Source of the DNA: Steroidobacteraceae bacterium
GTDB lineage: Bacteria; Pseudomonadota; Gammaproteobacteria; Steroidobacterales; Steroidobacteraceae
NCBI GenBank assembly: GCA_017853175.1
Contig: JAFMKA010000001.1
Span: 84,576-148,575 of the forward strand
Direction: 5' to 3'
Length of the DNA: 64,000 nt
Made by a program: the position numbers and the translations under genes. Below the pieces are notes generated by a model. It did not search any database, was not told the origin of the DNA, and saw only the letters and a list, made by a program, of their open reading frames with translations. Positions within the stretch are counted from its first letter, which is position 1; every line of letters begins with the position of its first letter. Shown here piece after piece: positions 1-64,000 of this stretch.

Positions 1-341
1 ATGGCGACAGCGGATTGATCACGAAAGGCTCAAAAGATGACGAGTCGTGGGCGTGGTTTCAGGGGCCGCAAGGAACTGCTCGAAAATTTCCATCCGCGCG
101 ACTCCCGCCGCACGAGACGGCCTACGCCATGACAGTTCATCGTAGCCAAGGGTCGGAGTTCGATCGAGTGCTCATCATTTTGCCGAACGGGAATAATCCC
201 TTCGTCACTCGAGAGTTGCTTTATACGGCGGTGAGCCGCGCTCGGCGCGACGTCGAAATCTGGAGTGACCCTCAGACGCTTCGCGAGGCCTGCTCACGCA
301 AAGTAAAGAGACACTCGGGGCTCATCGATCGATTGAGTTAG
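1..341 (+). CDS. recD: RecD (exodeoxyribonuclease V alpha subunit), C-terminal part
   Basis: Only the 3' end of the gene is present; the frame is open from the left edge of the window. The visible ~112 residues are the C-terminal UvrD-like helicase domain: the motif TVHRSQGSEFDRV (helicase motif V type) is followed by ELLYTAVSRARRDVEIW (motif VI, arginine finger region), ending shortly after as RecD proteins do. RecD is the 5'-3' helicase of the RecBCD complex that processes double-strand DNA ends. The stop codon overlaps the stop of the convergent sugar-kinase gene by 4 bp (TTAG). Other superfamily 1B helicases share these motifs, so the assignment rests on length and order of the last two motifs. 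Confidence 0.8.
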   Translation, partial: GDSGLITKGSKDDESWAWFQGPQGTARKFPSARLPPHETAYAMTVHRSQGSEFDRVLIILPNGNNPFVTRELLYTAVSRARRDVEIWSDPQTLREACSRKVKRHSGLIDRLS

Positions 342-1252
342 TCCGTCGTCCATAATCGCGCGGCACCCCGTACCCCCGAAGAATCTCCCCATCGCGCTTG
401 CAAGATTCGAGTGGCGAAGGCGTCCGAAAACACATGTCGCCTCATCAATGACGGCAGCAAAGCGTACAGCTCAGTGACATTGGCCATGCCACCTCCCAAG
501 ACGATGACCTCAGGATCGACAAGATTGACGATGCAAGCGAGTGAACGCGCCAGTCGCTCGGCATAACGCTCAAACGCGGCGACTGCATCTCGCTCTCCAC
601 GACGAGACGCCGTAATGATCGCTTCTCCGGTTGCTCGAATACCGGTAGCTTCAAAATAATCTCGCTGCAGACCAGAGCCGGATATCCACAACTCCTGGCA
701 CCCGATCTGACCACACCAGCAACGGGGCGCGCCCTTCACCTCTTCCACGGAAGGCCAAGGCAAGGGGTTATGTCCCCACTCCCCGGCAATACCGTTGGCC
801 CCATGAATCAATTTTCCGTCGATGACGAGACCCCCGCCGCACCCCGTACCGATAATCACGGCGAATACGGACTGCGCGCCGGCGGCGGCGCCATCGACGG
901 CCTCGGAGAGCGCGAGGCAATTGGCGTCGTTACTGAGGCGCACACGCTTTCCTAGCGTGCGCTCGAGATCTTGCGCGAACGGCTTACCGTTCAAATAAAT
1001 CGTATTGGAGTTTCGAAGCAACCCAGTTTTAGGAGAGATCGAACCGGGAGCACCGACACCGAGACGATCTACTTCAGCCGTTTCATTCTCGATGGCACGA
1101 ACCAGATCGCGCACCGAGTGGAGCGCAGAGTCGTAATCGCCAGGCGTTGGCAGGCGCTTACGAACGATCGGCGTGCCAGCCTCATCGAGTGCTGCGACCT
1201 CGATCTTCGTGCCCCCGAAATCTACTCCCACCCTGATTGAAGCTCCGGCCAT
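338..1252 (-). CDS. ROK-family sugar kinase, fructokinase (Mak)-like
   Basis: About 304 residues. The N-terminus carries the actin-fold phosphate loop VGVDFGGTKIEVAALD, the centre has LSNDANCLALSEA with the catalytic Asp of ROK kinases, and GEWGHNPLPWP plus CWCGQIGCQELWISG form the ROK zinc site (His plus C-x-C-G-x2-G-C). The GHNPLPWP wording resembles E. coli Mak, so fructose or another hexose is the likely substrate, with ATP as donor, in the cytoplasm. A TTG 36 nt upstream is in frame, but the ATG at 1252 gives the usual ROK N-terminus. It lies downstream of katG behind a terminator and near a ribokinase, so a sugar-uptake role is possible but not shown. Confidence 0.85.
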   Translation of the reverse strand: MAGASIRVGVDFGGTKIEVAALDEAGTPIVRKRLPTPGDYDSALHSVRDLVRAIENETAEVDRLGVGAPGSISPKTGLLRNSNTIYLNGKPFAQDLERTLGKRVRLSNDANCLALSEAVDGAAAGAQSVFAVIIGTGCGGGLVIDGKLIHGANGIAGEWGHNPLPWPSVEEVKGAPRCWCGQIGCQELWISGSGLQRDYFEATGIRATGEAIITASRRGERDAVAAFERYAERLARSLACIVNLVDPEVIVLGGGMANVTELYALLPSLMRRHVFSDAFATRILQARWGDSSGVRGAARLWTTD

Positions 1253-1285
1253 GGCGCTATTACACCCGCATCCAGAGGCTCCGTG

Positions 1286-1323
1286 CAAAAAAAACGGCGA
1301 CGCTTTCGCGCCGCCGTCTTTTT
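1286..1323 (-). terminator. Rho-independent terminator after katG
   Basis: A stem of six bp (ACGGCG at 1294-1299 with CGCCGT at 1312-1317) with two further inner pairs is flanked by an A-run at 1287-1294, read as eight T in the katG direction. The other side is also T-rich (1317-1323), so it could stop transcription both ways. It lies between katG and the sugar kinase. Confidence 0.75.
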
Positions 1324-1346
1324 CCGGCGTTACCGAACTGGAGAGA

Positions 1347-3620
<2,274 letters not shown>

Positions 3621-3624
3621 TTAA

Positions 3625-3661
3625 ATCGATTTTGTCGATCTTAGTAATCGACGTTTTCTAT
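3625..3661 (-). promoter_or_regulatory. OxyR-type operator upstream of katG
   Basis: Read on the katG strand the site is ATAG-N7-CGAT-N7-ATCG-N7-CGAT, the four-block, 11-bp-phased pattern of OxyR (consensus ATAG-N7-CTAT-N7-ATAG-N7-CTAT). Each block differs from consensus by at most one base and all three spacers are exactly 7. It ends 65 bp upstream of the katG ATG and overlaps the stop codon of the ribokinase gene. No oxyR gene is in the window. Confidence 0.65.
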
Positions 3662-4605
3662 CGCCGTGCGGCACCGCGCGAGTGCGAGGTCATGAGCCGC
3701 AAGATCGCGGGTCGCGACGGGGCAGAAACCTGCGCCCCACGCCGGGTAACCGACCGCGCAGCGGCGGCGTTTGCAAATCGCACGGCCTCGCGAAGCGCGA
3801 GTCCCTCCGCCAAAGCGACAGCCAAAGCGCCGTTGAACACGTCGCCCGCCGCCGTCGTGTCGACCGCCTTAACTCGATAGCCGGCGACGCGCTCGTTCGT
3901 CGATCCGCTCGAGACGTAAGCCCCTCGCGAGCCGAGGGTGATGATGACCGTCTCGACGCCTCGGTCATGCAGTCGTCGGGCAGCCCGAGCTGCACTCGCA
4001 TCGCTGCTCACACGTACGCCGGTCAGCGACTCCGCCTCCGACTCGTTCGGCGTCAAAACCGACACATTTCTTAGAAGCGCTAATGGCAGCGGCATGGCGG
4101 GCGCAGGATTCAGTATGACGCGAGCTCCCACCTCGCGCGCCATACGCGCTGCTGCGAGTACCGAAGCCAACGGTGTTTCGAGCTGCAGTAAAACGACTGC
4201 CGCACCAGAAAACGCCTTTTTTGATCGGGAAATTTGTGTGGCAGATAGGCTCGAATTTGCTCCGGGCGATACCGCGATGCTGTTCTCACCGGTCGCCGAG
4301 ACGAATATCAGCGCGACACCGGAGGTCTCCCCATCGACTCGGGAGACCCCACGGACGTCGACCCCTTCTTTGACGAGGCTCGACAGTGCACGGTCACCGA
4401 AGTCGTCACGACCGACGCACCCAACGAATTGGACCTCGCCTCCCGCCCGACTCGCCGCAACCGCCTGGTTTGCCCCTTTGCCTCCCGCAACAACGTCGAA
4501 CCGCCCCCCGAGCACGGTCTCGCCGGGTCGAGGCAAACGAGGCACTCGGACCACCATGTCCGTATTACTGCTGCCCACCACGACGATCTTGTTTCTTCTC
4601 GCCAT
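3658..4605 (-). CDS. rbsK: Ribokinase (PfkB family)
   Basis: 315 residues, the usual ribokinase length. Phosphorylates D-ribose at O5 with ATP in the cytoplasm, feeding the pentose phosphate pathway. The N-terminal sugar-binding signature VVAGGKGANQAVAASRAG (about 38-55) and the C-terminal PfkB signature AVDTTAAGDVFNGALA (248-262, catalytic base Asp255) are intact, and NPAPA and TPNESEAE segments are typical of ribokinase rather than fructokinase or adenosine kinase. No ribose transporter is adjacent; a TonB-dependent receptor is divergent from it. An inverted repeat just upstream of the start could be its operator. A related nucleoside or deoxyribose kinase cannot be excluded. Confidence 0.85.
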   Translation of the reverse strand: MARRNKIVVVGSSNTDMVVRVPRLPRPGETVLGGRFDVVAGGKGANQAVAASRAGGEVQFVGCVGRDDFGDRALSSLVKEGVDVRGVSRVDGETSGVALIFVSATGENSIAVSPGANSSLSATQISRSKKAFSGAAVVLLQLETPLASVLAAARMAREVGARVILNPAPAMPLPLALLRNVSVLTPNESEAESLTGVRVSSDASAARAARRLHDRGVETVIITLGSRGAYVSSGSTNERVAGYRVKAVDTTAAGDVFNGALAVALAEGLALREAVRFANAAAARSVTRRGAQVSAPSRPAILRLMTSHSRGAARR

Positions 4606-4631
4606 TCCGAGCGCCCCTGCATCGATCGTTT

Positions 4632-4654
4632 CTGTTGTTGTTTTTTAACAACAG
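4632..4654. promoter_or_regulatory. Perfect inverted repeat between rbsK and a TonB receptor
   Basis: CTGTTGTT and AACAACAG (8 bp each) are separated by a 7-bp T-rich spacer. The site lies 27 bp upstream of the rbsK start and 89 bp upstream of the divergent receptor start, a position suited to a repressor operator. I do not recognise the regulator. On the plus strand the T-run is in the loop, not after the stem, so it does not look like a terminator. Confidence 0.4.
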
Positions 4655-4742
4655 CTGCTGCTTTTCGGTACAGATACCTAGTCCAAAATTCTGGGACTTC
4701 CGGTACCCTTAAATAGCTCTACTTTCCAATAAGGGGACAGGC

Positions 4743-7187
4743 ATGTCATCCAAGTATTCAAAGTTGATTCATTGGGCCGTCGGGGCCGCCATCGGAGCCG
4801 CAGGATTTGCGGGGCCGACGTGGGCTCAAGACACCGGTCTCGCGCTCGAAGAGGTGGTCGTCACCGCCCGTAAGGTCGAAGAGTCCCTCCAAGACGCTCC
4901 GATCTCCGTTACGGCATTCACCAACGAAGCCATCACCGAGCGTGGTATCACCGATCTGAACTCGCTCGCAGAGTTCTCGCCGGGTCTCAGCTTCTCGCAG
5001 GCCTTCGGTCGCCAGAACGATCGCCCGGTCATCCGTGGTCAGGGCAACGTGCTCGCCAACGTGCAGTTCGGTGTCGAGTCCGGTACCGCCTACTTCATCG
5101 ACGGCGTGTACTACAACGGCGATATCCAAGCGCTCGATTTCGACATGCTGCAGCGCGTGGAAGTCATCAAGGGCCCGCAGAGCGCGCTCTATGGTCGTAA
5201 CACCTACGCCGGCGCCATCAACTTCGTGACCCGCGATCCGCGTGGCGACGAGTGGGGCGGTACGGTCAAAGCGACGGCCGGCAAGTTCGGCGAGCGTCGC
5301 GCATCGCTCAATGTTGATGGTCCGATCGCTGAGGGCATCCTCAGAGCGCGCTTTGGCGCTCGCATCAATAATTACGATGGCGAGTACACCAACCAGGCCA
5401 CCGGCAAGCTCGTGGGTGATGAGCAGGACAAAACGTTCAACGCCACCTTCGTGCTGACGCCGACCGAAGATCTGACCATGCGAGCGTTCGTGCAGTATCG
5501 TCAGCAGAGCGACGGTCCGCTCGCACTGTTCTTGCAAGGCGCCAACTTCAATAACTGCAAACCGGGCTTCCGTTCGATCGGTTATCGCGGCCTAAACGCG
5601 ACGACGGGTGCAGTAGCGACTTCGCCTGCGTCAGGTCAGTTCGCTCCGGTCAATAACACCAACCAGTACTACTGCGGTGTCATCGCCGCTCGACCTGAGT
5701 TGATTTGGCTAAACACGGACGCGATCGGCACGACCGCCAAATTCCCGAATAACACTTTCCGTGACGGCACGGCTTTCGATGGCGTCGACGCTAAGGAAAC
5801 CTTCTCGAGCTTCAGCGTCGAGTGGACCATGCCTACCGGTGCGACGGTGCGTTCGCTCTCGGGTTACCGCACTAACCATGATCGCTTCGGCACCGACTCC
5901 GATCACTCGGAGGCTTTCACTTCATTGGGCCCGACTTCAGAGCCGCTGTTCGCCAATACGAACCGTAACGATCGCCGCGAGTGGTCGACGGAACTCAAGA
6001 TGTCCTCGCCTGAGGACGCTCGATTCCGGTACACCGTCGGCGCGTACTACTACAACATCAAAGACGCCGAGAAAGACCTCACCTACGCGAGCCCAGAGTT
6101 TGGCGTGATCAACGCGAACGCCAACGTCACGGGCATCGAAAACCGAGCGTCGTTTGCTTCAGTGTCGTACGACCTGACGGAGCAGCTCTCGGCCACGCTC
6201 GAAGTTCGTCGCTTCACCGAGATTAAGACTCGTCGTGAGTTCAATGCGGCGGGCGCGTCTTCGCTGTATGTCGAGGGTGGTTACAACGACACCACACCTC
6301 GCTTTACGGTCGACTACCGCTTGTCCGATGACGTGCTGCTGTACGGCATCCTCGCCAAGGGTGTGCGTCCGGGTGGCATCAACGGATCGGCAGGTGCATC
6401 CATCGGTCGCCCCACCTACGATCAGGAAACTTCGAACAACCTCGAAGTGGGTGTGAAGAGCACGTTGATGGATGGTCGAGTGCGCTTCAACGCCGCGGCC
6501 TATTACATCGACTCGAAGGACGTTCAGGTCACGCAGGCGCTGCCTGCGGCAAGCGGCGGCAATGCGGTCACCTCGATCGCCGTCAACCAGGCGAAGGCCG
6601 AAACGACGGGGCTCGAGGTTGAAGTCACGGCAGCGATCACCCAGTACCTCACCGGTACCGTGGCGCTCGCCTACACGAACGCGGAGTTCAAGCAAGGCTG
6701 TGACGACTTCGAATACGTACTCAACTCCGGTGGGTTCGCGTACCAGCCCTCGTTCTTCGGTTCGGCGCTTTGCAACATCGCCGGCCGTCGTCTGCCGCTC
6801 ACCCCGGAGACCCAGGGCAACATCGTGTTGACCTACGAGCGCCCGATGTCCGATAGCCTGAGCTTCGTGGCCTCAGGTACGTTCACCCACGAAGGCAGCA
6901 AGTTCGTACAGTTGCACAACCTCGCCGAAACGGGCGACACCAACATGCTGGGCTTGCGTCTCGGCGTGAAGAGCGACGACTGGTCGGTCACGGCCTACGG
7001 TCGCAACCTCACGGACGAAGACACCATCCCGCTCGCCACGCGCTGGTTCGATCTGCGCTATGGATCAGGCCCCCGTGGTCTCGCTGGTGTAGCGCCAACC
7101 GGATACGACAGCGGTTCGCCGCGTGCGCTCTTCGCTGCGCTGCGTAAAGGCCGCACCTTCGGCATCGAGGTCAGCTACTCGTTCTGA
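4743..7187 (+). CDS. TonB-dependent outer-membrane receptor
   Basis: 814 residues. A signal peptide ends near TWAQ (about residue 29) and is followed directly by the TonB-box-like EEVVVTARKVEESLQDAPIS, a plug domain with FIDGVYYNG and VEVIKGPQSALYGRNTYAGAINFVT, then a 22-strand barrel that ends in IEVSYSF with the terminal aromatic residue needed for barrel insertion. Such receptors import siderophores, vitamins, sugars or aromatic compounds. The neighbouring ribokinase and ROK kinase hint at a sugar-related substrate, but this is inference only. ATG is preceded by AAGGGGACAGGC. It is monocistronic, with a strong terminator directly after the stop. Confidence 0.9.
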   Translation: MSSKYSKLIHWAVGAAIGAAGFAGPTWAQDTGLALEEVVVTARKVEESLQDAPISVTAFTNEAITERGITDLNSLAEFSPGLSFSQAFGRQNDRPVIRGQGNVLANVQFGVESGTAYFIDGVYYNGDIQALDFDMLQRVEVIKGPQSALYGRNTYAGAINFVTRDPRGDEWGGTVKATAGKFGERRASLNVDGPIAEGILRARFGARINNYDGEYTNQATGKLVGDEQDKTFNATFVLTPTEDLTMRAFVQYRQQSDGPLALFLQGANFNNCKPGFRSIGYRGLNATTGAVATSPASGQFAPVNNTNQYYCGVIAARPELIWLNTDAIGTTAKFPNNTFRDGTAFDGVDAKETFSSFSVEWTMPTGATVRSLSGYRTNHDRFGTDSDHSEAFTSLGPTSEPLFANTNRNDRREWSTELKMSSPEDARFRYTVGAYYYNIKDAEKDLTYASPEFGVINANANVTGIENRASFASVSYDLTEQLSATLEVRRFTEIKTRREFNAAGASSLYVEGGYNDTTPRFTVDYRLSDDVLLYGILAKGVRPGGINGSAGASIGRPTYDQETSNNLEVGVKSTLMDGRVRFNAAAYYIDSKDVQVTQALPAASGGNAVTSIAVNQAKAETTGLEVEVTAAITQYLTGTVALAYTNAEFKQGCDDFEYVLNSGGFAYQPSFFGSALCNIAGRRLPLTPETQGNIVLTYERPMSDSLSFVASGTFTHEGSKFVQLHNLAETGDTNMLGLRLGVKSDDWSVTAYGRNLTDEDTIPLATRWFDLRYGSGPRGLAGVAPTGYDSGSPRALFAALRKGRTFGIEVSYSF

Positions 7188-7216
7188 TCTCTCCGTACAT
7201 TCAACGGAAACGAAGA

Positions 7217-7246
7217 GGGCCGGCAAATGCCGGCCCTTTTTGTTTT
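7217..7246 (+). terminator. Rho-independent terminator after the TonB receptor
   Basis: GGGCCGGC and GCCGGCCC form a perfect 8-bp stem around the loop AAAT, followed by TTTTTGTTTT. It separates the receptor from the dioxygenase-family gene. Confidence 0.9.
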
Positions 7247-7286
7247 AAGCTTGCCGCCTCGAACGTACGTCAGGAGACGTCACCAA

Positions 7287-8783
7287 ATGAGTCGCTCACC
7301 CTGCCTGATCGAGCAGGAAGACCGTTATGACGACGGCATCTTTCGCATCGGTAGAAAACACGGTTTCTTACCGCAACGCAGCCCGCTTACGCGCTTACCA
7401 GAGTCGTTCGCTCCGATTCAGTCACTACTCGACGAGATGCCAATATGGCTCGACGTCGATAGCGGTCGCCAAGGCATCCTCGCCACACCCGGACTGATTG
7501 CCGAGCGCGTCGCAACGCTGCCAAACCTCGTCGATGAGGTCGCGAGAGTCGTTGCTACGTCGCAAGATAAATCTAAAGATCACCGTGACGCGTCACGACT
7601 GGTGCAAGCCTTGTTTCGGGGATATGGATTTCTGACGAGCGCTTATCTGCTCGAGTCGGCGCATCACGGCACGCGGACGGGCGGCGCATACGGCAAGGCT
7701 CGCAACATATTGCCCGCCGCGCTCGCGCAGCCGCTCGTCATGACTGCTGATGCGCTTGGCATGCCGCCGTGGCTCGACTATCACCACTCTTATTCGCTCG
7801 GCAACTTCGTACATCGCGACTCTACGCTGCACGGCGAAGATCTCTGGCACTGGAAGAACCTCGAGATGGCGTGTCGCTTCAGCGGCACCACCGACGAAAC
7901 TGGCTTCATCATGCTGCACGTGCAAATCAATCAGCACACGGCGGCCCTGCTCGGTGCTTTTCAAGACGTATTACGCGATGCACAGCTTCGTGGCGAATCG
8001 GAAAATCCTGCGGGCCCGTGGCAGCGACTGCTGCGCGCACTCGAGCACATCAACCGCTCACGTCGGGAGATGTGGCGAGCGAGCCGCCCCGAGCGTTACA
8101 ACGACTTTCGCGTCTTCATCATGGGCATTACCGGAAACGAGGCGCTATTCGGACCGGGTGTGGTGTATCAGGGCGTCAAGAAATTCGGTGAGAAACCCAT
8201 GCAGTTCCGCGGTCAGACCGGTGCTCAAGATGACATCGTCCCCGCCTGTGACATCCTTCTCGGTATCGACGATACCTACCCCACGAATGATCTCACCGAT
8301 TACCTGCGGGACCTACGACAGTATCGGCCACCCGTAGTGCAAAAGTGGTTCGAGGACGTGCGCAAAGATCGCGACGCCGTAGCGCTCGACAAGTTCGTAG
8401 CGTCTGAGCCTGGCGTAGCCTTGATCGCTGCAGCCTGTGTCGAGCAGATCACGCTCTTCCGAATCGGGCACTGGCAGTTTGTTCAGAAATATATTTTGGC
8501 TCACACACGCCACGCGACAGCGACCGGTGGCACGCCCATCACCTCGTGGTTGCCCAACCAGATCGACGCCTGCTTCGCACGCATGGACCAACTACTCAAG
8601 TATGCCGACCCCTCGAAACTTTCGGCATCCGAGCGACGTTGGCATGCCAACATGACCCAAAGAACAGACGAGCGTCGCCGCATTTTGGCCGAACAGCGCG
8701 CCTTACTCGAAAATCCGGCTTTCGACCCACGAGAGATCTACGCACGCAACGCCGGTCACGAAGACGTGGCCATAGCAGGATGA
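7287..8783 (+). CDS. Indoleamine 2,3-dioxygenase-family heme protein
   Basis: 498 residues from the ATG preceded by AGGAG; upstream in-frame codons overlap the terminator and are rejected. Family features seen in order: RGYGFLTSAYLLE, ILPAALAQPL, MPPWLDYHHSYSL, HTAALLGAFQDVL, QFRGQTGAQDD with CDILLGI, and near the C-terminus GHWQFVQKYILAHT followed by ATATGGTPITSWLPNQ. His395 in the GHW motif is the candidate proximal heme ligand. IDO enzymes open tryptophan (or related indoles) with O2 to N-formylkynurenine. No formamidase, kynureninase or other kynurenine genes lie nearby, and related heme proteins (PrnB-like, MarE-like) use other chemistry, so the substrate is open. The next gene starts 22 bp downstream. 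Confidence 0.75.
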   Translation: MSRSPCLIEQEDRYDDGIFRIGRKHGFLPQRSPLTRLPESFAPIQSLLDEMPIWLDVDSGRQGILATPGLIAERVATLPNLVDEVARVVATSQDKSKDHRDASRLVQALFRGYGFLTSAYLLESAHHGTRTGGAYGKARNILPAALAQPLVMTADALGMPPWLDYHHSYSLGNFVHRDSTLHGEDLWHWKNLEMACRFSGTTDETGFIMLHVQINQHTAALLGAFQDVLRDAQLRGESENPAGPWQRLLRALEHINRSRREMWRASRPERYNDFRVFIMGITGNEALFGPGVVYQGVKKFGEKPMQFRGQTGAQDDIVPACDILLGIDDTYPTNDLTDYLRDLRQYRPPVVQKWFEDVRKDRDAVALDKFVASEPGVALIAAACVEQITLFRIGHWQFVQKYILAHTRHATATGGTPITSWLPNQIDACFARMDQLLKYADPSKLSASERRWHANMTQRTDERRRILAEQRALLENPAFDPREIYARNAGHEDVAIAG

Positions 8784-8805
8784 CCTTTCCACTTCGCGCC
8801 TCATC

Positions 8806-9183
8806 ATGCCTCTACTGATTTGGAGAATTCTCGGGTTCACGAGTGTCGGTATCGGCATCATCAACGCGTTCATTCCGTTGATGCCGACCACCGTCTTTCT
8901 TCTGATCGGTGCCTGGGCGCTCGGCAAGGGTTCTCCCGCTTGGCGCGCCAAACTGCTTGCTCATCCAAAATTTGGTCGCGCCCTTCGCGACTGGGAAGAC
9001 GGTAAGCGCGTCAGTCGACGTGGAAAGCATCTCGCCGCCGCAGGCATGTTGATCAGCTGGGTAGTGTTGGTGGTCTGGCGGGGGTTCACCCCCTGGACCA
9101 TCGGCGTCGGTGTACTGCTCGCAGCGATCACGATTTGGTTATGGACGAGGCCCGAGCCGAGAGAAGAGCCCAAAGCGTTTTGA
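8806..9183 (+). CDS. YbaN/DUF454-family inner-membrane protein
   Basis: 125 residues. An N-terminal hydrophobic helix with IIGIxxPLMPTT-like wording (GIINAFIPLMPTTVFLLIG), then the conserved cytoplasmic segment WRAKLLAHPKFGRALRDWEDG, then two hydrophobic helices (about 78-95 and 97-113). This is the layout of the small DUF454 family (E. coli YbaN), whose function is unknown. It starts 22 bp after the dioxygenase-like gene and may be co-transcribed with it; nhaA follows after 60 bp. Confidence 0.8.
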   Translation: MPLLIWRILGFTSVGIGIINAFIPLMPTTVFLLIGAWALGKGSPAWRAKLLAHPKFGRALRDWEDGKRVSRRGKHLAAAGMLISWVVLVVWRGFTPWTIGVGVLLAAITIWLWTRPEPREEPKAF

Positions 9184-9243
9184 TCTAAGCAAAGGCTTGA
9201 TCCGCTCGGAACTATTGTGGTTCCGAACGACTCAAAGCGCCCT

Positions 9244-10386
9244 ATGAGTCGACTCCTCACACTGATCCGCTCCGATGTGGGGGCTGGACTACTCTTGTTA
9301 CTAGCCGCATTAACGGCCATGGTGCTCGCGAACTCGCCGTTGGCAGATATCTATTCGAGCACTTTAGACACCCGAGTCAGACTCGGCATCGCCGAATGGT
9401 CGCTCGAAAAAAACCTACTGCTTTGGATCAACGATGGCTTGATGGCCATTTTTTTCCTTTTGGTCGGTCTGGAAATCAAGCGCGAGCTTATGGACGGAGA
9501 ACTGTCCGATCCTCGCCGCGCCGCCTTGCCTGTCGCCGGCGCGCTAGGCGGAATGATGGGGCCTGCGCTCATTTACGCGTTGATCAACAAAGATAATCCG
9601 GCGACTCTCGCCGGATGGCCGATCCCTGCGGCGACCGACATCGCCTTCGCGCTTGGAATCTTGGCACTCGTCAAAAATCACATTGCACCGGGTCTGCGCG
9701 TTTTCCTCCTGGGTGTCGCCATCATCGATGATCTCGGCGCCATCATCCTCATCGCAGTTTTATTCACGGCAGACATCAGCAGTCAGGCCCTGACCCTCGC
9801 TGCAGTTTGCGCGGGTATCTTGGCGCTGTTCAATCGATTCGGAGTCACGCGCTTATGGCCCTACCTGCTCGTCGGTCTCGTGTTATGGGCTTCGGTATTG
9901 AAGTCGGGCGTTCATGCAACGCTCGCCGGTGTCGTGATCGGCGTGATGATCCCGAAGAAGGCCATGCCTAAACTCGAGCATGCCCTACATCCGTGGGTAA
10001 TCTTCGGAATCATGCCGATCTTCGCATTGGCGAATGCAGGGGCATCGCTCGACGGAGTGGGTCTACATACCTTCACGGAACCGGTGGCACTCGGAATCGT
10101 GCTCGGTCTCTTCTTCGGAAAACAACTCGGCGTCACCCTAGCGTGCTGGCTAGCCGTGCGGTTCGGAATCGCCCAGCTACCGACCGGCAGTTCATGGCGA
10201 ACTCTTCACGGTGTCGCCATCATCACCGGTATCGGATTCACGATGTCGCTCTTCATTGGTTCACTCGCTTTCAGCAGCGGTGAATACGACACTGCGGTGA
10301 GGCTCGGGGTACTCACGGGCTCAGCACTATCAGCCTTGGTCGGCTGCACTTGGCTCATCTTATCCAGAAAAAAACATGAGTGTTGA
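9244..10386 (+). CDS. nhaA: NhaA Na+/H+ antiporter
   Basis: 380 residues, inner membrane, exchanges 2 H+ for 1 Na+ and supports salt and alkaline tolerance. The transport-site helices are intact: IPAATDIAFALGILAL (Asp133 equivalent) and GVAIIDDLGAIILIAVLF (the Asp163-Asp164 pair). WINDGLMAIFFLLVGLEIKRELM is the NhaA N-terminal signature, and ITGIGFTMSLFIGSLAF is the last-helix signature. The ATG at 9244 aligns with the first Met of E. coli NhaA; an in-frame GTG 27 nt upstream is possible. The next gene's reading frame overlaps the 3' end only if a GTG start is used. Confidence 0.95.
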   Translation: MSRLLTLIRSDVGAGLLLLLAALTAMVLANSPLADIYSSTLDTRVRLGIAEWSLEKNLLLWINDGLMAIFFLLVGLEIKRELMDGELSDPRRAALPVAGALGGMMGPALIYALINKDNPATLAGWPIPAATDIAFALGILALVKNHIAPGLRVFLLGVAIIDDLGAIILIAVLFTADISSQALTLAAVCAGILALFNRFGVTRLWPYLLVGLVLWASVLKSGVHATLAGVVIGVMIPKKAMPKLEHALHPWVIFGIMPIFALANAGASLDGVGLHTFTEPVALGIVLGLFFGKQLGVTLACWLAVRFGIAQLPTGSSWRTLHGVAIITGIGFTMSLFIGSLAFSSGEYDTAVRLGVLTGSALSALVGCTWLILSRKKHEC

Positions 10387-10409
10387 TCATTGGGTGGAAT
10401 CTCTGCGCG

Positions 10410-10958
10410 ATGGGAACGAGGATTCGATTCAATCGTGGTAACTTTAACACGGTGTCGCGCGCTCTCATCATCGTATTCACCCTGCTGCCGCAGCTCGCCC
10501 TCGCTCACGGAGTAAAAGTCACGGTCTCTGCGGGCGAAGAAGCCATCGTGGGTCAGGTGACGTATGCCGATGGATCTCCGCTAGTTGACGCCACGATCAA
10601 ACTAAGTCGGCCTGACTCATCGGCCGCTGACAGAACGCTCGGGCAGGGTCGCAGCAACGACGAAGGGCGTTTCGCGTTTCCGACGCCGCGCGATGGAGGC
10701 GAGTTACTGATCACGGCCGACGACGGAATGGGGCATCGTGGAAGGGTCCTCGTCATGCCAGCGGAGAAAGTTCCGAGTGCACTGGCACCCACTCGCCCCG
10801 CGCCCGATGCGCCCGTTGTCGTACCGCGCGTCGCAGATAGCTCAGACAGCTCATCAAATTGGGCTCGCTGGGTGAGCGGCCTCGGCTATCTCTCGGGTCT
10901 CTTCGGCGTAGTGTCTTGGTGGATGTCGCGCCGCGGAGCGTCGCGCACGAGGGACTGA
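10410..10958 (+). CDS. Periplasmic CbiL/NikL-like component of a Ni/Co ECF transporter
   Basis: About 182 residues from the ATG at 10410; a GTG at 10452 giving VSRALIIVFTLLPQLALA as a clean signal peptide is equally plausible. After the signal comes HGVKVTVSAG, a carboxypeptidase-regulatory-like beta domain (GQVTYADGSPLVDATIKL and GRSNDEGRFAFPTP), a Pro/Ala-rich linker, and one C-terminal membrane helix (about 150-172) ending in basic residues. This layout, directly before cbiM, matches the CbiL/NikL accessory proteins of nickel and cobalt transporters. The conserved His right after the signal peptide may touch metal. Assignment depends mainly on gene order. Confidence 0.65.
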   Translation: MGTRIRFNRGNFNTVSRALIIVFTLLPQLALAHGVKVTVSAGEEAIVGQVTYADGSPLVDATIKLSRPDSSAADRTLGQGRSNDEGRFAFPTPRDGGELLITADDGMGHRGRVLVMPAEKVPSALAPTRPAPDAPVVVPRVADSSDSSSNWARWVSGLGYLSGLFGVVSWWMSRRGASRTRD

Positions 10959-10962
10959 CCTC

Positions 10963-11571
10963 ATGCACTTGGCCGATGGTGTACTGGGTCTACCGACGTT
11001 AGTCGGCTCTACGATTTTGGCCACAGCCGGAGTCGCCATCGGTCTACGTAAGTTGACCCCGCGATCGTTACCGAGTGCCGCCCTCTTCGCCGCCGTATTC
11101 TTCATCGTGGGAACCATTCATATCCCGATAGGCGTCGGCAGTGTTCATCTCATTCTCAATGGTCTGATCGGACTGCTGCTCGGATGGCTCGCCTTCCCGG
11201 TGATCTTCGTCGCCTTAGTGTTGCAGGCCTTGCTGTTTTCGTTCGGCGGGTTCGCGGTCCTCGGTGCGAATACGCTACTACTCGCAGCACCCGCCGTTGC
11301 GACCCATTTTGCGCTACGGCCCTTCATTGAAAGCTCTCTAAAGTCGCAACGTAAATTGATGAGTCTCGGGTTGCTCGCTGCGACGATCGGTATCGGCGGC
11401 GCCGCAATCATTGCCGTGACTATGTTGTGGAGCACCGGCCAGCAGGCCTTGCTCAATCTAATGGTTCTCTTCGGGGTCGCGCAGATCCCGGTTTGGATCA
11501 TCGACGCTGCCGTCAGTGCGCTGGTGGTTGCCACGCTCGGCCGCAACTTACCTCAAGTGTTCGCCAAATGA
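10963..11571 (+). CDS. cbiM: CbiM/NikM substrate-binding membrane component of Ni2+/Co2+ ECF transporter
   Basis: 202 residues. It begins MHLADGVL, the conserved metal-binding N-terminus in which His2 and the free amino group coordinate the metal, so the start is fixed. IHIPIGVGSVHLILNGLIGLLLG and LQALLFSFGGFAVLGANTL are the CbiM signatures, with about six membrane helices in all. It captures Ni2+ or Co2+ in the inner membrane and works with CbiQ and CbiO. The sequence does not decide between the two metals. Its stop overlaps the cbiQ start (ATGA). Confidence 0.9.
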   Translation: MHLADGVLGLPTLVGSTILATAGVAIGLRKLTPRSLPSAALFAAVFFIVGTIHIPIGVGSVHLILNGLIGLLLGWLAFPVIFVALVLQALLFSFGGFAVLGANTLLLAAPAVATHFALRPFIESSLKSQRKLMSLGLLAATIGIGGAAIIAVTMLWSTGQQALLNLMVLFGVAQIPVWIIDAAVSALVVATLGRNLPQVFAK

Positions 11572-12302
11572 GTCACGAACATCGACCAGATGGTCGGTTG
11601 CGCTTGGCCGCAGCCTTGTTGACCGGATTTTCGGTCTCGCTGATCCAATCGATCGACACGCTGCTCATTTTATTGCTCTTCTCTGTAGCAGCAGCCATTG
11701 CCGTCGCCATATGCAACGAGCGCTTTCCTCGCAAAGTTCTCAAGCGTCTGGTCATCGTGAATTTCTTTGTGATCTGGATCTGGGTGACTCTACCCATCGA
11801 CTGGCTGACGCTCAGTTGGCGCGCGTCTGGCGCCCAGTTAGCGCTACAGCTTACATTGCGCATCAATGTCATCGCACTCACGGTCAGCACACTGCTTTAC
11901 CGAATGAGCGGTATCGATCTCGCGCGTTCGGCGGTCGGACTCGGTGTGCCGCAGTCGCTCGGTACCCTGCTCGCGCTCGCCGTTCGGTCGATTGCGTTAC
12001 TGGAGAGTACGCGATCTCGACTCGAGCAAGCCACGCGCGCTAGAGCTTACAGAGCCACCGTGAGTCTTCGAACGATACGCGTGAGCGCACAACTCGTATC
12101 ATGGCTCGTCGTTCACGCCCTGGTACGGAGCGAGCGCATCCGGATCGGGCTGACCGCGCGCGGCTACACCACCATGCGATGGCCGACGCGACAACATAGC
12201 CACTGGCATTCGCTTCCGATCTCAGAGTGGCTTCTGTTTTTGGGCGTCTTGGCTGCGATCGTCTCGGCATGGCTCTTACCGATTGTTTGGAACGTAAAAT
12301 GA
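11568..12302 (+). CDS. cbiQ: CbiQ/NikQ transmembrane (T) component of ECF transporter
   Basis: 244 residues from an ATG overlapping the cbiM stop by 4 bp. Several membrane helices (about 17-75 and 90-110, plus a C-terminal one) surround a cytoplasmic coupling region; STRSRLEQATRARAY and SERIRIGLTARGY are the two Ala-Arg-Gly-type coupling motifs that dock on the ATPase grooves. It transmits ATP-driven movement to CbiM. Stop overlaps the cbiO start (ATGA), showing a coupled operon. Confidence 0.85.
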   Translation: MSHEHRPDGRLRLAAALLTGFSVSLIQSIDTLLILLLFSVAAAIAVAICNERFPRKVLKRLVIVNFFVIWIWVTLPIDWLTLSWRASGAQLALQLTLRINVIALTVSTLLYRMSGIDLARSAVGLGVPQSLGTLLALAVRSIALLESTRSRLEQATRARAYRATVSLRTIRVSAQLVSWLVVHALVRSERIRIGLTARGYTTMRWPTRQHSHWHSLPISEWLLFLGVLAAIVSAWLLPIVWNVK

Positions 12303-12949
12303 CAACGTTGCTCCGCTTTGAAAACGTGGTGGTTCACCGCGCAAAAAGAATCGTGCTAAACGGGGTCGACTTGAACGTCGGCGATGGCGAACGAGTCGTC
12401 ATTCGCGGCGGGATTGGTGTCGGAAAGACCACCTTGCTATTGACCGCGCTTGGGCTCATCGAGCGCGCTTCCGGCAACATTACCCTCATGGGGCAACGCT
12501 GCGACGACGATGCAGATTTTGCAAAACGTCGAGGCGAGGTGGGATTACTCTTTCAAGATCCTGACGATCAACTAATCGGGCCCACGGTACTCGAAGATAT
12601 TGAATTTGGCCCCCTTAACCTCGGATGGAGCGCAGAACGCGCACATCACGCCGCTGACGTCGCACTTGACCAAGTCGGGCTCAATGATCTTGCCGAACGT
12701 CCCGTGCACGAGCTCTCTGGGGGTGAAAAGCGTTTAGTCGCCCTCGCCGGCTTGTTGGCGATGGCACCTCAGTTATTGCTGCTCGACGAACCTACTGCAT
12801 CACTTGATGAGTCGACATCGAAGCACCTGCTGAAGATTCTTCAGGCGAGCAAACTCTCGATGTTGATTGCCACACATGACCCGCTCTGCATCGATACTCT
12901 GGCAACACGCAGCGTGTCACTGCAGGCCGGAAAGCTACAGAGCGATTAA
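12299..12949 (+). CDS. cbiO: CbiO/NikO ATPase of Ni/Co ECF transporter
   Basis: 216 residues. Walker A GGIGVGKTTL, Q-loop LLFQDPDDQLIGPTV, ABC signature LSGGEKR, Walker B LLLLDEPTASLD and switch ATHDP are all present. QDPDDQLIGPTV is typical of ECF-type ATPases. It is shorter than many CbiO (about 270-280) because it lacks the C-terminal extension, like NikO. The TAA stop shares its bases with the stop of the convergent FecA-like receptor gene (TTAA). Confidence 0.9.
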   Translation: MTTLLRFENVVVHRAKRIVLNGVDLNVGDGERVVIRGGIGVGKTTLLLTALGLIERASGNITLMGQRCDDDADFAKRRGEVGLLFQDPDDQLIGPTVLEDIEFGPLNLGWSAERAHHAADVALDQVGLNDLAERPVHELSGGEKRLVALAGLLAMAPQLLLLDEPTASLDESTSKHLLKILQASKLSMLIATHDPLCIDTLATRSVSLQAGKLQSD

Positions 12950-15054
12950 AATCTGTAACTGAGCCCGACGTCGATGCTGCGCTCGGGGCCGACGTATATG
13001 CCCTGACGTAGGCTCGCGATGTATCGCAAATCGGCGATGTTCTTCACCGCAGCGCTGAACTCCAAATGCTCATCGACTCGATACAGAACGCTGACATCGG
13101 CGATGGTGTAGCCATCAATTCGCCCAGTGAAGAATCCGCTCAAGTTTTCGTTGATCGCGTGCGTGTTTAGCGCGTCGGTGAATTGAGCGCTCGTGTGATG
13201 CCAGTGCAGAGCAGTTCGTACAGGGCCCCTCTCAAACGACACCGAAAAATTGGCAATTAACTTAGGGGTATACGGAATTCGATTTCCGCTCGGCGTTGTC
13301 AGCACGCCCGAGCGCGAATAGCGATCTCCGATAAACTCGGCATCGGCGATATAAGTGAGGTTCGTGTTCCAGGACCATCCAGAGCTAAGCGCCGCGCCAA
13401 GTCCAAACTCCAGACCCTGATGCAGGGTCTTTCCACCATTGGTGACCTGAAACTGGCTATTACTGTTCGCGGGGATGATCTGGTTATCAAAATCCATCCG
13501 AAACACGGCCGCTTCATAGCTCCAGATGCCCGTCTGCCCTCGCAGGCCCGCTTCCTTATTCACCGATCGCTCGGCTTGCAACGCCTGATCCTCGAGACCA
13601 TTCAGGGCATCGCCGTTTAATGCGGGAGAAAACGCCTGATAGGCATTCGCGAAGAGATGAAGCCCGTCGGAGATCCGCCAGGTCATCCCGATTCCGGGAA
13701 GCCATTCGGTGTTTTCGGTTTTGACTCGATTTCCAAGCAAGGGAGACCGCCGGAGGTCTTCGCGACGCTGCTCGTAAATCTCCGTACGCAGTCCGGCTGT
13801 CACCGAAAGGTCGCCGGTTAAGGAAATGCGATTTTGAAGGTGCAGCGACCAGCTCCCCGCGGAGTCGATGACGTCGCGGCTGATACCGCCGCTTCGAGGC
13901 GTCGCCCGGGTCGCACCGACAGTCGTATCGCGCATTTCTTCAAACATATAACGCAAGCCGAGTTCGGTATCGCTGTCGAGCCCCAATATCTCGTGGGTCA
14001 CGAATAGCCGGCTATCGATGCCGACGCGCTCGAAACGTCGGTTATTACCGTTCAAGCTATCGGTGTAGACCCAGCGTCGCGCAGCAGCGGAGGCTTGGTT
14101 ATCGGTCGAGTAGCGCCAGTAATCGCGGAACATCTCACTGCCGAAGATCAGCGTAGTGAGTCGAAGCTGGTCGGAGAGTTGCCAATCGTGACTCAAATCG
14201 ATTGAGTGCCGACCGGTCAGAAACCAGTCATCGGGAGCAGGGTTACGATCGACACCGGCGAGATATTCCGACAGAAATAATCCGCGATACGAAATATTCG
14301 CGTCGTTTGCGTAGTCGGTGTACTTGAATCCGATGCGATGCCCTTCGCGAAGTTCGACGCCGACTTTCAGCATGACATCACTCATGCGGAACCCTTTATC
14401 CATGAACCCATCACTGTCGGCACGATTGACTACGACGCCGAAGGTGGCCTCCCCATGAGCGGTATCGGTTTCGGCACCGGCCTCGAGGCCCCATTCACGC
14501 GTGTTGAACGACGCGGCATGCAACTCGGCCCGGATGCCCGGTTCAGGGTTCTTCGTCTGGTAATTGATGACGCCGCCGACTGTACTCGGCCCGAAGCGAA
14601 GCGATCCGGCACCACGCAGTATTTCGATTCCGCTCATTCGCTCGATGCGCGGGTTGTAGTAACGGCCGTTCCCGACGAACAGACCGGGCGCCACCGGCAC
14701 GCCGTCTTCCAGAATGAGTGTTTTGTAGTCCGCGGAGCTCAATCCGCGAATGCCGATATTCGCGACGATCGCCGTCTCCTCCTCGGGCTTGATCGACACG
14801 CCGGGGACATGACGTAACGCCTCTTCGGTCGACCTCGGCTGCTGCAGGCGTAGCTCCTCGGCGGTCACCAAGGTGCTCGCAGCAGGCTGTCGCTCGCGTG
14901 CGTCTCCCGAAGTGCCGATGACAAGGATGGTCGGCAGAGCGCCCTGCGCGCTCTCATCGCTCGCGGCGTCGTTATTCGTCCCGAGGGCCACCATCGGGCT
15001 CAACAGAAACCACCCCGCCGCGGCGCGTCGTCCTTTGGAACTCACTCTACGCAT
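12946..15054 (-). CDS. FecA-like TonB-dependent receptor
   Basis: About 702 residues. A short basic N-terminus and hydrophobic stretch act as signal peptide, followed by TonB box PTILVIG, plug domain (RGLSSADYKTLILEDGVPVAP, IEILRGAGSLRFGPSTVGGVINY) and a barrel ending in DVGLSYRF. The plug wording is that of the FecA/iron-dicitrate branch. It lacks the ~80-residue N-terminal signalling domain of true FecA, so no anti-sigma partner is expected. ATG at 15054 is favoured over a TTG two codons upstream; the ribosome site is weak. A Fur-box-like site lies about 26 bp upstream of the start. It converges on the Ni/Co transporter; import of a metal chelate is likely, iron being favoured by the Fur box. 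Confidence 0.85.
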   Translation of the reverse strand: MRRVSSKGRRAAAGWFLLSPMVALGTNNDAASDESAQGALPTILVIGTSGDARERQPAASTLVTAEELRLQQPRSTEEALRHVPGVSIKPEEETAIVANIGIRGLSSADYKTLILEDGVPVAPGLFVGNGRYYNPRIERMSGIEILRGAGSLRFGPSTVGGVINYQTKNPEPGIRAELHAASFNTREWGLEAGAETDTAHGEATFGVVVNRADSDGFMDKGFRMSDVMLKVGVELREGHRIGFKYTDYANDANISYRGLFLSEYLAGVDRNPAPDDWFLTGRHSIDLSHDWQLSDQLRLTTLIFGSEMFRDYWRYSTDNQASAAARRWVYTDSLNGNNRRFERVGIDSRLFVTHEILGLDSDTELGLRYMFEEMRDTTVGATRATPRSGGISRDVIDSAGSWSLHLQNRISLTGDLSVTAGLRTEIYEQRREDLRRSPLLGNRVKTENTEWLPGIGMTWRISDGLHLFANAYQAFSPALNGDALNGLEDQALQAERSVNKEAGLRGQTGIWSYEAAVFRMDFDNQIIPANSNSQFQVTNGGKTLHQGLEFGLGAALSSGWSWNTNLTYIADAEFIGDRYSRSGVLTTPSGNRIPYTPKLIANFSVSFERGPVRTALHWHHTSAQFTDALNTHAINENLSGFFTGRIDGYTIADVSVLYRVDEHLEFSAAVKNIADLRYIASLRQGIYVGPERSIDVGLSYRF

Positions 15055-15079
15055 GCACAAAACGATATCTCGGATTCAT

Positions 15080-15098
15080 GCAAATAACAATCATTCGC
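15080..15098 (-). promoter_or_regulatory. Fur-box-like site before the FecA-like receptor
   Basis: GCAAATAACAATCATTCGC matches 13 of 19 positions of the classical Fur box GATAATGATAATCATTATC, with the centre AATCATT intact. The position, 26 bp before the receptor start, suits repression by iron-loaded Fur. Confidence 0.55.
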
Positions 15099-15292
15099 GT
15101 TTAGATCGACTCGTCATTGCCCCTCTGTCAGTGTAATAGCGCACAACCCCCTGAAATCATTATTAAAAATTTGTTCCGATCGATGTCCTGGCCCACTCAG
15201 GGCGTGAGGGCTTCGCTGCGATTCTGTTGCCCTCGAGTTCGAGGCAACGGAATCAATCCAACATCGGCGGAAGTCGAAGACGAGGTAGCAAC
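15099..15292 (+). promoter_or_regulatory. Upstream region and leader hairpin of the type I secretion operon
   Basis: The AT-rich stretch around 15157-15176 could hold a promoter. At 15227-15247, TTGCCCTCGA and TCGAGGCAA form a 9-bp stem with one bulged C and a 2-nt loop, about 45 bp before the start codon. It is not followed by a T-run, so a leader structure rather than a terminator. Nothing else is recognised here. Confidence 0.3.
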
Positions 15293-17242
15293 ATGAGCAA
15301 AAAGGTCAAATCGGATCCCCCGGCTGCGAGCGTCGTTCGCAAGGGTTTAACGGAGTCTGCCGCCAGCGCGACGCCCTACTCGGGCGCACCGGGCGGCGTG
15401 AAGATCGGGACGGTATCGAGCAGCAACGGCACCCCCTTCGTGGTGGGCGTCTATGCGGAGGCCACCTCAGGCGGTGTGCAGTTCTGGATTCAAGTGGAAT
15501 CCGGTACCGGCGACTTGCGTGGCTTCTTTCTGGATGTCGGAACGCCCGGCGGGTCGGTCACTCGAGCTGGCAGCAGCAGCAACAACATGAATGGCACAGG
15601 CTCTTCATTCGACTACGGCGTCGAGATTGGCTCGTCTGGTTCATCGGATTACGTCACGAAGGCGACATTCACGCTCTCCGACATGGGCGGGATGAGTCTT
15701 GCCGAATTACTCGATGGCGCGACTTTCGGAATCCGCGCGACTAGCGTCGGGATGAACGGCACGAGCGTGAAGCTGATCGGAACTGCCGAGTTCCCCGAGG
15801 TGACCGTCAGTATCGTCTCGAACGGTGACGTACTCGAGAACGCGCCTGCCCAGTTCACGTTGAATCTCAGTATGTCCGTCGGCGAAGACATGCTCGTGAC
15901 GCTGAGCAACGGTGCCATGGTGACGATTCCTGCCGGTAGCTCCAGCGTGATGTACACGAATGGAACGCAAGGCGATGACGTGTATATCGACCCGGGCACG
16001 ATCAGTGTGTACATCGCTTCAGCCGTACCGGCCGCCCCGATCATGGCCGCGGTCATCGTCGATTCCGACCCGGCCGTGGTCAACGTGACCGATACGATCG
16101 ATCCCGTCATCGTTCGTCTCGAAGCCACGCCCTCGACGAGTGAAGATGGCGGCTCGATCATCTACACGGCGCGTATCGAGAAAGTCTCTGACAGTTCATC
16201 GGTAAACGCCGCGAATGACATCACCGTCACGCTGACGAATGGGGAGGTGATCGTGATCCCAGCAGGCTCGAGCAGCGCGAGTTCGGATCCCGTACCCGTC
16301 AATCGCGACGACGTCTGGATCGAAACCGATGCCATCACCAACAGCATCGTGAGTGCAACCGAAGCGAATAGCGGGTCTTCCGGAGCCTTCGAGAGTCTCT
16401 CGTTCGATGGCTCTACCGTCAGCACCGCGATTCTGGATGATGTTGATCCGGTGACCGTCGGAATTTTCACAGCGGATGGCGATCGAAATCCAGGAGATCC
16501 GGCATATTTCGTCATTCGACTCGATCAGCCGCTCGATAGCCCTTTGCTGGTCAATTTGTCGACGGGTGATTCGATCACTATTCCCGCCGGAGCTACCGAG
16601 CAGGCCTATACGTTCGAAGATCCGCCGCCGGGCGATACGACGGTATCGATCACCAGCGCAGGCGTCGTCGGCAAGGCTTTCGAGAGCCTGACGATCTTCC
16701 CGAGTAGCGCGACAGTCACGGATCCGCCGTTCAGCGATGACAACTTCCCGACACTGAGCAACAACATCTCGCATATCACGATTTATTTCTCGGCCGCTGC
16801 GGGGTCTGGATTAGAAGCGAGTGACACGCGCGGTGGCACATCATCGGGCGGACAAGTCGGCCCCGACGGACTCTACACAATCAAGATCGACTGGCTCGAC
16901 AACGACCCCTCGATCAAAGATCTTGATGATGCATGGACCGATATCTATGCGCGCTTGCTCGAACTGAACCCGGCTCTCGAGGGTAAGGATGTTCTTGGCG
17001 TGGCGATCAAAGCCGGCACAGGCGAATCGTTCTACGCTCTCGATGGCGACCCCGACGCCGACACGATCCCGCAACGCACGGTGAACGGCGAACTCGTCAA
17101 TACGCTGGTTCTCAATAGTGGTGTCGATACGGTGTACACCAGCGATACCAATGATGATGGGCGTAACGACTTCTTCGTTCCGGCGGGAAGCTTTGGATTC
17201 GCCGAGACCGGTCAGTCTTCGAGCATGATTGGGTTACCGTGA
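15293..17242 (+). CDS. Type I secreted Ig-like repeat protein (LapA-type repeats, no RTX)
   Basis: 649 residues, acidic, rich in Ser/Thr/Gly/Asp, with no Cys-rich or membrane segment and no N-terminal signal peptide. An N-terminal beta-rich domain (about 25-165, unrecognised) is followed by three Ig-like repeats starting at VTVSIVSNGDVLENAP, VIVRLEATPSTSEDGG and VTVGIFTADGDRNPGD. Each contains the phrase T-L/S-x-G-x-x-V/I-T/V-IPAGSSS, as in LapA/BapA-type adhesins. The C-terminal ~170 residues are unique, contain the Ca2+-loop-like DTNDDGRND, and end in hydrophobic SMIGLP. Start ATG follows GAGGTAGCAAC. It overlaps the transporter gene by 4 bp (GTGA), so it is the obvious substrate. Role inferred: surface attachment or matrix. 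Confidence 0.7.
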   Translation: MSKKVKSDPPAASVVRKGLTESAASATPYSGAPGGVKIGTVSSSNGTPFVVGVYAEATSGGVQFWIQVESGTGDLRGFFLDVGTPGGSVTRAGSSSNNMNGTGSSFDYGVEIGSSGSSDYVTKATFTLSDMGGMSLAELLDGATFGIRATSVGMNGTSVKLIGTAEFPEVTVSIVSNGDVLENAPAQFTLNLSMSVGEDMLVTLSNGAMVTIPAGSSSVMYTNGTQGDDVYIDPGTISVYIASAVPAAPIMAAVIVDSDPAVVNVTDTIDPVIVRLEATPSTSEDGGSIIYTARIEKVSDSSSVNAANDITVTLTNGEVIVIPAGSSSASSDPVPVNRDDVWIETDAITNSIVSATEANSGSSGAFESLSFDGSTVSTAILDDVDPVTVGIFTADGDRNPGDPAYFVIRLDQPLDSPLLVNLSTGDSITIPAGATEQAYTFEDPPPGDTTVSITSAGVVGKAFESLTIFPSSATVTDPPFSDDNFPTLSNNISHITIYFSAAAGSGLEASDTRGGTSSGGQVGPDGLYTIKIDWLDNDPSIKDLDDAWTDIYARLLELNPALEGKDVLGVAIKAGTGESFYALDGDPDADTIPQRTVNGELVNTLVLNSGVDTVYTSDTNDDGRNDFFVPAGSFGFAETGQSSSMIGLP

Positions 17243-18954
17243 TCGGCTCACCCTTGAAACTTCTTCAAGGTGAGCTGGCTGACACGGTCGCAGGCTTGCG
17301 TCGTGGTCTGATGGCACTAGGCATTTTCAGTGGTTGCATCAACCTTCTGCTGCTGATGCCCGCCGTCTACATGCTGCAAGTCTACGACCGTGTCCTCACC
17401 AGCCAAAACAAAGGGACGCTTCTGGCATTGTCGGCTCTGCTGGTTGCGCTCCTCGCGGTCGAGGCCCTGCTCGATCTTGTCCGCTCCCGATTACTCGGCG
17501 CCATGGGCCGAAAATTGGACGATCAGCTCGATGGGCAGGTGTTCGACGCAGCCTTCAGGCGCTCGTTGAGTGGTCAGATCGGAAGTCCAAATGAAGCCTT
17601 CAATGATTTAGCAAAGCTTCGAGAGTTCGTTGCGGGTAAAGGACTGCTGGCGATCTTCGATGCGCCGTGGGCCCCCATATTCTTATTGGTGATATTCCTG
17701 CTCGATTCGACTCTCGGACTCTTCGCGACGATGGCGATGCTGACTTTAGTCGCGCTGGCGTGGTACAACCAACGCAGCACCGGAGCGATGCTATCTGATG
17801 CCGGTCGGTTAGCGGCCGTCGCACAAGACGAAGCGACCACTCGCTTGCGAAACATCGAAATCATCACAGCGCTCGGAATGCTCGGCCGTTTCCGCGATCG
17901 CTGGCTCGGACATCAACATCGTCTTCGAAATATTTCTACCGATCTCAGTAATCGTGCCGCGTTACTCGGTAGCGCCAGCCGTTATGCACGAATGCTGCTG
18001 CAATCTGGGATTCTCGGTGTGGGCGCTTGGCTGGTACTCGATGGCCAATTGACCGCCGGCGGCATGATCGCAGCGTCCATACTGCTCGGACGCGCATTAT
18101 CTCCCTTCGAATTGCTGATCTCGAATTGGAGTTCGATCGCCAAAGCCAAGGAGTCCGCGATTCGACTCTCCACGTTGCTCGCACTGCGCGCGTCCGTACC
18201 GTCACACGTCGTGCTGCCTCGTCCGAATGGGCGTGTCTCGGTAGAGAGTCTGGTGGTCGGGCCTCCCGGCTTTCGAACACCGACGGTGCGAAATGTGTCC
18301 TTCGATGTCGAACCTGGCGCCTTGGTGGGCATCGTGGGGCCGAGCGGATCGGGCAAATCGACCTTGGGCCGTGCGTTACTCGGTATTTGGTCACCGCTTT
18401 CGGGAGTCGTCCGAATTGACGGCGCAGCAATTCATCAGCTCGAGCGCGAGGATATCGGACGATGGCTCGGATATCTGCCGCAAGATGTCGAACTATTCGA
18501 CGGCACGGTCGCAGAGAACATCGCCCGATTCGGTGTTCTCGATTCGACAACAATAATCGACGCCGCTCGGCGTGCGGGCGTTCACGACATGATCTTGAGA
18601 ATGCACAAAGGCTACGAGACCCCGATTGGCCCCGCCGGCACGGTGCTTTCGGGGGGACAGCGTCAAAGAATCGGTCTCGCTCGCGCCTTATTTGGCGATC
18701 CCGCGCTCATCGTTCTCGATGAACCCAACGCCAGCCTAGATGAAGCCGGTGACGAGGCGCTGCTTGCCGCACTCCGGAAAATGAAAACCGAGCAGCGCAC
18801 TGTTTTCGTGATCTCGCATCGCGTCAACGTCCTTCGACTCGTGGATCAAATCATCGTCATGGACGCGGGAACGCTGAAGTTAGTGGGATCTCGCGATCAT
18901 GTGTTGAAGGCTGCTCACGAAGCGCGCGTGCTGTCGAAGGCCGTCGGAAGTTGA
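17239..18954 (+). CDS. Type I secretion ABC transporter, PrtD/HasD family
   Basis: 571 residues, with a GTG start overlapping the stop of the substrate gene. No N-terminal C39 or C39-like domain, as in the PrtD/AprD/HasD branch. The membrane domain covers about 20-310 (LPAVYMLQVYDRVL is the branch signature), and the nucleotide-binding domain has Walker A GPSGSGKST at about 367, Q-loop YLPQDVELFDGTV, signature LSGGQRQRIGLARAL at about 470, Walker B LIVLDEP and H-loop ISHR. It exports the protein encoded upstream together with the downstream fusion protein. An outer-membrane TolC partner is not adjacent. Confidence 0.92.
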   Translation: MIGSPLKLLQGELADTVAGLRRGLMALGIFSGCINLLLLMPAVYMLQVYDRVLTSQNKGTLLALSALLVALLAVEALLDLVRSRLLGAMGRKLDDQLDGQVFDAAFRRSLSGQIGSPNEAFNDLAKLREFVAGKGLLAIFDAPWAPIFLLVIFLLDSTLGLFATMAMLTLVALAWYNQRSTGAMLSDAGRLAAVAQDEATTRLRNIEIITALGMLGRFRDRWLGHQHRLRNISTDLSNRAALLGSASRYARMLLQSGILGVGAWLVLDGQLTAGGMIAASILLGRALSPFELLISNWSSIAKAKESAIRLSTLLALRASVPSHVVLPRPNGRVSVESLVVGPPGFRTPTVRNVSFDVEPGALVGIVGPSGSGKSTLGRALLGIWSPLSGVVRIDGAAIHQLEREDIGRWLGYLPQDVELFDGTVAENIARFGVLDSTTIIDAARRAGVHDMILRMHKGYETPIGPAGTVLSGGQRQRIGLARALFGDPALIVLDEPNASLDEAGDEALLAALRKMKTEQRTVFVISHRVNVLRLVDQIIVMDAGTLKLVGSRDHVLKAAHEARVLSKAVGS

Positions 18955-18971
18955 ACAGTCAAGGATGTCTC

Positions 18972-20249
18972 ATGGAACAGGAAATCAAAAACGGGTGGTA
19001 CATCGTTCTCGTCGGTTTCATCGGATTTCTGCTTTGGGCAGCTTTCACGCCTCTCGACCAAGGCATACCTGCGACGGGAGTGCTCGCGAGTGAATCGAGT
19101 CGTAAGCAGGTGGCCCATCATGCCGGCGGTATCATCGAACAGATTGCCGTCAAGGAAGGACAGTCGGTCAGAAAAGGGCAAGTGCTGTTGACGCTCGATG
19201 AGACCCAATCGACTTCTGCGCTCAAGGCGGCCGAGTCACAGTGGTGGACCGCATTGGCGACCGAGGCTCGACTGCTCGCTGAGGCCAACCAGCAGATCGC
19301 TCTACAGATACCAGATGCTCTAAAGGCGGACTTGAGCAACCCCGATTTGAACGCGATTCTCGACACCCAACGAGACGTGCTCCGCACTCGAAGATCGGCT
19401 GCAGCCGGTGAGATACGCCTCATCAGAGAATCACAGCGCGGACTCGAGACTCAACTCAACTCGCTTCAGACGCTGAAGTCGAGCAGAGAGCGCCAAGTGG
19501 CGCTCTTCAGTGATCAAATGGCCTCCGCGCGCGCGCTACACGCCCAGGGCTATGTATCGAAAAATCAGACACTCGAAATCGAACGCCAGCTCACCGAAGT
19601 GCAGAGTCGGCAAAGCGAAGACCTCGCCAATATCAATGGTATTCAAGCGCGGCTTTCCGAACTCAAGATGCGCGAGTCGCAGTTCTACGTGACCCAGCGG
19701 CGTGAAATTGAGGCCGAGCTTGCCGAAGTACGCCTAGAGCTCGGCGCCCTGGCCGAACGCGTGGCGATGCTACGTGACGTCAATCAGCGCCAAGTCATTC
19801 GGGCCCCGGTGTCGGGAACGGTCGTCGCCCTCGCGGTCACGACGATCGGGGGTGTGATCAAGCCTGGCGATCGAGTGCTCGACATCGTTCCAGACGGAGA
19901 TGATCTAATCGTCGAGGCTCGCGTTGAGCCGAGGTATGTCGATCGGGTTCGGGTGGGTCTGCCTGCCGACCTACGCTTTGATGCGTATCTCTCGTCTCTC
20001 CGCCAGCCGATGGTGACCGGCGACGTCAAAGTCGTTTCGGCAGACGCGATGCACGACGAACGAACGGGGCTCGCCTTTTACAAAATCAGGGTGGGTATTC
20101 CGTCTTCGGAACGACAGCGTCTGAACGGGCTGAAGATGCAACCCGGCATGCCGTGCACGGTGATGATCAAGACGGGCGAGCGCTCATTACTCACCTACCT
20201 CGCTCAGCCAGTGCTAAGACGATTTTCGGGCGCGCTGGCTGAGAGCTGA
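18972..20249 (+). CDS. Type I secretion membrane fusion protein, HlyD/PrtE family
   Basis: 425 residues from the ATG preceded by AAGGATG; a TTG overlapping the transporter stop is also in frame but less likely. One N-terminal membrane helix (about 10-32), a lipoyl half (GGIIEQIAVKEGQSVRKGQVLLTLD), a long coiled-coil hairpin (about 90-270), the second lipoyl half (IRAPVSGTVVALAVTT) and the HlyD signature region (VEARVEPRYVDRVRVGLPADLRF). It bridges the ABC transporter to a TolC-like channel. Last gene of the operon. Confidence 0.92.
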   Translation: MEQEIKNGWYIVLVGFIGFLLWAAFTPLDQGIPATGVLASESSRKQVAHHAGGIIEQIAVKEGQSVRKGQVLLTLDETQSTSALKAAESQWWTALATEARLLAEANQQIALQIPDALKADLSNPDLNAILDTQRDVLRTRRSAAAGEIRLIRESQRGLETQLNSLQTLKSSRERQVALFSDQMASARALHAQGYVSKNQTLEIERQLTEVQSRQSEDLANINGIQARLSELKMRESQFYVTQRREIEAELAEVRLELGALAERVAMLRDVNQRQVIRAPVSGTVVALAVTTIGGVIKPGDRVLDIVPDGDDLIVEARVEPRYVDRVRVGLPADLRFDAYLSSLRQPMVTGDVKVVSADAMHDERTGLAFYKIRVGIPSSERQRLNGLKMQPGMPCTVMIKTGERSLLTYLAQPVLRRFSGALAES

Positions 20250-20268
20250 TCACTTTAAGAGGCTTTGA

Positions 20269-20556
20269 CACTCGGGCCGACGTGCCTGCTTCTTAAAGAA
20301 AATCGACGATCGGCCCGCAGACACTTTAAAGGTAACGCTGGATCGAACTTGGACTCCTGATGCCGATCATGGGGGGTTCAAGCCGATTTTCGATGGCATA
20401 GGCTCGGAACTTTTGTGCGAGAAGCGTGCGGAGATTCCAATTGATGCCGCGCTAAAGAACGGCTGGCGAATCTCGATCATCAGACTCGCTGACCATCCCT
20501 TATCCCCTGCAACCGAGGATTTCCTCGACTGCCCCAGAATCGCCGCAAAGCGGTGA
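20269..20556 (+). pseudogene. Possible gene remnant, open frame without a start (LysR C-terminus-like)
   Basis: In the 369-bp gap after the secretion operon, one frame is open for 95 codons and ends at TGA 20554-20556, with no ATG in it. The end, WRISIIRLADHPLSPATEDFLDC, resembles the last strand and helix of LysR-type effector domains (…RPLSPAAEAFL…). No DNA-binding half is present upstream. An 8-bp inverted repeat (CGGGCCGA 20273-20280, TCGGCCCG 20310-20317) lies at its start. It may be a decayed regulator or chance. Confidence 0.25.
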
Positions 20557-20618
20557 CACCCCTAACGCGATACGATAGTCGCCAGTGACAGTGTCTTAAA
20601 CGGTTTCCGGGAATCCCC

Positions 20619-21806
20619 ATGCGAACACTCAGAATTTCTTTGATGGCGGCAGGCGTTCTGCTGGCTCTCGGTGCTCTCTGGTTCATTAACCTCGACAAGG
20701 AAACTCGAAACCTGTTGGCGGCCCTGCCCACCAACTCTGATGTATTAAGTTGGCCGCAAGATCAACGTCACGCCGCGTTCCGCGCAATGGACCGCCTACC
20801 TCTGCTGGCAAAAGCCTCGGTCGTCACCGCCTCACCCAACCCGGTCTCTCTTCCACCGGGCACGCCACTCGAGATTCCGGGTATCGAAGACTACATGGCG
20901 AGTCAGCACACGGCCGGCTTGGTGATCCTCCAAGACGGAAAAATTCGATTCGAACGCTACGGCGAAGAGTTCGATGTCGACGGTCGTTGGACCAGCTTCT
21001 CAGTCGCAAAATCGTTTACCTCTACCTTGGTCGGAGCCGCCATTCAGGACGGCTACATCGAAAGTCTCGAAGACAAGGTGAGTCGATATATTCCGGATCT
21101 GCGCGGGTCCGCATATGACGATGTCACCATTCGTCAGCTGCTCACCATGAGCTCGGGCGTAAAGTGGGACGAAGATTATGAAAACCCTGATGCGGACGTC
21201 GCCAAATTCAACAAGGCCAAGCCCGACGACAATATGGACGCCACCGTCAGCTATATGCGCAAGCTTCCTCGCGCTCATCCACCCGGGACGGTCTGGCACT
21301 ACAACACCGGCGAGACCAATTTAATCGGCGTACTGGTGTCCTCCGCAACCCAAAAGCCCTTGGCGCAGTATCTACAAGAACGAATTTGGCATCCGGCCGG
21401 AATGGCGGCGACGGCGACGTGGCTGCAGAGCAAAACGGGACACGAAATCGCCGGATGTTGTCTGCAAGCGGCTACCCGAGACTTTGCCCGATTCGGGCTG
21501 TTCGTTCTGGCGAACGGCAATGTTGGCGGACGACAGATCGTCCCCACGAACTGGTTCGCCGAAGCCGTTCATAAACAAATGGATATCGGCGTCTCGGGCA
21601 AAGGCTATGGCTTTCAGTGGTGGACCTACGACGACGGCGCCGTCGCAGCGCAAGGCATCTTCGGTCAAGGAATTTTCATCGATCCGCAACGTCGTTTGGT
21701 GATCGCGAGTAACTCCAATTGGACGAGGGCGACGCTTGGCCCTGAGCCTAAGGCTCGAGAGGAGTTCTATCGAAAAGTTCGTGCGCTAATCGACGCCGAG
21801 CCGTAA
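20619..21806 (+). CDS. Membrane-anchored serine hydrolase, beta-lactamase (S12) superfamily
   Basis: 395 residues. An N-terminal hydrophobic helix (about 5-24) acts as signal or anchor, putting the enzyme in the periplasm. SxxK is Ser128-Val-Ala-Lys131 in TSFSVAKSFTST; the second motif is Tyr228-Asn-Thr in WHYNTGETNLIG; near the C-terminus GQGIFIDPQRRLVIAS is the third-motif region. The wording resembles 6-aminohexanoate-dimer hydrolases and esterases of family VIII more than AmpC, so an amide or ester substrate is likely. No AmpR-like regulator is adjacent. Start is preceded by GGGAATCCCC, a poor ribosome site. Confidence 0.85.
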   Translation: MRTLRISLMAAGVLLALGALWFINLDKETRNLLAALPTNSDVLSWPQDQRHAAFRAMDRLPLLAKASVVTASPNPVSLPPGTPLEIPGIEDYMASQHTAGLVILQDGKIRFERYGEEFDVDGRWTSFSVAKSFTSTLVGAAIQDGYIESLEDKVSRYIPDLRGSAYDDVTIRQLLTMSSGVKWDEDYENPDADVAKFNKAKPDDNMDATVSYMRKLPRAHPPGTVWHYNTGETNLIGVLVSSATQKPLAQYLQERIWHPAGMAATATWLQSKTGHEIAGCCLQAATRDFARFGLFVLANGNVGGRQIVPTNWFAEAVHKQMDIGVSGKGYGFQWWTYDDGAVAAQGIFGQGIFIDPQRRLVIASNSNWTRATLGPEPKAREEFYRKVRALIDAEP

Positions 21807-21809
21807 CGG

Positions 21810-22142
21810 TCAATTTTCTCGCTGAGCCGGCTTCATCTGCGTGACGATCAGTCGACCCTGATCGCGGACCACCGTAAAAAGTATGGCTTCACCGATCTTG
21901 AGGGTCTCGAGCATCGAGACGTCACGAACACCGAAGACCATAGTCATCGGCGACATATTCACGCTCTTGATCTCTCCGTGACGCAAGGTGACTCGTAAGT
22001 TCTCGAGATCGATTTTCCGAACCTCTGCCGCGACCCATTCGGGTTCGTCAGCCGATAGCGGAGACGAAATCCCGATCAGTAGCGCGAGAAAAAACACCCG
22101 GATAAAAAAGGGGGTACGAGCACGAGCGATAAACTGAGTCAC
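21810..22142 (-). CDS. CusF-like periplasmic copper-binding protein
   Basis: 110 residues: signal peptide to about residue 31, then an OB-like beta barrel of CusF type. The ligands that can be lined up are His55 (RHGEI) and Met66/Met68 (SPMTMVFGV). The Trp that stacks on Cu(I) in E. coli CusF is replaced; Met63 sits close by instead. PMTMVFGVRD and LKIGEAILFTV are the family phrases. It probably binds Cu(I) or Ag(I) in the periplasm and hands it on. It is the last gene after the CusC-like channel and the multicopper oxidase, 32 bp behind the latter. Confidence 0.8.
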   Translation of the reverse strand: MTQFIARARTPFFIRVFFLALLIGISSPLSADEPEWVAAEVRKIDLENLRVTLRHGEIKSVNMSPMTMVFGVRDVSMLETLKIGEAILFTVVRDQGRLIVTQMKPAQREN

Positions 22143-22174
22143 ATCGTTTATTCCTTCGGCAAATTACAAAGATA

Positions 22175-23506
22175 TCAATGATCGGAGTGTGATCTGATGG
22201 GCTTGGGCGGCGTGCCTTGATACTCGTACGCTACCGACCCCGGCGGGTGCTTGAACCAACCCGGATCCGAATAATCGTCGCGCTTCTGTCCGCGTCGCAC
22301 CTTAACGACGCTAAACATGCCTCCCATCCCGAGCGCGCCAAAAGGTCCGAAGCCCGTCATCATCGGAATAGTATTGTCGGGCAGAGGCATCTCCATTTCG
22401 CTCATTTCTTTCATGCCACGCTCACCCATGACCATGTAGTCCGGAATGAGCTTGTTGATCTTGCCTGCTAGCGTCGACTGATCGACTCCGATCATCGTCG
22501 GTACATCGTGTCCCATGGCATTCATGGTGTGGTGACTCTTATGGCAATGAAATGCCCAGTCGCCCTCTTCGTCCGCCAAAAACTCGATTTGCCGCATTTG
22601 CCCGACGGCGATATCTTGCGTGACCTCATAGGTTCTAGTCCCGATCGGCGTCGGACCACCATCGCTACCGGTGACTAAGAACTCATGGCCGTGCAAGTGA
22701 ATCGGATGATTGGTCATCGTCAGATTCCCGATACGGATGCGCACCTTGTCCATATGCCTCACGACCAAAGGGTCGATGGCCGGGAACACACGGCTGTTCC
22801 ATGCCCAGACATTGAAATCGAGCATGGTCATGATCTTCGGCGTGAAGCTGCCCGGATCAATATCGAACGCATTCAAGAGGACGCAAAAATCGCGATCGAC
22901 TTCGCTAATGAGCGGATGCTTCTCGCGCGGGTGCGTCACCCAGAACCCCATCATCCCCATGGCCAGCTGAACCATTTCGTCGGTATGCGGGTGATACATA
23001 AAGGTTCCCGGACGCCGAGCCATGAACTCGTAGACGAATGTTTTTCCGGGTGGAATGCCGGGCTGGGTTAACCCCGTCACGCCATCCATTCCAGACGGCA
23101 ATCTTTGCCCATGCCAATGGACGCTCGTCATTTCAGGAAGATTGTTAGTCACGAAAATACGAACTTTGTCGCCCTCAACCACCTCGATGGTGGGCCCAGG
23201 GCTCTGTCCGTTGTAACCCCACAGGTTACCCTTGAAGCCCGGTGCGAACTCACGAACGACGGGCTCAGCGACCAAATGAAATTCTTTGACACCTCGATTC
23301 ATTCGGAACGGCAAAGTCCATCCGTTCAACGTGACGACAGGCCGATAAGGACGTCCCGCACTCGGCTGTAACGGAGGTCGGGTCGCGGCCGAAGTCTCGA
23401 TAACTGGCTCAGGCAAACGCGCCAATGCGGCGCGCGCGACGCTGGTCGCGGCTAAGGCGCCGCCGGCGATACCTGCGAAAGCGAAAAAATCTCGTCTGGA
23501 TCTCAT
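22175..23506 (-). CDS. Multicopper oxidase (copper-resistance type), Tat-exported
   Basis: 443 residues. The N-terminus SRRDFFAFAG is a twin-arginine signal. The four copper-binding motifs are intact: HWHG (His130, His132), HPH (172-174), HPIHLHGHEF (267-274) and HCHKSHHTMNAM (His320-Cys321-His322, His326, axial Met331). Cys321 is the type-1 ligand. A Met-rich stretch near 185 and 355-385 (GMKEMSEMEMP, MMTGFG) resembles the methionine segments of cuprous oxidases. It likely oxidises Cu(I) to Cu(II) in the periplasm. It starts 2 bp after the channel gene stop, hence one operon. Confidence 0.9.
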   Translation of the reverse strand: MRSRRDFFAFAGIAGGALAATSVARAALARLPEPVIETSAATRPPLQPSAGRPYRPVVTLNGWTLPFRMNRGVKEFHLVAEPVVREFAPGFKGNLWGYNGQSPGPTIEVVEGDKVRIFVTNNLPEMTSVHWHGQRLPSGMDGVTGLTQPGIPPGKTFVYEFMARRPGTFMYHPHTDEMVQLAMGMMGFWVTHPREKHPLISEVDRDFCVLLNAFDIDPGSFTPKIMTMLDFNVWAWNSRVFPAIDPLVVRHMDKVRIRIGNLTMTNHPIHLHGHEFLVTGSDGGPTPIGTRTYEVTQDIAVGQMRQIEFLADEEGDWAFHCHKSHHTMNAMGHDVPTMIGVDQSTLAGKINKLIPDYMVMGERGMKEMSEMEMPLPDNTIPMMTGFGPFGALGMGGMFSVVKVRRGQKRDDYSDPGWFKHPPGSVAYEYQGTPPKPIRSHSDH

Positions 23507-23508
23507 AT

Positions 23509-24957
23509 TCAGTGTTCCCCGCTACGGGTGGAGTCTGCCGCGCTACGGGGCGACATCATTTCAACACTCTGGGGTTTGCCTACCAGTGAGGCCCGAAGGG
23601 CGGCATCTGCCAACCAGAACTGCTGTTGTGCAGAGATTGAAGACATCACCGCCGAGATTTGCTCTCGAGAATCAGCCAGAAGCTCGAATACGCCGATCAG
23701 CATTCCGTTATAACGAAGTAGATTTTCTTCGGAGATTGTCTTGCGTAACGGGACGATTTCGTCGCGGTGATGTATCGCAAGTTCATACGCGGCTTTATAG
23801 GCAGAGTAATGCTCTCGAAGATGCGATCCCGCAGCCCGGCGTACCGACTCGTAGCGATTAAGCGCCGCCTGGGTTTCAGCGTTCATAGACGCTCTCTCGA
23901 GATCTCCAGCATCAAATATGGGAAGTCGCAATTCGAGTTCGTAACCCGTTGCATCGGGGGTACCATCTCGGCGAGCGGCGATTTCGACGTCGAGCCAACT
24001 CGTGACTCCCGTCAAACCTTGCTGGGCGCGGGCGGCCTCGAGCTGATAACGCGCCCACTGCAAATCGACGCGGGCACTCTTCGCAAGCTGACTGACGTCC
24101 TCCGCGGTTAGCGCATGACTAGGGATCGATGGCAAGATTTTGGGTAAGACAAGTTTCTTCGCTGCTTCATCGTCTAGGCCGAGTTCTCGAATCAACTCCT
24201 CTCTTCGGGCGACCGCTTCTTGACGTGCGAGGGTCAATTGAGTGGTGGCATCGGCATAAAACGCCTGTTGTCTCGCCCGGGCGATGCGGTTGAAATTCCC
24301 CGCCGCTTCCATGCGCCGCGCCAGCTCTGCACTCGCCTCGGCACTTTCGAAAACCTGCGCTGCGTAGTCCGCGATCTGCTGTGTGGCAACCGCACGAACC
24401 CAGCTCTTACGGACTTGAGTGATTTTCTCGACCACCTTGCCCGACAGTTGCCACTCTCCGGCGAGACACCGCTGAGCGGCGATCCGCTGCTTTTTCGGCA
24501 GCATGAGGAGATCAATCGCGCTGATCGAGATCAGCCGACCGATCTCGAGTTCATCGCCGACCCGAATGCGCTCTAGGGAAAGCGCCGGATTCGGCATCCG
24601 GCCGATCTTCATGTCTTCTGCCGCTCGAGCCCAGTGTTCATTGAGCATGATTTGAAAGGCGGGGTTATTCATCAGCGACAGACGAACGGCCGACTCTTGA
24701 GTAAGCGGCTGCTCCAGAATTTCAAGAATTGCTGTCGTATCGGCGCGAGCACTTTTTAAAAGGCGCAGATTTCCGCCTGTGAACTCAGAGTACTCGCGAT
24801 TGACGGTCGCGATCTGATCATTGATGTCGACCGCGGCGCAACCCGACAGGATAAGCACAGAAATAAAACCGACGAGCCTCCCCACCGACACGACCCATCG
24901 CGGTTTTTTTATAGATTCCGTCTTATTGTTGAGCGCGGAAGATCCCACGGGAGTCAT
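23509..24957 (-). CDS. TolC-family outer-membrane lipoprotein (CusC/CzcC-like)
   Basis: 482 residues. Signal peptide with lipobox LILSGC (Cys40). The rest is the alpha-helical barrel of TolC-type channels: QEPLTQESAVRLSLMNNPAF is the CzcC/CusC N-terminal repeat phrase, and YELELRLPIFDAGDLERA the second. It would export metal or organic solutes across the outer membrane. No RND pump or fusion protein is next to it; instead a multicopper oxidase and CusF-like gene follow. Its ATG overlaps the rlmE stop by 4 bp, so it is translated from the rlmE transcript. Confidence 0.85.
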   Translation of the reverse strand: MTPVGSSALNNKTESIKKPRWVVSVGRLVGFISVLILSGCAAVDINDQIATVNREYSEFTGGNLRLLKSARADTTAILEILEQPLTQESAVRLSLMNNPAFQIMLNEHWARAAEDMKIGRMPNPALSLERIRVGDELEIGRLISISAIDLLMLPKKQRIAAQRCLAGEWQLSGKVVEKITQVRKSWVRAVATQQIADYAAQVFESAEASAELARRMEAAGNFNRIARARQQAFYADATTQLTLARQEAVARREELIRELGLDDEAAKKLVLPKILPSIPSHALTAEDVSQLAKSARVDLQWARYQLEAARAQQGLTGVTSWLDVEIAARRDGTPDATGYELELRLPIFDAGDLERASMNAETQAALNRYESVRRAAGSHLREHYSAYKAAYELAIHHRDEIVPLRKTISEENLLRYNGMLIGVFELLADSREQISAVMSSISAQQQFWLADAALRASLVGKPQSVEMMSPRSAADSTRSGEH

Positions 24958-25574
24958 CCCTTGAAATCTTTGGCAACGATATAGACCTCTCTCGATTCGG
25001 GACGAGAGGCTTTTGGCTTGCGAATCGAGACTTTCTGAAAACTCTTCCGAAGCTCTTTCACGTAATCGTCTGATCCTTGGCCTTGAAACATCTTCGCAAT
25101 GAAGGCTGCTCCGGGCTTCAGGGCGAGCCGCACCGTATCGAGCGCGAGCTCGAGAAAATAGATCGAACGCGCTTGGTCGGCGGAGTCGATACCGCTTAAG
25201 TTCGGCGCGATGTCAGAGATGATCAAGTCGAACTTCTCACCTTTGAGCCAGTCCTGAATCTGCTTCACCACCTCATCACTCGTGAAGTCACCCTGGATGA
25301 AATCCACGCCTCTGATCGGGTCCATCGGAAGAATGTCGGTCGCCAGAACTCGACCTTTGGCGCCAACTGCTCGGGCGGCAACCTGAGACCACCCCCCCGG
25401 AGCCGAACCCAGATCCATCACCCATTGACCCGGGCGCAGGAGACGATCTTTCTCATTGAGTTCGATCAACTTATAGGCCGAGCGGGATCGATAGCCCTCT
25501 TTCTGGGCGAGTTTGACGTAGGGGTCGGTCACGTGTCGGCGCAACCAACTGCCGCTGCTCTTGGAACGGGCCAT
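24954..25574 (-). CDS. rlmE: 23S rRNA 2'-O-methyltransferase RlmE (FtsJ/RrmJ)
   Basis: 206 residues. Methylates the 2'-OH of U2552 in the peptidyl-transferase A loop of 23S rRNA with SAM. SAM site MDLGSAPGGWSQVA (53-66); the catalytic tetrad is intact at Lys35, Asp121, Lys161 and Glu196, each three less than in E. coli. It lacks the usual ftsH downstream; instead the copper channel gene overlaps its stop. It is divergent from the TrmH-family methyltransferase, with only 24 bp between starts, so the two promoters must overlap. Confidence 0.95.
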   Translation of the reverse strand: MARSKSSGSWLRRHVTDPYVKLAQKEGYRSRSAYKLIELNEKDRLLRPGQWVMDLGSAPGGWSQVAARAVGAKGRVLATDILPMDPIRGVDFIQGDFTSDEVVKQIQDWLKGEKFDLIISDIAPNLSGIDSADQARSIYFLELALDTVRLALKPGAAFIAKMFQGQGSDDYVKELRKSFQKVSIRKPKASRPESREVYIVAKDFKG

Positions 25575-25598
25575 GATGGCGATAGACTATCGAAAATC

Positions 25599-26342
25599 AT
25601 GACGTTCGACGATCTAAAGAAACTACGACTCCGAGAGCACCGCGATCAGACGGGCCTTTATTTCGCTGAGGGCGAGCACCTAGTCCTCGAATTGCTCCGG
25701 GCGCTGCCCGACACCCCCAAACTCCGTGCGACACAGGTGTTCGTCACACACGAGTACGAATCCGAAAAGCTACCCCAGCCGTGGCCTAGTCAGCTGCCCC
25801 TGCAGCGTTTGAGCGCGCGGCAAATGGCCGCACTGAGCGATACCCGCAGTCCGCAGGGCATCATCGCAGTGGTTCCCATGGTAGAGCCGATCTCGCCTCG
25901 CGCAGGCGAGCGGGTTTTCTATCTCCATGAAGTTCAAGACCCCGGGAACCTCGGGACCATCTTGCGCACGCTGGCATGGTTCGGGAATTTCAGATGCCTG
26001 CTGTCGCCGCAAAGCGCCGATTTGTACAACCCGAAGGTCGTTCGGGCCAGCATGGGCGCAATATTTCATGTGCCGATCGAGCGGGAAGTGACTCCCGAAA
26101 CCTTACGAGCGCGCTACCCGCGGCTGGCCTTGCTCGACTTAAATGGCCAACCCATCAGCGCGACGACCTTCCGGACATTCGATGCGTACGTATTCGGCAA
26201 CGAAGCGCGCGGCTTACCCGCTGAAGCCCTCGAACTTTTAAAGGGTGACACCTATTCGATTCATGGCGCACGCCAAATCGAATCACTCAATCTCGCTGCT
26301 GCCGTGAATATCTGCGCTTACGAACTGACGCGCCCTCAGTAA
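25599..26342 (+). CDS. TrmH/SpoU-family RNA 2'-O-methyltransferase
   Basis: 247 residues from the ATG at 25599, which gives MTFDDLKKLRLREHRDQTGLYF. An N-terminal substrate-binding domain (about 1-95, L7Ae-like FAEGEHLVLELL) is followed by the SPOUT knot: motif 1 LHEVQDPGNLGTILRT, motif 2 VFGNEARGLP and motif 3 ESLNLAAAVNICAYE. Methylates a ribose in rRNA or tRNA; target not decidable between RlmB-type and TsnR-like relatives. Divergent from rlmE. Confidence 0.85.
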   Translation: MTFDDLKKLRLREHRDQTGLYFAEGEHLVLELLRALPDTPKLRATQVFVTHEYESEKLPQPWPSQLPLQRLSARQMAALSDTRSPQGIIAVVPMVEPISPRAGERVFYLHEVQDPGNLGTILRTLAWFGNFRCLLSPQSADLYNPKVVRASMGAIFHVPIEREVTPETLRARYPRLALLDLNGQPISATTFRTFDAYVFGNEARGLPAEALELLKGDTYSIHGARQIESLNLAAAVNICAYELTRPQ

Positions 26343-26361
26343 GCGCTCAGATCGTCAGAGG

Positions 26362-27105
26362 TCAAAACCCTTCGTCGGCGCGTAAAAATCGCCATTGCCC
26401 CACCGGTAAGGCGCCGAGTAATACTCGACCCGTCCGAATGCGCTTTAAACCGGTGACCTTAAGCCCCGCCGACTCGCACATACGACGAATTTGCCGCTTT
26501 CGTCCTTCGCGTAAACCAAAACGCAACTGGTCTTCGTTCTGCCAAGCGACTTGAGCAGGCTTCAGCTTGACTCCATCTAGCATCAACCCGTGCCGCAATG
26601 TGCGGAGCCCGTCCTCTGAAAGGACGCCCTGCACGCGCACGAGATATTCTTTTTCGACGTCGTTCCCACCGATCAGCTGCTTCGCAATCCGACCGTCTTG
26701 CGTATAAACCATGAGCCCCGTCGAATCGATGTCTAGCCGCCCTGCGGGAGCTAAACCGCGAAGCTGCTTCGGATCGAATGACCGACCGGAGTCGTCCCCC
26801 TTCCAGCGATTTTCAGGTCGAATCAGGACCGTCGCAGGTTCGTAACCGTCCTCAGCCTGACCCGACACATAGCCAATGGGTTTGTTGAGAATGATGGTCA
26901 CGAGCTCGTTTTGCTGCTCGCGAGCACGACAATCGATATCGATTCGTGCGGTGCGACTGACCCGAGTGCCGAGCACGTCGACGATTTGGCCATCCACACG
27001 AACCCAGCCATTGACGATCCAGTCCTCGGCCTCACGACGCGAGCACAGTCCGAGCTCGCTTAGGCGTTTGGATAGGCGGGGTTGATCTTCGGGCTCAGTC
27101 GTCAC
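26362..27105 (-). CDS. rluF: 23S rRNA pseudouridine synthase, RluF-like (RsuA/RluB family)
   Basis: 247 residues. S4 RNA-binding domain (about 9-56, RLSKRLSELGLCSRREAEDW), then the synthase domain with catalytic Asp125 in APAGRLDIDSTGLMV and the C-terminal LREGRKRQIRRM. IGGNDVEKEYLVRV is closer to RluF (U2604) than to RluB or RsuA. A family-level assignment is firm, the RluF subtype less so. Convergent with the TrmH-family gene, 19 bp apart. Confidence 0.8.
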   Translation of the reverse strand: MTTEPEDQPRLSKRLSELGLCSRREAEDWIVNGWVRVDGQIVDVLGTRVSRTARIDIDCRAREQQNELVTIILNKPIGYVSGQAEDGYEPATVLIRPENRWKGDDSGRSFDPKQLRGLAPAGRLDIDSTGLMVYTQDGRIAKQLIGGNDVEKEYLVRVQGVLSEDGLRTLRHGLMLDGVKLKPAQVAWQNEDQLRFGLREGRKRQIRRMCESAGLKVTGLKRIRTGRVLLGALPVGQWRFLRADEGF

Positions 27106-27161
27106 GCCGCTATTGTGACAGAGCCAGAGTCAATAACGGTCTGTGTCGATCTCCGTCGCAC

Positions 27162-28037
27162 TTATAACGCATTCAGCGGAATCTTCACGTAGGCCGTGCC
27201 GTTGGATTCTTTCGGCGGCATCTCACCGGCTCGGATGTTGATCTGCACAGCCGGAAGAATGAGCATGGGCATGTCGAGTGTGGCGTCTCGTTGGGTTCTC
27301 ATCTGTACGAACTGCGCCTCGCTGATGCCATCATGTACATGAATATTGCGGGCCCGTTGCTCGGCGACCGTCGTCTCGAAAGTGACTGCGCGAGTTTTCG
27401 GTGGATAGTCGTGACACATGAAAAGACGCGTCTCTGGGGGCAAGCTCAGTAGTTTTCGCACAGACGAATAAAGAGTCTTCGCATCGCCGCCCGGAAAATC
27501 GCAGCGAGCGGTTCCGACGTCTGGCATGAAAATCGTATCGCCTGCAAATACCGCATCGCCGACCTGGTACGCGACACACGCCGGCGTATGACCCGGTACT
27601 GCGATTACGGTTGCAGAGAGTTCGCCGATACGGAATTGCTCACCGTCTTGGAGTAGCACGTCGAACTGCGAGCCGTCTGCTCGAAACTCTGTCTCAAAGT
27701 TGAAGATGTCTTTGAAGACTCTCTGTACGGCGGTGATGTGCTGACCGATGGCGATCTTGCCTCCGAGGCGCTTCTTCAAATAGGGCGCTGCAGTTAGGTG
27801 ATCGGCATGTGCGTGGGTTTCGAGAATCCAATCGACGACGAGTCGGTGCGTGGTGACATAGTCGATGACCTGATCTGCAGAGGTCGTCCGTGTTCGCCCC
27901 GCCTTGGGGTCGTAATCGAGGACCGAATCGATGATGGCACAGCGTGTCCCCGGGCCTGCGTGAACGACATAGGTCACCGTTGCCGTCGCCGGGTCGAATA
28001 AGCCGTGCACTTCAGGCTTGAGCGGGGAAAGGTTCAT
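27162..28037 (-). CDS. MBL-fold hydrolase, persulfide dioxygenase/Blh-type
   Basis: 291 residues. Metallo-beta-lactamase motif THAHADHL (His75, His77, Asp79, His80), then His150 (VPGHTPA), Asp167 (FAGDTIFMPD) and His209 (MCHDYPP): a full metal site. The DVGTARCDFPGGDA segment is typical of persulfide dioxygenase-like Blh proteins, which oxidise glutathione persulfide with O2. No rhodanese domain is fused. It is divergent from a BigR-like regulator and two YeeE/YedE transporters, the known BigR-regulon arrangement, so a sulfide/persulfide detoxification role is likely. Confidence 0.85.
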   Translation of the reverse strand: MNLSPLKPEVHGLFDPATATVTYVVHAGPGTRCAIIDSVLDYDPKAGRTRTTSADQVIDYVTTHRLVVDWILETHAHADHLTAAPYLKKRLGGKIAIGQHITAVQRVFKDIFNFETEFRADGSQFDVLLQDGEQFRIGELSATVIAVPGHTPACVAYQVGDAVFAGDTIFMPDVGTARCDFPGGDAKTLYSSVRKLLSLPPETRLFMCHDYPPKTRAVTFETTVAEQRARNIHVHDGISEAQFVQMRTQRDATLDMPMLILPAVQINIRAGEMPPKESNGTAYVKIPLNAL

Positions 28038-28060
28038 ATAGCGCTCCTACATTTAATAAG

Positions 28061-28094
28061 ATAATAATATATTGACTCGTATATTGATTGTCAA
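28061..28094. promoter_or_regulatory. Divergent promoter/operator of the BigR-type locus
   Basis: An AT-rich island in the 108-bp gap between the MBL gene and the ArsR-family gene. TATATTGA occurs twice in the same direction, at 28068-28075 and 28080-28087, 12 bp apart, and TTGAC (28072-28076) forms an inverted repeat with GTCAA (28090-28094). The location between divergent genes suits autoregulation by the ArsR-type protein. Confidence 0.5.
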
Positions 28095-28145
28095 TTAAAG
28101 TCCCCCCATACAGACATCATCAAGAGCCCGGAGATCTTCATCACC

Positions 28146-28478
28146 ATGGCCACCGATACACTCGACCTCGAAGAGATGCGATCCTCCGCGAGCAGCGCTT
28201 GCGATCTAATGAAAGTGCTGTCTAACCCCGATCGACTGCTCATTCTGTGCCAGTTGTCCCAACAGGAAATGTGCGTGAGCGAACTCGAAGACAGCCTCGG
28301 TATCGTCCAGCCCACCCTCTCCCAACAACTCACGGTCTTGCGCAATGCTGATCTCGTCACGACCCGTCGAGACGGAAAAAATATTTTTTACGAGTTGACT
28401 AGCGTTCCCGCACTGGCGGTCATGAATACGCTCTACCAACATTTCTGCGCCACCAAATCAAAGAGGCGAGCCCGATGA
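28146..28478 (+). CDS. bigR: ArsR-family regulator, BigR/SqrR-like persulfide sensor
   Basis: 110 residues, winged helix. DNA-recognition helix QPTLSQQLTVLRNADLV and wing TRRDGKNIFYEL. Cys43 (EMCVSEL) and Cys101 (HFCATK) stand where BigR and SqrR place the two cysteines that form a tri- or tetrasulfide with reactive sulfur; there are no metal-site cysteines of ArsR type beyond these (Cys19 and Cys35 are extra). It probably represses both divergent arms. The stop overlaps the next start (ATGA). Confidence 0.8.
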   Translation: MATDTLDLEEMRSSASSACDLMKVLSNPDRLLILCQLSQQEMCVSELEDSLGIVQPTLSQQLTVLRNADLVTTRRDGKNIFYELTSVPALAVMNTLYQHFCATKSKRRAR

Positions 28479-28909
28479 TCATCGACTGGACCCACTTCAC
28501 TCCCTGGACGGCGCTGATCGGCGGTGTCGTGCTGGGCATCGCCTCGGCGGCGTTCATTTTGCTGAACGGGCGCGTTCTGGGAATCAGCGGAATTCTCGGC
28601 GGGCTCTTGGCGCCTCGACGTGGCGATATCAACTGGCGCGTGTTCTTCTTAGCCGGGCTGATTCTCGCGCCCGTGACTCTTTCCTGGCTTATCCCAGGTG
28701 TCGTCGCTGCGCCAAGAATCGAGGCGAGCAATCTCGCCATTGTGGCGGCGGGGCTGCTCGTCGGCTTGGGAACACGCTACGGATCAGGATGCACGAGTGG
28801 TCACGGCGTTTGCGGGTTGTCGCGACTGTCGCCGCGCTCGTTAGTCGCCACGATGGCGTTCATGGCATCGGGCTTCGTCACCGTCTACGTCATTCGTCAT
28901 TTGATTTGA
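28475..28909 (+). CDS. YeeE/YedE-family (DUF395) sulfur transporter, first half (PmpA-like)
   Basis: 144 residues with about four membrane helices. It contains VLGIASAAFILLNGRVLGISGI and the conserved Cys motif RYGSGCTSGHGVCGLSRLSPRS. Proteins of this family import thiosulfate or related sulfur compounds; half-size pairs next to BigR are a known arrangement. It is translationally coupled to the regulator and followed by the second half after 14 bp. Confidence 0.85.
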   Translation: MIIDWTHFTPWTALIGGVVLGIASAAFILLNGRVLGISGILGGLLAPRRGDINWRVFFLAGLILAPVTLSWLIPGVVAAPRIEASNLAIVAAGLLVGLGTRYGSGCTSGHGVCGLSRLSPRSLVATMAFMASGFVTVYVIRHLI

Positions 28910-28923
28910 GAGAGGGATCCACC

Positions 28924-29373
28924 ATGACCCGAGTTTCCGAATTTTTCATCGGCCTACTTTTTGGTTGGGGGTTACTCATTTCAGGCATGACCGACCCTGG
29001 CAAAGTGCTGGGCTTTCTCGATCTGGCAGGCGCATGGGACCCTTCCCTCGCCTTCGTGATGGGCGGGGCGATCCTCATCGGCGTCGCAGGGTTCGCCGTG
29101 GCCAAGAAGCGCACCACCAGTTTCCTGGGCTCTGCCATGCACTTACCCACGTCTCGCGACATCGACCGCCGATTAATCATCGGCTCGCTGATGTTCGGAG
29201 CCGGCTGGGGGTTGGCCGGCTTTTGTCCGGGCCCTGGGTTAGTCACGATGGGCTCGGGTGAGCCCAAGGCGGTACTGTTCGTAGCCGCGATGATTGGCGG
29301 AATGGCTCTGTTCGAGGTGCTCGATCGGCGAGAGAGATCCCTCTCGATACAGCCGGGTCGAGGTCAAAAATAA
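28924..29373 (+). CDS. YeeE/YedE-family (DUF395) sulfur transporter, second half (PmpB-like)
   Basis: 149 residues from the ATG preceded by GAGAGAGGGATCC; further in-frame codons upstream lie inside the previous gene. EFFIGLLFGWGLLISGMTDPGKVLGFLDLAGAWDPSL is split over helices one and two, and GAGWGLAGFCPGPGLV carries the second conserved Cys. With the preceding half it rebuilds a full-length YeeE-like transporter. Confidence 0.85.
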   Translation: MTRVSEFFIGLLFGWGLLISGMTDPGKVLGFLDLAGAWDPSLAFVMGGAILIGVAGFAVAKKRTTSFLGSAMHLPTSRDIDRRLIIGSLMFGAGWGLAGFCPGPGLVTMGSGEPKAVLFVAAMIGGMALFEVLDRRERSLSIQPGRGQK

Positions 29374-29404
29374 AAAAGGTCGCTTCCCTTTCGAGCCGCG
29401 ACCT
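29366..29404 (-). terminator. Rho-independent terminator after the third TonB receptor
   Basis: On the minus strand AGGTCGC pairs with GCGACCT (29398-29404 and 29377-29383) and is followed by TTTTTATTTTT, which overlaps the stop codon of the convergent transporter gene. A second small hairpin, CTACC/GGTAG, lies just upstream of it around 29410-29426. Confidence 0.8.
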
Positions 29405-29438
29405 CGAAGCTACCGTTTTTAGGTAGTTTCCTCGGGAC

Positions 29439-32249
29439 TTATCGGGATCCGCCGAAGCGATAGGCAAAGCGAACTCCGACAATCCGCGGATCCGGCATGC
29501 CCACACCCACCGTATTGGCGGGTGAGAAATTGCTCGGGTCAGCGAGTGCCTGAGCCACATCGCCCGGATTCGCACTTCCGCTCTGAACCGTGTCGTCATC
29601 CGTGATGTTATTCACGAACAACTGCACATCCCACTTATCCGACGTGAGACCAACGCGAAGATTGCCGATCATGTAGCTATCGAACTCTACGAGGTTGTAG
29701 AAATCGAGGAAGCGCTTCGATTGATATTGAGCATCGCCCTCGATGAAGAAGCGAACCCCCGTAGCGCCAAACATGTCAGCAACCGGCTGAGACCAGCGAG
29801 CGAGACCCACGACCGAGTGCTTCGGCGCTCTTTCGAGCTGACGACCCTTCAAGTTGTGAAAGCAAAGCTTCGCATTAGCCGCAGTATCAAACTTGCGAGC
29901 ACAACCGCCGACACGGACTGCGTCCGTCGCCGAAGCGGAGGTGAACGGGAAGTCAATAAACTCAGTGTCGAGGAACGAGTAGTTGACACCGATAAGCAGA
30001 TTGTCGGTCGCAGCCCACTGAGCGTCGAGCTCGAGACCGCGCACTTCGGCCTGACCCGCGTTCAATAACCGTCCAACCAAAATACCGGACGGCGTTACGA
30101 GCTGAGCGCCCACCTGTTTGTCATCGTACTTGACGAAGAAAACAGCCGGATTGAATCGAAGACGACCATCCGCAGACTGCAACTTCGCTCCGAGCTCGTA
30201 CTCCTGAATCTTTTCGTCTTTGAACGAAAACTCATCGTACGCGCCGTCGTAGTCGGCGTCCTGCCAAGAGCCCGCCGTCACGGTCGATACGCCACCCGGC
30301 TTCACACCCTCGGCATACGTCAGGTAAATGAGCGTGTCGTCAGCCGGTCGGAATTCGACCGTAGCGCGGGGCGTGAAGAAGTCATGCTTTGTTTTGAGCG
30401 ACACCTGAACACCAGGAGCCTGCTTCACTCCCGTACCCGGCGCCGAAGGCGCATAGGGATTAAAGAACGGGTACAGGTAGTTCACCGACGGGAAGCCAAT
30501 CTGGAACCCGGGGAAGCTCGGGTCTTGGCATTTGATGATCTGACCCGGCGGGCCGAAAATGAACGGAGTATCAAGCGACGGAGAGCAGTTGACGCCAATT
30601 ACGGTTTCCGTCTCTTCGCTATATCGCCCTTCGACACTCAAACGCCACCGCTCGCTCAGGTCGAACTCGAGCATTCCGAACATAGACTGATGATCGATCT
30701 CGCGCGCATTAAGCCGCGGAATCGCTGTCATCAAGCCGAGCACTTCGTTCGCTGTCTTGGTGCCGCAGCTTGCAGGAATAGGCGGCTGTCCAGGAAAGAA
30801 CGTATTCGACGGAATCGGCGTCAGACAGAAGATATTGATAGAGCGAGTGACTTGATCTGCTTGCTCATGCCAATACAGCCCACCCACCATGAAGTTGAAT
30901 GCGCCGTCGAAATCGGAACGGAATCGAACTTCTTGGCTGAGCTGCTCGGTGTCATTCGCGTTATCGAATCGCGCCGCTCGTAAGGAGAGATCAACCCCGT
31001 TCGTCACACCGGAATCGAAGTCTCCATCTTCAACAAAGCTGAAGTTGGCATCGGTATAGCCCGTCAACGATGTCACCGTACCGAAGTCGAGATCCCAACT
31101 AAGAACCGCGGAAAGCCTCAAAATCTCTCGAGTACTACCTTCGTAGTCCGTGCCGGTACTCGGATTACGATCCAATCTAACCGCGAGCTTATCGGCTGAC
31201 GGGACTAATCCCGCCGAAGAGTAGACGTGATTACTTCCATAAAATGTGCCCGGGTAAGCAGGATTTCCAGAACCCGGTGGTAACGTGAACCCCGGCGGTA
31301 ATACGGTCGTACCCGAATAAACACGAGCACTACCCGACGGGCACGAACCACGAACCGCTGCGACGGCAGTGCCGGTGCCAACTTGTAGACAGGTCGATCC
31401 GTCTGTTGGTCTTACGGATACCAGCGTGACCGGCATCTGCGCCGTAGGAGACTGACCAAATCGATCATCCGTATATTCGGCGCGAAGTTTGGCGCTGAAT
31501 TTTTCCGTACGCTCCCACTTACCCGTGAGCGCGAGCCCCCAGCCGTCGCCGTCGCCCACTTTATTTCCAGTGACCTGGTTTTTATACACACCATCCTGAT
31601 TCCAGACCACGGTATTGAGTCGAATACCGAACGTATCGCTGAGCGGCCCAGACCAAGACGCCGTCAGATCATAACGACCGTAGTCGGCAAACGATCCACG
31701 TATATCGCCCTCGGATTCCTTCGATGGATCTTTCGTCACGTATTGCACAGCGCCTGCGAAAGCACTGCGTCCGTATAGAGCGGACTGCGGTCCCTTCACG
31801 ATTTCGATCGCCTGCAGGTCGAGAAGCTTGTTGGTCGCCAGAAGCGAACCGCCGCCAAACTGAATACTTTCGCTCGAAGTGTCGATGCCATCGACCAGTA
31901 CCGCCACATTCACTCGACCACGCGTGGGCGATAGACCACGAATCGAAATTTTGTTGTCGGTAGCCGAGTAGCCCTTGTCGTAAATCAAGGAGGCGTCGAG
32001 TCGCGCAATGTCACTGACATCAGAAATCCCGAGCTTTTCGATCTCTGCGGAGCTGATCGCAGAGATCGACATCGAGACATCTTGAAGATTCTCCTCTCTC
32101 TTTCGAGCGGTTACGACAACTTCTTCTAAGGCAACGACTTCGTTTGCAGCGGCAGGAACGGAGACCCCTACTGAGACACCGCCAATCGCCAGCGCAGAAA
32201 ACGCGCGTACGACTCCCCTACCCCAAAAAGGGCGAATGAAATTGCTCAT
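29439..32249 (-). CDS. TonB-dependent outer-membrane receptor (large)
   Basis: 936 residues, long for the family. Signal peptide to about residue 35 (VSVPAAANE), then the TonB box EEVVVTARKREENLQDVS, plug (RGLSPTRGRVNVAVLVDGID, IEIVKGPQSALYGRSAFAGAVQYVT) and barrel ending in VGVRFAYRFGGSR. The last aromatic residue is followed by four extra residues, which is unusual but seen. Long extracellular loops contain many Pro/Gly and a few Cys. The substrate is unknown; the upstream membrane protein and nucleoside transporter on the same strand are the nearest clues. Confidence 0.9.
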   Translation of the reverse strand: MSNFIRPFWGRGVVRAFSALAIGGVSVGVSVPAAANEVVALEEVVVTARKREENLQDVSMSISAISSAEIEKLGISDVSDIARLDASLIYDKGYSATDNKISIRGLSPTRGRVNVAVLVDGIDTSSESIQFGGGSLLATNKLLDLQAIEIVKGPQSALYGRSAFAGAVQYVTKDPSKESEGDIRGSFADYGRYDLTASWSGPLSDTFGIRLNTVVWNQDGVYKNQVTGNKVGDGDGWGLALTGKWERTEKFSAKLRAEYTDDRFGQSPTAQMPVTLVSVRPTDGSTCLQVGTGTAVAAVRGSCPSGSARVYSGTTVLPPGFTLPPGSGNPAYPGTFYGSNHVYSSAGLVPSADKLAVRLDRNPSTGTDYEGSTREILRLSAVLSWDLDFGTVTSLTGYTDANFSFVEDGDFDSGVTNGVDLSLRAARFDNANDTEQLSQEVRFRSDFDGAFNFMVGGLYWHEQADQVTRSINIFCLTPIPSNTFFPGQPPIPASCGTKTANEVLGLMTAIPRLNAREIDHQSMFGMLEFDLSERWRLSVEGRYSEETETVIGVNCSPSLDTPFIFGPPGQIIKCQDPSFPGFQIGFPSVNYLYPFFNPYAPSAPGTGVKQAPGVQVSLKTKHDFFTPRATVEFRPADDTLIYLTYAEGVKPGGVSTVTAGSWQDADYDGAYDEFSFKDEKIQEYELGAKLQSADGRLRFNPAVFFVKYDDKQVGAQLVTPSGILVGRLLNAGQAEVRGLELDAQWAATDNLLIGVNYSFLDTEFIDFPFTSASATDAVRVGGCARKFDTAANAKLCFHNLKGRQLERAPKHSVVGLARWSQPVADMFGATGVRFFIEGDAQYQSKRFLDFYNLVEFDSYMIGNLRVGLTSDKWDVQLFVNNITDDDTVQSGSANPGDVAQALADPSNFSPANTVGVGMPDPRIVGVRFAYRFGGSR

Positions 32250-32437
32250 GACGTATGACCCCCAAGTTGAGCTTCTATTTTTTAGCGGACAGTTTTTACA
32301 CTTCGCGCCTTATATCTATGACCCCGGGGTCGAGACTGCTCCGCAAGGGAATAGACCGTCAATACATACTAAAAAGAAGACGCCCTGCTTATCCGCTAGA
32401 TGAGCAGCTCTTTTCGTGGTCTCGGCGCAACGACCTG
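32250..32437 (-). promoter_or_regulatory. Upstream region of the large TonB receptor
   Basis: 188 bp without a gene. It contains the perfect 12-bp palindrome GACCCCGGGGTC at 32320-32331, 71 bp before the receptor start, and AT-rich stretches at 32276-32299 and 32360-32375 that could hold promoter elements. No Fur box was seen. The palindrome could be an operator for an unidentified regulator. Confidence 0.3.
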
Positions 32438-33310
32438 TTATTGGGGCGGTGCCGATTGGCTAGGCAGCGGGCGCCGAGCGATCACGACGATCCCCGCAAC
32501 AAACAAGAGTAACGAAATTGTATTGAATACCGGGTATTCAAGCGGATAGAGCCACACTTCGCGATACGCGCCAAAATGCGCAGGCATTTCCGCAGCACCC
32601 CAAACGACGATTCCCGCTCCGACGCCATAACGTAACGCCGATGCTGCGCGAACCTGCTGAGTCGTCTTATAGACCAAATAAATCGACCACGCGGTCCAAA
32701 GTGTATACACCGCCATGATGATTTGAATTCCCGAGCCCTGAGTTCCGAAATAAATCATATAAAGCCAAAACAGATAACAGAACCAGGTCACGAAGATCAC
32801 CTCCATAGCGGTGATCCGAGCGAAACTGCGCTGATTGTTCGGCGTGGGCATCCCCGGTGAAAAACGTAAGTTGCGATGAAAAAATCGCATGAAATTGCAT
32901 TTGGTTTGTAGATTGAAAACGCCGTAGAGGAGTAACAACCCCATCATGATGCTGGCAGTCGCTTGAAGCATATTCGCCTGAGGAGCTGCGGCGTAGCCAT
33001 CAACCTCGACTTGAAACGGAGGCACGCTGTAGAGAACCGAGAAGAACTTAAACGCGTACTCAAACCACCCGATCCAAATAAACCATCCGCCAAGCATCCC
33101 CATCCAGGAGGATTTCAACTCATCTTGCTTAAGACCTTTCCAGACGATCAGCAATCCGATGACGCCGACAACGAGCGCGACGGGATACACCGCCTCACCA
33201 AAACCCACTTCCATCAGCTTGTATACGGTGTGCCCGAGTGGCTGGGTCAAAAATCCGACCATCAGCCCCAACAGCCCGATAACAGGCTTTCGGTAAAGTG
33301 ATGCGCTCAT
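32438..33310 (-). CDS. Unrecognised eight-helix inner-membrane protein
   Basis: 290 residues, strongly hydrophobic, with about eight membrane helices (near 9-30, 40-60, 68-90, 114-134, 165-192, 196-216, 227-248, 262-284). Aromatic-rich third and fifth helices (GGWFIWIGWFEYAFKFF; FVTWFCYLFWLYMIYF). The loop between helices 4 and 5 is basic and carries RFFHRNLRFSPGMPTPNN. I do not recognise a family. The ribosome site is GGGGGGAA, right beside a long-range inverted repeat. It lies between a receptor and a nucleoside transporter, all on the minus strand but with gaps of 140-190 bp. Confidence 0.75.
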   Translation of the reverse strand: MSASLYRKPVIGLLGLMVGFLTQPLGHTVYKLMEVGFGEAVYPVALVVGVIGLLIVWKGLKQDELKSSWMGMLGGWFIWIGWFEYAFKFFSVLYSVPPFQVEVDGYAAAPQANMLQATASIMMGLLLLYGVFNLQTKCNFMRFFHRNLRFSPGMPTPNNQRSFARITAMEVIFVTWFCYLFWLYMIYFGTQGSGIQIIMAVYTLWTAWSIYLVYKTTQQVRAASALRYGVGAGIVVWGAAEMPAHFGAYREVWLYPLEYPVFNTISLLLFVAGIVVIARRPLPSQSAPPQ

Positions 33311-33450
33311 CTTCGATTCCCCCCGATAGTCACATCAGAGTCGGAATCATGCCTCGCGAAACGCCCTAGTCTCTTTTGATCTGCCGCAAAAACCGACTAT
33401 CGGACAGCACCTGCGCCCGAGGGATCTAATTGAGGCCCAATCAGCCGCGG
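33311..33450 (-). promoter_or_regulatory. Structured leader of the membrane-protein gene, overlapping the CNT gene end
   Basis: On the minus strand CCGATAGTC (33395-33403) is exactly complementary to GACTATCGG (33323-33331), which overlaps the GGGGGG ribosome site of the 290-residue protein. The first copy is also part of a small hairpin CCGA-TAG-TCGG followed by TTTTT, a weak terminator for the upstream nucleoside transporter. The two pairings exclude each other. Confidence 0.35.
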
Positions 33451-34776
33451 TTATCCGAACTGGCTCAATACTCCGGCGATCGTCGCGGTCATAAACGTCG
33501 CCAAAGAACCGCCGAGCACCGCTCTCATTCCGAAGCGCGCAATGTCGCTGCGTCGCTCAGGCGCAAGCCCTCCGATACCGCCGATCTGAATGGCGATCGA
33601 AGCGAAGTTCGCAAAGCCGCAGAGTGCATACGTCGCGATCAAGGTTCCCTGCGCTGACAACGCGACGCCTTCGACGCGACCGTTGATGATATCGGCGAGA
33701 CCGATATAGGCCACGAATTCGTTCAACACGAGTTTTTGACCGATCAACGAACCCACCACCGTGGCGTCCTCCCACGGCACACCGATCACCCAAGCGATCG
33801 GCGAGAGGACGTAGCCGAGGATCACCTGCAACGACAATACGATCGGCCGACCTGACGCTTCGCTCAGCAAGCCATCGATCGTGACACCCGAGTCGCCCCA
33901 GCCGACGCTGCCCAACCACTGGAGCGGTGAGTTGATGAGCGCGATCAACGCGACGAAGGCAAGCAGCATCGCACCGACATTGAGAGCGAGTTTCAATCCA
34001 TCGCCTGCTCCCGCTGCAGCAGCGTCGATCACACCCGTCGTGGAACGCTCGACCTCCATACGCACTTGTCCGCGCGTGAGCGGGTCGCCGGTCTCGGGAG
34101 CGAGCAATTTCGCGATCACGATCGTGGCCGGTGCGGCCATGACGCTCGCCGTCAATAAATGCTTCGCGTAGTACGCCTGCTGAGCCGGATCGGTGCCACC
34201 CAGCATGGCCACGTACGCCGCGAGGACGCCACCGGCGATGTGAGCCATGCCACCCACCATCACCGTCAGGAGTTCAGACTGGGTCATTCGTGCGATGTAC
34301 GGGCGCACCGTCAGCGGAGCTTCGGTTTGACCGATGAAGATCGAGGCACAAACGCAGGTCGTTTCGGCACCCGACACCCGCATGACCCGAGTAATTCCCC
34401 AGGCAAGGCCTTTGACGATCGCCTGCATCACGCCGAGGTGATACAGAACGCCCATCAAGGCCGCAAAGAAAATGATGGTGGGCAACACCTGGACCGCGAA
34501 GATCACCCCGAATTTTTCGGAGCGCGCGAGGTCGCCGAAAATGAAAGCAGACCCTTCGCGGGTAAAATCGAGCAACCGGACGAACACGCCGCCCAAGGTA
34601 TCGAAGACATCGCGCCCGCCGGGTACGAGCAGTACGAGCATCGCGAACAGAATCTGCAAGGTGACGCCGGTCAATACCAGTCGCCAATCAACGGCTTGCC
34701 GATTGGTCGAAAAGAGCCAGGCGATGCCGAGCAGTATCGCGAGTCCGAAGAGGCCAAATCCGATGGTGCTAATCAT
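33451..34776 (-). CDS. Concentrative nucleoside transporter (CNT/NupC family)
   Basis: 441 residues, inner membrane, nucleoside uptake driven by H+ or Na+. [18 protein letters not shown], the signature [16 protein letters not shown] (nucleoside-binding helix hairpin), [17 protein letters not shown] and NEFVAYIGL are the CNT motifs in order. About 8-10 membrane helices as in NupC. The start codon lies 5 bp behind GGGGGAG, which is part of a 7-bp stem (34782-34806) and could be occluded. Confidence 0.93.
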
Positions 34777-34781
34777 TCGCT

Positions 34782-34806
34782 CCCCCTATCGCACGATCGT
34801 AGGGGG
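34782..34806 (-). promoter_or_regulatory. Hairpin enclosing the ribosome binding site of the CNT gene
   Basis: On the mRNA strand CCCCCTA (34800-34806) pairs with TAGGGGG (34782-34788) around an 11-nt loop. The 3' arm is the Shine-Dalgarno sequence of the nucleoside transporter, so folding would block initiation. Confidence 0.45.
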
Positions 34807-34867
34807 TCGGACGAGACTTTACAAATCCGGCGAGCCAATCGCCCGAACACCCCCTAATGCGCAAACG

Positions 34868-36392
34868 CTATTTCAACAGCACGCGCAACGCAGCCTTCTG
34901 GGTCTCGGTCAGCTGAAGTTTATCGAGCTCGACGATCGCCGCGTCGACCGGCAAGGAGTGCAAACGCTGTTGAATCATGCCGAGTTCGGCCGAGGCAGAG
35001 TTCAGCACCGCGGCGACGGATCCGGTCAAACCCTGACGAGCAAGCGCGCGCATCTTCAGGGTTTCGAATTGCTCCATGGTGAGGTGCAAGCGCACTCGCT
35101 CTTCCTCGAGGGCCCGCTCCTCTTCGGCGGTTATGATGCCGTCCGCAAGAGCGTCTTCGACCTTCTGAATCATCTCTTCGCGCTGTCGGTGCAACTGGTC
35201 CGAAAACGCGGAACCGAGAATGCCCGCTGGCAACGCGACGATGCCGATTCCGAGTAGAGCGAGCAACATCGTAAACGCCTGACCAATTGGGGTAACCGGT
35301 GAAATATCACCATAGCCCACGCTCGCCAAGGTGATCACCGCCCAATACATCGCGCGAGGCATGGTGTCGAACTTCTCCGGCTGAACGGGATGCTCGAACT
35401 CGTAGACGATTGCTCCCGCCAAAATCGTAATCAGAAAGGTCACGAACATCGCTGCGAAAAATGCTCGCTGCTCACGCTGCATGACGTCGCTGAAGGTTTT
35501 CATCGCGGTGTTATACCGAGTGAGTTTCAATACGCGCAGCACGCGGAGAATACGCACGAAGCGCAGGTCGAGGCCGCCTCCAGTGATCAAGCTGACATAC
35601 CAGGGTGCGATGGCGATGAAATCGACCAGAGACGTGGGCTTCGTGAACCATCCCGCTCGTGACGACATCGCCGGCTGTTCGGGGTTTGCTTCCGGCGCGG
35701 AGTACAACCTGAGGAGGAACTCGATGGTGAAAACCGCGACCGAGATGTCATCGAATAGTCGAAATTGATAAGCAAGCGGAATATGAATGCTCGGTACGGT
35801 TTCGAGTATCACCGAAAATACACTCAGCACGATGAAGATGACGAGAATCAGGTCGAGTTGTTGATGAAGACGACCTGACGTCGGAGTGGTATTCAGTAAC
35901 GAGTAAACTTTCTGTCGAAAAGTTCGATCTCTATTTTCACGCAGAAACTGCTGCAGAGCCGGAATGAAGTCGCGCAGCAATTTCAGCAGACGCAACAACC
36001 GAAGCGCTCGTAACGCGCGCAGATCAAGGTCGATGACCCCAAGCAGATGCAGCCAGTAAGGCCCGATCACCAAAAGGTCGATCAGCGCAAAAGGCGTCAT
36101 CGCCTGTCGCAAAGCCGGGGTTCGCTTGCCACGGAATGCCGGGTCGCCCCCCCGCCGCGAATAGCCTCAGTACATACTCAAGCGTGAAGATATAAATCGA
36201 AATCCGATCGAACGTGCCGAATAGAGCCTCGTTGCCCGTGTAGATCGGAAAATGCTCCATCGCGAGCGCGACGAGATTTGCGATGATGAGCCACGTGATG
36301 AATGAATCGATTCGTCTTGCCGTCACCGAACCGTTTTCAAGGTCAAATAGCTTGCGGAACGTGGAATCACGCAAAGAACCGAGCATGCTCAT
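34868..36392 (-). pseudogene. Potassium-channel-like protein with two voltage-sensor domains, frameshifted
   Basis: Two frames join at a run of seven G (36147-36153 as C on the plus strand). Removing one G restores a single 507-residue protein. VSD1 (about 30-140) has helices ITWLIIANLVALAMEHF, ISIYIFTLEYVLRLF, FALIDLLVIGPYWL and an S4 with Arg/Lys every third residue, but no pore follows. VSD2 (about 178-300) has FDDISVAVFTIEFLLRLY, SLVDFIAIAPWYVSLI and S4 FVRILRVLRVLKLTR, followed by S5, the K+ filter TLASVGYGD (354-362) and S6. The C-terminal ~120 residues are charged and helical. As written, translation from 36392 ends after 122 residues; the second part has only an internal TTG start. 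Frameshift may be real, phase-variable, or a sequencing error. Confidence 0.8.
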
Positions 36393-36483
36393 ATGAGTCC
36401 CCTCACCGAATTATTTTTTCGGTTTTTTATTGTTTAGTTTGTGAGAGCGCCTAAGAAATCGGGTGTCGAGGCGCGGCGAGATC
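36393..36483. other. Gap between the channel gene and flaG with one small hairpin
   Basis: No gene. On the plus strand ACCGAA (36405-36410) and TTCGGT (36418-36423) form a 6-bp stem followed by six T, terminator-like, but no plus-strand gene precedes it. On the minus strand it would lie in the leader of the channel gene just upstream of its GAGGGGA ribosome site. No clear terminator for flaG was found. Confidence 0.3.
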
Positions 36484-36861
36484 TCAAGCCTTGCGATCGA
36501 CCAGAATGCCTGTCAGGCGTTCGATATTTCGGGAGATCTGCAAAGCGACCTCAGGAGGAATCTGACGGACGGTCTCGCCAGAATTTCGATCTTTGACTTG
36601 CACGATCACGGTATTGGTCGATTGATCGATCGCTACGTTGACCGACGCGCCACGATCAGAAAGACGCTCATTGGCCGCATTGATGGCTTCGCGAAAATCT
36701 TCGCGAAGAGATTCGAGAGTGGCGATCGAAGATTGTTCGGCGTCGACGCGCGGCTCGTTCTCTGAGCGCTGATTGGTCGGGACTGCAGCGGACGTCTTCT
36801 CCACCGCACTGGCCCGACCGACATCGGGCGAAAATCCGGACACGGCTCGCGCGCTTTCCAT
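36484..36861 (-). CDS. flaG: FlaG family flagellar protein
   Basis: 125 residues. The N-terminal half is polar and variable; the C-terminal half has the FlaG pattern AANERLSDRGASVNVAIDQST, TVIVQVKDRNSGETVRQIPPEVALQISRNIERLTGILVDRKA split over strand and helix. FlaG influences filament length in polar flagella. fliC and fliD, its usual neighbours, are not in the window. ATG at 36861 with a weak ribosome site. About 3.5 kb from the main flagellar block. Confidence 0.85.
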   Translation of the reverse strand: MESARAVSGFSPDVGRASAVEKTSAAVPTNQRSENEPRVDAEQSSIATLESLREDFREAINAANERLSDRGASVNVAIDQSTNTVIVQVKDRNSGETVRQIPPEVALQISRNIERLTGILVDRKA

Positions 36862-36939
36862 GCCGGGAAAATAGCTCCAAGACGTCTGCTGTGTCCACTC
36901 CGCGATTGACGCAATCTTGTTGCCTCATCGCATCGGCGA

Positions 36940-37122
36940 TCATTCTCCGGGTTCGTTATTCCGACGGCGCCAGAAGTACCCGAGCAGAACCGCACTAATT
37001 ACTGTTGCTCCTGCTGCGATCATGGCATCCGACAGGCCATTGATCTGCGCGTAATACGCGAAGACGGCACAGCAGAGGACAATTCCGAGAGACAGGGCAG
37101 CTTGGCCAGCGTGGCGTCTCAT
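36940..37122 (-). CDS. Small two-helix membrane protein
   Basis: 60 residues from the ATG at 37122: MRRHAGQAAL, then helix GIVLCCAVFAYYAQI, a short loop GLSDAM, helix IAAGATVISAVLLGYFW, and a basic-acidic tail RRRNNEPGE. A longer reading from 37224 would run into the upstream lipoprotein gene and is rejected. The ribosome site is poor. No family recognised. Confidence 0.45.
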   Translation of the reverse strand: MRRHAGQAALSLGIVLCCAVFAYYAQINGLSDAMIAAGATVISAVLLGYFWRRRNNEPGE

Positions 37123-37159
37123 ATTTATATGGGAGATTGATCTAACGGTGACGCTTGAG

Positions 37160-37600
37160 TCAGGGGCGCATTTCGCGCCAGGCATTACGCTCCTCGAGAC
37201 CGGCGCAATAGCGCGCGCCCTCAAGGAGGATCTCCGCAGACCCGTAGGGTTTATCCCGAAGCAGTTGCTGTAGATCGGATTCCACCTTTTCGTTCACGCG
37301 CATCTTGTCCCCTCCCGGGGTCAAATCACCGATGACCCGATCCTCGATCATGCGACGAGCCGGACTAAGCGTTGCAGCCACCCCGTCGCGTTGGGCTCCG
37401 ACGCCCGAGTAGCGGTCCTGCGCCAAAATGATGATCTTGTAGCACTGAATCAGCGCCTCGATTTTTCGGTCACTCATTGAGAGCCCCGCAGGTGGTTGGT
37501 CAGGCCAACGCCGCTCGGCCGTTGATCGATCGGAATTCGACCCGCAGGCTGAAAGCAACACCACGCCGACGAACATCATGAGTCGAAGCATGCTCGTCAC
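37160..37600 (-). CDS. Putative lipoprotein, third gene of a coupled operon
   Basis: 146 residues. Signal peptide with lipobox LLSAC (Cys19); the mature part is helical and polar, with two further Cys (Cys53 region and RYCAG). No domain recognised. Its ATG overlaps the stop of the previous lipoprotein gene (ATGA). Confidence 0.65.
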   Translation of the reverse strand: MTSMLRLMMFVGVVLLSACGSNSDRSTAERRWPDQPPAGLSMSDRKIEALIQCYKIIILAQDRYSGVGAQRDGVAATLSPARRMIEDRVIGDLTPGGDKMRVNEKVESDLQQLLRDKPYGSAEILLEGARYCAGLEERNAWREMRP

Positions 37601-38079
37601 TCGCTCAACGCCACTTGTGCACCACCCGCCTGCGGAATGGCGACATACGTAATGTTGGCGTTGACGCTCTGCCCACCATCGAACGCCACGTCGAATTTGA
37701 CCTCTGCGCGACAGCGGTGCGTGGCGATCATGTCATCTTTAAAGAGCGTCTGTACCTTACCCGCTTTCGCCGTGATGTTGGTTTCTGCCCAAGACTTGCA
37801 CGCGGTGACGCATCCGGCCGTACTGCCACTTGCATCGGTAGGGCACTGCGCGGCCACCGCCGGGATTTTTCCGTAAAGACGAGCGGCGCATTGCGAAGAC
37901 AGATCGGTCACCACTCCGCGCTTAGCGAGCGTGAGCATCTTGTCGATCACCTCGGCGTCCTCGCAGGAGACTTCTCGGCTACATCCTGTAATTAGCAAAA
38001 ACATGATGAGACAAAAACCTGTGCAGGCTGCCCGCCAGGACTGTCGCGACAAGGTGTCGCCCACTCGAGCGATAGTCAT
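37597..38079 (-). CDS. Putative Cys-rich lipoprotein, second gene of a coupled operon
   Basis: 160 residues from the ATG at 38079, which overlaps the stop of the upstream gene by 4 bp; longer readings lie inside that gene. Lipobox LITGC (Cys33), then a compact domain with six more Cys (SCED, SSQC, AQC, GCVTAC, HRC), likely disulfide-bonded in the periplasm. C-terminal beta pattern AEVKFDVAF and ANITYVAIP. Family not recognised. Confidence 0.65.
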   Translation of the reverse strand: MTIARVGDTLSRQSWRAACTGFCLIMFLLITGCSREVSCEDAEVIDKMLTLAKRGVVTDLSSQCAARLYGKIPAVAAQCPTDASGSTAGCVTACKSWAETNITAKAGKVQTLFKDDMIATHRCRAEVKFDVAFDGGQSVNANITYVAIPQAGGAQVALSE

Positions 38080-38798
38080 ATCACTGCTCCTGCCTCTATC
38101 CAATGAAATCGATGCGGGGTGATGTACCACGGAAAATAGTGCCGAAGCACCCCGACCGGCAACACGTCGCCCGTTCCGTGGTCCGTCCACTCGCCGCTGA
38201 AACCGAGCCGCTGCAGCATACCCCCGTCCATCGGCTCGTGACTCGTGAACGACGATATGTCGACACGCTCGTCTTTGGACACTCGAGCCGAATAGCGATC
38301 ATGAAAACTCGCCCAGGCTCGATCGGCCAGCCACATCGGCAGCTGGGCCAGACGAGCTTCGTAGTCGTCACGCTCCAAGCCCAACTGACCGAGAACGTTA
38401 CAGAAGAGAACTACCGCCTCGCGGTCGTCGTGCAGTAGTTGCGGCAGGCAGCTGACGAAGTCGGCGTGACGCCACTCGAATTTGATCCCTCGACGCTCGA
38501 GCTCACGCCCGTGACGCAATGCGAAAAAAAATGGCGCGGAGGTATCGAGATCGATCAAGGTCAGTCGACTGAAGAGGTGTAGAAACGGGCCGGGTAGGAA
38601 CCAACCCGCACTCGGCCCGACGATGATCAGATGCGAAGCGCGGGGGTGCCACCCCTGCAAAAATGCTGCGATGGCGGACCGAAAGGGGTCATGCAGTCGG
38701 CGGTGCTTAAGCGCGCGAAAGTGCCATTGGAGTCCTCCGCTTCGGCGTAGCGAACTCGGCGCGGCGCGATGGGCATCGTATTCGTGACCTGACGTCAT
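38076..38798 (-). CDS. Methyltransferase-fold-like protein, first gene of a coupled operon
   Basis: 240 residues, soluble. HLIIVGPSAGWFLPGPFLHLF followed by RLTLIDLDTSA looks like strand 1 and the acidic end of strand 2 of a Rossmann SAM-methyltransferase; EWRHADFVSCLP and VVLFCNVLGQLGL would be strands 3 and 4. The glycine motif is degenerate, so activity is uncertain. The C-terminus is rich in His and aromatic residues. It is followed by two lipoprotein genes with 4-bp overlaps, an odd combination for a cytoplasmic enzyme. Confidence 0.5.
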   Translation of the reverse strand: MTSGHEYDAHRAAPSSLRRSGGLQWHFRALKHRRLHDPFRSAIAAFLQGWHPRASHLIIVGPSAGWFLPGPFLHLFSRLTLIDLDTSAPFFFALRHGRELERRGIKFEWRHADFVSCLPQLLHDDREAVVLFCNVLGQLGLERDDYEARLAQLPMWLADRAWASFHDRYSARVSKDERVDISSFTSHEPMDGGMLQRLGFSGEWTDHGTGDVLPVGVLRHYFPWYITPHRFHWIEAGAVI

Positions 38799-38838
38799 CG
38801 GGCCTCAAGATATCTGGCGATTGGAGTAGGAATCAACC

Positions 38839-39777
38839 ATGAACAAGATCGTTCCCCGAGCCTTTACGGCAGCCCTGCTGGTCATGACCGGCGCCCTGTC
38901 GACGACTCATGCCGAGGCTCGCTCGACGTCGTCTCCTGCAACCAACGCGGGCGGCGCCTGCGTGGTGGCAACCGATGACAACATCGCCGATCTCTTTCGG
39001 AAGTGGAACCTCGCCCTCTCGACCCTCGACTCGGCACGCGTCGCCTCGCTTTACTGGCCGAATGCCGTGTTGCTGCCCACCGTCTCTAACGTACCGAGAA
39101 CCGACACGGCCTCGATCACGGATTACTTCGATCACTTTCTGAAGAAGTTTCCACGCGGCACCATCGTCAAGCGCATCACCCATCATGGCTGCAACGTCTC
39201 GGTCGATGCCGGCCTGTATGATTTTTCGGTGATGGATGCGGCAGGTAACGCCTCATCGGTATCGGCGCGTTACACCTTTGTGTACACCTATAAAAATAGG
39301 GAGTGGAAGATTCAGCATCATCACTCCTCAGCGATGCCCGAACCGGTCGGTGCCGCCACGTCAACGTCCGATCATCACGATGCCGCGTCACACGAAGCCG
39401 CTCACGAAGAGGGTGCTCACGAGACCCATTCAACGGCTGAAAAAAAAAGCGCCCCCGCCGCCGCTGAGTCGGTTGGCAAACGCTCCGGCGAGCAACTTCG
39501 TATTCAGCTTCAATCGGCAACGCGCACACCGTCGTCCTATCTGAATGCAGAGCAGCGACGCAAAGTCGGACGAGAAACCGTAGGACTCAAGGTCTGCGCC
39601 ACCTCGCGTGACGGTGAGCGCTCTTTTGAAGTGTCGGACGCCGCGCCGCACGATGAGGCCAACGAGGCCGCTGTTGCTTGGGCCAAAGCTTCGCGATGGT
39701 CTGTCTCAGGAAACCCGTCGGCAGAAAAACCGGCTTGTGCTCAAGTGGTCGTCCGATTCACGGACATGGGGATTTAA
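38839..39777 (+). CDS. Secreted DUF4440/SnoaL-like protein with a TonB_C-like tail
   Basis: 312 residues. Signal peptide to about residue 27. Residues ~45-165 form a cone-fold domain of the CaMKII-association/DUF4440 type (DDNIADLFRKWNLALSTLD, SLYWPNAVLLPT, ARYTFVYTYKNREWKIQHHHSS). A His/Glu-rich linker (about 170-205) leads to a C-terminal part (QRRKVGRETVGLKVCATSRDG, NEAAVAWAKASRWSV, QVVVRFTDMG) that resembles the TonB C-terminal domain. Two Cys in each half may form disulfides. Function unknown; ribosome site GGAGTAGGAATC. Confidence 0.65.
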   Translation: MNKIVPRAFTAALLVMTGALSTTHAEARSTSSPATNAGGACVVATDDNIADLFRKWNLALSTLDSARVASLYWPNAVLLPTVSNVPRTDTASITDYFDHFLKKFPRGTIVKRITHHGCNVSVDAGLYDFSVMDAAGNASSVSARYTFVYTYKNREWKIQHHHSSAMPEPVGAATSTSDHHDAASHEAAHEEGAHETHSTAEKKSAPAAAESVGKRSGEQLRIQLQSATRTPSSYLNAEQRRKVGRETVGLKVCATSRDGERSFEVSDAAPHDEANEAAVAWAKASRWSVSGNPSAEKPACAQVVVRFTDMGI

Positions 39778-39789
39778 ACCCCCCTTGCG

Positions 39790-40323
39790 TTAATCGAGCG
39801 AGTCGAATTCTCGAGGCAGTCGATAGGTCTTTTTGAAGTCGACTAAAATCTTCTTCGCTTTCTGGCGTTCTTCAGTGGTGAGCAAGCGCTCGACCATCGC
39901 GGCGTTTTTTTCTACGGTCGAAACGAAATCTTTCTCCCAACCTCCGGCCGTTGCGCTCGAGATCGACATCCACACATAGGCCTTGAAAGGGTTGGGCTCT
40001 ACCCCTTTCCCGTAGGCGTAACGCAGACCGATTTCTGCTCGCGCTCGCGGGTTGCCGCGCTGCGCCGCGGTCAGATACCAGCGACTGGCGAGTCGCTCGT
40101 TTTTCTTGACGCACAAACCTCGTGCGTACAACTCGGCGAGACCGAAAGGTGACGTGGAGTCACCCGACTTCTCGCTTTTCATCCAGGCATCACGAGCTTC
40201 GCAGTATTGACCTGAGCGAAATAAATCAAAGCCGCGAATGAATTGCGCCTCGGCGACTGCAGGCAACGTCACGAACGCCAACGCGATCAGAGCGGCCGCA
40301 AAACGCCGATAGTCGTTCGTCAT
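39790..40323 (-). CDS. Periplasmic Sel1-like repeat protein in the stator operon
   Basis: 177 residues. Signal peptide ending VAEAQ (about 27). At least two Sel1/TPR-like repeats: SPFGLAELYARGLCVKKNERLASRWYLTAAQ and ARAEIGLRYAYGKGVEPNPFKAYVWMSISSA (each split here by repeat boundaries). Such repeats bind proteins. ATG overlaps the motB stop (ATGA), so it is co-expressed with the stator. A role in stator assembly would be inference. Confidence 0.7.
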   Translation of the reverse strand: MTNDYRRFAAALIALAFVTLPAVAEAQFIRGFDLFRSGQYCEARDAWMKSEKSGDSTSPFGLAELYARGLCVKKNERLASRWYLTAAQRGNPRARAEIGLRYAYGKGVEPNPFKAYVWMSISSATAGGWEKDFVSTVEKNAAMVERLLTTEERQKAKKILVDFKKTYRLPREFDSLD

Positions 40324-41372
40324 TTGGCAGGTCTCGTACCGTCACGGTAAAGGACGGTGATACTGATTCGACGGTTGCGAGGGTCTGCCGGATTTTCCGG
40401 ATTCACGGGCTGCGAATCGGCGACGCCTTCGATCCGAGAGAATCGAGAGTTGTCGACACCGATCGAGTTGAGGTACTGACGAGTCGAGTCGGCGCGATTC
40501 GCCGACAGACTCCAGTTGTTGTTACCGGCGGAGTTCTTGAACTGCAGGCTGTCGGTGTGTCCACGCACGGCAATCTCGTTGGGGATGCCCTTCAGACTCT
40601 CACCTACTTTCTCGATGAGTGCAACCGCCTCACCCGAAAGCTGGTTGGTTCCCGAACCGAACATCGAAAACCCGGCGTCATCCAGAATCTCGATGCGTAA
40701 CCCTTCCTTCTCACGAACGAACTTCACGACCGAAAGCAAATCAGACGTTTTTTGATCTGCGCCGATTTGCTTCTCGAGCGTGTCCTGCAGGTTCTCGAAA
40801 TTCTTTTCATCTTGCTCGGCAGCAATCTTGCGCTTCTCTTCCTCGCTAAGACCTTGCGGCAACGCTTGATCTTCCGAGGTGACTTCCTCCTCTTCTGTTC
40901 CGGGCGCCGTCAGTTGCTGGATGCCCGTCTGGGTCAGCGTAAGCGGAAGGGCTTTTGGATCGATCAACGACATACCACCAAAAAACCCAGTGGAACCACC
41001 CGACATATCGACGCGGGGTGCATTGGTGGGCTGAAAGTACTCGGCAATGCTCTTACGCTGATCGGCGTTGGTAGCGCCGAGCAACCACATGAGCAGGAAG
41101 AAGGCCATCATCGCCGTCATCATGTCGGCGAGCGCGATTTTCCAGGCGCCGCCGTGGCCACCTGCATGCCCCTCATCAATGATTTTTTTGATGATGATGG
41201 GCTGAAGAGGCGCGCCCCCTTCAGGCGCTGCCGGCGGCGCTTGGGCCCCGGCGTCTGCCGGCGCTGCAGTATCGGCCGGAGCAACAGCCGAGTCTCCGAC
41301 TTGAGTCGGATCGTCGGGAGCCGCCGCGTCCGGCGCGACCGCCGCAGGAGCGTTACTTGCCTCGGAGGCCAT
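40320..41372 (-). CDS. motB: Flagellar stator protein MotB
   Basis: 350 residues. An Ala/Pro-rich N-terminal extension of about 50 residues precedes the usual start region IIIKKIIDEGHAGGHGGAW. The single membrane helix WKIALADMMTAMMAFFLLMWL carries Asp83, the proton-binding Asp (Asp32 in E. coli). The C-terminal OmpA-like peptidoglycan-binding domain has AVRGHTDSLQF, NWSLSANRADSTRQYL and NPADPRNRRISI. Works with MotA as the torque-generating ion channel. Overlaps motA by 20 bp. Confidence 0.93.
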   Translation of the reverse strand: MASEASNAPAAVAPDAAAPDDPTQVGDSAVAPADTAAPADAGAQAPPAAPEGGAPLQPIIIKKIIDEGHAGGHGGAWKIALADMMTAMMAFFLLMWLLGATNADQRKSIAEYFQPTNAPRVDMSGGSTGFFGGMSLIDPKALPLTLTQTGIQQLTAPGTEEEEVTSEDQALPQGLSEEEKRKIAAEQDEKNFENLQDTLEKQIGADQKTSDLLSVVKFVREKEGLRIEILDDAGFSMFGSGTNQLSGEAVALIEKVGESLKGIPNEIAVRGHTDSLQFKNSAGNNNWSLSANRADSTRQYLNSIGVDNSRFSRIEGVADSQPVNPENPADPRNRRISITVLYRDGTRPAK

Positions 41373-42216
41373 CGAAGACTTCCGCGAAAGTGGGTGCTGA
41401 GTGATGGTCGATCGCAGCGCGAGCCGACTCGATGATCAAGGGAACCGGATCACCACGGATATGACCGATCAGCGTGAACTTCGCCACGGCGTAGATCTGG
41501 CCTTCTTCATCGATGATCTGCGCGAGGCGAGCGGCCAAAGGACCCACGATACCGTAGGCCATGAACACGCCGAGGAAGGTTCCGACGAGCGCACTACCAA
41601 TGAGTGCACCAAGAACTGACGGCGGCTGATCGATCGCCGCCATGGTCTTCACGACGCCCAGCACGCAGGCCACGATACCGAGCGCCGGCAGCGCGCCTTC
41701 GAGGTTCGCAAGCGCCTGCGCGGGTTTGAGCGCTGAGTGATGATGAGTCTTGATGGCGACAGTGAGATTGTCGGCAACCGTCTCAGGGTTCGGCGGCTGG
41801 TTCGACGTGACGAGCAGTCGAATCGTGTCGCAAATCATGCCGATCAGCGCGTGATCTTTGAGGAGCTTCGGGTACTCACCGAAAATCGAACTCGCTTCCG
41901 GATTCTCGATGTGAGGCTCGAGCGCCACGGCACCCTCAGCCTTGAGCAACTTGAATAGCTTGGTGATGAGCGTGATGGTGTCTTGGAATTCCTGCTTATG
42001 ATAAGCGGGGCCACTCAGACACTTGCCGATGCCCCCGCCGACACCCTTGAGAATCTCAAGACTGTTACCGATCACCATCGCGCCGATACCGGCTCCGAGG
42101 ATGATGCCCATCTCGGTCGGCGCCGCCTCGATGATGGGTGCCATAGGGCCGTGGTGAAGAATGTAAAACCCGAAAACACAGCCGAATAGGACGACCAACC
42201 CGATGATTACGAACAC
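41353..42216 (-). CDS. motA: Flagellar stator protein MotA
   Basis: 287 residues, with a GTG start preceded by GGGAGATAGAAC. Four membrane helices; AAPTEMGIILGAGIGAMVIG is the second, GALPALGIVACVLGVVKTM and LGALIGSALVGTFLGVFMAYG are the third and fourth with the conserved Pro. The large cytoplasmic loop (about 65-165) carries the charged residues that act on FliG. Proton type by resemblance to E. coli MotA rather than PomA. 40 bp after fliA. Confidence 0.93.
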   Translation of the reverse strand: MFVIIGLVVLFGCVFGFYILHHGPMAPIIEAAPTEMGIILGAGIGAMVIGNSLEILKGVGGGIGKCLSGPAYHKQEFQDTITLITKLFKLLKAEGAVALEPHIENPEASSIFGEYPKLLKDHALIGMICDTIRLLVTSNQPPNPETVADNLTVAIKTHHHSALKPAQALANLEGALPALGIVACVLGVVKTMAAIDQPPSVLGALIGSALVGTFLGVFMAYGIVGPLAARLAQIIDEEGQIYAVAKFTLIGHIRGDPVPLIIESARAAIDHHSAPTFAEVFDGLRGK

Positions 42217-42256
42217 GTTCTATCTCCCGGCCGGGGCATTTTGCCCAGCTTGACGA

Positions 42257-43033
42257 TTAACCACGCAATTCCCCGTTTTTACTTGACGACTGTCGAGGGC
42301 GGGGAGCCCCCGTGCCGTTGGCGTTGGCATCGCCGTTGATCAACGCGCGCAACTGTTTGGCGATCGACGTCAGCATTTGGCTGACCCGCGATTCGCTCAC
42401 CGAAAGCACTGCGCCGATTTCGCGCAAAGTGAGTTCCCGATCGTAATAGAGCGCCACGACGGTCTTCTCACGTTCGGATAATGAAGCAATACCCTGCTTG
42501 AGGGCGATACGAATGCTGTCTTCGTCAGCCACTTCATCCGGTGTCGGCTCTTCGCTCGCAAAGTTGATCTCTTCGAGCGTGACCGAACCTGCAAGACCCT
42601 GATTACGTCCGCGAAGCTCGTGATAACGACCTACGTCTAATCCGAGCTCGTCGGCAATTTGACGATGAGTCGCCGGCAAGCCTTTTTCGTTTGCAATTCG
42701 GGTGGCTGCCGCGCGCGCCTCGACGGCGACCTTCACGGTACTGCGCGGCGCCCATGCCGCACGTCTGATTTCGTCGAGCATTGCGCCGCGAATTCGGAGT
42801 TTGGCGAACGTTTCGAAATCGTTCCCGCGCTCGGGGTCAAAGGACTCGATCGCCTCCATCAAACCCACGATGCCAGCCTGGACGAGATCTGAGTGCTCGA
42901 TAGCAGCAGGCAAACGTCCACGGAAATGCGCGGCGACGCGCTTCACCAACTTGAAGTGTGCAGCGAAGTCGGCGCTCGCGTTCGGCGCCGTCGACGAAGC
43001 GACTTCAGAGTATGCGTCGCCTAATCTTTTCAT
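42257..43033 (-). CDS. fliA: Flagellar sigma factor FliA (sigma-28)
   Basis: 258 residues. Region 2: EHSDLVQAGIVGLMEAIESFDP and FETFAKLRIRGAMLDEIRR; region 3: ATHRQIADELGLD; region 4 helix-turn-helix: LTLREIGAVLSVSESRVSQML. Directs RNA polymerase to late flagellar and chemotaxis promoters and is inhibited by FlgM. N-terminus is ~20 residues longer than in E. coli. Overlaps flhG by 4 bp. Confidence 0.95.
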   Translation of the reverse strand: MKRLGDAYSEVASSTAPNASADFAAHFKLVKRVAAHFRGRLPAAIEHSDLVQAGIVGLMEAIESFDPERGNDFETFAKLRIRGAMLDEIRRAAWAPRSTVKVAVEARAAATRIANEKGLPATHRQIADELGLDVGRYHELRGRNQGLAGSVTLEEINFASEEPTPDEVADEDSIRIALKQGIASLSEREKTVVALYYDRELTLREIGAVLSVSESRVSQMLTSIAKQLRALINGDANANGTGAPRPRQSSSKNGELRG

Positions 43034-43857
43034 TGGCTGCCCGTCCTGGCGGTTCCACCAACCAACTTCAGAAAGGCTCGAGAATTTTCATTATCGACTT
43101 TCAAACCTTCGAAACGCATCGCGATTTGATTGATTGCGGCAGTCGTCAAGCTACGCGGCGCGGCCTTGATGAGCGTTTCGCGACGACGTGTCGCCATCAT
43201 CACTTCCGATTCGTGAGGGACGATGCCCCCGAGTACGAGGTTCAACTCGAGGAAGCGCATCGCCACCTGTTGCAGCCGCTCGAAAACCTGCTGTCCACGC
43301 GGCACCGAAACAACGTCGTTGACGACGATCTCGAAGTTCCGATTGCCGAAGTCCTGGTGCATCACTTTGATGAGCCCATACGCATCGGCGAGCGAAGCCG
43401 GCTCATCGCGCACGACTACGACGATCGTGTCGGCGAGTCGAGCGAGCATGGTGACATGTTTACCGATTCCGGCACCGGTATCGATGATTACGAAATCGGC
43501 AGCTGGGGTCAGAGTACCGAGGGCCTGTACGACTTGCGTCATCTCGAGCGTACCCATCTCCGCCATGTCGCGCTTACCCGAAGACCCCGGTATGACCTTG
43601 ATACCCGCTGGTCCATCGAACAGCGTCTGCGAAAGAGTGCAGCGCCCTGCCACCGCGTCGGAGATATCGAACTGCGGTTGGATCCCTAACAGAACATGTA
43701 CGTTGGCCAGACCCATATCGCCATCGAACAGCCACACCGAGTGACCACGCGTTGCGAGGGCCGCCGCGACGTTGAGACTGAGGAACGTCTTGCCTACGCC
43801 CCCTTTCCCACTCGAGAAAGCGATGAATCGGGTTTTTCTTTCGCCGGAGTCGCTCAT
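43030..43857 (-). CDS. flhG: Flagellar number regulator FlhG (FleN), MinD-like ATPase
   Basis: 275 residues. Deviant Walker A FSSGKGGVGKTFLSLN, switch FDGDMGLANVHVLLG, and DFVIIDTGAGIGKHV. With FlhF it sets number and place of polar flagella; in Pseudomonas it also antagonises FleQ. Overlaps both flhF and fliA by 4 bp. Confidence 0.95.
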   Translation of the reverse strand: MSDSGERKTRFIAFSSGKGGVGKTFLSLNVAAALATRGHSVWLFDGDMGLANVHVLLGIQPQFDISDAVAGRCTLSQTLFDGPAGIKVIPGSSGKRDMAEMGTLEMTQVVQALGTLTPAADFVIIDTGAGIGKHVTMLARLADTIVVVVRDEPASLADAYGLIKVMHQDFGNRNFEIVVNDVVSVPRGQQVFERLQQVAMRFLELNLVLGGIVPHESEVMMATRRRETLIKAAPRSLTTAAINQIAMRFEGLKVDNENSRAFLKLVGGTARTGSQ

Positions 43858-44924
43858 TCGATACCTTCCGGCGCGACTTCGAGCGTGAGTTCGAGCGCAT
43901 GGCGCACGGGCCCGCCGAGCGTATCGGCGGTCGGATGAATGAGAGAGGCGGTCGGATCGGCCGACACCGAAAGCCCCGCTAAGCGTAGCCCGCGCTCAGC
44001 CATGCTTCCGAGCAAGCCTAACGGCACCTCGGTCGATGACCAATGAGTGAGAATCACGCCGGCGATCGGGCCCGTGCACTCGAACCATCGTGCGGCAGTG
44101 AGGCGGTTAAGGTAAGCCGGGATACACAGATACAGATCGTAGCCGGCCAACTCCGGACGATCGGTCATCAAATCATCTCGGCTATAGCCACCGGCATCGA
44201 CCACGAGAGCGCCAGAGGCGACACCGCCCCAACTCGACTCAATCTGCGCCGCATCGGCCATGGCAAAGAATTTTTCGCGGGCACCCGGACGCGGATCGCG
44301 TGAGGCACTGACGACTGCCGGCAAAGATTTCGCTTTCGCGATCGACCGAGCGGCCTGCATCGCCGCGGTGGTCTTGCCACCCGCCGCCGGACCGACGAAT
44401 ACCGCAGTTCGGTCGCCGAGCGCAGCGCCCTCGGCGCCGCGATTGAGATCTTCCAGCAAGCGACTGCCCATCGACACCGAGTCGAGACCCGCCGCGATCA
44501 GTTGACTCGCATAAGCCGCCGAAACGCCCTGCTCGAGCAACGCCATTTTTTGCTTCAATCCGTGAATGCTGCCGCTGCTCGACGCAAGTCGCATCTCGAG
44601 CGCTTGGAGTTCTTTGCGGATCAGTCCGACGATCGCCTGCCCGTCATCGGCATCGACCGTCGCCGACGCGACAGGGGCCGCTGCCGTGAATACAGGCTTC
44701 GGGCGAGCCAGCATTTCTTCCTGCAGCGTTGCCGCGAAGGCCTCTCGCGCCTCCGCATCGACGATCGGCGTCTCTTCGTCTGCCATATCGTTGGTGCACA
44801 CGAGTAATTCGTGTGAGTTCCCGACGCGGCTTGAGGAAATCAGCAACGTGTTCGGTCCATACAAGCGACGTGACCGCTCACTCGCTTCGTTGAAGGTACC
44901 GGCAACCACTCGTTCGATACGCAT
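43854..44924 (-). CDS. flhF: SRP-like GTPase FlhF, polar flagellum positioning
   Basis: 356 residues from ATG 44924, preceded by ACGGGGATTG; a TTG two codons upstream is less likely. B-domain MRIERVVAGTFNEA at the N-terminus, N-domain helices (~100-165) and G-domain with P-loop VGPAAGGKTTA (178-187). The G3 motif reads VDAGGYS where DTAG is usual, and the C-terminal domain is shorter than in E. coli-type Ffh relatives. It marks the pole for flagellar assembly. Confidence 0.9.
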   Translation of the reverse strand: MRIERVVAGTFNEASERSRRLYGPNTLLISSSRVGNSHELLVCTNDMADEETPIVDAEAREAFAATLQEEMLARPKPVFTAAAPVASATVDADDGQAIVGLIRKELQALEMRLASSSGSIHGLKQKMALLEQGVSAAYASQLIAAGLDSVSMGSRLLEDLNRGAEGAALGDRTAVFVGPAAGGKTTAAMQAARSIAKAKSLPAVVSASRDPRPGAREKFFAMADAAQIESSWGGVASGALVVDAGGYSRDDLMTDRPELAGYDLYLCIPAYLNRLTAARWFECTGPIAGVILTHWSSTEVPLGLLGSMAERGLRLAGLSVSADPTASLIHPTADTLGGPVRHALELTLEVAPEGIE

Positions 44925-44936
44925 GAACAATCCCCG

Positions 44937-47048
44937 TTAAGCCGCTGCAGTCTGCCGCGCTTGCACTGTGATACTGGTGTTGACTCGGAGGTTCGTGTCC
45001 TCCGGGAGTTCTGAATACGAAAGCACCGACAGCCCCGGAATCCGCGGCCGCAGAATACGTGACAACCAAGGTCGGAGCGTCGGCGACGTCACGAGCAACG
45101 CAGGTCGATCGCTATTCAACTCATCTTGCGACGCCTTGCTCACAGAACGTAGTAACCCCTCGGCGAGCTCAGGCTCCACCGGCACGTTGCCACCCTGACC
45201 ACGACGCGCCGTGGCATGCAGCACCTGCTCGAGCTCGGGTGCCAAGGTCATCACCGAAAGCTCATCGCCATGCTGTGCGTACTGCTGAACGATCATGCGA
45301 CCGAGCGCGATACGAGCCACGCCCGTGAGTTCATCGATGTCCTGAACTTTTTCGGCAACCGGCGCGATAGCGAGCAAAACACCACGAAGGTCGCGGATCG
45401 ATACGCCCTCGGCGAGCAAGTTCTGTAGAACTTGCGTGAGCGTACCAATCGACAATTTCTTCGGAATCAATTCTTCGACGAGTTTTGGCGCCGCGGCAGC
45501 CAGCTTGTCGACGAGCTGCTGCGTCTCATCATGACCTAACAGCAGATTACAGTTTTCCTGCAGGATTTTGTTGAGGTGCGTCGCGATCGTGGTGCTCGCA
45601 TCGACTACGGTGTAGCCGAGTGAGCGGGCGTAGTCACGCTGCGCCGGATCGATCCATACGGCATCGAGACCGAAAGTGGGGTCTTTCGTTCGCAGACCCT
45701 GCAGTTCGCCATGAACCACGCCCGAGTGAATCGCGAGCTCGCGAGTCGGCTTGACCTCGCCGCGCCCGATCACCACACCATTCACCATGATCTGATAGGC
45801 CTCGGGTCGCAGATCGAGGTTGTCGCGAATGTGAACCTGCGGAATGAGAAAGCCGAGTTCGTAGGTCAACTTCTTTCGAATTCCGCGGATGCGCGTGACC
45901 AGCGAACCCCCTTGCTGAGCGTCGATCAGCGCGACGAGCGCATAACCGACCTCGAGACCGATGGCATCAGCCTGCTGCACATCTGACCACGACAATTCTT
46001 TCGGAGCAGCCGGAGCCTCCTCGGACTTCTTCTCCGCGAGCTTCACCTTCTCGCGTCGACGCATCAGCAGCCAAGCGGCGCCCGCGGTGATCGCCGCGAG
46101 CGATAAAAACGCGACGTGCGGCATGCCCGGGATGACGCCGAGCAGCGCGAGGATGCATGCGGTCAGCCACCAGGCTTCGATATTGTTGAACTGATTGGAC
46201 GTCTGCTGATGCAGCGACTCTTCGCCGGATACGCGGGTCACGATGATCGCCGTCGCGACCGACAGCAACAGCGAGGGCACCTGGGCGACGAGTCCGTCAC
46301 CGACCGCAAGGGTGGTGTAACGCTCGAGAGCCATGCTCATAGACATCCCGTGCTTCATCGTACCGACGAGAATGCCGCCGACGATGTTGATGAGCAGAAT
46401 CAAAATACCGGCAACCGCGTCACCACGAACGAACTTGCTGGCACCGTCCATCGATCCGTAAAAATCGGCTTCAGATGAAATCTCGCGACGTCGTACCCTC
46501 GCCTGCTCCTGGTTGATCAGCCCCGCAGCGAGATCGGCATCGACGGCCATTTGCTTACCGGGCAAGGCATCGAGGGTAAATCGCGCGGTCACTTCGGACA
46601 CTCGTCCCGCACCTTTGGTGACGACGACGAAGTTGATGATGACGAGGATTGCGAAGACAACGATGCCGACGATGTAATCACCGGCGACAAGCACCGAACC
46701 GAAGGCTTCGATCACGTGACCTGCCGCATCGGTACCTTCGTGACCGGAGCTGAGCACCACTCGGGTCGAGGCCACGTTGAGCGCAAGGCGCAACAAAGTT
46801 GCGAAAAGCAGTACGGTCGGAAAGACCGAGAAGGAAAACGGCCGCGCGGTCGCGATCGCCAAAAACAAAATCACGAGCGACAAGGCGATGTTGAACGTGA
46901 AGAAAAGATCGAGGAGCAGCGGCGGAACCGGAAGCAGCAACATCCCGAGAAGCAGTAGGAACCCCAACGGGATCGCCACGGCCTCAAGCGGCAACTTCTT
47001 GCCGAATTGTCGAAGGTTCGACACCATGTCGAACGGGATATCTGCCAT
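44937..47048 (-). CDS. flhA: Flagellar export apparatus protein FlhA
   Basis: 703 residues. Eight membrane helices in the first ~330 residues, with the FHIPEP signature region VRRREISSEADFYGSMDGASKFVRGDA spanning about 150-185. The large cytosolic domain (~360-700) receives substrate-chaperone complexes. First gene of the flhA-flhF-flhG-fliA-motAB operon; a sigma-54 promoter lies about 80 bp upstream of the ATG. Confidence 0.97.
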   Translation of the reverse strand: MADIPFDMVSNLRQFGKKLPLEAVAIPLGFLLLLGMLLLPVPPLLLDLFFTFNIALSLVILFLAIATARPFSFSVFPTVLLFATLLRLALNVASTRVVLSSGHEGTDAAGHVIEAFGSVLVAGDYIVGIVVFAILVIINFVVVTKGAGRVSEVTARFTLDALPGKQMAVDADLAAGLINQEQARVRRREISSEADFYGSMDGASKFVRGDAVAGILILLINIVGGILVGTMKHGMSMSMALERYTTLAVGDGLVAQVPSLLLSVATAIIVTRVSGEESLHQQTSNQFNNIEAWWLTACILALLGVIPGMPHVAFLSLAAITAGAAWLLMRRREKVKLAEKKSEEAPAAPKELSWSDVQQADAIGLEVGYALVALIDAQQGGSLVTRIRGIRKKLTYELGFLIPQVHIRDNLDLRPEAYQIMVNGVVIGRGEVKPTRELAIHSGVVHGELQGLRTKDPTFGLDAVWIDPAQRDYARSLGYTVVDASTTIATHLNKILQENCNLLLGHDETQQLVDKLAAAAPKLVEELIPKKLSIGTLTQVLQNLLAEGVSIRDLRGVLLAIAPVAEKVQDIDELTGVARIALGRMIVQQYAQHGDELSVMTLAPELEQVLHATARRGQGGNVPVEPELAEGLLRSVSKASQDELNSDRPALLVTSPTLRPWLSRILRPRIPGLSVLSYSELPEDTNLRVNTSITVQARQTAAA

Positions 47049-47212
47049 TTTTATTTCAACTAAATCAATAAGTTACAAGCATTCCACCCGAGCGTTACCC
47101 GGCAAACGGATACCGCCCCCTTATTGATCTGCAACCAACGTGCCATACGGATTTTCGGCAGTGCTGCGAGCGCGCGCTCAAGCCTGGGTTCGACGGGCCG
47201 ACTCTACGAGAC
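47049..47212. promoter_or_regulatory. Divergent region between flhA and the FlgP-like gene
   Basis: 164 bp, no gene. It carries the sigma-54 promoter of flhA (47130-47145, minus) and, on the plus side, the leader of the FlgP-like gene. No sigma-28 or second sigma-54 element for the plus-strand gene was recognised. Confidence 0.5.
47130..47145 (-). promoter_or_regulatory. Sigma-54 (RpoN) promoter of flhA
   Basis: TGGCACG-N4-TTGCA on the minus strand matches the RpoN consensus TGGCACG-N4-TTGCW with the invariant GG and GC ten bases apart. The start point would be about 70 nt before the flhA ATG. Control by a FleQ-type activator is expected from polar-flagellum systems; no such gene is in the window. 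Confidence 0.75.
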
Positions 47213-47794
47213 GTGAGCAGTCGTATCGCACCAATACTGACCGTCTCAGCCGCGCTCGTCATGAGCGGCTGTGCGTCCCTGTCCGTAAAGGACCCTTTGG
47301 CACCACCAGAGCGTCCCGTCCGCGTGAGCGTGACGAACGGAAAGTCGTGGGAGCGTTTCACGCCTCGATCGGTGCTCTTGCACCGACGCGGCGCGGGTCG
47401 CCAGGACATCACCGTCGCGACGGTGACACCGCTTGAAGAGCCTGCCTCGATCGAGCGTCACGCACCCGCTCAAGTGCTGACTGACCTTACGGCCTCCGGT
47501 TTCGCATCGATCACCGCTCAGTCGGGCAGTGATGCCGCGCAGCGACGATTGCAAGCCGCTCGAGCAGCCAAGCTCGACGCGTATCGAAATCTTGCCGAGC
47601 AGCTCTATGGCGTCGAGTTCGCCAGTGACTCGGTCGTCGCCGATAGCCGTGTGCGTGAAGATCATATTCGAGTGCGGATCTCGGGTGTGATCGCCGGCGC
47701 TGAAGTCATCATGCTCGAACCGCTGGGCAACGACTCTTACCAAGCGACCGTGCGTCTGCCTGCGGCAAAAGTTGCGGCGCTGACCGGCCGGTAA
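47213..47794 (+). CDS. LPP20-family lipoprotein, FlgP-like
   Basis: 193 residues, GTG start. Lipobox VMSGC (Cys20), then an LPP20-like domain (AARAAKLDAYRNLAEQLYGVEF and IRVRISGVIAGAEVI). FlgP of Vibrio and Campylobacter has this layout and forms the outer-membrane basal disk or H-ring around the flagellar L ring. Its place between the two flagellar operons, next to a FlgT-like gene, supports that role; sequence alone supports only LPP20. Confidence 0.65.
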   Translation: MSSRIAPILTVSAALVMSGCASLSVKDPLAPPERPVRVSVTNGKSWERFTPRSVLLHRRGAGRQDITVATVTPLEEPASIERHAPAQVLTDLTASGFASITAQSGSDAAQRRLQAARAAKLDAYRNLAEQLYGVEFASDSVVADSRVREDHIRVRISGVIAGAEVIMLEPLGNDSYQATVRLPAAKVAALTGR

Positions 47795-47813
47795 GCGGCC
47801 TGGAACTAAAGCC

Positions 47814-48806
47814 GTGAATCACCTCGATACCCGACACTTTCGACGACACGCGGCGGCAACCTTCGGTCTGATCGTTGCACTTCTCGCCACGCCCTCCCCT
47901 GCGCAGCCACGCGACGACCGAATGGCGGATGCCTCGCAGCAGCGTGATGCCGAGAGACTGCAACGCTGCATCGAATCGCAGCTCGCTCCGTGGCAAGTGG
48001 AATCGACCGCGAGCACCGACGGTCGGGTGGGCGACACCGTTCGAGTCACACGTTGGGGCAACGCGCCAAAAGTTGACTGCAGTAATCGTGTTCGCTCGTC
48101 CGAGGAACACTGCCAAAGTCCCGGCGATCTCCAGCGTGTGGTTCGACTCGAATTTGACACGGGTGAAGCGCACCCGGCCTGGTCTGCGAATGATCGTGCT
48201 CGACTCGAGGATTTGATCCCGACGACTCTCGAGAACATCGCAGGCAACGTTCAGCTTCAGTACGGCGATCCGCGAAGCGCCGAGTTTACCGGCGAAATTC
48301 TGCGGGTCCGCCTCGACTATCGAGGCATGTCGGCCTTGCAGCGTGATGTCGATGAGTGGATTCGTGGCCCGCGCGAGTTGCAGGTCACTCTGACGCTCGT
48401 AGACCCCAGCCGCAGGAATCGCGTGCTCGCGGTTCGCACGGTGACGCTGCAACAGAGCCCACAGTTTCGCGAACGCTACGCGTCCACCTCGAGCACACGA
48501 TGGATGCGACAACTGCTCGAGCGTATCGAAGCTACCGCAAACGATGTTCTCGCTCCCGTGGCCTGCGATACACCGTGGCTCGATGTCACGGCCGATCGCG
48601 GCAAGATGTGGCTGAACACGGGGCGTTACACGGGGCTGCACGAAGGTCACTCGGTGTTGCTCGTACCGACGACCGATTCAGCGCTCGCGAGCCGTTGGCC
48701 TATCGCGAGAATCCGTACCCTCGTGAATGGAAGTCGCGCTGAGCTCGAGATCACTCGCGGGTCACGCGACTTATGCGAGCTCGGCTGTCGAGCGATTCTT
48801 CTCTAA
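47814..48806 (+). CDS. FlgT-like periplasmic flagellar protein
   Basis: 330 residues. Signal peptide to about residue 31 (PSPAQ). Middle part (~60-235) has alternating strands and helices with four Cys; the C-terminus (PWLDVTADRGKMWLNTGRYTGLHEGHSVLLV … ELEITRG) resembles the FlgT C-terminal domain, a small beta barrel with the phrase N-x-G-x-x-x-G-L-x-x-G. FlgT is the H-ring core protein in Vibrio. Starts 19 bp after the FlgP-like gene, so one operon. The assignment is moderate. Confidence 0.55.
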   Translation: MNHLDTRHFRRHAAATFGLIVALLATPSPAQPRDDRMADASQQRDAERLQRCIESQLAPWQVESTASTDGRVGDTVRVTRWGNAPKVDCSNRVRSSEEHCQSPGDLQRVVRLEFDTGEAHPAWSANDRARLEDLIPTTLENIAGNVQLQYGDPRSAEFTGEILRVRLDYRGMSALQRDVDEWIRGPRELQVTLTLVDPSRRNRVLAVRTVTLQQSPQFRERYASTSSTRWMRQLLERIEATANDVLAPVACDTPWLDVTADRGKMWLNTGRYTGLHEGHSVLLVPTTDSALASRWPIARIRTLVNGSRAELEITRGSRDLCELGCRAILL

Positions 48807-48807
48807 G

Positions 48808-49656
48808 TTAGCCACCCTGCTTTCGGATCGCCGGCACTCCGGACTGCAGTTCGCTACCGCGACGCTCGATGAGATCGCGAAGCGAAGCGATTTCTTTCTT
48901 TAAGCGTTCGAGTTCTGCAACCGTCGCCTTCAGATCTTTGGCCTGCGCATCGGAGAGCACGGCTACCGCGCGTTCTTTAGCAGGCTTTTTGTCAGAGTCA
49001 CCCTGCTTCTCGAGCGCCGCAAAACGCGCATCGATACGTGCGATGCCGCTTTCTAATCCACTGATCGATTTCTCGAGTTGAGCGAGGCGTTTTGACTCCT
49101 CGCTTTGGCGTGCCGCACCGGCTCGCGGGGCTTCGGCAACGGCGCCGCGCAGCGAGGCGAGCATCTCGTTCAATCGCCGAACCTCCAGTTGCTGCAGCGC
49201 GAGGCGATCCGTTTTGACTTGCTCACGGAGCGTCACCACTGCACGCTGGGTCGTGTCGTCGGCGATCTTCTGAAACTTCTCGAGATTAGATTCGAGCGTG
49301 GAGAGCTCTTTGAGCGTCTTCTCGACTTTTTCGAGGTTCTCCGCTTGTACTAAGATCGCGGCATCCAGTGCAGCCGAGCGTTCGTTGAGTTTTGAAAACA
49401 CCATCGCAACGACGACGGCCATCACGACACCCACGCTCAACATGATTGCGCCGAAGATCGCCGGAGCATTGCGAACCGCTCGCGTGGTCTCGAGATTGGT
49501 CTCGACCACATGAGATAGCCGAGAAATCGCCTCATGTGTCGACTGGGCGCTGTCGTTGGCAGCGTCTGCCGCATCGAGCACGAGCGAAGTCAGTGTCTCG
49601 AGAGGGCTATCGCTCGCGGCGTTCTGGGGGTTCTTGACCTCAGGCTGTTCACTCAT
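48808..49656 (-). CDS. Membrane-anchored coiled-coil protein, end of flagellar operon
   Basis: 282 residues from the ATG preceded by GGAGATCAGTCAA; an ATG five codons upstream is possible. Residues 1-65 are polar, a membrane helix covers about 66-87 (APAIFGAIMLSVGVVMAVVV), and the rest is almost all coiled coil (about 90-135 and 150-270) with heptads. No domain recognised. Convergent with the FlgT-like gene, 1 bp between stops. It belongs to the same run of genes as flhB. Confidence 0.7.
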   Translation of the reverse strand: MSEQPEVKNPQNAASDSPLETLTSLVLDAADAANDSAQSTHEAISRLSHVVETNLETTRAVRNAPAIFGAIMLSVGVVMAVVVAMVFSKLNERSAALDAAILVQAENLEKVEKTLKELSTLESNLEKFQKIADDTTQRAVVTLREQVKTDRLALQQLEVRRLNEMLASLRGAVAEAPRAGAARQSEESKRLAQLEKSISGLESGIARIDARFAALEKQGDSDKKPAKERAVAVLSDAQAKDLKATVAELERLKKEIASLRDLIERRGSELQSGVPAIRKQGG

Positions 49657-49698
49657 TTGACTGATCTCCATGACGACGGCGTGAAGACATCACGCCGA

Positions 49699-50181
49699 TC
49701 ATTTTCCGTTCTCGCCACGAAGCCGCCGCGTACGGGCGACCGTGGCATTGATTCTTTCGCGCAGGCTATCGGAGAAGGTCATCGCTTCAGCAATGCGATT
49801 GACTTCTGCAAGCATGGCCTCGGCTTTCTGATGCGCTTCCTCGATCTGCGACTGACGCTGTTCCACCGACTGCACTAAGGCGTCCACTTTGGCTGCGGAG
49901 GCTTCAAGACTCTCGAGTGTCTCATCAACTTTCGCCCTGGGATCGACCTCTTCCTCTATGGGCGCGCGCGTGATGGGCGTCAGACCCGAATCGACATCGA
50001 CCACGTCTTGCGCCGTATGAAAGTCTTCGGCGCCGCGCTCGACGGCCACATCAGAGACCGCAGAGTTAGTTCCCGAGTTCAGTCGCTGGACGGGCATATC
50101 ACCGGACTTAAATACTCCCGTGACTTCTCCATGCGCTGCGCCCGAATCGCTATGGTCCATGTCTGTCGGCAACTTCGTCAT
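49699..50181 (-). CDS. Acidic coiled-coil protein in the flagellar operon
   Basis: 160 residues, no signal peptide or membrane helix. The N-terminal half is acidic and probably disordered; residues ~85-140 form a coiled coil (ETLESLEASAAKVDALVQSV, QIEEAHQKAEAMLAEVNRIA) and the end is basic (ARTRRLRGENGK). A GGAGGAT ribosome site overlaps the end of the preceding gene, 4 bp away. Family unknown. Confidence 0.65.
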   Translation of the reverse strand: MTKLPTDMDHSDSGAAHGEVTGVFKSGDMPVQRLNSGTNSAVSDVAVERGAEDFHTAQDVVDVDSGLTPITRAPIEEEVDPRAKVDETLESLEASAAKVDALVQSVEQRQSQIEEAHQKAEAMLAEVNRIAEAMTFSDSLRERINATVARTRRLRGENGK

Positions 50182-50185
50182 GGCT

Positions 50186-51199
50186 TCATCCTCCAGTCTT
50201 GCGCTTGGGTGCTACAGCGGCGCGCGCCACAGCTGGCTCCACACGACACGCGCCGAGTCGCCACACTTGGGTACGTGCAGCAGCCGCAGCCGATTCACTC
50301 GCGAACGGCCCGACCTGCAGACGGAACCGGCCGGACTCATTAGTCACACGCGTCGGCGTGGTACGGCCGATACGCGCGATCAGAACGTCGACGGACTCAC
50401 GATCGCCGTGAAGACCGCAGTCGTAAACCAACGACGACGATTTCGAGGGCGTCAAGAAGGCGCTTTGTACCGCATAGCCGATTAACAAGACGGCTACGAC
50501 GGCCGCGACGGCCTTGACGGGCATGGTCAGCCAACGACGTGGCGACGTCACATCAAATCCGCGAGTCTCCGCTCTCTCGCGCGCGAGCTCCGCAAGTACA
50601 TCGGGTATCGCGGCCGCGGTCGGCGCTGCGACCTTTGGTGTTGCAACCGCGGGTGTTGCAACCGCTGGCGTAGCGACCGGAGGCGGCATCGGCACCGACG
50701 GAATAACCGGTGCGTCCATGTCGGCGGAAAGCTCGATTTCACTTTCGCCCAAGCCGTCGATATCCCAGATCATCGCGAGGTCGGTGACCTCGGAGATCGG
50801 CAGTCGCTGCAGACCCGCTCGCGTGCATCGTGCAAGCAGTAGCGTTCTGAAGGGACTACCGCGAAGTCCTTGAACGATTCGGCGCAAGGATGCCGCTTCG
50901 ACAGACGATAGCGACTCCGCATCATCGATGATCAAAAGATGTGGGGGATTTTGTTTGCCGCTCGCCAACAATGACTCGAGCGGAATTTCCGCCAGCAGCC
51001 GATTGGCCGACTGAAGCAAAGATTCGGCATCGCCGGGCGCATGAAACTCGACTCGGGCTCCGCCCTGACGTAAATCACGAACGAAATCTCGCGCACTCGC
51101 AGAGAGCGACTCACTCGATGCCGAGCAGAGCAGCAGAAGCGGTGGCGTGCCGCTCAGCACGCACTCGCGCGCTACGGCTGCGTTATCAGTTGCCGTCAT
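50186..51199 (-). CDS. SPOR-domain membrane protein with decayed ATPase-like domain
   Basis: 337 residues. N-terminal part (1-160) folds like an AAA/MshM-type domain: Walker-B-like HLLIIDDAESLS at 87-98 and LLLARCTRAGLQRLP, but the P-loop position reads LLLLCSASSES, without Gly-Lys-Ser/Thr, so nucleotide binding is doubtful. A Pro/Ala linker with short repeats (PAVAT) leads to a membrane helix (226-248) and a C-terminal SPOR domain (258-322, FRLQVGPFASESAAAAA). SPOR binds denuded peptidoglycan at division or pole sites. Similar in layout to DamX of vibrios. Its ATG overlaps the flhB stop. Confidence 0.75.
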   Translation of the reverse strand: MTATDNAAVARECVLSGTPPLLLLCSASSESLSASARDFVRDLRQGGARVEFHAPGDAESLLQSANRLLAEIPLESLLASGKQNPPHLLIIDDAESLSSVEAASLRRIVQGLRGSPFRTLLLARCTRAGLQRLPISEVTDLAMIWDIDGLGESEIELSADMDAPVIPSVPMPPPVATPAVATPAVATPKVAAPTAAAIPDVLAELARERAETRGFDVTSPRRWLTMPVKAVAAVVAVLLIGYAVQSAFLTPSKSSSLVYDCGLHGDRESVDVLIARIGRTTPTRVTNESGRFRLQVGPFASESAAAAARTQVWRLGACRVEPAVARAAVAPKRKTGG

Positions 51200-52353
51200 G
51201 GGCCTTTCTCCGTCATCGGTTTACCGAATTCGTCGAACATAAATTCTGGAGCAAGCGTCGTCTTCGGCAGCTCCGGCGTCTCCAGACCCGGCGTCAACGC
51301 GCTGAGTCGGAAGACATACGCGAGGATCGCCGCAACGGCTCGATAGAGCCCCTCGGGAATCGGCGAATCGACTTCGGTCGTAAAGTAAATCGCACGCGCG
51401 AGCGGTGGCGCGGACACGAGCGGCACACCCGCGAGCTTCGCGCGTTCTTTGATCGAGGCGGCAATCTCACCCCGTCCCTTGGCAAGCACCATCGGCACGG
51501 CATTTCGCATTTCGTCGTAGACGAGTGCGACGGCGAACTCGGACGGGTTGACGATCACGACATCGGCATCCTTGACCTTCTCGAGCATCTTGCCGCGACT
51601 GAACTCGCGCTGCTTACGACGAATCTGACGCTTCACCTCGGGTCGTCCCTCGATGTCCTTCATTTCATCGCGCACTTCCTGTTTCGTCATTCGCAGTCGA
51701 CGCAGGTAGCTCCAACGCTGATAGGGCACATCGAGTAAGGCGATTGCCGCCGCCGCCGCACTCACTAGCGTAAAGGTGATCAGCGCGAGCCAGGCGCCGT
51801 CGGCGATCATCGGTTCGAGCGCATCGCGCGACATCGCGAGCATCTCGGTACGTCGCGACCAGAGAACTGCGCCGAGCACGGCAGCGATCACCAGAAATTT
51901 CAGTAAATTTCGAAGCAGCCCCATCCAGGCTTGAGCGCCGAATATGCGCTTGAGGCCACTCAACGGATTGAGCTTGCTCAATTTGGGCGCAGCCGCTTTG
52001 CCTGAAAAGTTGAAGCCGCCATTTAATGCGGCAGCGATGAGCACCACGACGATCGAGGTGACGAAAATCCATCGCACTGCCCAGAAGCCCTCGATCAAAC
52101 GAGAACCCATGAGCATCGGCAGATCTTCCGGATTTTCAATTTGATCACGGGAGAACGTGAGGCCCGATTTCAACAAAGTCGAAAATCCGCTGATGATTTC
52201 CCCACCGAGAAAAATCACCAGTAGGCAGATCACGAGCACTTCGACCGCGCCACCGAAGTCGGGTGAACGGGGAAGCTCGCCGCGCTCACGGGCCTGCGTG
52301 AGCTTCCGCGCGGTAGGTTCTTCTGTTTTTTCTTCGCCTTGCTCTTCGGCCAT
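51196..52353 (-). CDS. flhB: Flagellar export switch protein FlhB
   Basis: 385 residues. Four membrane helices (near 33-55, 90-110, 148-165, 187-207) and a cytosolic domain. The cleavage site is N269-P270-S271-E272 in VIVNPSEFAVALVYDE, at exactly the Salmonella position, where N-P-T-H is normal; Asn and Pro needed for cyclisation are kept. FlhB controls the switch from rod/hook to filament substrates together with FliK. 3 bp after fliR. Confidence 0.95.
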   Translation of the reverse strand: MAEEQGEEKTEEPTARKLTQARERGELPRSPDFGGAVEVLVICLLVIFLGGEIISGFSTLLKSGLTFSRDQIENPEDLPMLMGSRLIEGFWAVRWIFVTSIVVVLIAAALNGGFNFSGKAAAPKLSKLNPLSGLKRIFGAQAWMGLLRNLLKFLVIAAVLGAVLWSRRTEMLAMSRDALEPMIADGAWLALITFTLVSAAAAAIALLDVPYQRWSYLRRLRMTKQEVRDEMKDIEGRPEVKRQIRRKQREFSRGKMLEKVKDADVVIVNPSEFAVALVYDEMRNAVPMVLAKGRGEIAASIKERAKLAGVPLVSAPPLARAIYFTTEVDSPIPEGLYRAVAAILAYVFRLSALTPGLETPELPKTTLAPEFMFDEFGKPMTEKGP

Positions 52354-52356
52354 GAC

Positions 52357-53133
52357 TCAGGCCTCCCCGAGTAGCCGAGGGCGAATGTACGCTCCGGCCT
52401 GCTGCCACAGCTCGACGATGCGCTCGGCGATCGCCGGCATGAGTACGAACAGTAGCCCGAATCCCACCAAAAGGCTCACGGCAAAGCCCACGGCGAAAAC
52501 GTTCAGAGAGGGTGTCGCGCGTGACAACGCGCCGACACCGAGATTGACGGCCAGGAGCGCAAGTAGCAACGGCGCTGCGAGCAACGCCGCTCCCTTGAAG
52601 ATGATGATCGAAAATTCGAGTAGCGAAGGGATGTCGACGAGTCTGAACTCGCCGGGCGGCATGGCACGCACGCTCTCGGTGATCATGCTGATCATGATCG
52701 TGTGCCCACCGGCCGTCAGAAACACCAACAACGCGAGCAAGTTGAGAAACTGCGACAAAATCGGCGTCGATCCGAGTGTCGGGTCAAAGGACTGCGCAAA
52801 GCTGATGCCGACCGACATCGAGATCTGTTCGCCCGCGGTCACGACGGCGGCATTGACGAACTGCAGGGCGAGCCCCATCGACACTCCGATCAGCGCCTCG
52901 CTCAATACCAACAAAAGATTCGGCTCGCCGTAAGGGAGCCCGGGATTAGAAAGCGATGACGGAAACACCGGCATGACCACCATGCACAGCACCGCCGAGT
53001 AGATCACCCGAATTCGCCCGGTACCGGCTGACTGACTGAAAATCGGCGCAACCAAAAAGAACGCCGTCAGCCGCGTCAGCGGCAGCAGCATCGACTGCAG
53101 CCAGTTCAGGGTGAGTACACCGAGGTCGAGCAT
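52357..53133 (-). CDS. fliR: Flagellar export protein FliR
   Basis: 258 residues, five to six hydrophobic segments, with the family phrases LTRLTAFFLVAPIF near the N-terminus and ALQFVNAAVVTAGEQISMSVGISFAQSFDP centrally. Component of the FliPQR export gate core. Start follows fliQ stop by 4 bp. Confidence 0.95.
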   Translation of the reverse strand: MLDLGVLTLNWLQSMLLPLTRLTAFFLVAPIFSQSAGTGRIRVIYSAVLCMVVMPVFPSSLSNPGLPYGEPNLLLVLSEALIGVSMGLALQFVNAAVVTAGEQISMSVGISFAQSFDPTLGSTPILSQFLNLLALLVFLTAGGHTIMISMITESVRAMPPGEFRLVDIPSLLEFSIIIFKGAALLAAPLLLALLAVNLGVGALSRATPSLNVFAVGFAVSLLVGFGLLFVLMPAIAERIVELWQQAGAYIRPRLLGEA

Positions 53134-53137
53134 GGCA

Positions 53138-53407
53138 TCAGAGCCCGACGTCCGGGATTCGCTCGAATATCCGTCGGGCGAAATCGATCAACAACTGAAG
53201 CTGCCATCCGCCGATCAGCAAAGTGAGCAACATGACCGCGATCAGTTTCGGTAGAAAACTCAACGTCATTTCGTTGATGGACGTCGCCGCCTGAAAGATG
53301 CCGACGACCACACCCACGAGTAGCACGGTGACCAGGATGGGACCTGCGACGAGCCCGCCGACCCACATGGCTTCACGAACCAGATCGACGACGCCAGTCT
53401 CGTTCAT
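53138..53407 (-). CDS. fliQ: Flagellar export protein FliQ
   Basis: 89 residues, two membrane helices (about 17-38 and 52-72). GPILVTVLLVGVVVGIFQAATSINEMTLSF is the family signature, spread over helix one and the loop. Part of the FliPQR gate. Overlaps fliP by 4 bp. Confidence 0.95.
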   Translation of the reverse strand: MNETGVVDLVREAMWVGGLVAGPILVTVLLVGVVVGIFQAATSINEMTLSFLPKLIAVMLLTLLIGGWQLQLLIDFARRIFERIPDVGL

Positions 53408-54174
53408 GGTAGCGGGGCTGCGAAGCTCGCAGCGAGTGATCCGAGAATTAACGCCCAGCCGTCCACTAAGACGAACAGCAGGAACTTGAAAGGCAGTGCG
53501 ATCATGACCGGCGACACCATCATCATGCCCATCGACATGAGGACGCTCGCGACGACGAGGTCGATGACGAGAAACGGTATGTAGATGAGAAAGCCGATCG
53601 TAAAGGCCGTACGAAGCTCACTCGTCAAAAACGACGGTAACAACACACTGAGGGGTGTATCGAGCGGCGCCTTCACCGGCGGCGTCTTCGCGAGGTCCAT
53701 GAAGAGTTTGAGATCCGACTCGCGGGTTTGAGCGAGCATGAATTTCTTCATTGGATCGACGGCGCGCTCGAGTGCCGTCTCAAAAGGAATGCTCTCGGCG
53801 ACATAGGGTTGCAACGCGACACGCTGCACTTCGTCCAGCGTCGGGGCCATCACGAAAAAGGTCAGAAACAGCGCAAGGCCGACGATAACTTGGTTCGGAG
53901 GCGTCTGCGCCGTTCCGAGAGCCTGACGTAAGAGACCGAGGACGATGACGATACGCGTGAAGGCCGTCATCGAGAGGATGATCGCCGGCAGCAACGTCAG
54001 CAGCGTCATCAACCCGAGCGCTTGTAGCGTCAAGCTGTAGGCCTGACCTCCGCCCGCGATCGGCTTTGTACGCAGTAATTCGATGGCGGTTGCATCCTGA
54101 GCCAGAGCGACCGGCGCCGCAACGCAGAACATCACCGTCAAGAGCGGCCACGCGAACCTCGTGAACGATTTCAC
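53404..54174 (-). CDS. fliP: Flagellar export protein FliP
   Basis: 256 residues. Cleavable signal peptide (ending VALAQ, about 26), then helices with TRIVIVLGLLRQALGTAQTPPNQV, LALFLTFFVMAPTL and the C-terminal SVLMSMGMMMVSPVMIALPFKFLLFV region split over two helices: the FliP signatures. Core of the export gate. Overlaps fliO by 4 bp. Confidence 0.96.
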   Translation of the reverse strand: MKSFTRFAWPLLTVMFCVAAPVALAQDATAIELLRTKPIAGGGQAYSLTLQALGLMTLLTLLPAIILSMTAFTRIVIVLGLLRQALGTAQTPPNQVIVGLALFLTFFVMAPTLDEVQRVALQPYVAESIPFETALERAVDPMKKFMLAQTRESDLKLFMDLAKTPPVKAPLDTPLSVLLPSFLTSELRTAFTIGFLIYIPFLVIDLVVASVLMSMGMMMVSPVMIALPFKFLLFVLVDGWALILGSLAASFAAPLP

Positions 54175-54443
54175 GAACGAGGCTCCTGTTCACTAGAGTC
54201 GTCGGCGTCTGCGGTGGCGATTTTTGAAATCGAACTCGGTGTCACACCGAGCAAATGATCTTGCCCGGCAAAACGAACGACGACCAACTTCTCGCGCGTA
54301 CCCAGTGACGCATGAGCGGTGATGCTAAGCGTGCTGCGCGAGGCGCCCTGAGTGCCGAAGCGGAAACGCCGCAGCATCCAGATGGCGAGCGCCAACAAAC
54401 CGCCGACGAGCAGCAAAGCGCTGATGTAACGAATAGGATCCAT
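54171..54443 (-). CDS. fliO: Flagellar protein FliO
   Basis: 90 residues. One membrane helix (about 6-25) and a short cytosolic FliO domain (LSITAHASLGTREKLVVVRFAGQDHLLGVTPSSI). Chaperone for FliP assembly. Short for the family because N- and C-terminal extensions are absent. Confidence 0.88.
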   Translation of the reverse strand: MDPIRYISALLLVGGLLALAIWMLRRFRFGTQGASRSTLSITAHASLGTREKLVVVRFAGQDHLLGVTPSSISKIATADADDSSEQEPRS

Positions 54444-54461
54444 CTGCGAATGATCTCGATC

Positions 54462-54773
54462 TTAAAGATGCTTGACGCGGTCTTCCGGATCGACCACCTG
54501 AGTCAATCGGATTCCGTAGCGTTCGTTGACCAACACCACTTCGCCACGAGCGATGACGGTGTTGTTGACACAGACATCGAGCGGCTCACCGGCCACGCGA
54601 TCGAGCTCGACCACGCTGCCCTGCCCGAGACGCAGCAGGTCGCGGATACGAAGCAATGAGCGCCCGACCTCAACCGAAACACTCACCGCGACGTTCTGGA
54701 TCAACTCCAGCTGAACTGCAGACTCCGCTCCGCCGTCACCCTTCGAAATATTGTTTGTCGCTGACTCGTTCAT
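54462..54773 (-). CDS. fliN: Flagellar motor switch protein FliN
   Basis: 103 residues: a ~20-residue polar start, then one SpoA domain (VAVSVSVEVGRSLLRIRDLL, GSVVELDRVAGEPLDVCVNN, ARGEVVLVNERYGIRLTQVV). C-ring protein with FliM. Overlaps fliM by 4 bp. Confidence 0.95.
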   Translation of the reverse strand: MNESATNNISKGDGGAESAVQLELIQNVAVSVSVEVGRSLLRIRDLLRLGQGSVVELDRVAGEPLDVCVNNTVIARGEVVLVNERYGIRLTQVVDPEDRVKHL

Positions 54774-55891
54774 GCTGCCGTTGCTCCTACAATTTTTCCT
54801 GTTTGCGTCGCTGCACGCTTTCTTCGCGCAGCCGCGTTATTACCCACTTCCGACTCATCGGCGTGCTCGGCACCTGCGCTATCGGACCCGTTCTTGTTTT
54901 CTTCCGGAGGATCGAGAACACGCTCGATGCGAATTGCCGCGTTACCATCGGCCGTACCGTACTCGGCATCGAATACGTGTGAGGACTGGACGAGCACCTT
55001 GACGCTCGGCGGCGGCTTGAACCACAGCGTATCGCCCGCTCTAATCGAGGCGAGATCGAGCGCCGACACGCGAAGCGTGACGAGCTGCGCCACCATCTCG
55101 AGCTCTGCATCCGATACCGCGTCTCGCAATTGGTCGGACCACCGGGCCGCGAGCTTCTCGTCTCGTTCGCCCGCCTGTAGACGGCCGCGCAACAGCAATC
55201 GAATCGGCTTCAACGCAGAAAACGGGTACATCACCGTCAGTTGACCGCGAACGTCGGAACCTAACTCGAGTTCGAATCGACTGACGACGACGGTCTCACG
55301 GTCTTCACCCACCTGCGCAAACGCAGGGTTGATTTCGCGGCTGACGAATTCCGGATTGAGTGCATAGACCGGTGCCCAGGCCTCGCGAAGGTTGTCGAAC
55401 ACCGACTCGAGCAACAACTGAATGATGCGCTCCTCGGTCGGCGTGAAGCCTCGCAAAGGCGAGAGTTCGAGAGATCCGCCACCGCGACCACCGAAGAAGC
55501 TGTCCACGGCGCCATAGACGATCGACGGCTCGAGCGTCACAAGTCCGTAACCACGCAAGGGCGGGAAACGAACGATGTTGACGTTACAGGGCGACGGCAA
55601 AGTCTTGAGATAGGCGCTGAAGGTCATGACGTCGAACGGCATCACTGTCACCTTGACCGCCTGCCGAAGCAAGGTCAGGAGACTGCCGCGGAACTGCCGC
55701 GAGAAACGATCATTGATCATCTCGAGCGCAGCGAGTTGGCCGCGAGAAGTGGTGTCGTTAGCGATGAGGCTATACGGCTGCACCTCGGAGGACGACGTGT
55801 CCCCGGCGCTCGTGTCGACGTCGCCGCTCTGCATGGCCTCGACCAGCGCGGAGACTTCCTCTCGACTGAGGACTTGACCAGACGTAGACAT
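54770..55891 (-). CDS. fliM: Flagellar motor switch protein FliM
   Basis: 373 residues. The N-terminal LSREEVSALVEAM is the CheY-P binding helix; the middle domain has YGLVTLEPSIVYGAVDSFFGGRGG and the conserved E-x-R-x-I region, and the C-terminus is a SpoA domain (LRVSALDLASIRAGDTLWF). About 40 residues longer than E. coli FliM, mainly a polar C-terminal tail. Confidence 0.95.
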   Translation of the reverse strand: MSTSGQVLSREEVSALVEAMQSGDVDTSAGDTSSSEVQPYSLIANDTTSRGQLAALEMINDRFSRQFRGSLLTLLRQAVKVTVMPFDVMTFSAYLKTLPSPCNVNIVRFPPLRGYGLVTLEPSIVYGAVDSFFGGRGGGSLELSPLRGFTPTEERIIQLLLESVFDNLREAWAPVYALNPEFVSREINPAFAQVGEDRETVVVSRFELELGSDVRGQLTVMYPFSALKPIRLLLRGRLQAGERDEKLAARWSDQLRDAVSDAELEMVAQLVTLRVSALDLASIRAGDTLWFKPPPSVKVLVQSSHVFDAEYGTADGNAAIRIERVLDPPEENKNGSDSAGAEHADESEVGNNAAARRKRAATQTGKIVGATAA

Positions 55892-55902
55892 GATTTTCTT
55901 TG

Positions 55903-56586
55903 TTACTGGAATACGAAATGAGTGAACATCACTTCGTCGATACCGCCGAAGTCTTCGTTACGAATCAGCACGTCGTTCATGGCATCGCGCAAGGCTTCGG
56001 CTAATTTTGAGCGACCCTCGACTGAGGTCATCTCTTCCTCGCCGAACTGGCTCGAGGTCGCGATGATGGCAGCCTCGATCGCGATCTGATGCTTCGTGAC
56101 CCGCTCGACGATCTTGTCGCCGTAGAACGTCTTGTACGCAACCTTAAACTGGACGAACTTCTTCGAGTTCGGCACGTTGAGCGTGAAATCACGCTCTTTG
56201 CCGTCAGCGCCGGTGATGGGCTTGTACGTCGCCGCGAACTTCTCGCTCTCGGGAACTTCAGCCGCCGATTTTTCTTCACCACCGCCCGCTTCGCCGTGCT
56301 CGCCCGCGGCAGCCTCCTCGCCGTGGCCACCCTCTTCGGCACCACCACCGTGCTCGCCACCACCGTGCTCGTCACCGTGCTCGCCAGCTTTCGCCTCGGC
56401 TGCAGGGGGATTGAAGAAACCCGTGAAGTAGAGAGTCGCTCCCACTGAGGCACCGATCAGCGCAATCGCGCCGGCAGCGATCATCACGAAGAAAATCAGT
56501 TTTGATTTCTTGCTCGGAGCTCCCTCTTCGCCCGCCGGAGCGGCCGCCTCTGGAGCTTTCTTCTTGTCGTCCTTTTTGTCTGCCAT
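55903..56586 (-). CDS. fliL: Flagellar protein FliL with a His/Glu/Gly-rich linker
   Basis: 227 residues, longer than typical FliL (about 150-180). A basic cytosolic start, one membrane helix (30-52), then an extra linker at 61-115 made of Gly, Glu, Ala and five His (GEHGDEHGGGEHGGG and following), and the usual periplasmic stomatin-like domain (AATYKPITGADGKERDFTLN, VERVTKHQIAIEAAIIATSS, GGIDEVMFTHFVFQ). FliL rings surround the stator. Confidence 0.93.
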   Translation of the reverse strand: MADKKDDKKKAPEAAAPAGEEGAPSKKSKLIFFVMIAAGAIALIGASVGATLYFTGFFNPPAAEAKAGEHGDEHGGGEHGGGAEEGGHGEEAAAGEHGEAGGGEEKSAAEVPESEKFAATYKPITGADGKERDFTLNVPNSKKFVQFKVAYKTFYGDKIVERVTKHQIAIEAAIIATSSQFGEEEMTSVEGRSKLAEALRDAMNDVLIRNEDFGGIDEVMFTHFVFQ

Positions 56587-56620
56587 CGCTGTGTACCGTC
56601 AGTAAAAAGTAGGAGAGGAA

Positions 56621-58318
56621 TCAAACGAACAAATCGACCGCGCCCGATGCAGGGTTCTTACCCGGCATCATGCGCGAAGCGCCCACCTCGGCAACCGAAT
56701 CAACGTCGTTGACTCGCCCGCGCAAGGAGGCCTGAGAGAACATTTTACGGGCAGGCTCGCTGAAGGCACGCGAGCCCGATTGGCCAAACGTCCAGCCAGC
56801 GAGTTGCAGGCCGGCAGACTCGAGCGACTCTCGCAGTCTCGGCAGGCCAGATTCGAGGAGCGCACGCACTTCCCCGTTCGCGACACCGACATTGGCTGCA
56901 ACAGTATTGCCACGCATCGTCAGATCGATATCCATCGCCCCGAGGTTGGCGGGATCGAGTTGTAAGCTGACGCTCCAATTCTCATCCCGAATCTGCCCGA
57001 GAACGCGCTGTGCCACCGCATCGGCAAACGCCTGTACGCGCTCACCGAAAGAGAGTTTGGGATCGGGCGTGCTCAATACCGCTGAGGTATCACCGACGAC
57101 GATCGACGCTGCCGATACACCCGTGGCGGAATTGAGAATCGACGACGTCGGTGCGACCAACGACGACCATTCGGCGCTCTCAGCGATCGGCGATGCCGAT
57201 ACACCCGTGGCGGAATTGAGAATCGACGACGTCGGTGCGACCAACGACGACCATTCGGCGCTCTCAGCGATCGGCGATGCCGCCATCGCGAAACTCATCT
57301 CCGGAATGACCGCGTCGCGCGGCGCATGTTTGGGTGAGCGTTCGCCGAGGCTGCCCTCGCCACCACTGGCCGACATCGACGCGGCGCCCGCTCCTGTCAT
57401 TGCAGCCATGTCTCGCAACACCGCCAAGGGCTCGGCCGATGACGCTCGCTCAGTCTTCATCAGACGTTGCGGTAATCCCTCCGAACTCGACAGCGATACG
57501 GCATCACGTGCGTCGATATTGCGCAGCTCGATGGCCGCATCAGCTGCCGGCATCACTGCCGATATCGTCACAGCCCGCGTACGCAATTGACCCATCGTCG
57601 ATGCGACGGCGGGCATCGCTTCGGACGCGGTCGGTACGGTGTCGGTCAGCTCCGACTGCAAGGGCGCCGCAGCGACCATCGCGCCGTTTTCGGCAGGCTC
57701 ACGCGCCTCAGTCATCATCGTCGCCGACGATAATCGTGAGCGCCAAAGCAGAAGATCTTCATCGGCAATCGGCGAAGCGTGGGTCGCAACAGGCGTCTCA
57801 GGAATCGTGTCGACGTGTTCGAGGTTCGGATCAACGACCGCCGCTGCTTCGGAACGCGCCGCCATGGTGACGAGCGTCGGCGTCAAAATCGTCGGAACAG
57901 CCGTAGGAACAGCCGTAGGAATCGCCGTCGGAACCTCGGGGTCTACAGCGACAGCCATCGACTCGACCTCCGCCTCGGGAGCCGTCTCGCTCAAAAGTAA
58001 GCGAGCGAGGTCGCGATCGATTCCCATATCGACGGCGAATTCTTCGAGCTTCTGGTCCGAAACCGGGACTAATTTCAGTCGCGCCGGGAGCGAAGCACGG
58101 CCCGGCGAATCCGGCAAACCCTTGCCGGTATCCTGGGCTTCTTCGGCCCCCATCGTCTCATCGGGCGACTGCTCCGAGGCCGAAGCCTCGCGCATGACCG
58201 CCGAAAACGAAGGGCCGTCTGCCCCCGAAAAAGAGACTTCACCCAGCTTTTCCAGCGGGTTTTTGCTCGTCGGGGTCGAGGAGCCGATCGCGTTTAAGAG
58301 TGCTTCTGGGACAGCCAT
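56621..58318 (-). CDS. fliK: Flagellar hook-length control protein FliK
   Basis: 565 residues. The long N-terminal ruler part is Ala/Ser/Glu-rich and contains a perfect tandem repeat of 28 residues (SPIAESAEWSSLVAPTSSIL...) and short PTAVPTAVPT repeats. The C-terminal Flg_hook domain (~440-540) has VSLQLDPANLGAMDIDLTMRG and VRALLESGLPRLRESLESAG, which acts on FlhB. Since hook length follows ruler length, the duplication should matter. Confidence 0.9.
   Translation of the reverse strand: MAVPEALLNAIGSSTPTSKNPLEKLGEVSFSGADGPSFSAVMREASASEQSPDETMGAEEAQDTGKGLPDSPGRASLPARLKLVPVSDQKLEEFAVDMGIDRDLARLLLSETAPEAEVESMAVAVDPEVPTAIPTAVPTAVPTILTPTLVTMAARSEAAAVVDPNLEHVDTIPETPVATHASPIADEDLLLWRSRLSSATMMTEAREPAENGAMVAAAPLQSELTDTVPTASEAMPAVASTMGQLRTRAVTISAVMPAADAAIELRNIDARDAVSLSSSEGLPQRLMKTERASSAEPLAVLRDMAAMTGAGAASMSASGGEGSLGERSPKHAPRDAVIPEMSFAMAASPIAESAEWSSLVAPTSSILNSATGVSASPIAESAEWSSLVAPTSSILNSATGVSAASIVVGDTSAVLSTPDPKLSFGERVQAFADAVAQRVLGQIRDENWSVSLQLDPANLGAMDIDLTMRGNTVAANVGVANGEVRALLESGLPRLRESLESAGLQLAGWTFGQSGSRAFSEPARKMFSQASLRGRVNDVDSVAEVGASRMMPGKNPASGAVDLFV
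57111..57278. repeat. Perfect 84-bp tandem duplication inside fliK
   Basis: Positions 57111-57194 and 57195-57278 are identical base for base. The unit is 28 codons, so the frame is kept. No third copy is seen. Confidence 0.97.
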
Positions 58319-58320
58319 GG

Positions 58321-58830
58321 TTACGGAGTTTTATTGCCGGTTGATGAGGACAACCGGGAGGTTGCAACTTGGATGCCAAGTTGGCTCTGACTGATCCGCT
58401 GCGCCACGTCGTCGAGGTTTTTTTGCTCCGTTTTTTCGGCCTCACGACGGGCCTCTCGCCCGACCCTATCGGCCACATGCTCGAGGGCATCGGCAAAGCG
58501 TCGCTTCTCCCGAACCTCTTCCATGGCCGCCTCGAGCAGAAACTCCGCCTGAGCCACTTCGTTTTGCTGCTTCTCGGACAGCTCAGTGAGCCACCCTGAA
58601 AAATTCCGATAGAGCCGCAGACTGCCAACCGTCTGCCCAGCGCTTTCGCGCTGCTCCACCAACTGCCCGTAATCGCCGAGATAGCGTTGCACTGTCTCGA
58701 GTCGACTTTGCTCGGTGAAAAGACTCCGTCTGCGATCTGCCGCGGCGCCCTCGGCCACGGCTGCGAGCGTCTCGCCGATGCGAGCGATGCGCTCGAGTCG
58801 ATCGGCTCGCTGACGGCTGCGGGCACTCAC
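58321..58830 (-). CDS. fliJ: Flagellar protein FliJ
   Basis: 169 residues, almost wholly helical coiled coil, basic start. Length, composition and place between fliI and fliK fit FliJ, the stalk of the export ATPase that contacts FlhA. Sequence is weakly conserved in this family. Overlaps fliI by 4 bp. Confidence 0.85.
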   Translation of the reverse strand: MSARSRQRADRLERIARIGETLAAVAEGAAADRRRSLFTEQSRLETVQRYLGDYGQLVEQRESAGQTVGSLRLYRNFSGWLTELSEKQQNEVAQAEFLLEAAMEEVREKRRFADALEHVADRVGREARREAEKTEQKNLDDVAQRISQSQLGIQVATSRLSSSTGNKTP

Positions 58831-60146
58831 GAGAGTACCTCGCTCAGTTGCCTGAAGCCGCCTTCGTAATCGACCCGCTCGTCGACATCCTGTTGCAGGA
58901 ACGCCTGAAGCGCCCCGCGGCGCTGCAGCGCCTCATCGAGTTCCAGATTCGTCCCCGAGCGATACGCACCCACAGACACGAGATCTTTATTTTCTTCCCA
59001 GGTCGCCATCAAGCGACGGAACTTCCGAACCAGCGTACGTTGCTCGCTCGTGATCAAGCGAGTCGCCAAGCGCGACACCGACACGTTGATATCGATCGCC
59101 GGATACTGCCCCATCGCCGCGAGCTCGCGCGATAGCAGTACGTGGCCATCGAGAATGGCGCGGGCGGCATCGACGATCGGATCGTTCGCATCATCACCCT
59201 CGGCCAAAATCGTATAGATGCCCGTGACACTGCCGCCACTGGCTACGCTGCCCGCGCGCTCGATGAGCTCGTTGATCAAAGAAAATACGGATGGCGTATA
59301 ACCTTTGGTCGTCGGTGGCTCGCCGACGGCGAGTCCGACTTCACGCTGGGCATGAGCGACACGGGTCAGTGAATCCATGAGGAGCAAGACGTTCTTGCCC
59401 TGATCACGGAAGTACTCGGCAATCGCGCAGGTGTAATGCGTCGCGCGCAATCGGATCACCGGCGAGCAATCGCCCGGCGCGGCCACGACGACCGCTCGCT
59501 TACGACCTTCCTCGCCCAACGTCTCGGTGACGAAGTCGAGCACCTCACGTCCGCGCTCACCGATCATGCCGATCACCACGACATCGGCCGCGGTGAAGCG
59601 AGTCATCATGCCGAGCAGCATGCTCTTGCCGACACCACTGCCCGCGATCAAACCCACACGCTGTCCCTGGCCGATGGTCAAAAAAGAGTTGATGGCGCGG
59701 ACGCCTACATCGAGCACCCCATTAATCGGTGCCCTGTGCAGAGGGTTTTTGCGCTCACCGCGCAGCGTGACGTAAACCGAAGGTTCGATGTGTTCGCCAC
59801 CATCGAGCGGCTGCCCGAGTCCATCGACGACCCGACCGAGTAGCCCATCACCCACGCCGACACGCGCGGTGTGCGTGATCACGCGGACTCCAGTGCCTGG
59901 CAGTAATCCCTGAACTGTGGCGAGCGGCATGAGCATGACTTCTTCGCCATTGAAGCCCACCACCTCGCAGGTGATGCCTTCGCCCTGCTCGGCCATGACC
60001 TCGCAATAGGCGCCAAGCGGCGCTCGGACGCCGCGCGCACCGAGCAGCATGCCCGTCACACGAGTCAAAACGCCACACACTCCCGGCGGCGGTAGGCTGA
60101 TCGCCGAGAGTCGGTCACCCAGCTTTTCGATCAACGACGCGCTCAC
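58827..60146 (-). CDS. fliI: Flagellum-specific ATPase FliI
   Basis: 439 residues. Walker A GLIAGSGVGKSMLLG (165-179), Walker B-type VLLLMDSLTRVAHAQREVG, and the F1-beta-like GRVVDGLGQPLDGG. Hexameric export ATPase working with FliH and FliJ. Overlaps fliH and fliJ by 4 bp each. Confidence 0.97.
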   Translation of the reverse strand: MSASLIEKLGDRLSAISLPPPGVCGVLTRVTGMLLGARGVRAPLGAYCEVMAEQGEGITCEVVGFNGEEVMLMPLATVQGLLPGTGVRVITHTARVGVGDGLLGRVVDGLGQPLDGGEHIEPSVYVTLRGERKNPLHRAPINGVLDVGVRAINSFLTIGQGQRVGLIAGSGVGKSMLLGMMTRFTAADVVVIGMIGERGREVLDFVTETLGEEGRKRAVVVAAPGDCSPVIRLRATHYTCAIAEYFRDQGKNVLLLMDSLTRVAHAQREVGLAVGEPPTTKGYTPSVFSLINELIERAGSVASGGSVTGIYTILAEGDDANDPIVDAARAILDGHVLLSRELAAMGQYPAIDINVSVSRLATRLITSEQRTLVRKFRRLMATWEENKDLVSVGAYRSGTNLELDEALQRRGALQAFLQQDVDERVDYEGGFRQLSEVLS

Positions 60147-60970
60147 GCAGGCGCCTCGCGCAAAAGATCGGCGGCTGCCGCAAGCACCGCTTCTTTCGCG
60201 AAGCGCACGCGATTTTCGAATCGATCGTCCACCACTTTGTTGTCGCTGCTCGCGATCGCCCCGGCACGCGGCACAAGCGGGTCGGCGACCAAAGTAATCG
60301 ACGAGGGCTTGAACGACGCGCGCTCGAGTAGCGCGAGATCTTCAGGGTTCAAGCGTACTTCGAGTATCGCCATCGACGCAGAGGACTCTGCATCGCCGTT
60401 GTTCGGCTGAATCGCCGAGGTGACGGCCTCGAGGTAACGCTGCAGTCCCGCAGCATCAGACAGAACCTGACGCGCGAGTTCGCTACCGATGTGAAAACTG
60501 GCCTGAGCGAGCGGAACGATCGAGCGTCGCTCGAGCTCGGCCTGCGCCTCGCTCACCGCACGACCGGCGGCATCGAGTGCGGCGATGGCGTGATCGAGCG
60601 CCGCGACGAGTTCAGCCTTGCCCGCTTCGCGACCGCGCTGCTCCGCTTCGGCCACCCGGCGCTCTACTTCTTCGGCCGATTCGCCAATGCTCGTAAACTC
60701 GGTCGAAGCTTCAAAAAGCTCGGCGCTGCCCTCGCCATATGAAAAGCTCTCGGCCACGGCACCCTCTGCGGCACCGAGTTCCATGACCGCGCTCGATGCG
60801 CCCATGTCCTCTTGCTGTCGCGCATACTCGCGAAGCAGAAACCCTGCTCGCTTGGCTGCGAAATCCCTCGCGGAAAACTGAGTGGCCGCGCCCGGGTCGG
60901 GCCTTCTAATCGAGTTGGCCGGGACGAAGGGCGCCGCTTTGCGCGCCCGTGTACTTCCTGATTCGATCAC
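60143..60970 (-). CDS. fliH: Flagellar assembly protein FliH
   Basis: 275 residues. A polar N-terminus, a central coiled coil (EEVERRVAEAEQRGREAGKAEL, with the G-x-x-x-A pattern), and a C-terminal domain (LAQASFHIGSELARQVLSD, VRLNPEDLALLE, LVADPLVPRAGAIASSD) like V/A-type stator subunits. Regulator of FliI. 15 bp after fliG. Confidence 0.92.
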   Translation of the reverse strand: MIESGSTRARKAAPFVPANSIRRPDPGAATQFSARDFAAKRAGFLLREYARQQEDMGASSAVMELGAAEGAVAESFSYGEGSAELFEASTEFTSIGESAEEVERRVAEAEQRGREAGKAELVAALDHAIAALDAAGRAVSEAQAELERRSIVPLAQASFHIGSELARQVLSDAAGLQRYLEAVTSAIQPNNGDAESSASMAILEVRLNPEDLALLERASFKPSSITLVADPLVPRAGAIASSDNKVVDDRFENRVRFAKEAVLAAAADLLREAPA

Positions 60971-60985
60971 CGCGTTACATCCTCA

Positions 60986-62038
60986 TCAGACGTAATCGGC
61001 GCCACGACCCGAGAGCATCATTTCGCCGGCGTCTGAGAGTTTGCGCGCGGTACGCAGAATCTGCTTTCTGGCCTCTTCGACATCCGAGAGTCGCATCGGC
61101 CCCTTGCTGTCCATCTCGTCGACGAACATTTCGCGGGCACGACCCGACATGTTGGAGAGAAACTTGTCCTTGAGGATGTCATCGGCACCCTTGAGCGCCT
61201 GCATCAGCAACTCAGACGGCACGGCACGCATCAGCGTCTGGATGCTGCGATTATCGCATCCCGAGAGATTCTCGAACGCGATCATATTGTCCTGAATTTT
61301 TTGAGCAAGATCGGCATCTTTTGAAGTCAGGCGACTCATCAGCCCCTGCTCGATCTCCGACTTGACGTAGTTCATGATCTTCGCGGCCGCTTTCACGCCA
61401 CCGACACTCGAAGACTTGAGCGAAGAGTTCGAAGAGAACTGCTTGCGCATGATCACTTCGAGCTCTTGCATCGCCGTCGGCTGAATCGTCTCAAGGGTTG
61501 CGACACGCGAGATGACCTCAGGTCGCACCGTCTCGGGCAAGAATCTCAGCACGTCGGCCGCCACGTCATAGTCGAGGAACGACAGCACGATCGCGATGAT
61601 CTGCGGGTGTTCGCTCGAGATCATCTCCGAGATCGATCGCGCGTCCATCCATTGCAGCACTTCGAGACCGCGATTGGCCGAAGCCGGCATGATTCGGCTG
61701 AGCACGCTACTCGCCTTGTCCTCACCAATGGCGTTACGCAACACGCTCTCGAGATAGTCGATGCCGCCGCCGATGTTCGTCTGCTTCTTGATGGTCGCGA
61801 TGAAGCCGTCGAGCACCACACTGACGGCCTCCTGCGAGAGATCAGCCACCGAGATCATCGCGGCGCTCAAATGCTGTACTTCTTTAGGAGCGAGGTGACG
61901 AATGACGCTCGCGGCCTCTTCTTCGCCGAGCAGCATGAGCATGACCGCAGCGCGCTGTGTATTCGAGAGCGCCGCCACTTCCATGGCGATCTGCTCAGGG
62001 TCGACCGTGTTGACCGCTACCGCGGTTGCTTCTGCCAT
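60986..62038 (-). CDS. fliG: Flagellar motor switch protein FliG
   Basis: 350 residues. N-terminal FliF-binding domain (NTQRAAVMLMLLGEEEAASV), middle EHPQIIAIVLSFLDYDVAADVL, and C-terminal torque domain (DDILKDKFLSNMSGRAREMF, MRLSDVEEARKQILRTARKL) with the charged helix facing MotA. Confidence 0.97.
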   Translation of the reverse strand: MAEATAVAVNTVDPEQIAMEVAALSNTQRAAVMLMLLGEEEAASVIRHLAPKEVQHLSAAMISVADLSQEAVSVVLDGFIATIKKQTNIGGGIDYLESVLRNAIGEDKASSVLSRIMPASANRGLEVLQWMDARSISEMISSEHPQIIAIVLSFLDYDVAADVLRFLPETVRPEVISRVATLETIQPTAMQELEVIMRKQFSSNSSLKSSSVGGVKAAAKIMNYVKSEIEQGLMSRLTSKDADLAQKIQDNMIAFENLSGCDNRSIQTLMRAVPSELLMQALKGADDILKDKFLSNMSGRAREMFVDEMDSKGPMRLSDVEEARKQILRTARKLSDAGEMMLSGRGADYV

Positions 62039-62051
62039 GTCCGTGCTCCCG

Positions 62052-63956
62052 CTAGGTCAGGTCGCGGCCGATCAGGTTCTTCAGCACCAGCGCCACACGC
62101 TTGGAGTCTTGCGACACCATCATGCGCACCACCGTGACCTTATCGTCGTAGCTGTTGGCGGTATCGAGAAGATCCGCCGAAATACCCTTCTTCTTAGGCT
62201 TCATTCGAGCCTTGAGTTCTTCGAGCGTCTCGCCTTCGCGAAGCTCGACCTCGCCCTCTGCAGGCCCGGCGGACTCCGCCGCGACTCCGCCCATCGATGC
62301 CTGACCCGCGCCGCCCATCACGGCATCACCGGCCGTAGCGAGTGCGAGACCGTCAGCGCCGCTGAGCGGGCTCGGTCCGGCCGGAGGCGCGACGAGTCGA
62401 TTGATCAGAGGTCGTACGATCAGCAAGCCGAGCAAGGCGATCGCGAGCGCGACGGTCAAATATTTTCCAGCGTCGATCACCTGCGGACGCATGTAGATCG
62501 GCGGCTCGACTTCGACAACGGGCGGCTCGAAGTTCGTGCTGATGATATTGACGACGTCTCCACGTGCCGCATCAAAGCCCACAGCACCTTGAACCAGAGT
62601 GGTCAGCCGAGCAATTTCGGCAGCCGGCAGAGGCTTACGCGCCGGCGGAGCCGTCGCGCCAGGTGCCGCGATGGCATCATTGATCGCCACGCTGACCGAC
62701 AGCCGTCGCATGCGCGGGGCCGGATCGACGACATACCGAACACTGCGGTCCATCTCGAAGTTGCGACTTTCGCTGCGCTCTTGGCCACGAACCACCGGCT
62801 CACCGGCGGGCGGCGTCGCCGCTGCGGGGGCTGCGGCTGCAGGCGCTGCAGCCGCATTCGGATCAGCTGGCGCATTGGCGGCCGCTGTCGCCGCGACGGG
62901 CGGTGGCGGTTCGTTCGATAACGACCCCGGAACGCCGGACGAACGCGGCTCGGTGGTACTACTCTCTTTCAGCTGCTCGGAACGCACGCGCGTACCGGCA
63001 TTGTTCGGATCGAAGTTTTCAGTGGTTTGCTCGATCACCGAGAAATCGAGATCCGCATTGACCTGAGCACGCACATTCGCCGCGCCGAAGATCGGCGTCA
63101 GCATCTGATTGATGCGATCGACGTAGTCCGCCTCAAACTTCTGTCGAAGCTCGAGTTGCTTGGCGTTGAGATCCTTCGCACCCGCCGGCTCGGTGAGCAG
63201 ACGGCCGAACTGATCGACCACCGACACGTTGGCCGGAACCATATACGGAATGCTTGAAGACACCAGATGGATGATCGCCTGAACCTGCCCATCGCTCACG
63301 GCGCGACCGGCGAACGGCGTCACGATCACCGAGGCTTTCGGGTCGGCTCGATCACGGACGAATGCGCTCTGACGCGGCAAGGCGAGATGCACCCGAGCAT
63401 CTTTGATGGAGTTGATCCGACGAATACTTTGGGCGAGCTCTTCTTCTACAGTCGCGTTATAGCGAGCTTGCTCCATGAATTGGCTCGTACCGAGCGGCAT
63501 GGTTTCGTTGAGCATCGAAGACCCGGTGGTGGAGTCCTTCGGCAGCCCCGCTGCCGCAAGCATGATGCGCGCTTCGTGAAATTCACTGGCCGGCACGACG
63601 AGCGAACCCGTTGCCGGGTCGAGCTGAACACCGATGCCGTTTTTCTGGAGCAGCTGCTGGGCGGCTTCCTTATCGGCATCCGCCATTTCCGGGTAGAGCG
63701 CGCGCGGCGGAGGCGTCGACATCGACACGTACGCGACGACCGCCAGCAACAGCACGAGCGCGATACCCACGTACGGCAACGCCGTCCTGACGATGGGCTG
63801 TTGTAGAAAATTCGTGACCGCTCCCGACGAAGCCGCCTCGGTCGGCGCCAGATCCGTCGAACGCATGGCATCACGCGAGGTGGATACCATCACCCCGGCT
63901 CCCGCGCCTTCGTTATCCAGGCGCGACCTCAAAACATCCGCTTCGACCGCTGCCAT
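62052..63956 (-). CDS. fliF: Flagellar MS-ring protein FliF
   Basis: 634 residues. First membrane helix about 57-77, the ring-building motifs with YPEMADADKEAAQQLLQKNG and ARVHLALPRQSAFV, an Ala/Pro-rich insertion (~340-385), the second helix (~480-500, YLTVALAIALLGLLIV) and the C-terminal FliG-binding end (VRMMVSQDSKRVALVLKNLI). About 35 residues precede the normal start region; an internal ATG at codon 23 is an alternative. 13 bp before fliG. Confidence 0.96.
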   Translation of the reverse strand: MAAVEADVLRSRLDNEGAGAGVMVSTSRDAMRSTDLAPTEAASSGAVTNFLQQPIVRTALPYVGIALVLLLAVVAYVSMSTPPPRALYPEMADADKEAAQQLLQKNGIGVQLDPATGSLVVPASEFHEARIMLAAAGLPKDSTTGSSMLNETMPLGTSQFMEQARYNATVEEELAQSIRRINSIKDARVHLALPRQSAFVRDRADPKASVIVTPFAGRAVSDGQVQAIIHLVSSSIPYMVPANVSVVDQFGRLLTEPAGAKDLNAKQLELRQKFEADYVDRINQMLTPIFGAANVRAQVNADLDFSVIEQTTENFDPNNAGTRVRSEQLKESSTTEPRSSGVPGSLSNEPPPPVAATAAANAPADPNAAAAPAAAAPAAATPPAGEPVVRGQERSESRNFEMDRSVRYVVDPAPRMRRLSVSVAINDAIAAPGATAPPARKPLPAAEIARLTTLVQGAVGFDAARGDVVNIISTNFEPPVVEVEPPIYMRPQVIDAGKYLTVALAIALLGLLIVRPLINRLVAPPAGPSPLSGADGLALATAGDAVMGGAGQASMGGVAAESAGPAEGEVELREGETLEELKARMKPKKKGISADLLDTANSYDDKVTVVRMMVSQDSKRVALVLKNLIGRDLT

Positions 63957-63960
63957 GGCG

Positions 63961-64000
63961 TTACACCGTCATGTTCATGATTTCTTTGTAGGACTCCAGG
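63961..64000 (-). CDS. fliE: Flagellar hook-basal body protein FliE, C-terminal end
   Basis: The last 12 codons before the right edge read LESYKEIMNMTV-stop, the typical FliE C-terminus (…YQEIMNMQV). The rest lies beyond the window. It stands where fliE is expected, 4 bp upstream of fliF. FliE links the MS ring to the rod. Confidence 0.8.
   Translation of the reverse strand, partial: LESYKEIMNMTV

Follow-up and report, generated by a model that had tools for sequence, protein, structure and literature searches.

Three genes lie between flhB and flhA in a flagellar gene cluster of a Steroidobacteraceae bacterium, which raises the question of whether they belong to the flagellum and, if so, which part of it they could form. 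Accessory structures of flagellar motors vary, and they determine torque, placement and passage through the cell wall. One of the three genes encodes a protein with a SPOR domain, a division-type module whose dedication to one flagellum would be new. Here, we describe the locus within the whole 64-kb stretch of DNA analysed (the window), its distribution, and the functions that may be proposed for the three proteins, which we refer to as A, B and C.

Organization of the locus

The block is anchored by a flhB gene of the system that we term type A (51196-52353, minus strand; PF01312, E 5.8e-110). It is followed on the same strand by gene A (50186-51199; 337 amino acids), predicted to encode a SPOR protein without a P-loop, gene B (49699-50181; 160 amino acids), encoding an acidic coiled-coil protein, and gene C (48808-49671; 287 amino acids), encoding a coiled-coil protein with one predicted transmembrane (TM) segment. 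The stop codon of flhB and the start codon of gene A share an ATGA, a 4-nt overlap, and gaps of 4 bp and 27 bp separate A from B and B from C. A first reading of the DNA (the original prediction) had reported three genes after flhB with an ATGA overlap and a 4-bp gap, and its coordinates, overlap and gap were all right.

Convergent with gene C, on the plus strand, are a candidate gene for a FlgT-like secreted protein (47814-48806), whose stop codon is 1 bp from that of C, and a flgP homologue (47213-47794; LPP20 domain, lipobox C20). The order in the window continues with flhA (44937-47048, minus strand; PF00771, E 4e-252), which heads flhA-flhF-flhG-fliA-motC-motD. The three-gene set that had been proposed is real, but the full unit comprises five genes, A-B-C plus the convergent flgT-like gene and flgP, and the proposal had missed that they belong to a second flagellar system. 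The whole cluster (44937-58318), like loci L052-L065 and L113-L116, represents this divergent second (type A) system.

The pattern TGGCRY-N5-TTGCW has exactly two perfect matches in the 64-kb window, both sigma54-type -24/-12 sites on the minus strand: TGGCACGTTGGTTGCA (47130-47145), upstream of flhA, and TGGCATCCAAGTTGCA (58363-58378), upstream of fliK at the head of fliK...flhB-A-B-C. Sites of this type were found at both places in the other type-A loci whose contigs reach there; three short contigs that do not extend to the regions upstream of fliK and flhA (L053, L059 and L064) contain none. Since these sites lie only before fliK and flhA, A-B-C probably closes a sigma54 operon, fliK...flhB-A-B-C, this being the simplest reading.

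Two further features of the cluster were noted. In the product of fliK (56621-58318), a stretch of about 27 residues is perfectly duplicated in tandem (ASPIAESAEWSSLVAPTSSILNSATGVS). Directly after motD, a gene at 39790-40323 (minus strand) encodes a Sel1-repeat secreted protein; MotX is likewise a Sel1-type periplasmic protein.

Distribution and origin of the block

Homologues of A were identified in all 14 genomes with a type-A FlhB (64-100% identity) among 60 relatives searched, the window's own genome included. Among 396 genomes of the order, C homologues occur in all 15 with a type-A FlhB (E <= 1e-100), and none of the remaining 381 gave a true match; two further matches to C among the 396 involve the C-terminal coil only (E ~1e-4). 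Taken as a union, all 17 searched genomes that have a type-A FlhB also contain A and/or C, and a separately fetched contig (L007) provides an eighteenth. This bears out the claim that A-B-C is a dedicated, previously undescribed gene set tied to the export genes.

The order and orientation of the A-B-C homologues are unchanged in the 18 genomes, and the same gene order is seen in three genera. Where the region is intact on a single contig, A-B-C plus the convergent pair always occupy the space between flhB and flhA (contig ends interrupt it in G013, G019 and G023, and the G006 contig stops before flhA), and flgP and the flgT-like gene always adjoin A-B-C. By contrast, flhA directly follows flhB in the 37 other flhB loci that we read (26 from the genus, family and order plus 11 from the class, where a twelfth contig breaks off after flhB and is not counted), an arrangement that the original prediction had named among the usual ones. 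The family's standard system lacks the A-B-C block. Five genomes (G006, G007, G008, G010 and G019) contain both the type-A and the standard system, so that some relatives offer, in the same cell, a built-in control that lacks the block.

Profiles of C run against samples of 369 class and 279 phylum genomes returned only matches to the C-terminal coil (E 1e-5 to 1e-3), and neither A nor C had a match in plasmids. Homologues scattered away from flagellar genes would have spoken against a flagellar link; none that is convincing was found in the class and phylum genomes, and the idea is not refuted. A broader suggestion, that the set is general to polar flagellates, does not hold: as far as sampled, the block appears limited to one divergent flagellar system of one family. 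A rare distant source outside the sampled genomes is possible. The separately fetched contig L007 (RFZO01000045.1) is titled Actinomycetota; it has the window's flagellar gene order, and its FliM, FliN, FliP, FliQ, FliR, FlhB and FlhA are 81-94% identical to those of the window. It is probably a mislabelled MAG.

A tree of 48 FlhA sequences groups the 14 type-A proteins in a single clade (support 1.0), whose stem measures 0.52 substitutions per site. The FlhA proteins of the family's standard system are separate from type A and group by genus, family and order. To judge from the long separate stem, the type-A system probably either came in from outside or branched off very early. G205, which belongs to another genus, is nested within the type-A clade of the window's genus, and its placement suggests that cluster and block were transferred together.

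The three genes are under purifying selection. Pairs whose synonymous sites are not saturated give dN/dS values of 0.10-0.17 (A), 0.05-0.20 (B) and 0.05-0.09 (C), with 0.02-0.07 for flhB. Nine of nine measured loci have the 4-nt overlap of flhB and A, and L113 and L115, from two more genera, share the ATGA junction. Gene order is kept over a divergence that reaches down to 53% identity for FlhB and 23% for A. We conclude that one flagellar lineage has A-B-C as a dedicated gene set, which is under selection and inherited together.

Gene A and its SPOR domain

Protein A has an N-terminal alpha/beta domain, a Pro/Ala-rich linker, one predicted TM segment (~222-252) and a C-terminal SPOR domain (PF05036; 25.3 bits versus a cut-off of 21) that is also matched by 13 of 13 homologues (E <= 0.1). 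Structure models were built from two-sequence alignments, and the one for A is of low quality (mean pLDDT 46); even this low-confidence model matches the SPOR structures of RlpA, CwlC and FtsN (Foldseek probability 0.99-1.0, E 0.009-0.03).

A had been described as a SPOR protein with a decayed ATPase-like domain. The SPOR assignment was confirmed, whereas the evidence for an ATPase-like domain is a sub-threshold match to AAA_22 (14.8 bits versus a cut-off of 27, E 0.036), seen in 3 of 13 homologues at E <= 0.1 (best E 0.0012). Strands and helices alternate in the low-confidence model of this domain, and the 11 homologues checked all lack a Walker A motif ([AG]x4GK[ST]). As far as this evidence goes, the N-terminal domain may be AAA-like, and P-loop-less, at most. 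Homology to a GspA-like ATPase of the same genome was not borne out (hhalign E 0.08, probability 0.7%). A GspA-like ATPase gene of this genome directly adjoins a SPOR lipoprotein gene (L005/L117, G000:C100), so that an ATPase/SPOR pair is also encoded there by two separate genes.

Changes of FtsN residues Q251, S254, W283, R285 and I313 lower septal localisation, the glutamine being the most conserved, and the cysteines C252 and C312 have also been discussed (PMC6895207). We placed these residues in 11 gene A homologues by HMMER alignment, with C312 and I313 set by eye on the conserved cysteine. The position of FtsN Q251 (RlpA Q270) is occupied by Asp in 10 of the 11 and by Arg in the other. 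The positions of S254 (L, V, S, T or A), W283 (R, G, K or T) and I313 (R, S, Q or H) vary, while that of R285 is Arg in 10 of 11. The FtsN-like cysteine pair, Cys261/Cys318 in A, is invariant.

The canonical contact set for denuded glycan is therefore not conserved across the 11 homologues, and the proposed recognition of glycan at septa or new poles is doubtful. It appears that the fold and, probably, the disulfide are kept and the main glycan contact is lost. This SPOR domain may have no affinity for denuded glycan; glycan binding could still occur, because many SPOR-glycan contacts are made by the main chain (PMC6895207). The C-terminus of A is likely periplasmic, since the cysteine pair is invariant.

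One copy of the block deviates. In G009 (L065, G009:C20, 10026-11983), gene A stops before the TM segment and the SPOR domain, no downstream frame restores the latter, and a frame break interrupts flhB; B, C, the flgT-like gene and flgP remain. This copy is decaying or misassembled.

Genes B and C and the adjoining ring genes

Protein B is acidic (30 D/E versus 18 K/R), has a C-terminal coiled coil and the conserved motifs G(V/I)FKS and NSAVSxxAVxR, and contains neither a TM segment nor a signal sequence. Protein C has a near-invariant TSLVLDAADAANDSAQ segment, one TM segment (~68-97) and a coiled coil of about 190 amino acids. Its most conserved stretch is the segment N-terminal to the TM. 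From a weak charge bias, we predict that C is likely a one-TM protein with a periplasmic C-terminus.

C matched no known family above cut-off, and no Pfam or NCBIfam model above cut-off covers B, C or the N-terminal domain of A. MotE/FlgY-type Pfam families matched none of 13 homologues of C, and the Pfam and NCBIfam models for the HubP/FimV polar landmark (LysM, FimV C-terminal domain) matched none of A, B and C. Matches of the B and C coils in Pfam, NCBIfam and PDB (tropomyosin, BLOC, bestrophin-like, viral and designed coils) were rejected as compositional, and a relationship between the two coils themselves (E 0.0017, probability 15%) was not accepted as homology.

The flgP product falls below the LPP20 cut-off as a single sequence (18.4 versus 25.9); its family profile finds solved FlgP/lipoprotein chains (E 2.8e-25 to 1.5e-23), and the lipobox cysteine C20 is invariant in an 11-sequence alignment. 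By this profile, the protein is FlgP. Its neighbour may be FlgT and is treated here as a candidate only. The Pfam models FlgT_N, FlgT_M and FlgT_C matched none of its 12 homologues, and an alignment with true FlgT is collinear over 231 columns and weak (hhalign E 0.012, probability 3.7%). A fold search with its predicted structure (mean pLDDT 40) yielded no usable hit.

The T-ring of Vibrio contains MotY. MotY_N was not found in 13 genomes searched, with a model that is also silent in control genomes yet recognises a MotY (L145, E 1.2e-36). An alternative inner scaffold is therefore plausible in the type-A motor.

Proposed function of A, B and C

We propose that A, B and C serve the type-A flagellum as its own accessory parts and form an inner-membrane and periplasmic scaffold, a reading to which we give an even chance of being right. 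The three proteins would be made early, alongside the type-A export gate. Protein A, with a cytosolic ATPase-like domain, a TM segment and a periplasmic SPOR domain, would tie the basal body to peptidoglycan; the coiled coil of C could bridge inner-membrane parts towards an outer-membrane ring of FlgP and the FlgT-like protein; and B may serve as an acidic cytosolic adaptor. A complex of A and C, perhaps with B, would support this ring, much as GspA/GspB do for secretins. There are precedents: scaffolds exist in the motors of polar flagella (PMC7990780), GspA, which has a peptidoglycan-binding domain, works with GspB (PMC9239104), and MotF accompanies FlgT and FlgP in the Fla1 motor of Rhodobacter sphaeroides (PMC7277832). 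Operon transcription, topology, complex formation, wall binding and function are all predicted here from sequence.

More tentatively, and with less than even confidence, we suggest that A-B-C represents three new families and a motor structure not seen before, in which a SPOR-based anchor or scaffold replaces the MotX/MotY T-ring or MotF, with the SPOR domain retargeted to a flagellar protein or to another wall ligand, and with the second flagellum probably acquired horizontally. Judged by title and abstract, the open-access literature yielded no flagellar SPOR protein. A SPOR-domain protein dedicated to one flagellum would be new; the type of module, a motor accessory, is already known.

The alternative that fares best, though we consider it unlikely, is a stator module in which the FlgT/FlgP ring would recruit C, acting like MotF, so that C opens or holds MotC/MotD, while A fixes C to the wall. 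The one-TM layout of C resembles that reported for MotF, and a MotC 75-97% identical to the window's was found in 14 of 15 type-A genomes searched (window included; in two pieces in G003) and not in three type-B-only genomes. However, A-B-C would share its operon with the export gate rather than with the stators, and at least four genomes (G001, G007, G019 and G148) have motC outside the cluster, whereas A-B-C is never separated from it. The type-A motC genes outside the flagellar cluster in these four genomes are 75-82% identical, and G148 has a different motC (38%) near fliA.

Rather less probable is a role in polar placement or cell-cycle coupling, as first envisaged, in which the SPOR domain on glycan-bare peptidoglycan would mark new poles and direct or license assembly. 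It draws on the SPOR fold of A, on flhF and flhG in the same cluster and on the fact that SPOR proteins whose function is known serve division or morphogenesis (PMC6895207). It sits poorly with the exchange of the key Gln for Asp and the variable contact positions, and with the lack of any FimV/HubP-type family in A, B and C, and it leaves unexplained both the strict link to flgP and the flgT-like gene and the restriction to a single lineage.

We regard as a shade more doubtful again the possibility that the coil of C is cytoplasmic and acts with B on FlhA/FlhB/FliHI or on substrate delivery, the SPOR domain of A being an anchor only. An operon with fliO-fliP-fliQ-fliR-flhB, the overlap with flhB, the high conservation of C before its TM and the lack of a TM or signal in B would all fit such an accessory of the export gate, but the weak charge bias favours N-in for C, and the constant pairing with outer-ring genes would be left unaccounted for. 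That A-B-C are passengers without a flagellar role is highly improbable: all type-A systems have a single source, so position could be mere inheritance, but the selection on all three genes and the order kept over deep divergence in three genera argue otherwise.

Comparison with known systems

The scaffold that we favour can be set beside several described structures. With flgP and a possible flgT, the type-A block recalls the H-ring and T-ring of Vibrio (FlgO, FlgP, FlgT, MotX and MotY), from which it differs in the lack of a MotY_N match in the 13 genomes searched. We know of no counterpart of A, B or C in the Vibrio rings. As a membrane-anchored coiled-coil protein, C resembles the E-ring components FlgY/MotE/FlbB around the motor, but it has no Pfam match to a FlgY/MotE-type family, and the E-ring is reported to be absent in gamma-proteobacteria (PMC13023049).

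The Fla1 motor of R. sphaeroides has FlgT and FlgP and is without MotX/MotY; its MotF has a TM segment at residues 54-74 and a large periplasmic C-terminus, and requires FlgT for recruitment (PMC7277832). By reported layout alone, C is similar to MotF in its single TM near the N-terminus and its long C-terminal part. MotF has been reported mainly from Rhodobacteraceae, and no A or B partner has been described for it.

Protein A shares with DamX, FtsN and DedD a predicted cytosolic N-terminus, one TM segment, a linker and a C-terminal SPOR domain with the FtsN-like cysteine pair. Unlike them, it is encoded in a flagellar operon, has Asp in place of the contact Gln, and is found only with the type-A flagellum. 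GspA/GspB (ExeA/ExeB) likewise combine, in one protein, an ATPase-type domain, a TM segment and a peptidoglycan-binding periplasmic domain, as A may do, with a second one-TM protein as partner, and carry the type II secretion machine through the wall (PMC9239104). Protein A differs from GspA in having no P-loop and a SPOR domain instead of PF01471, and its client would be a flagellum.
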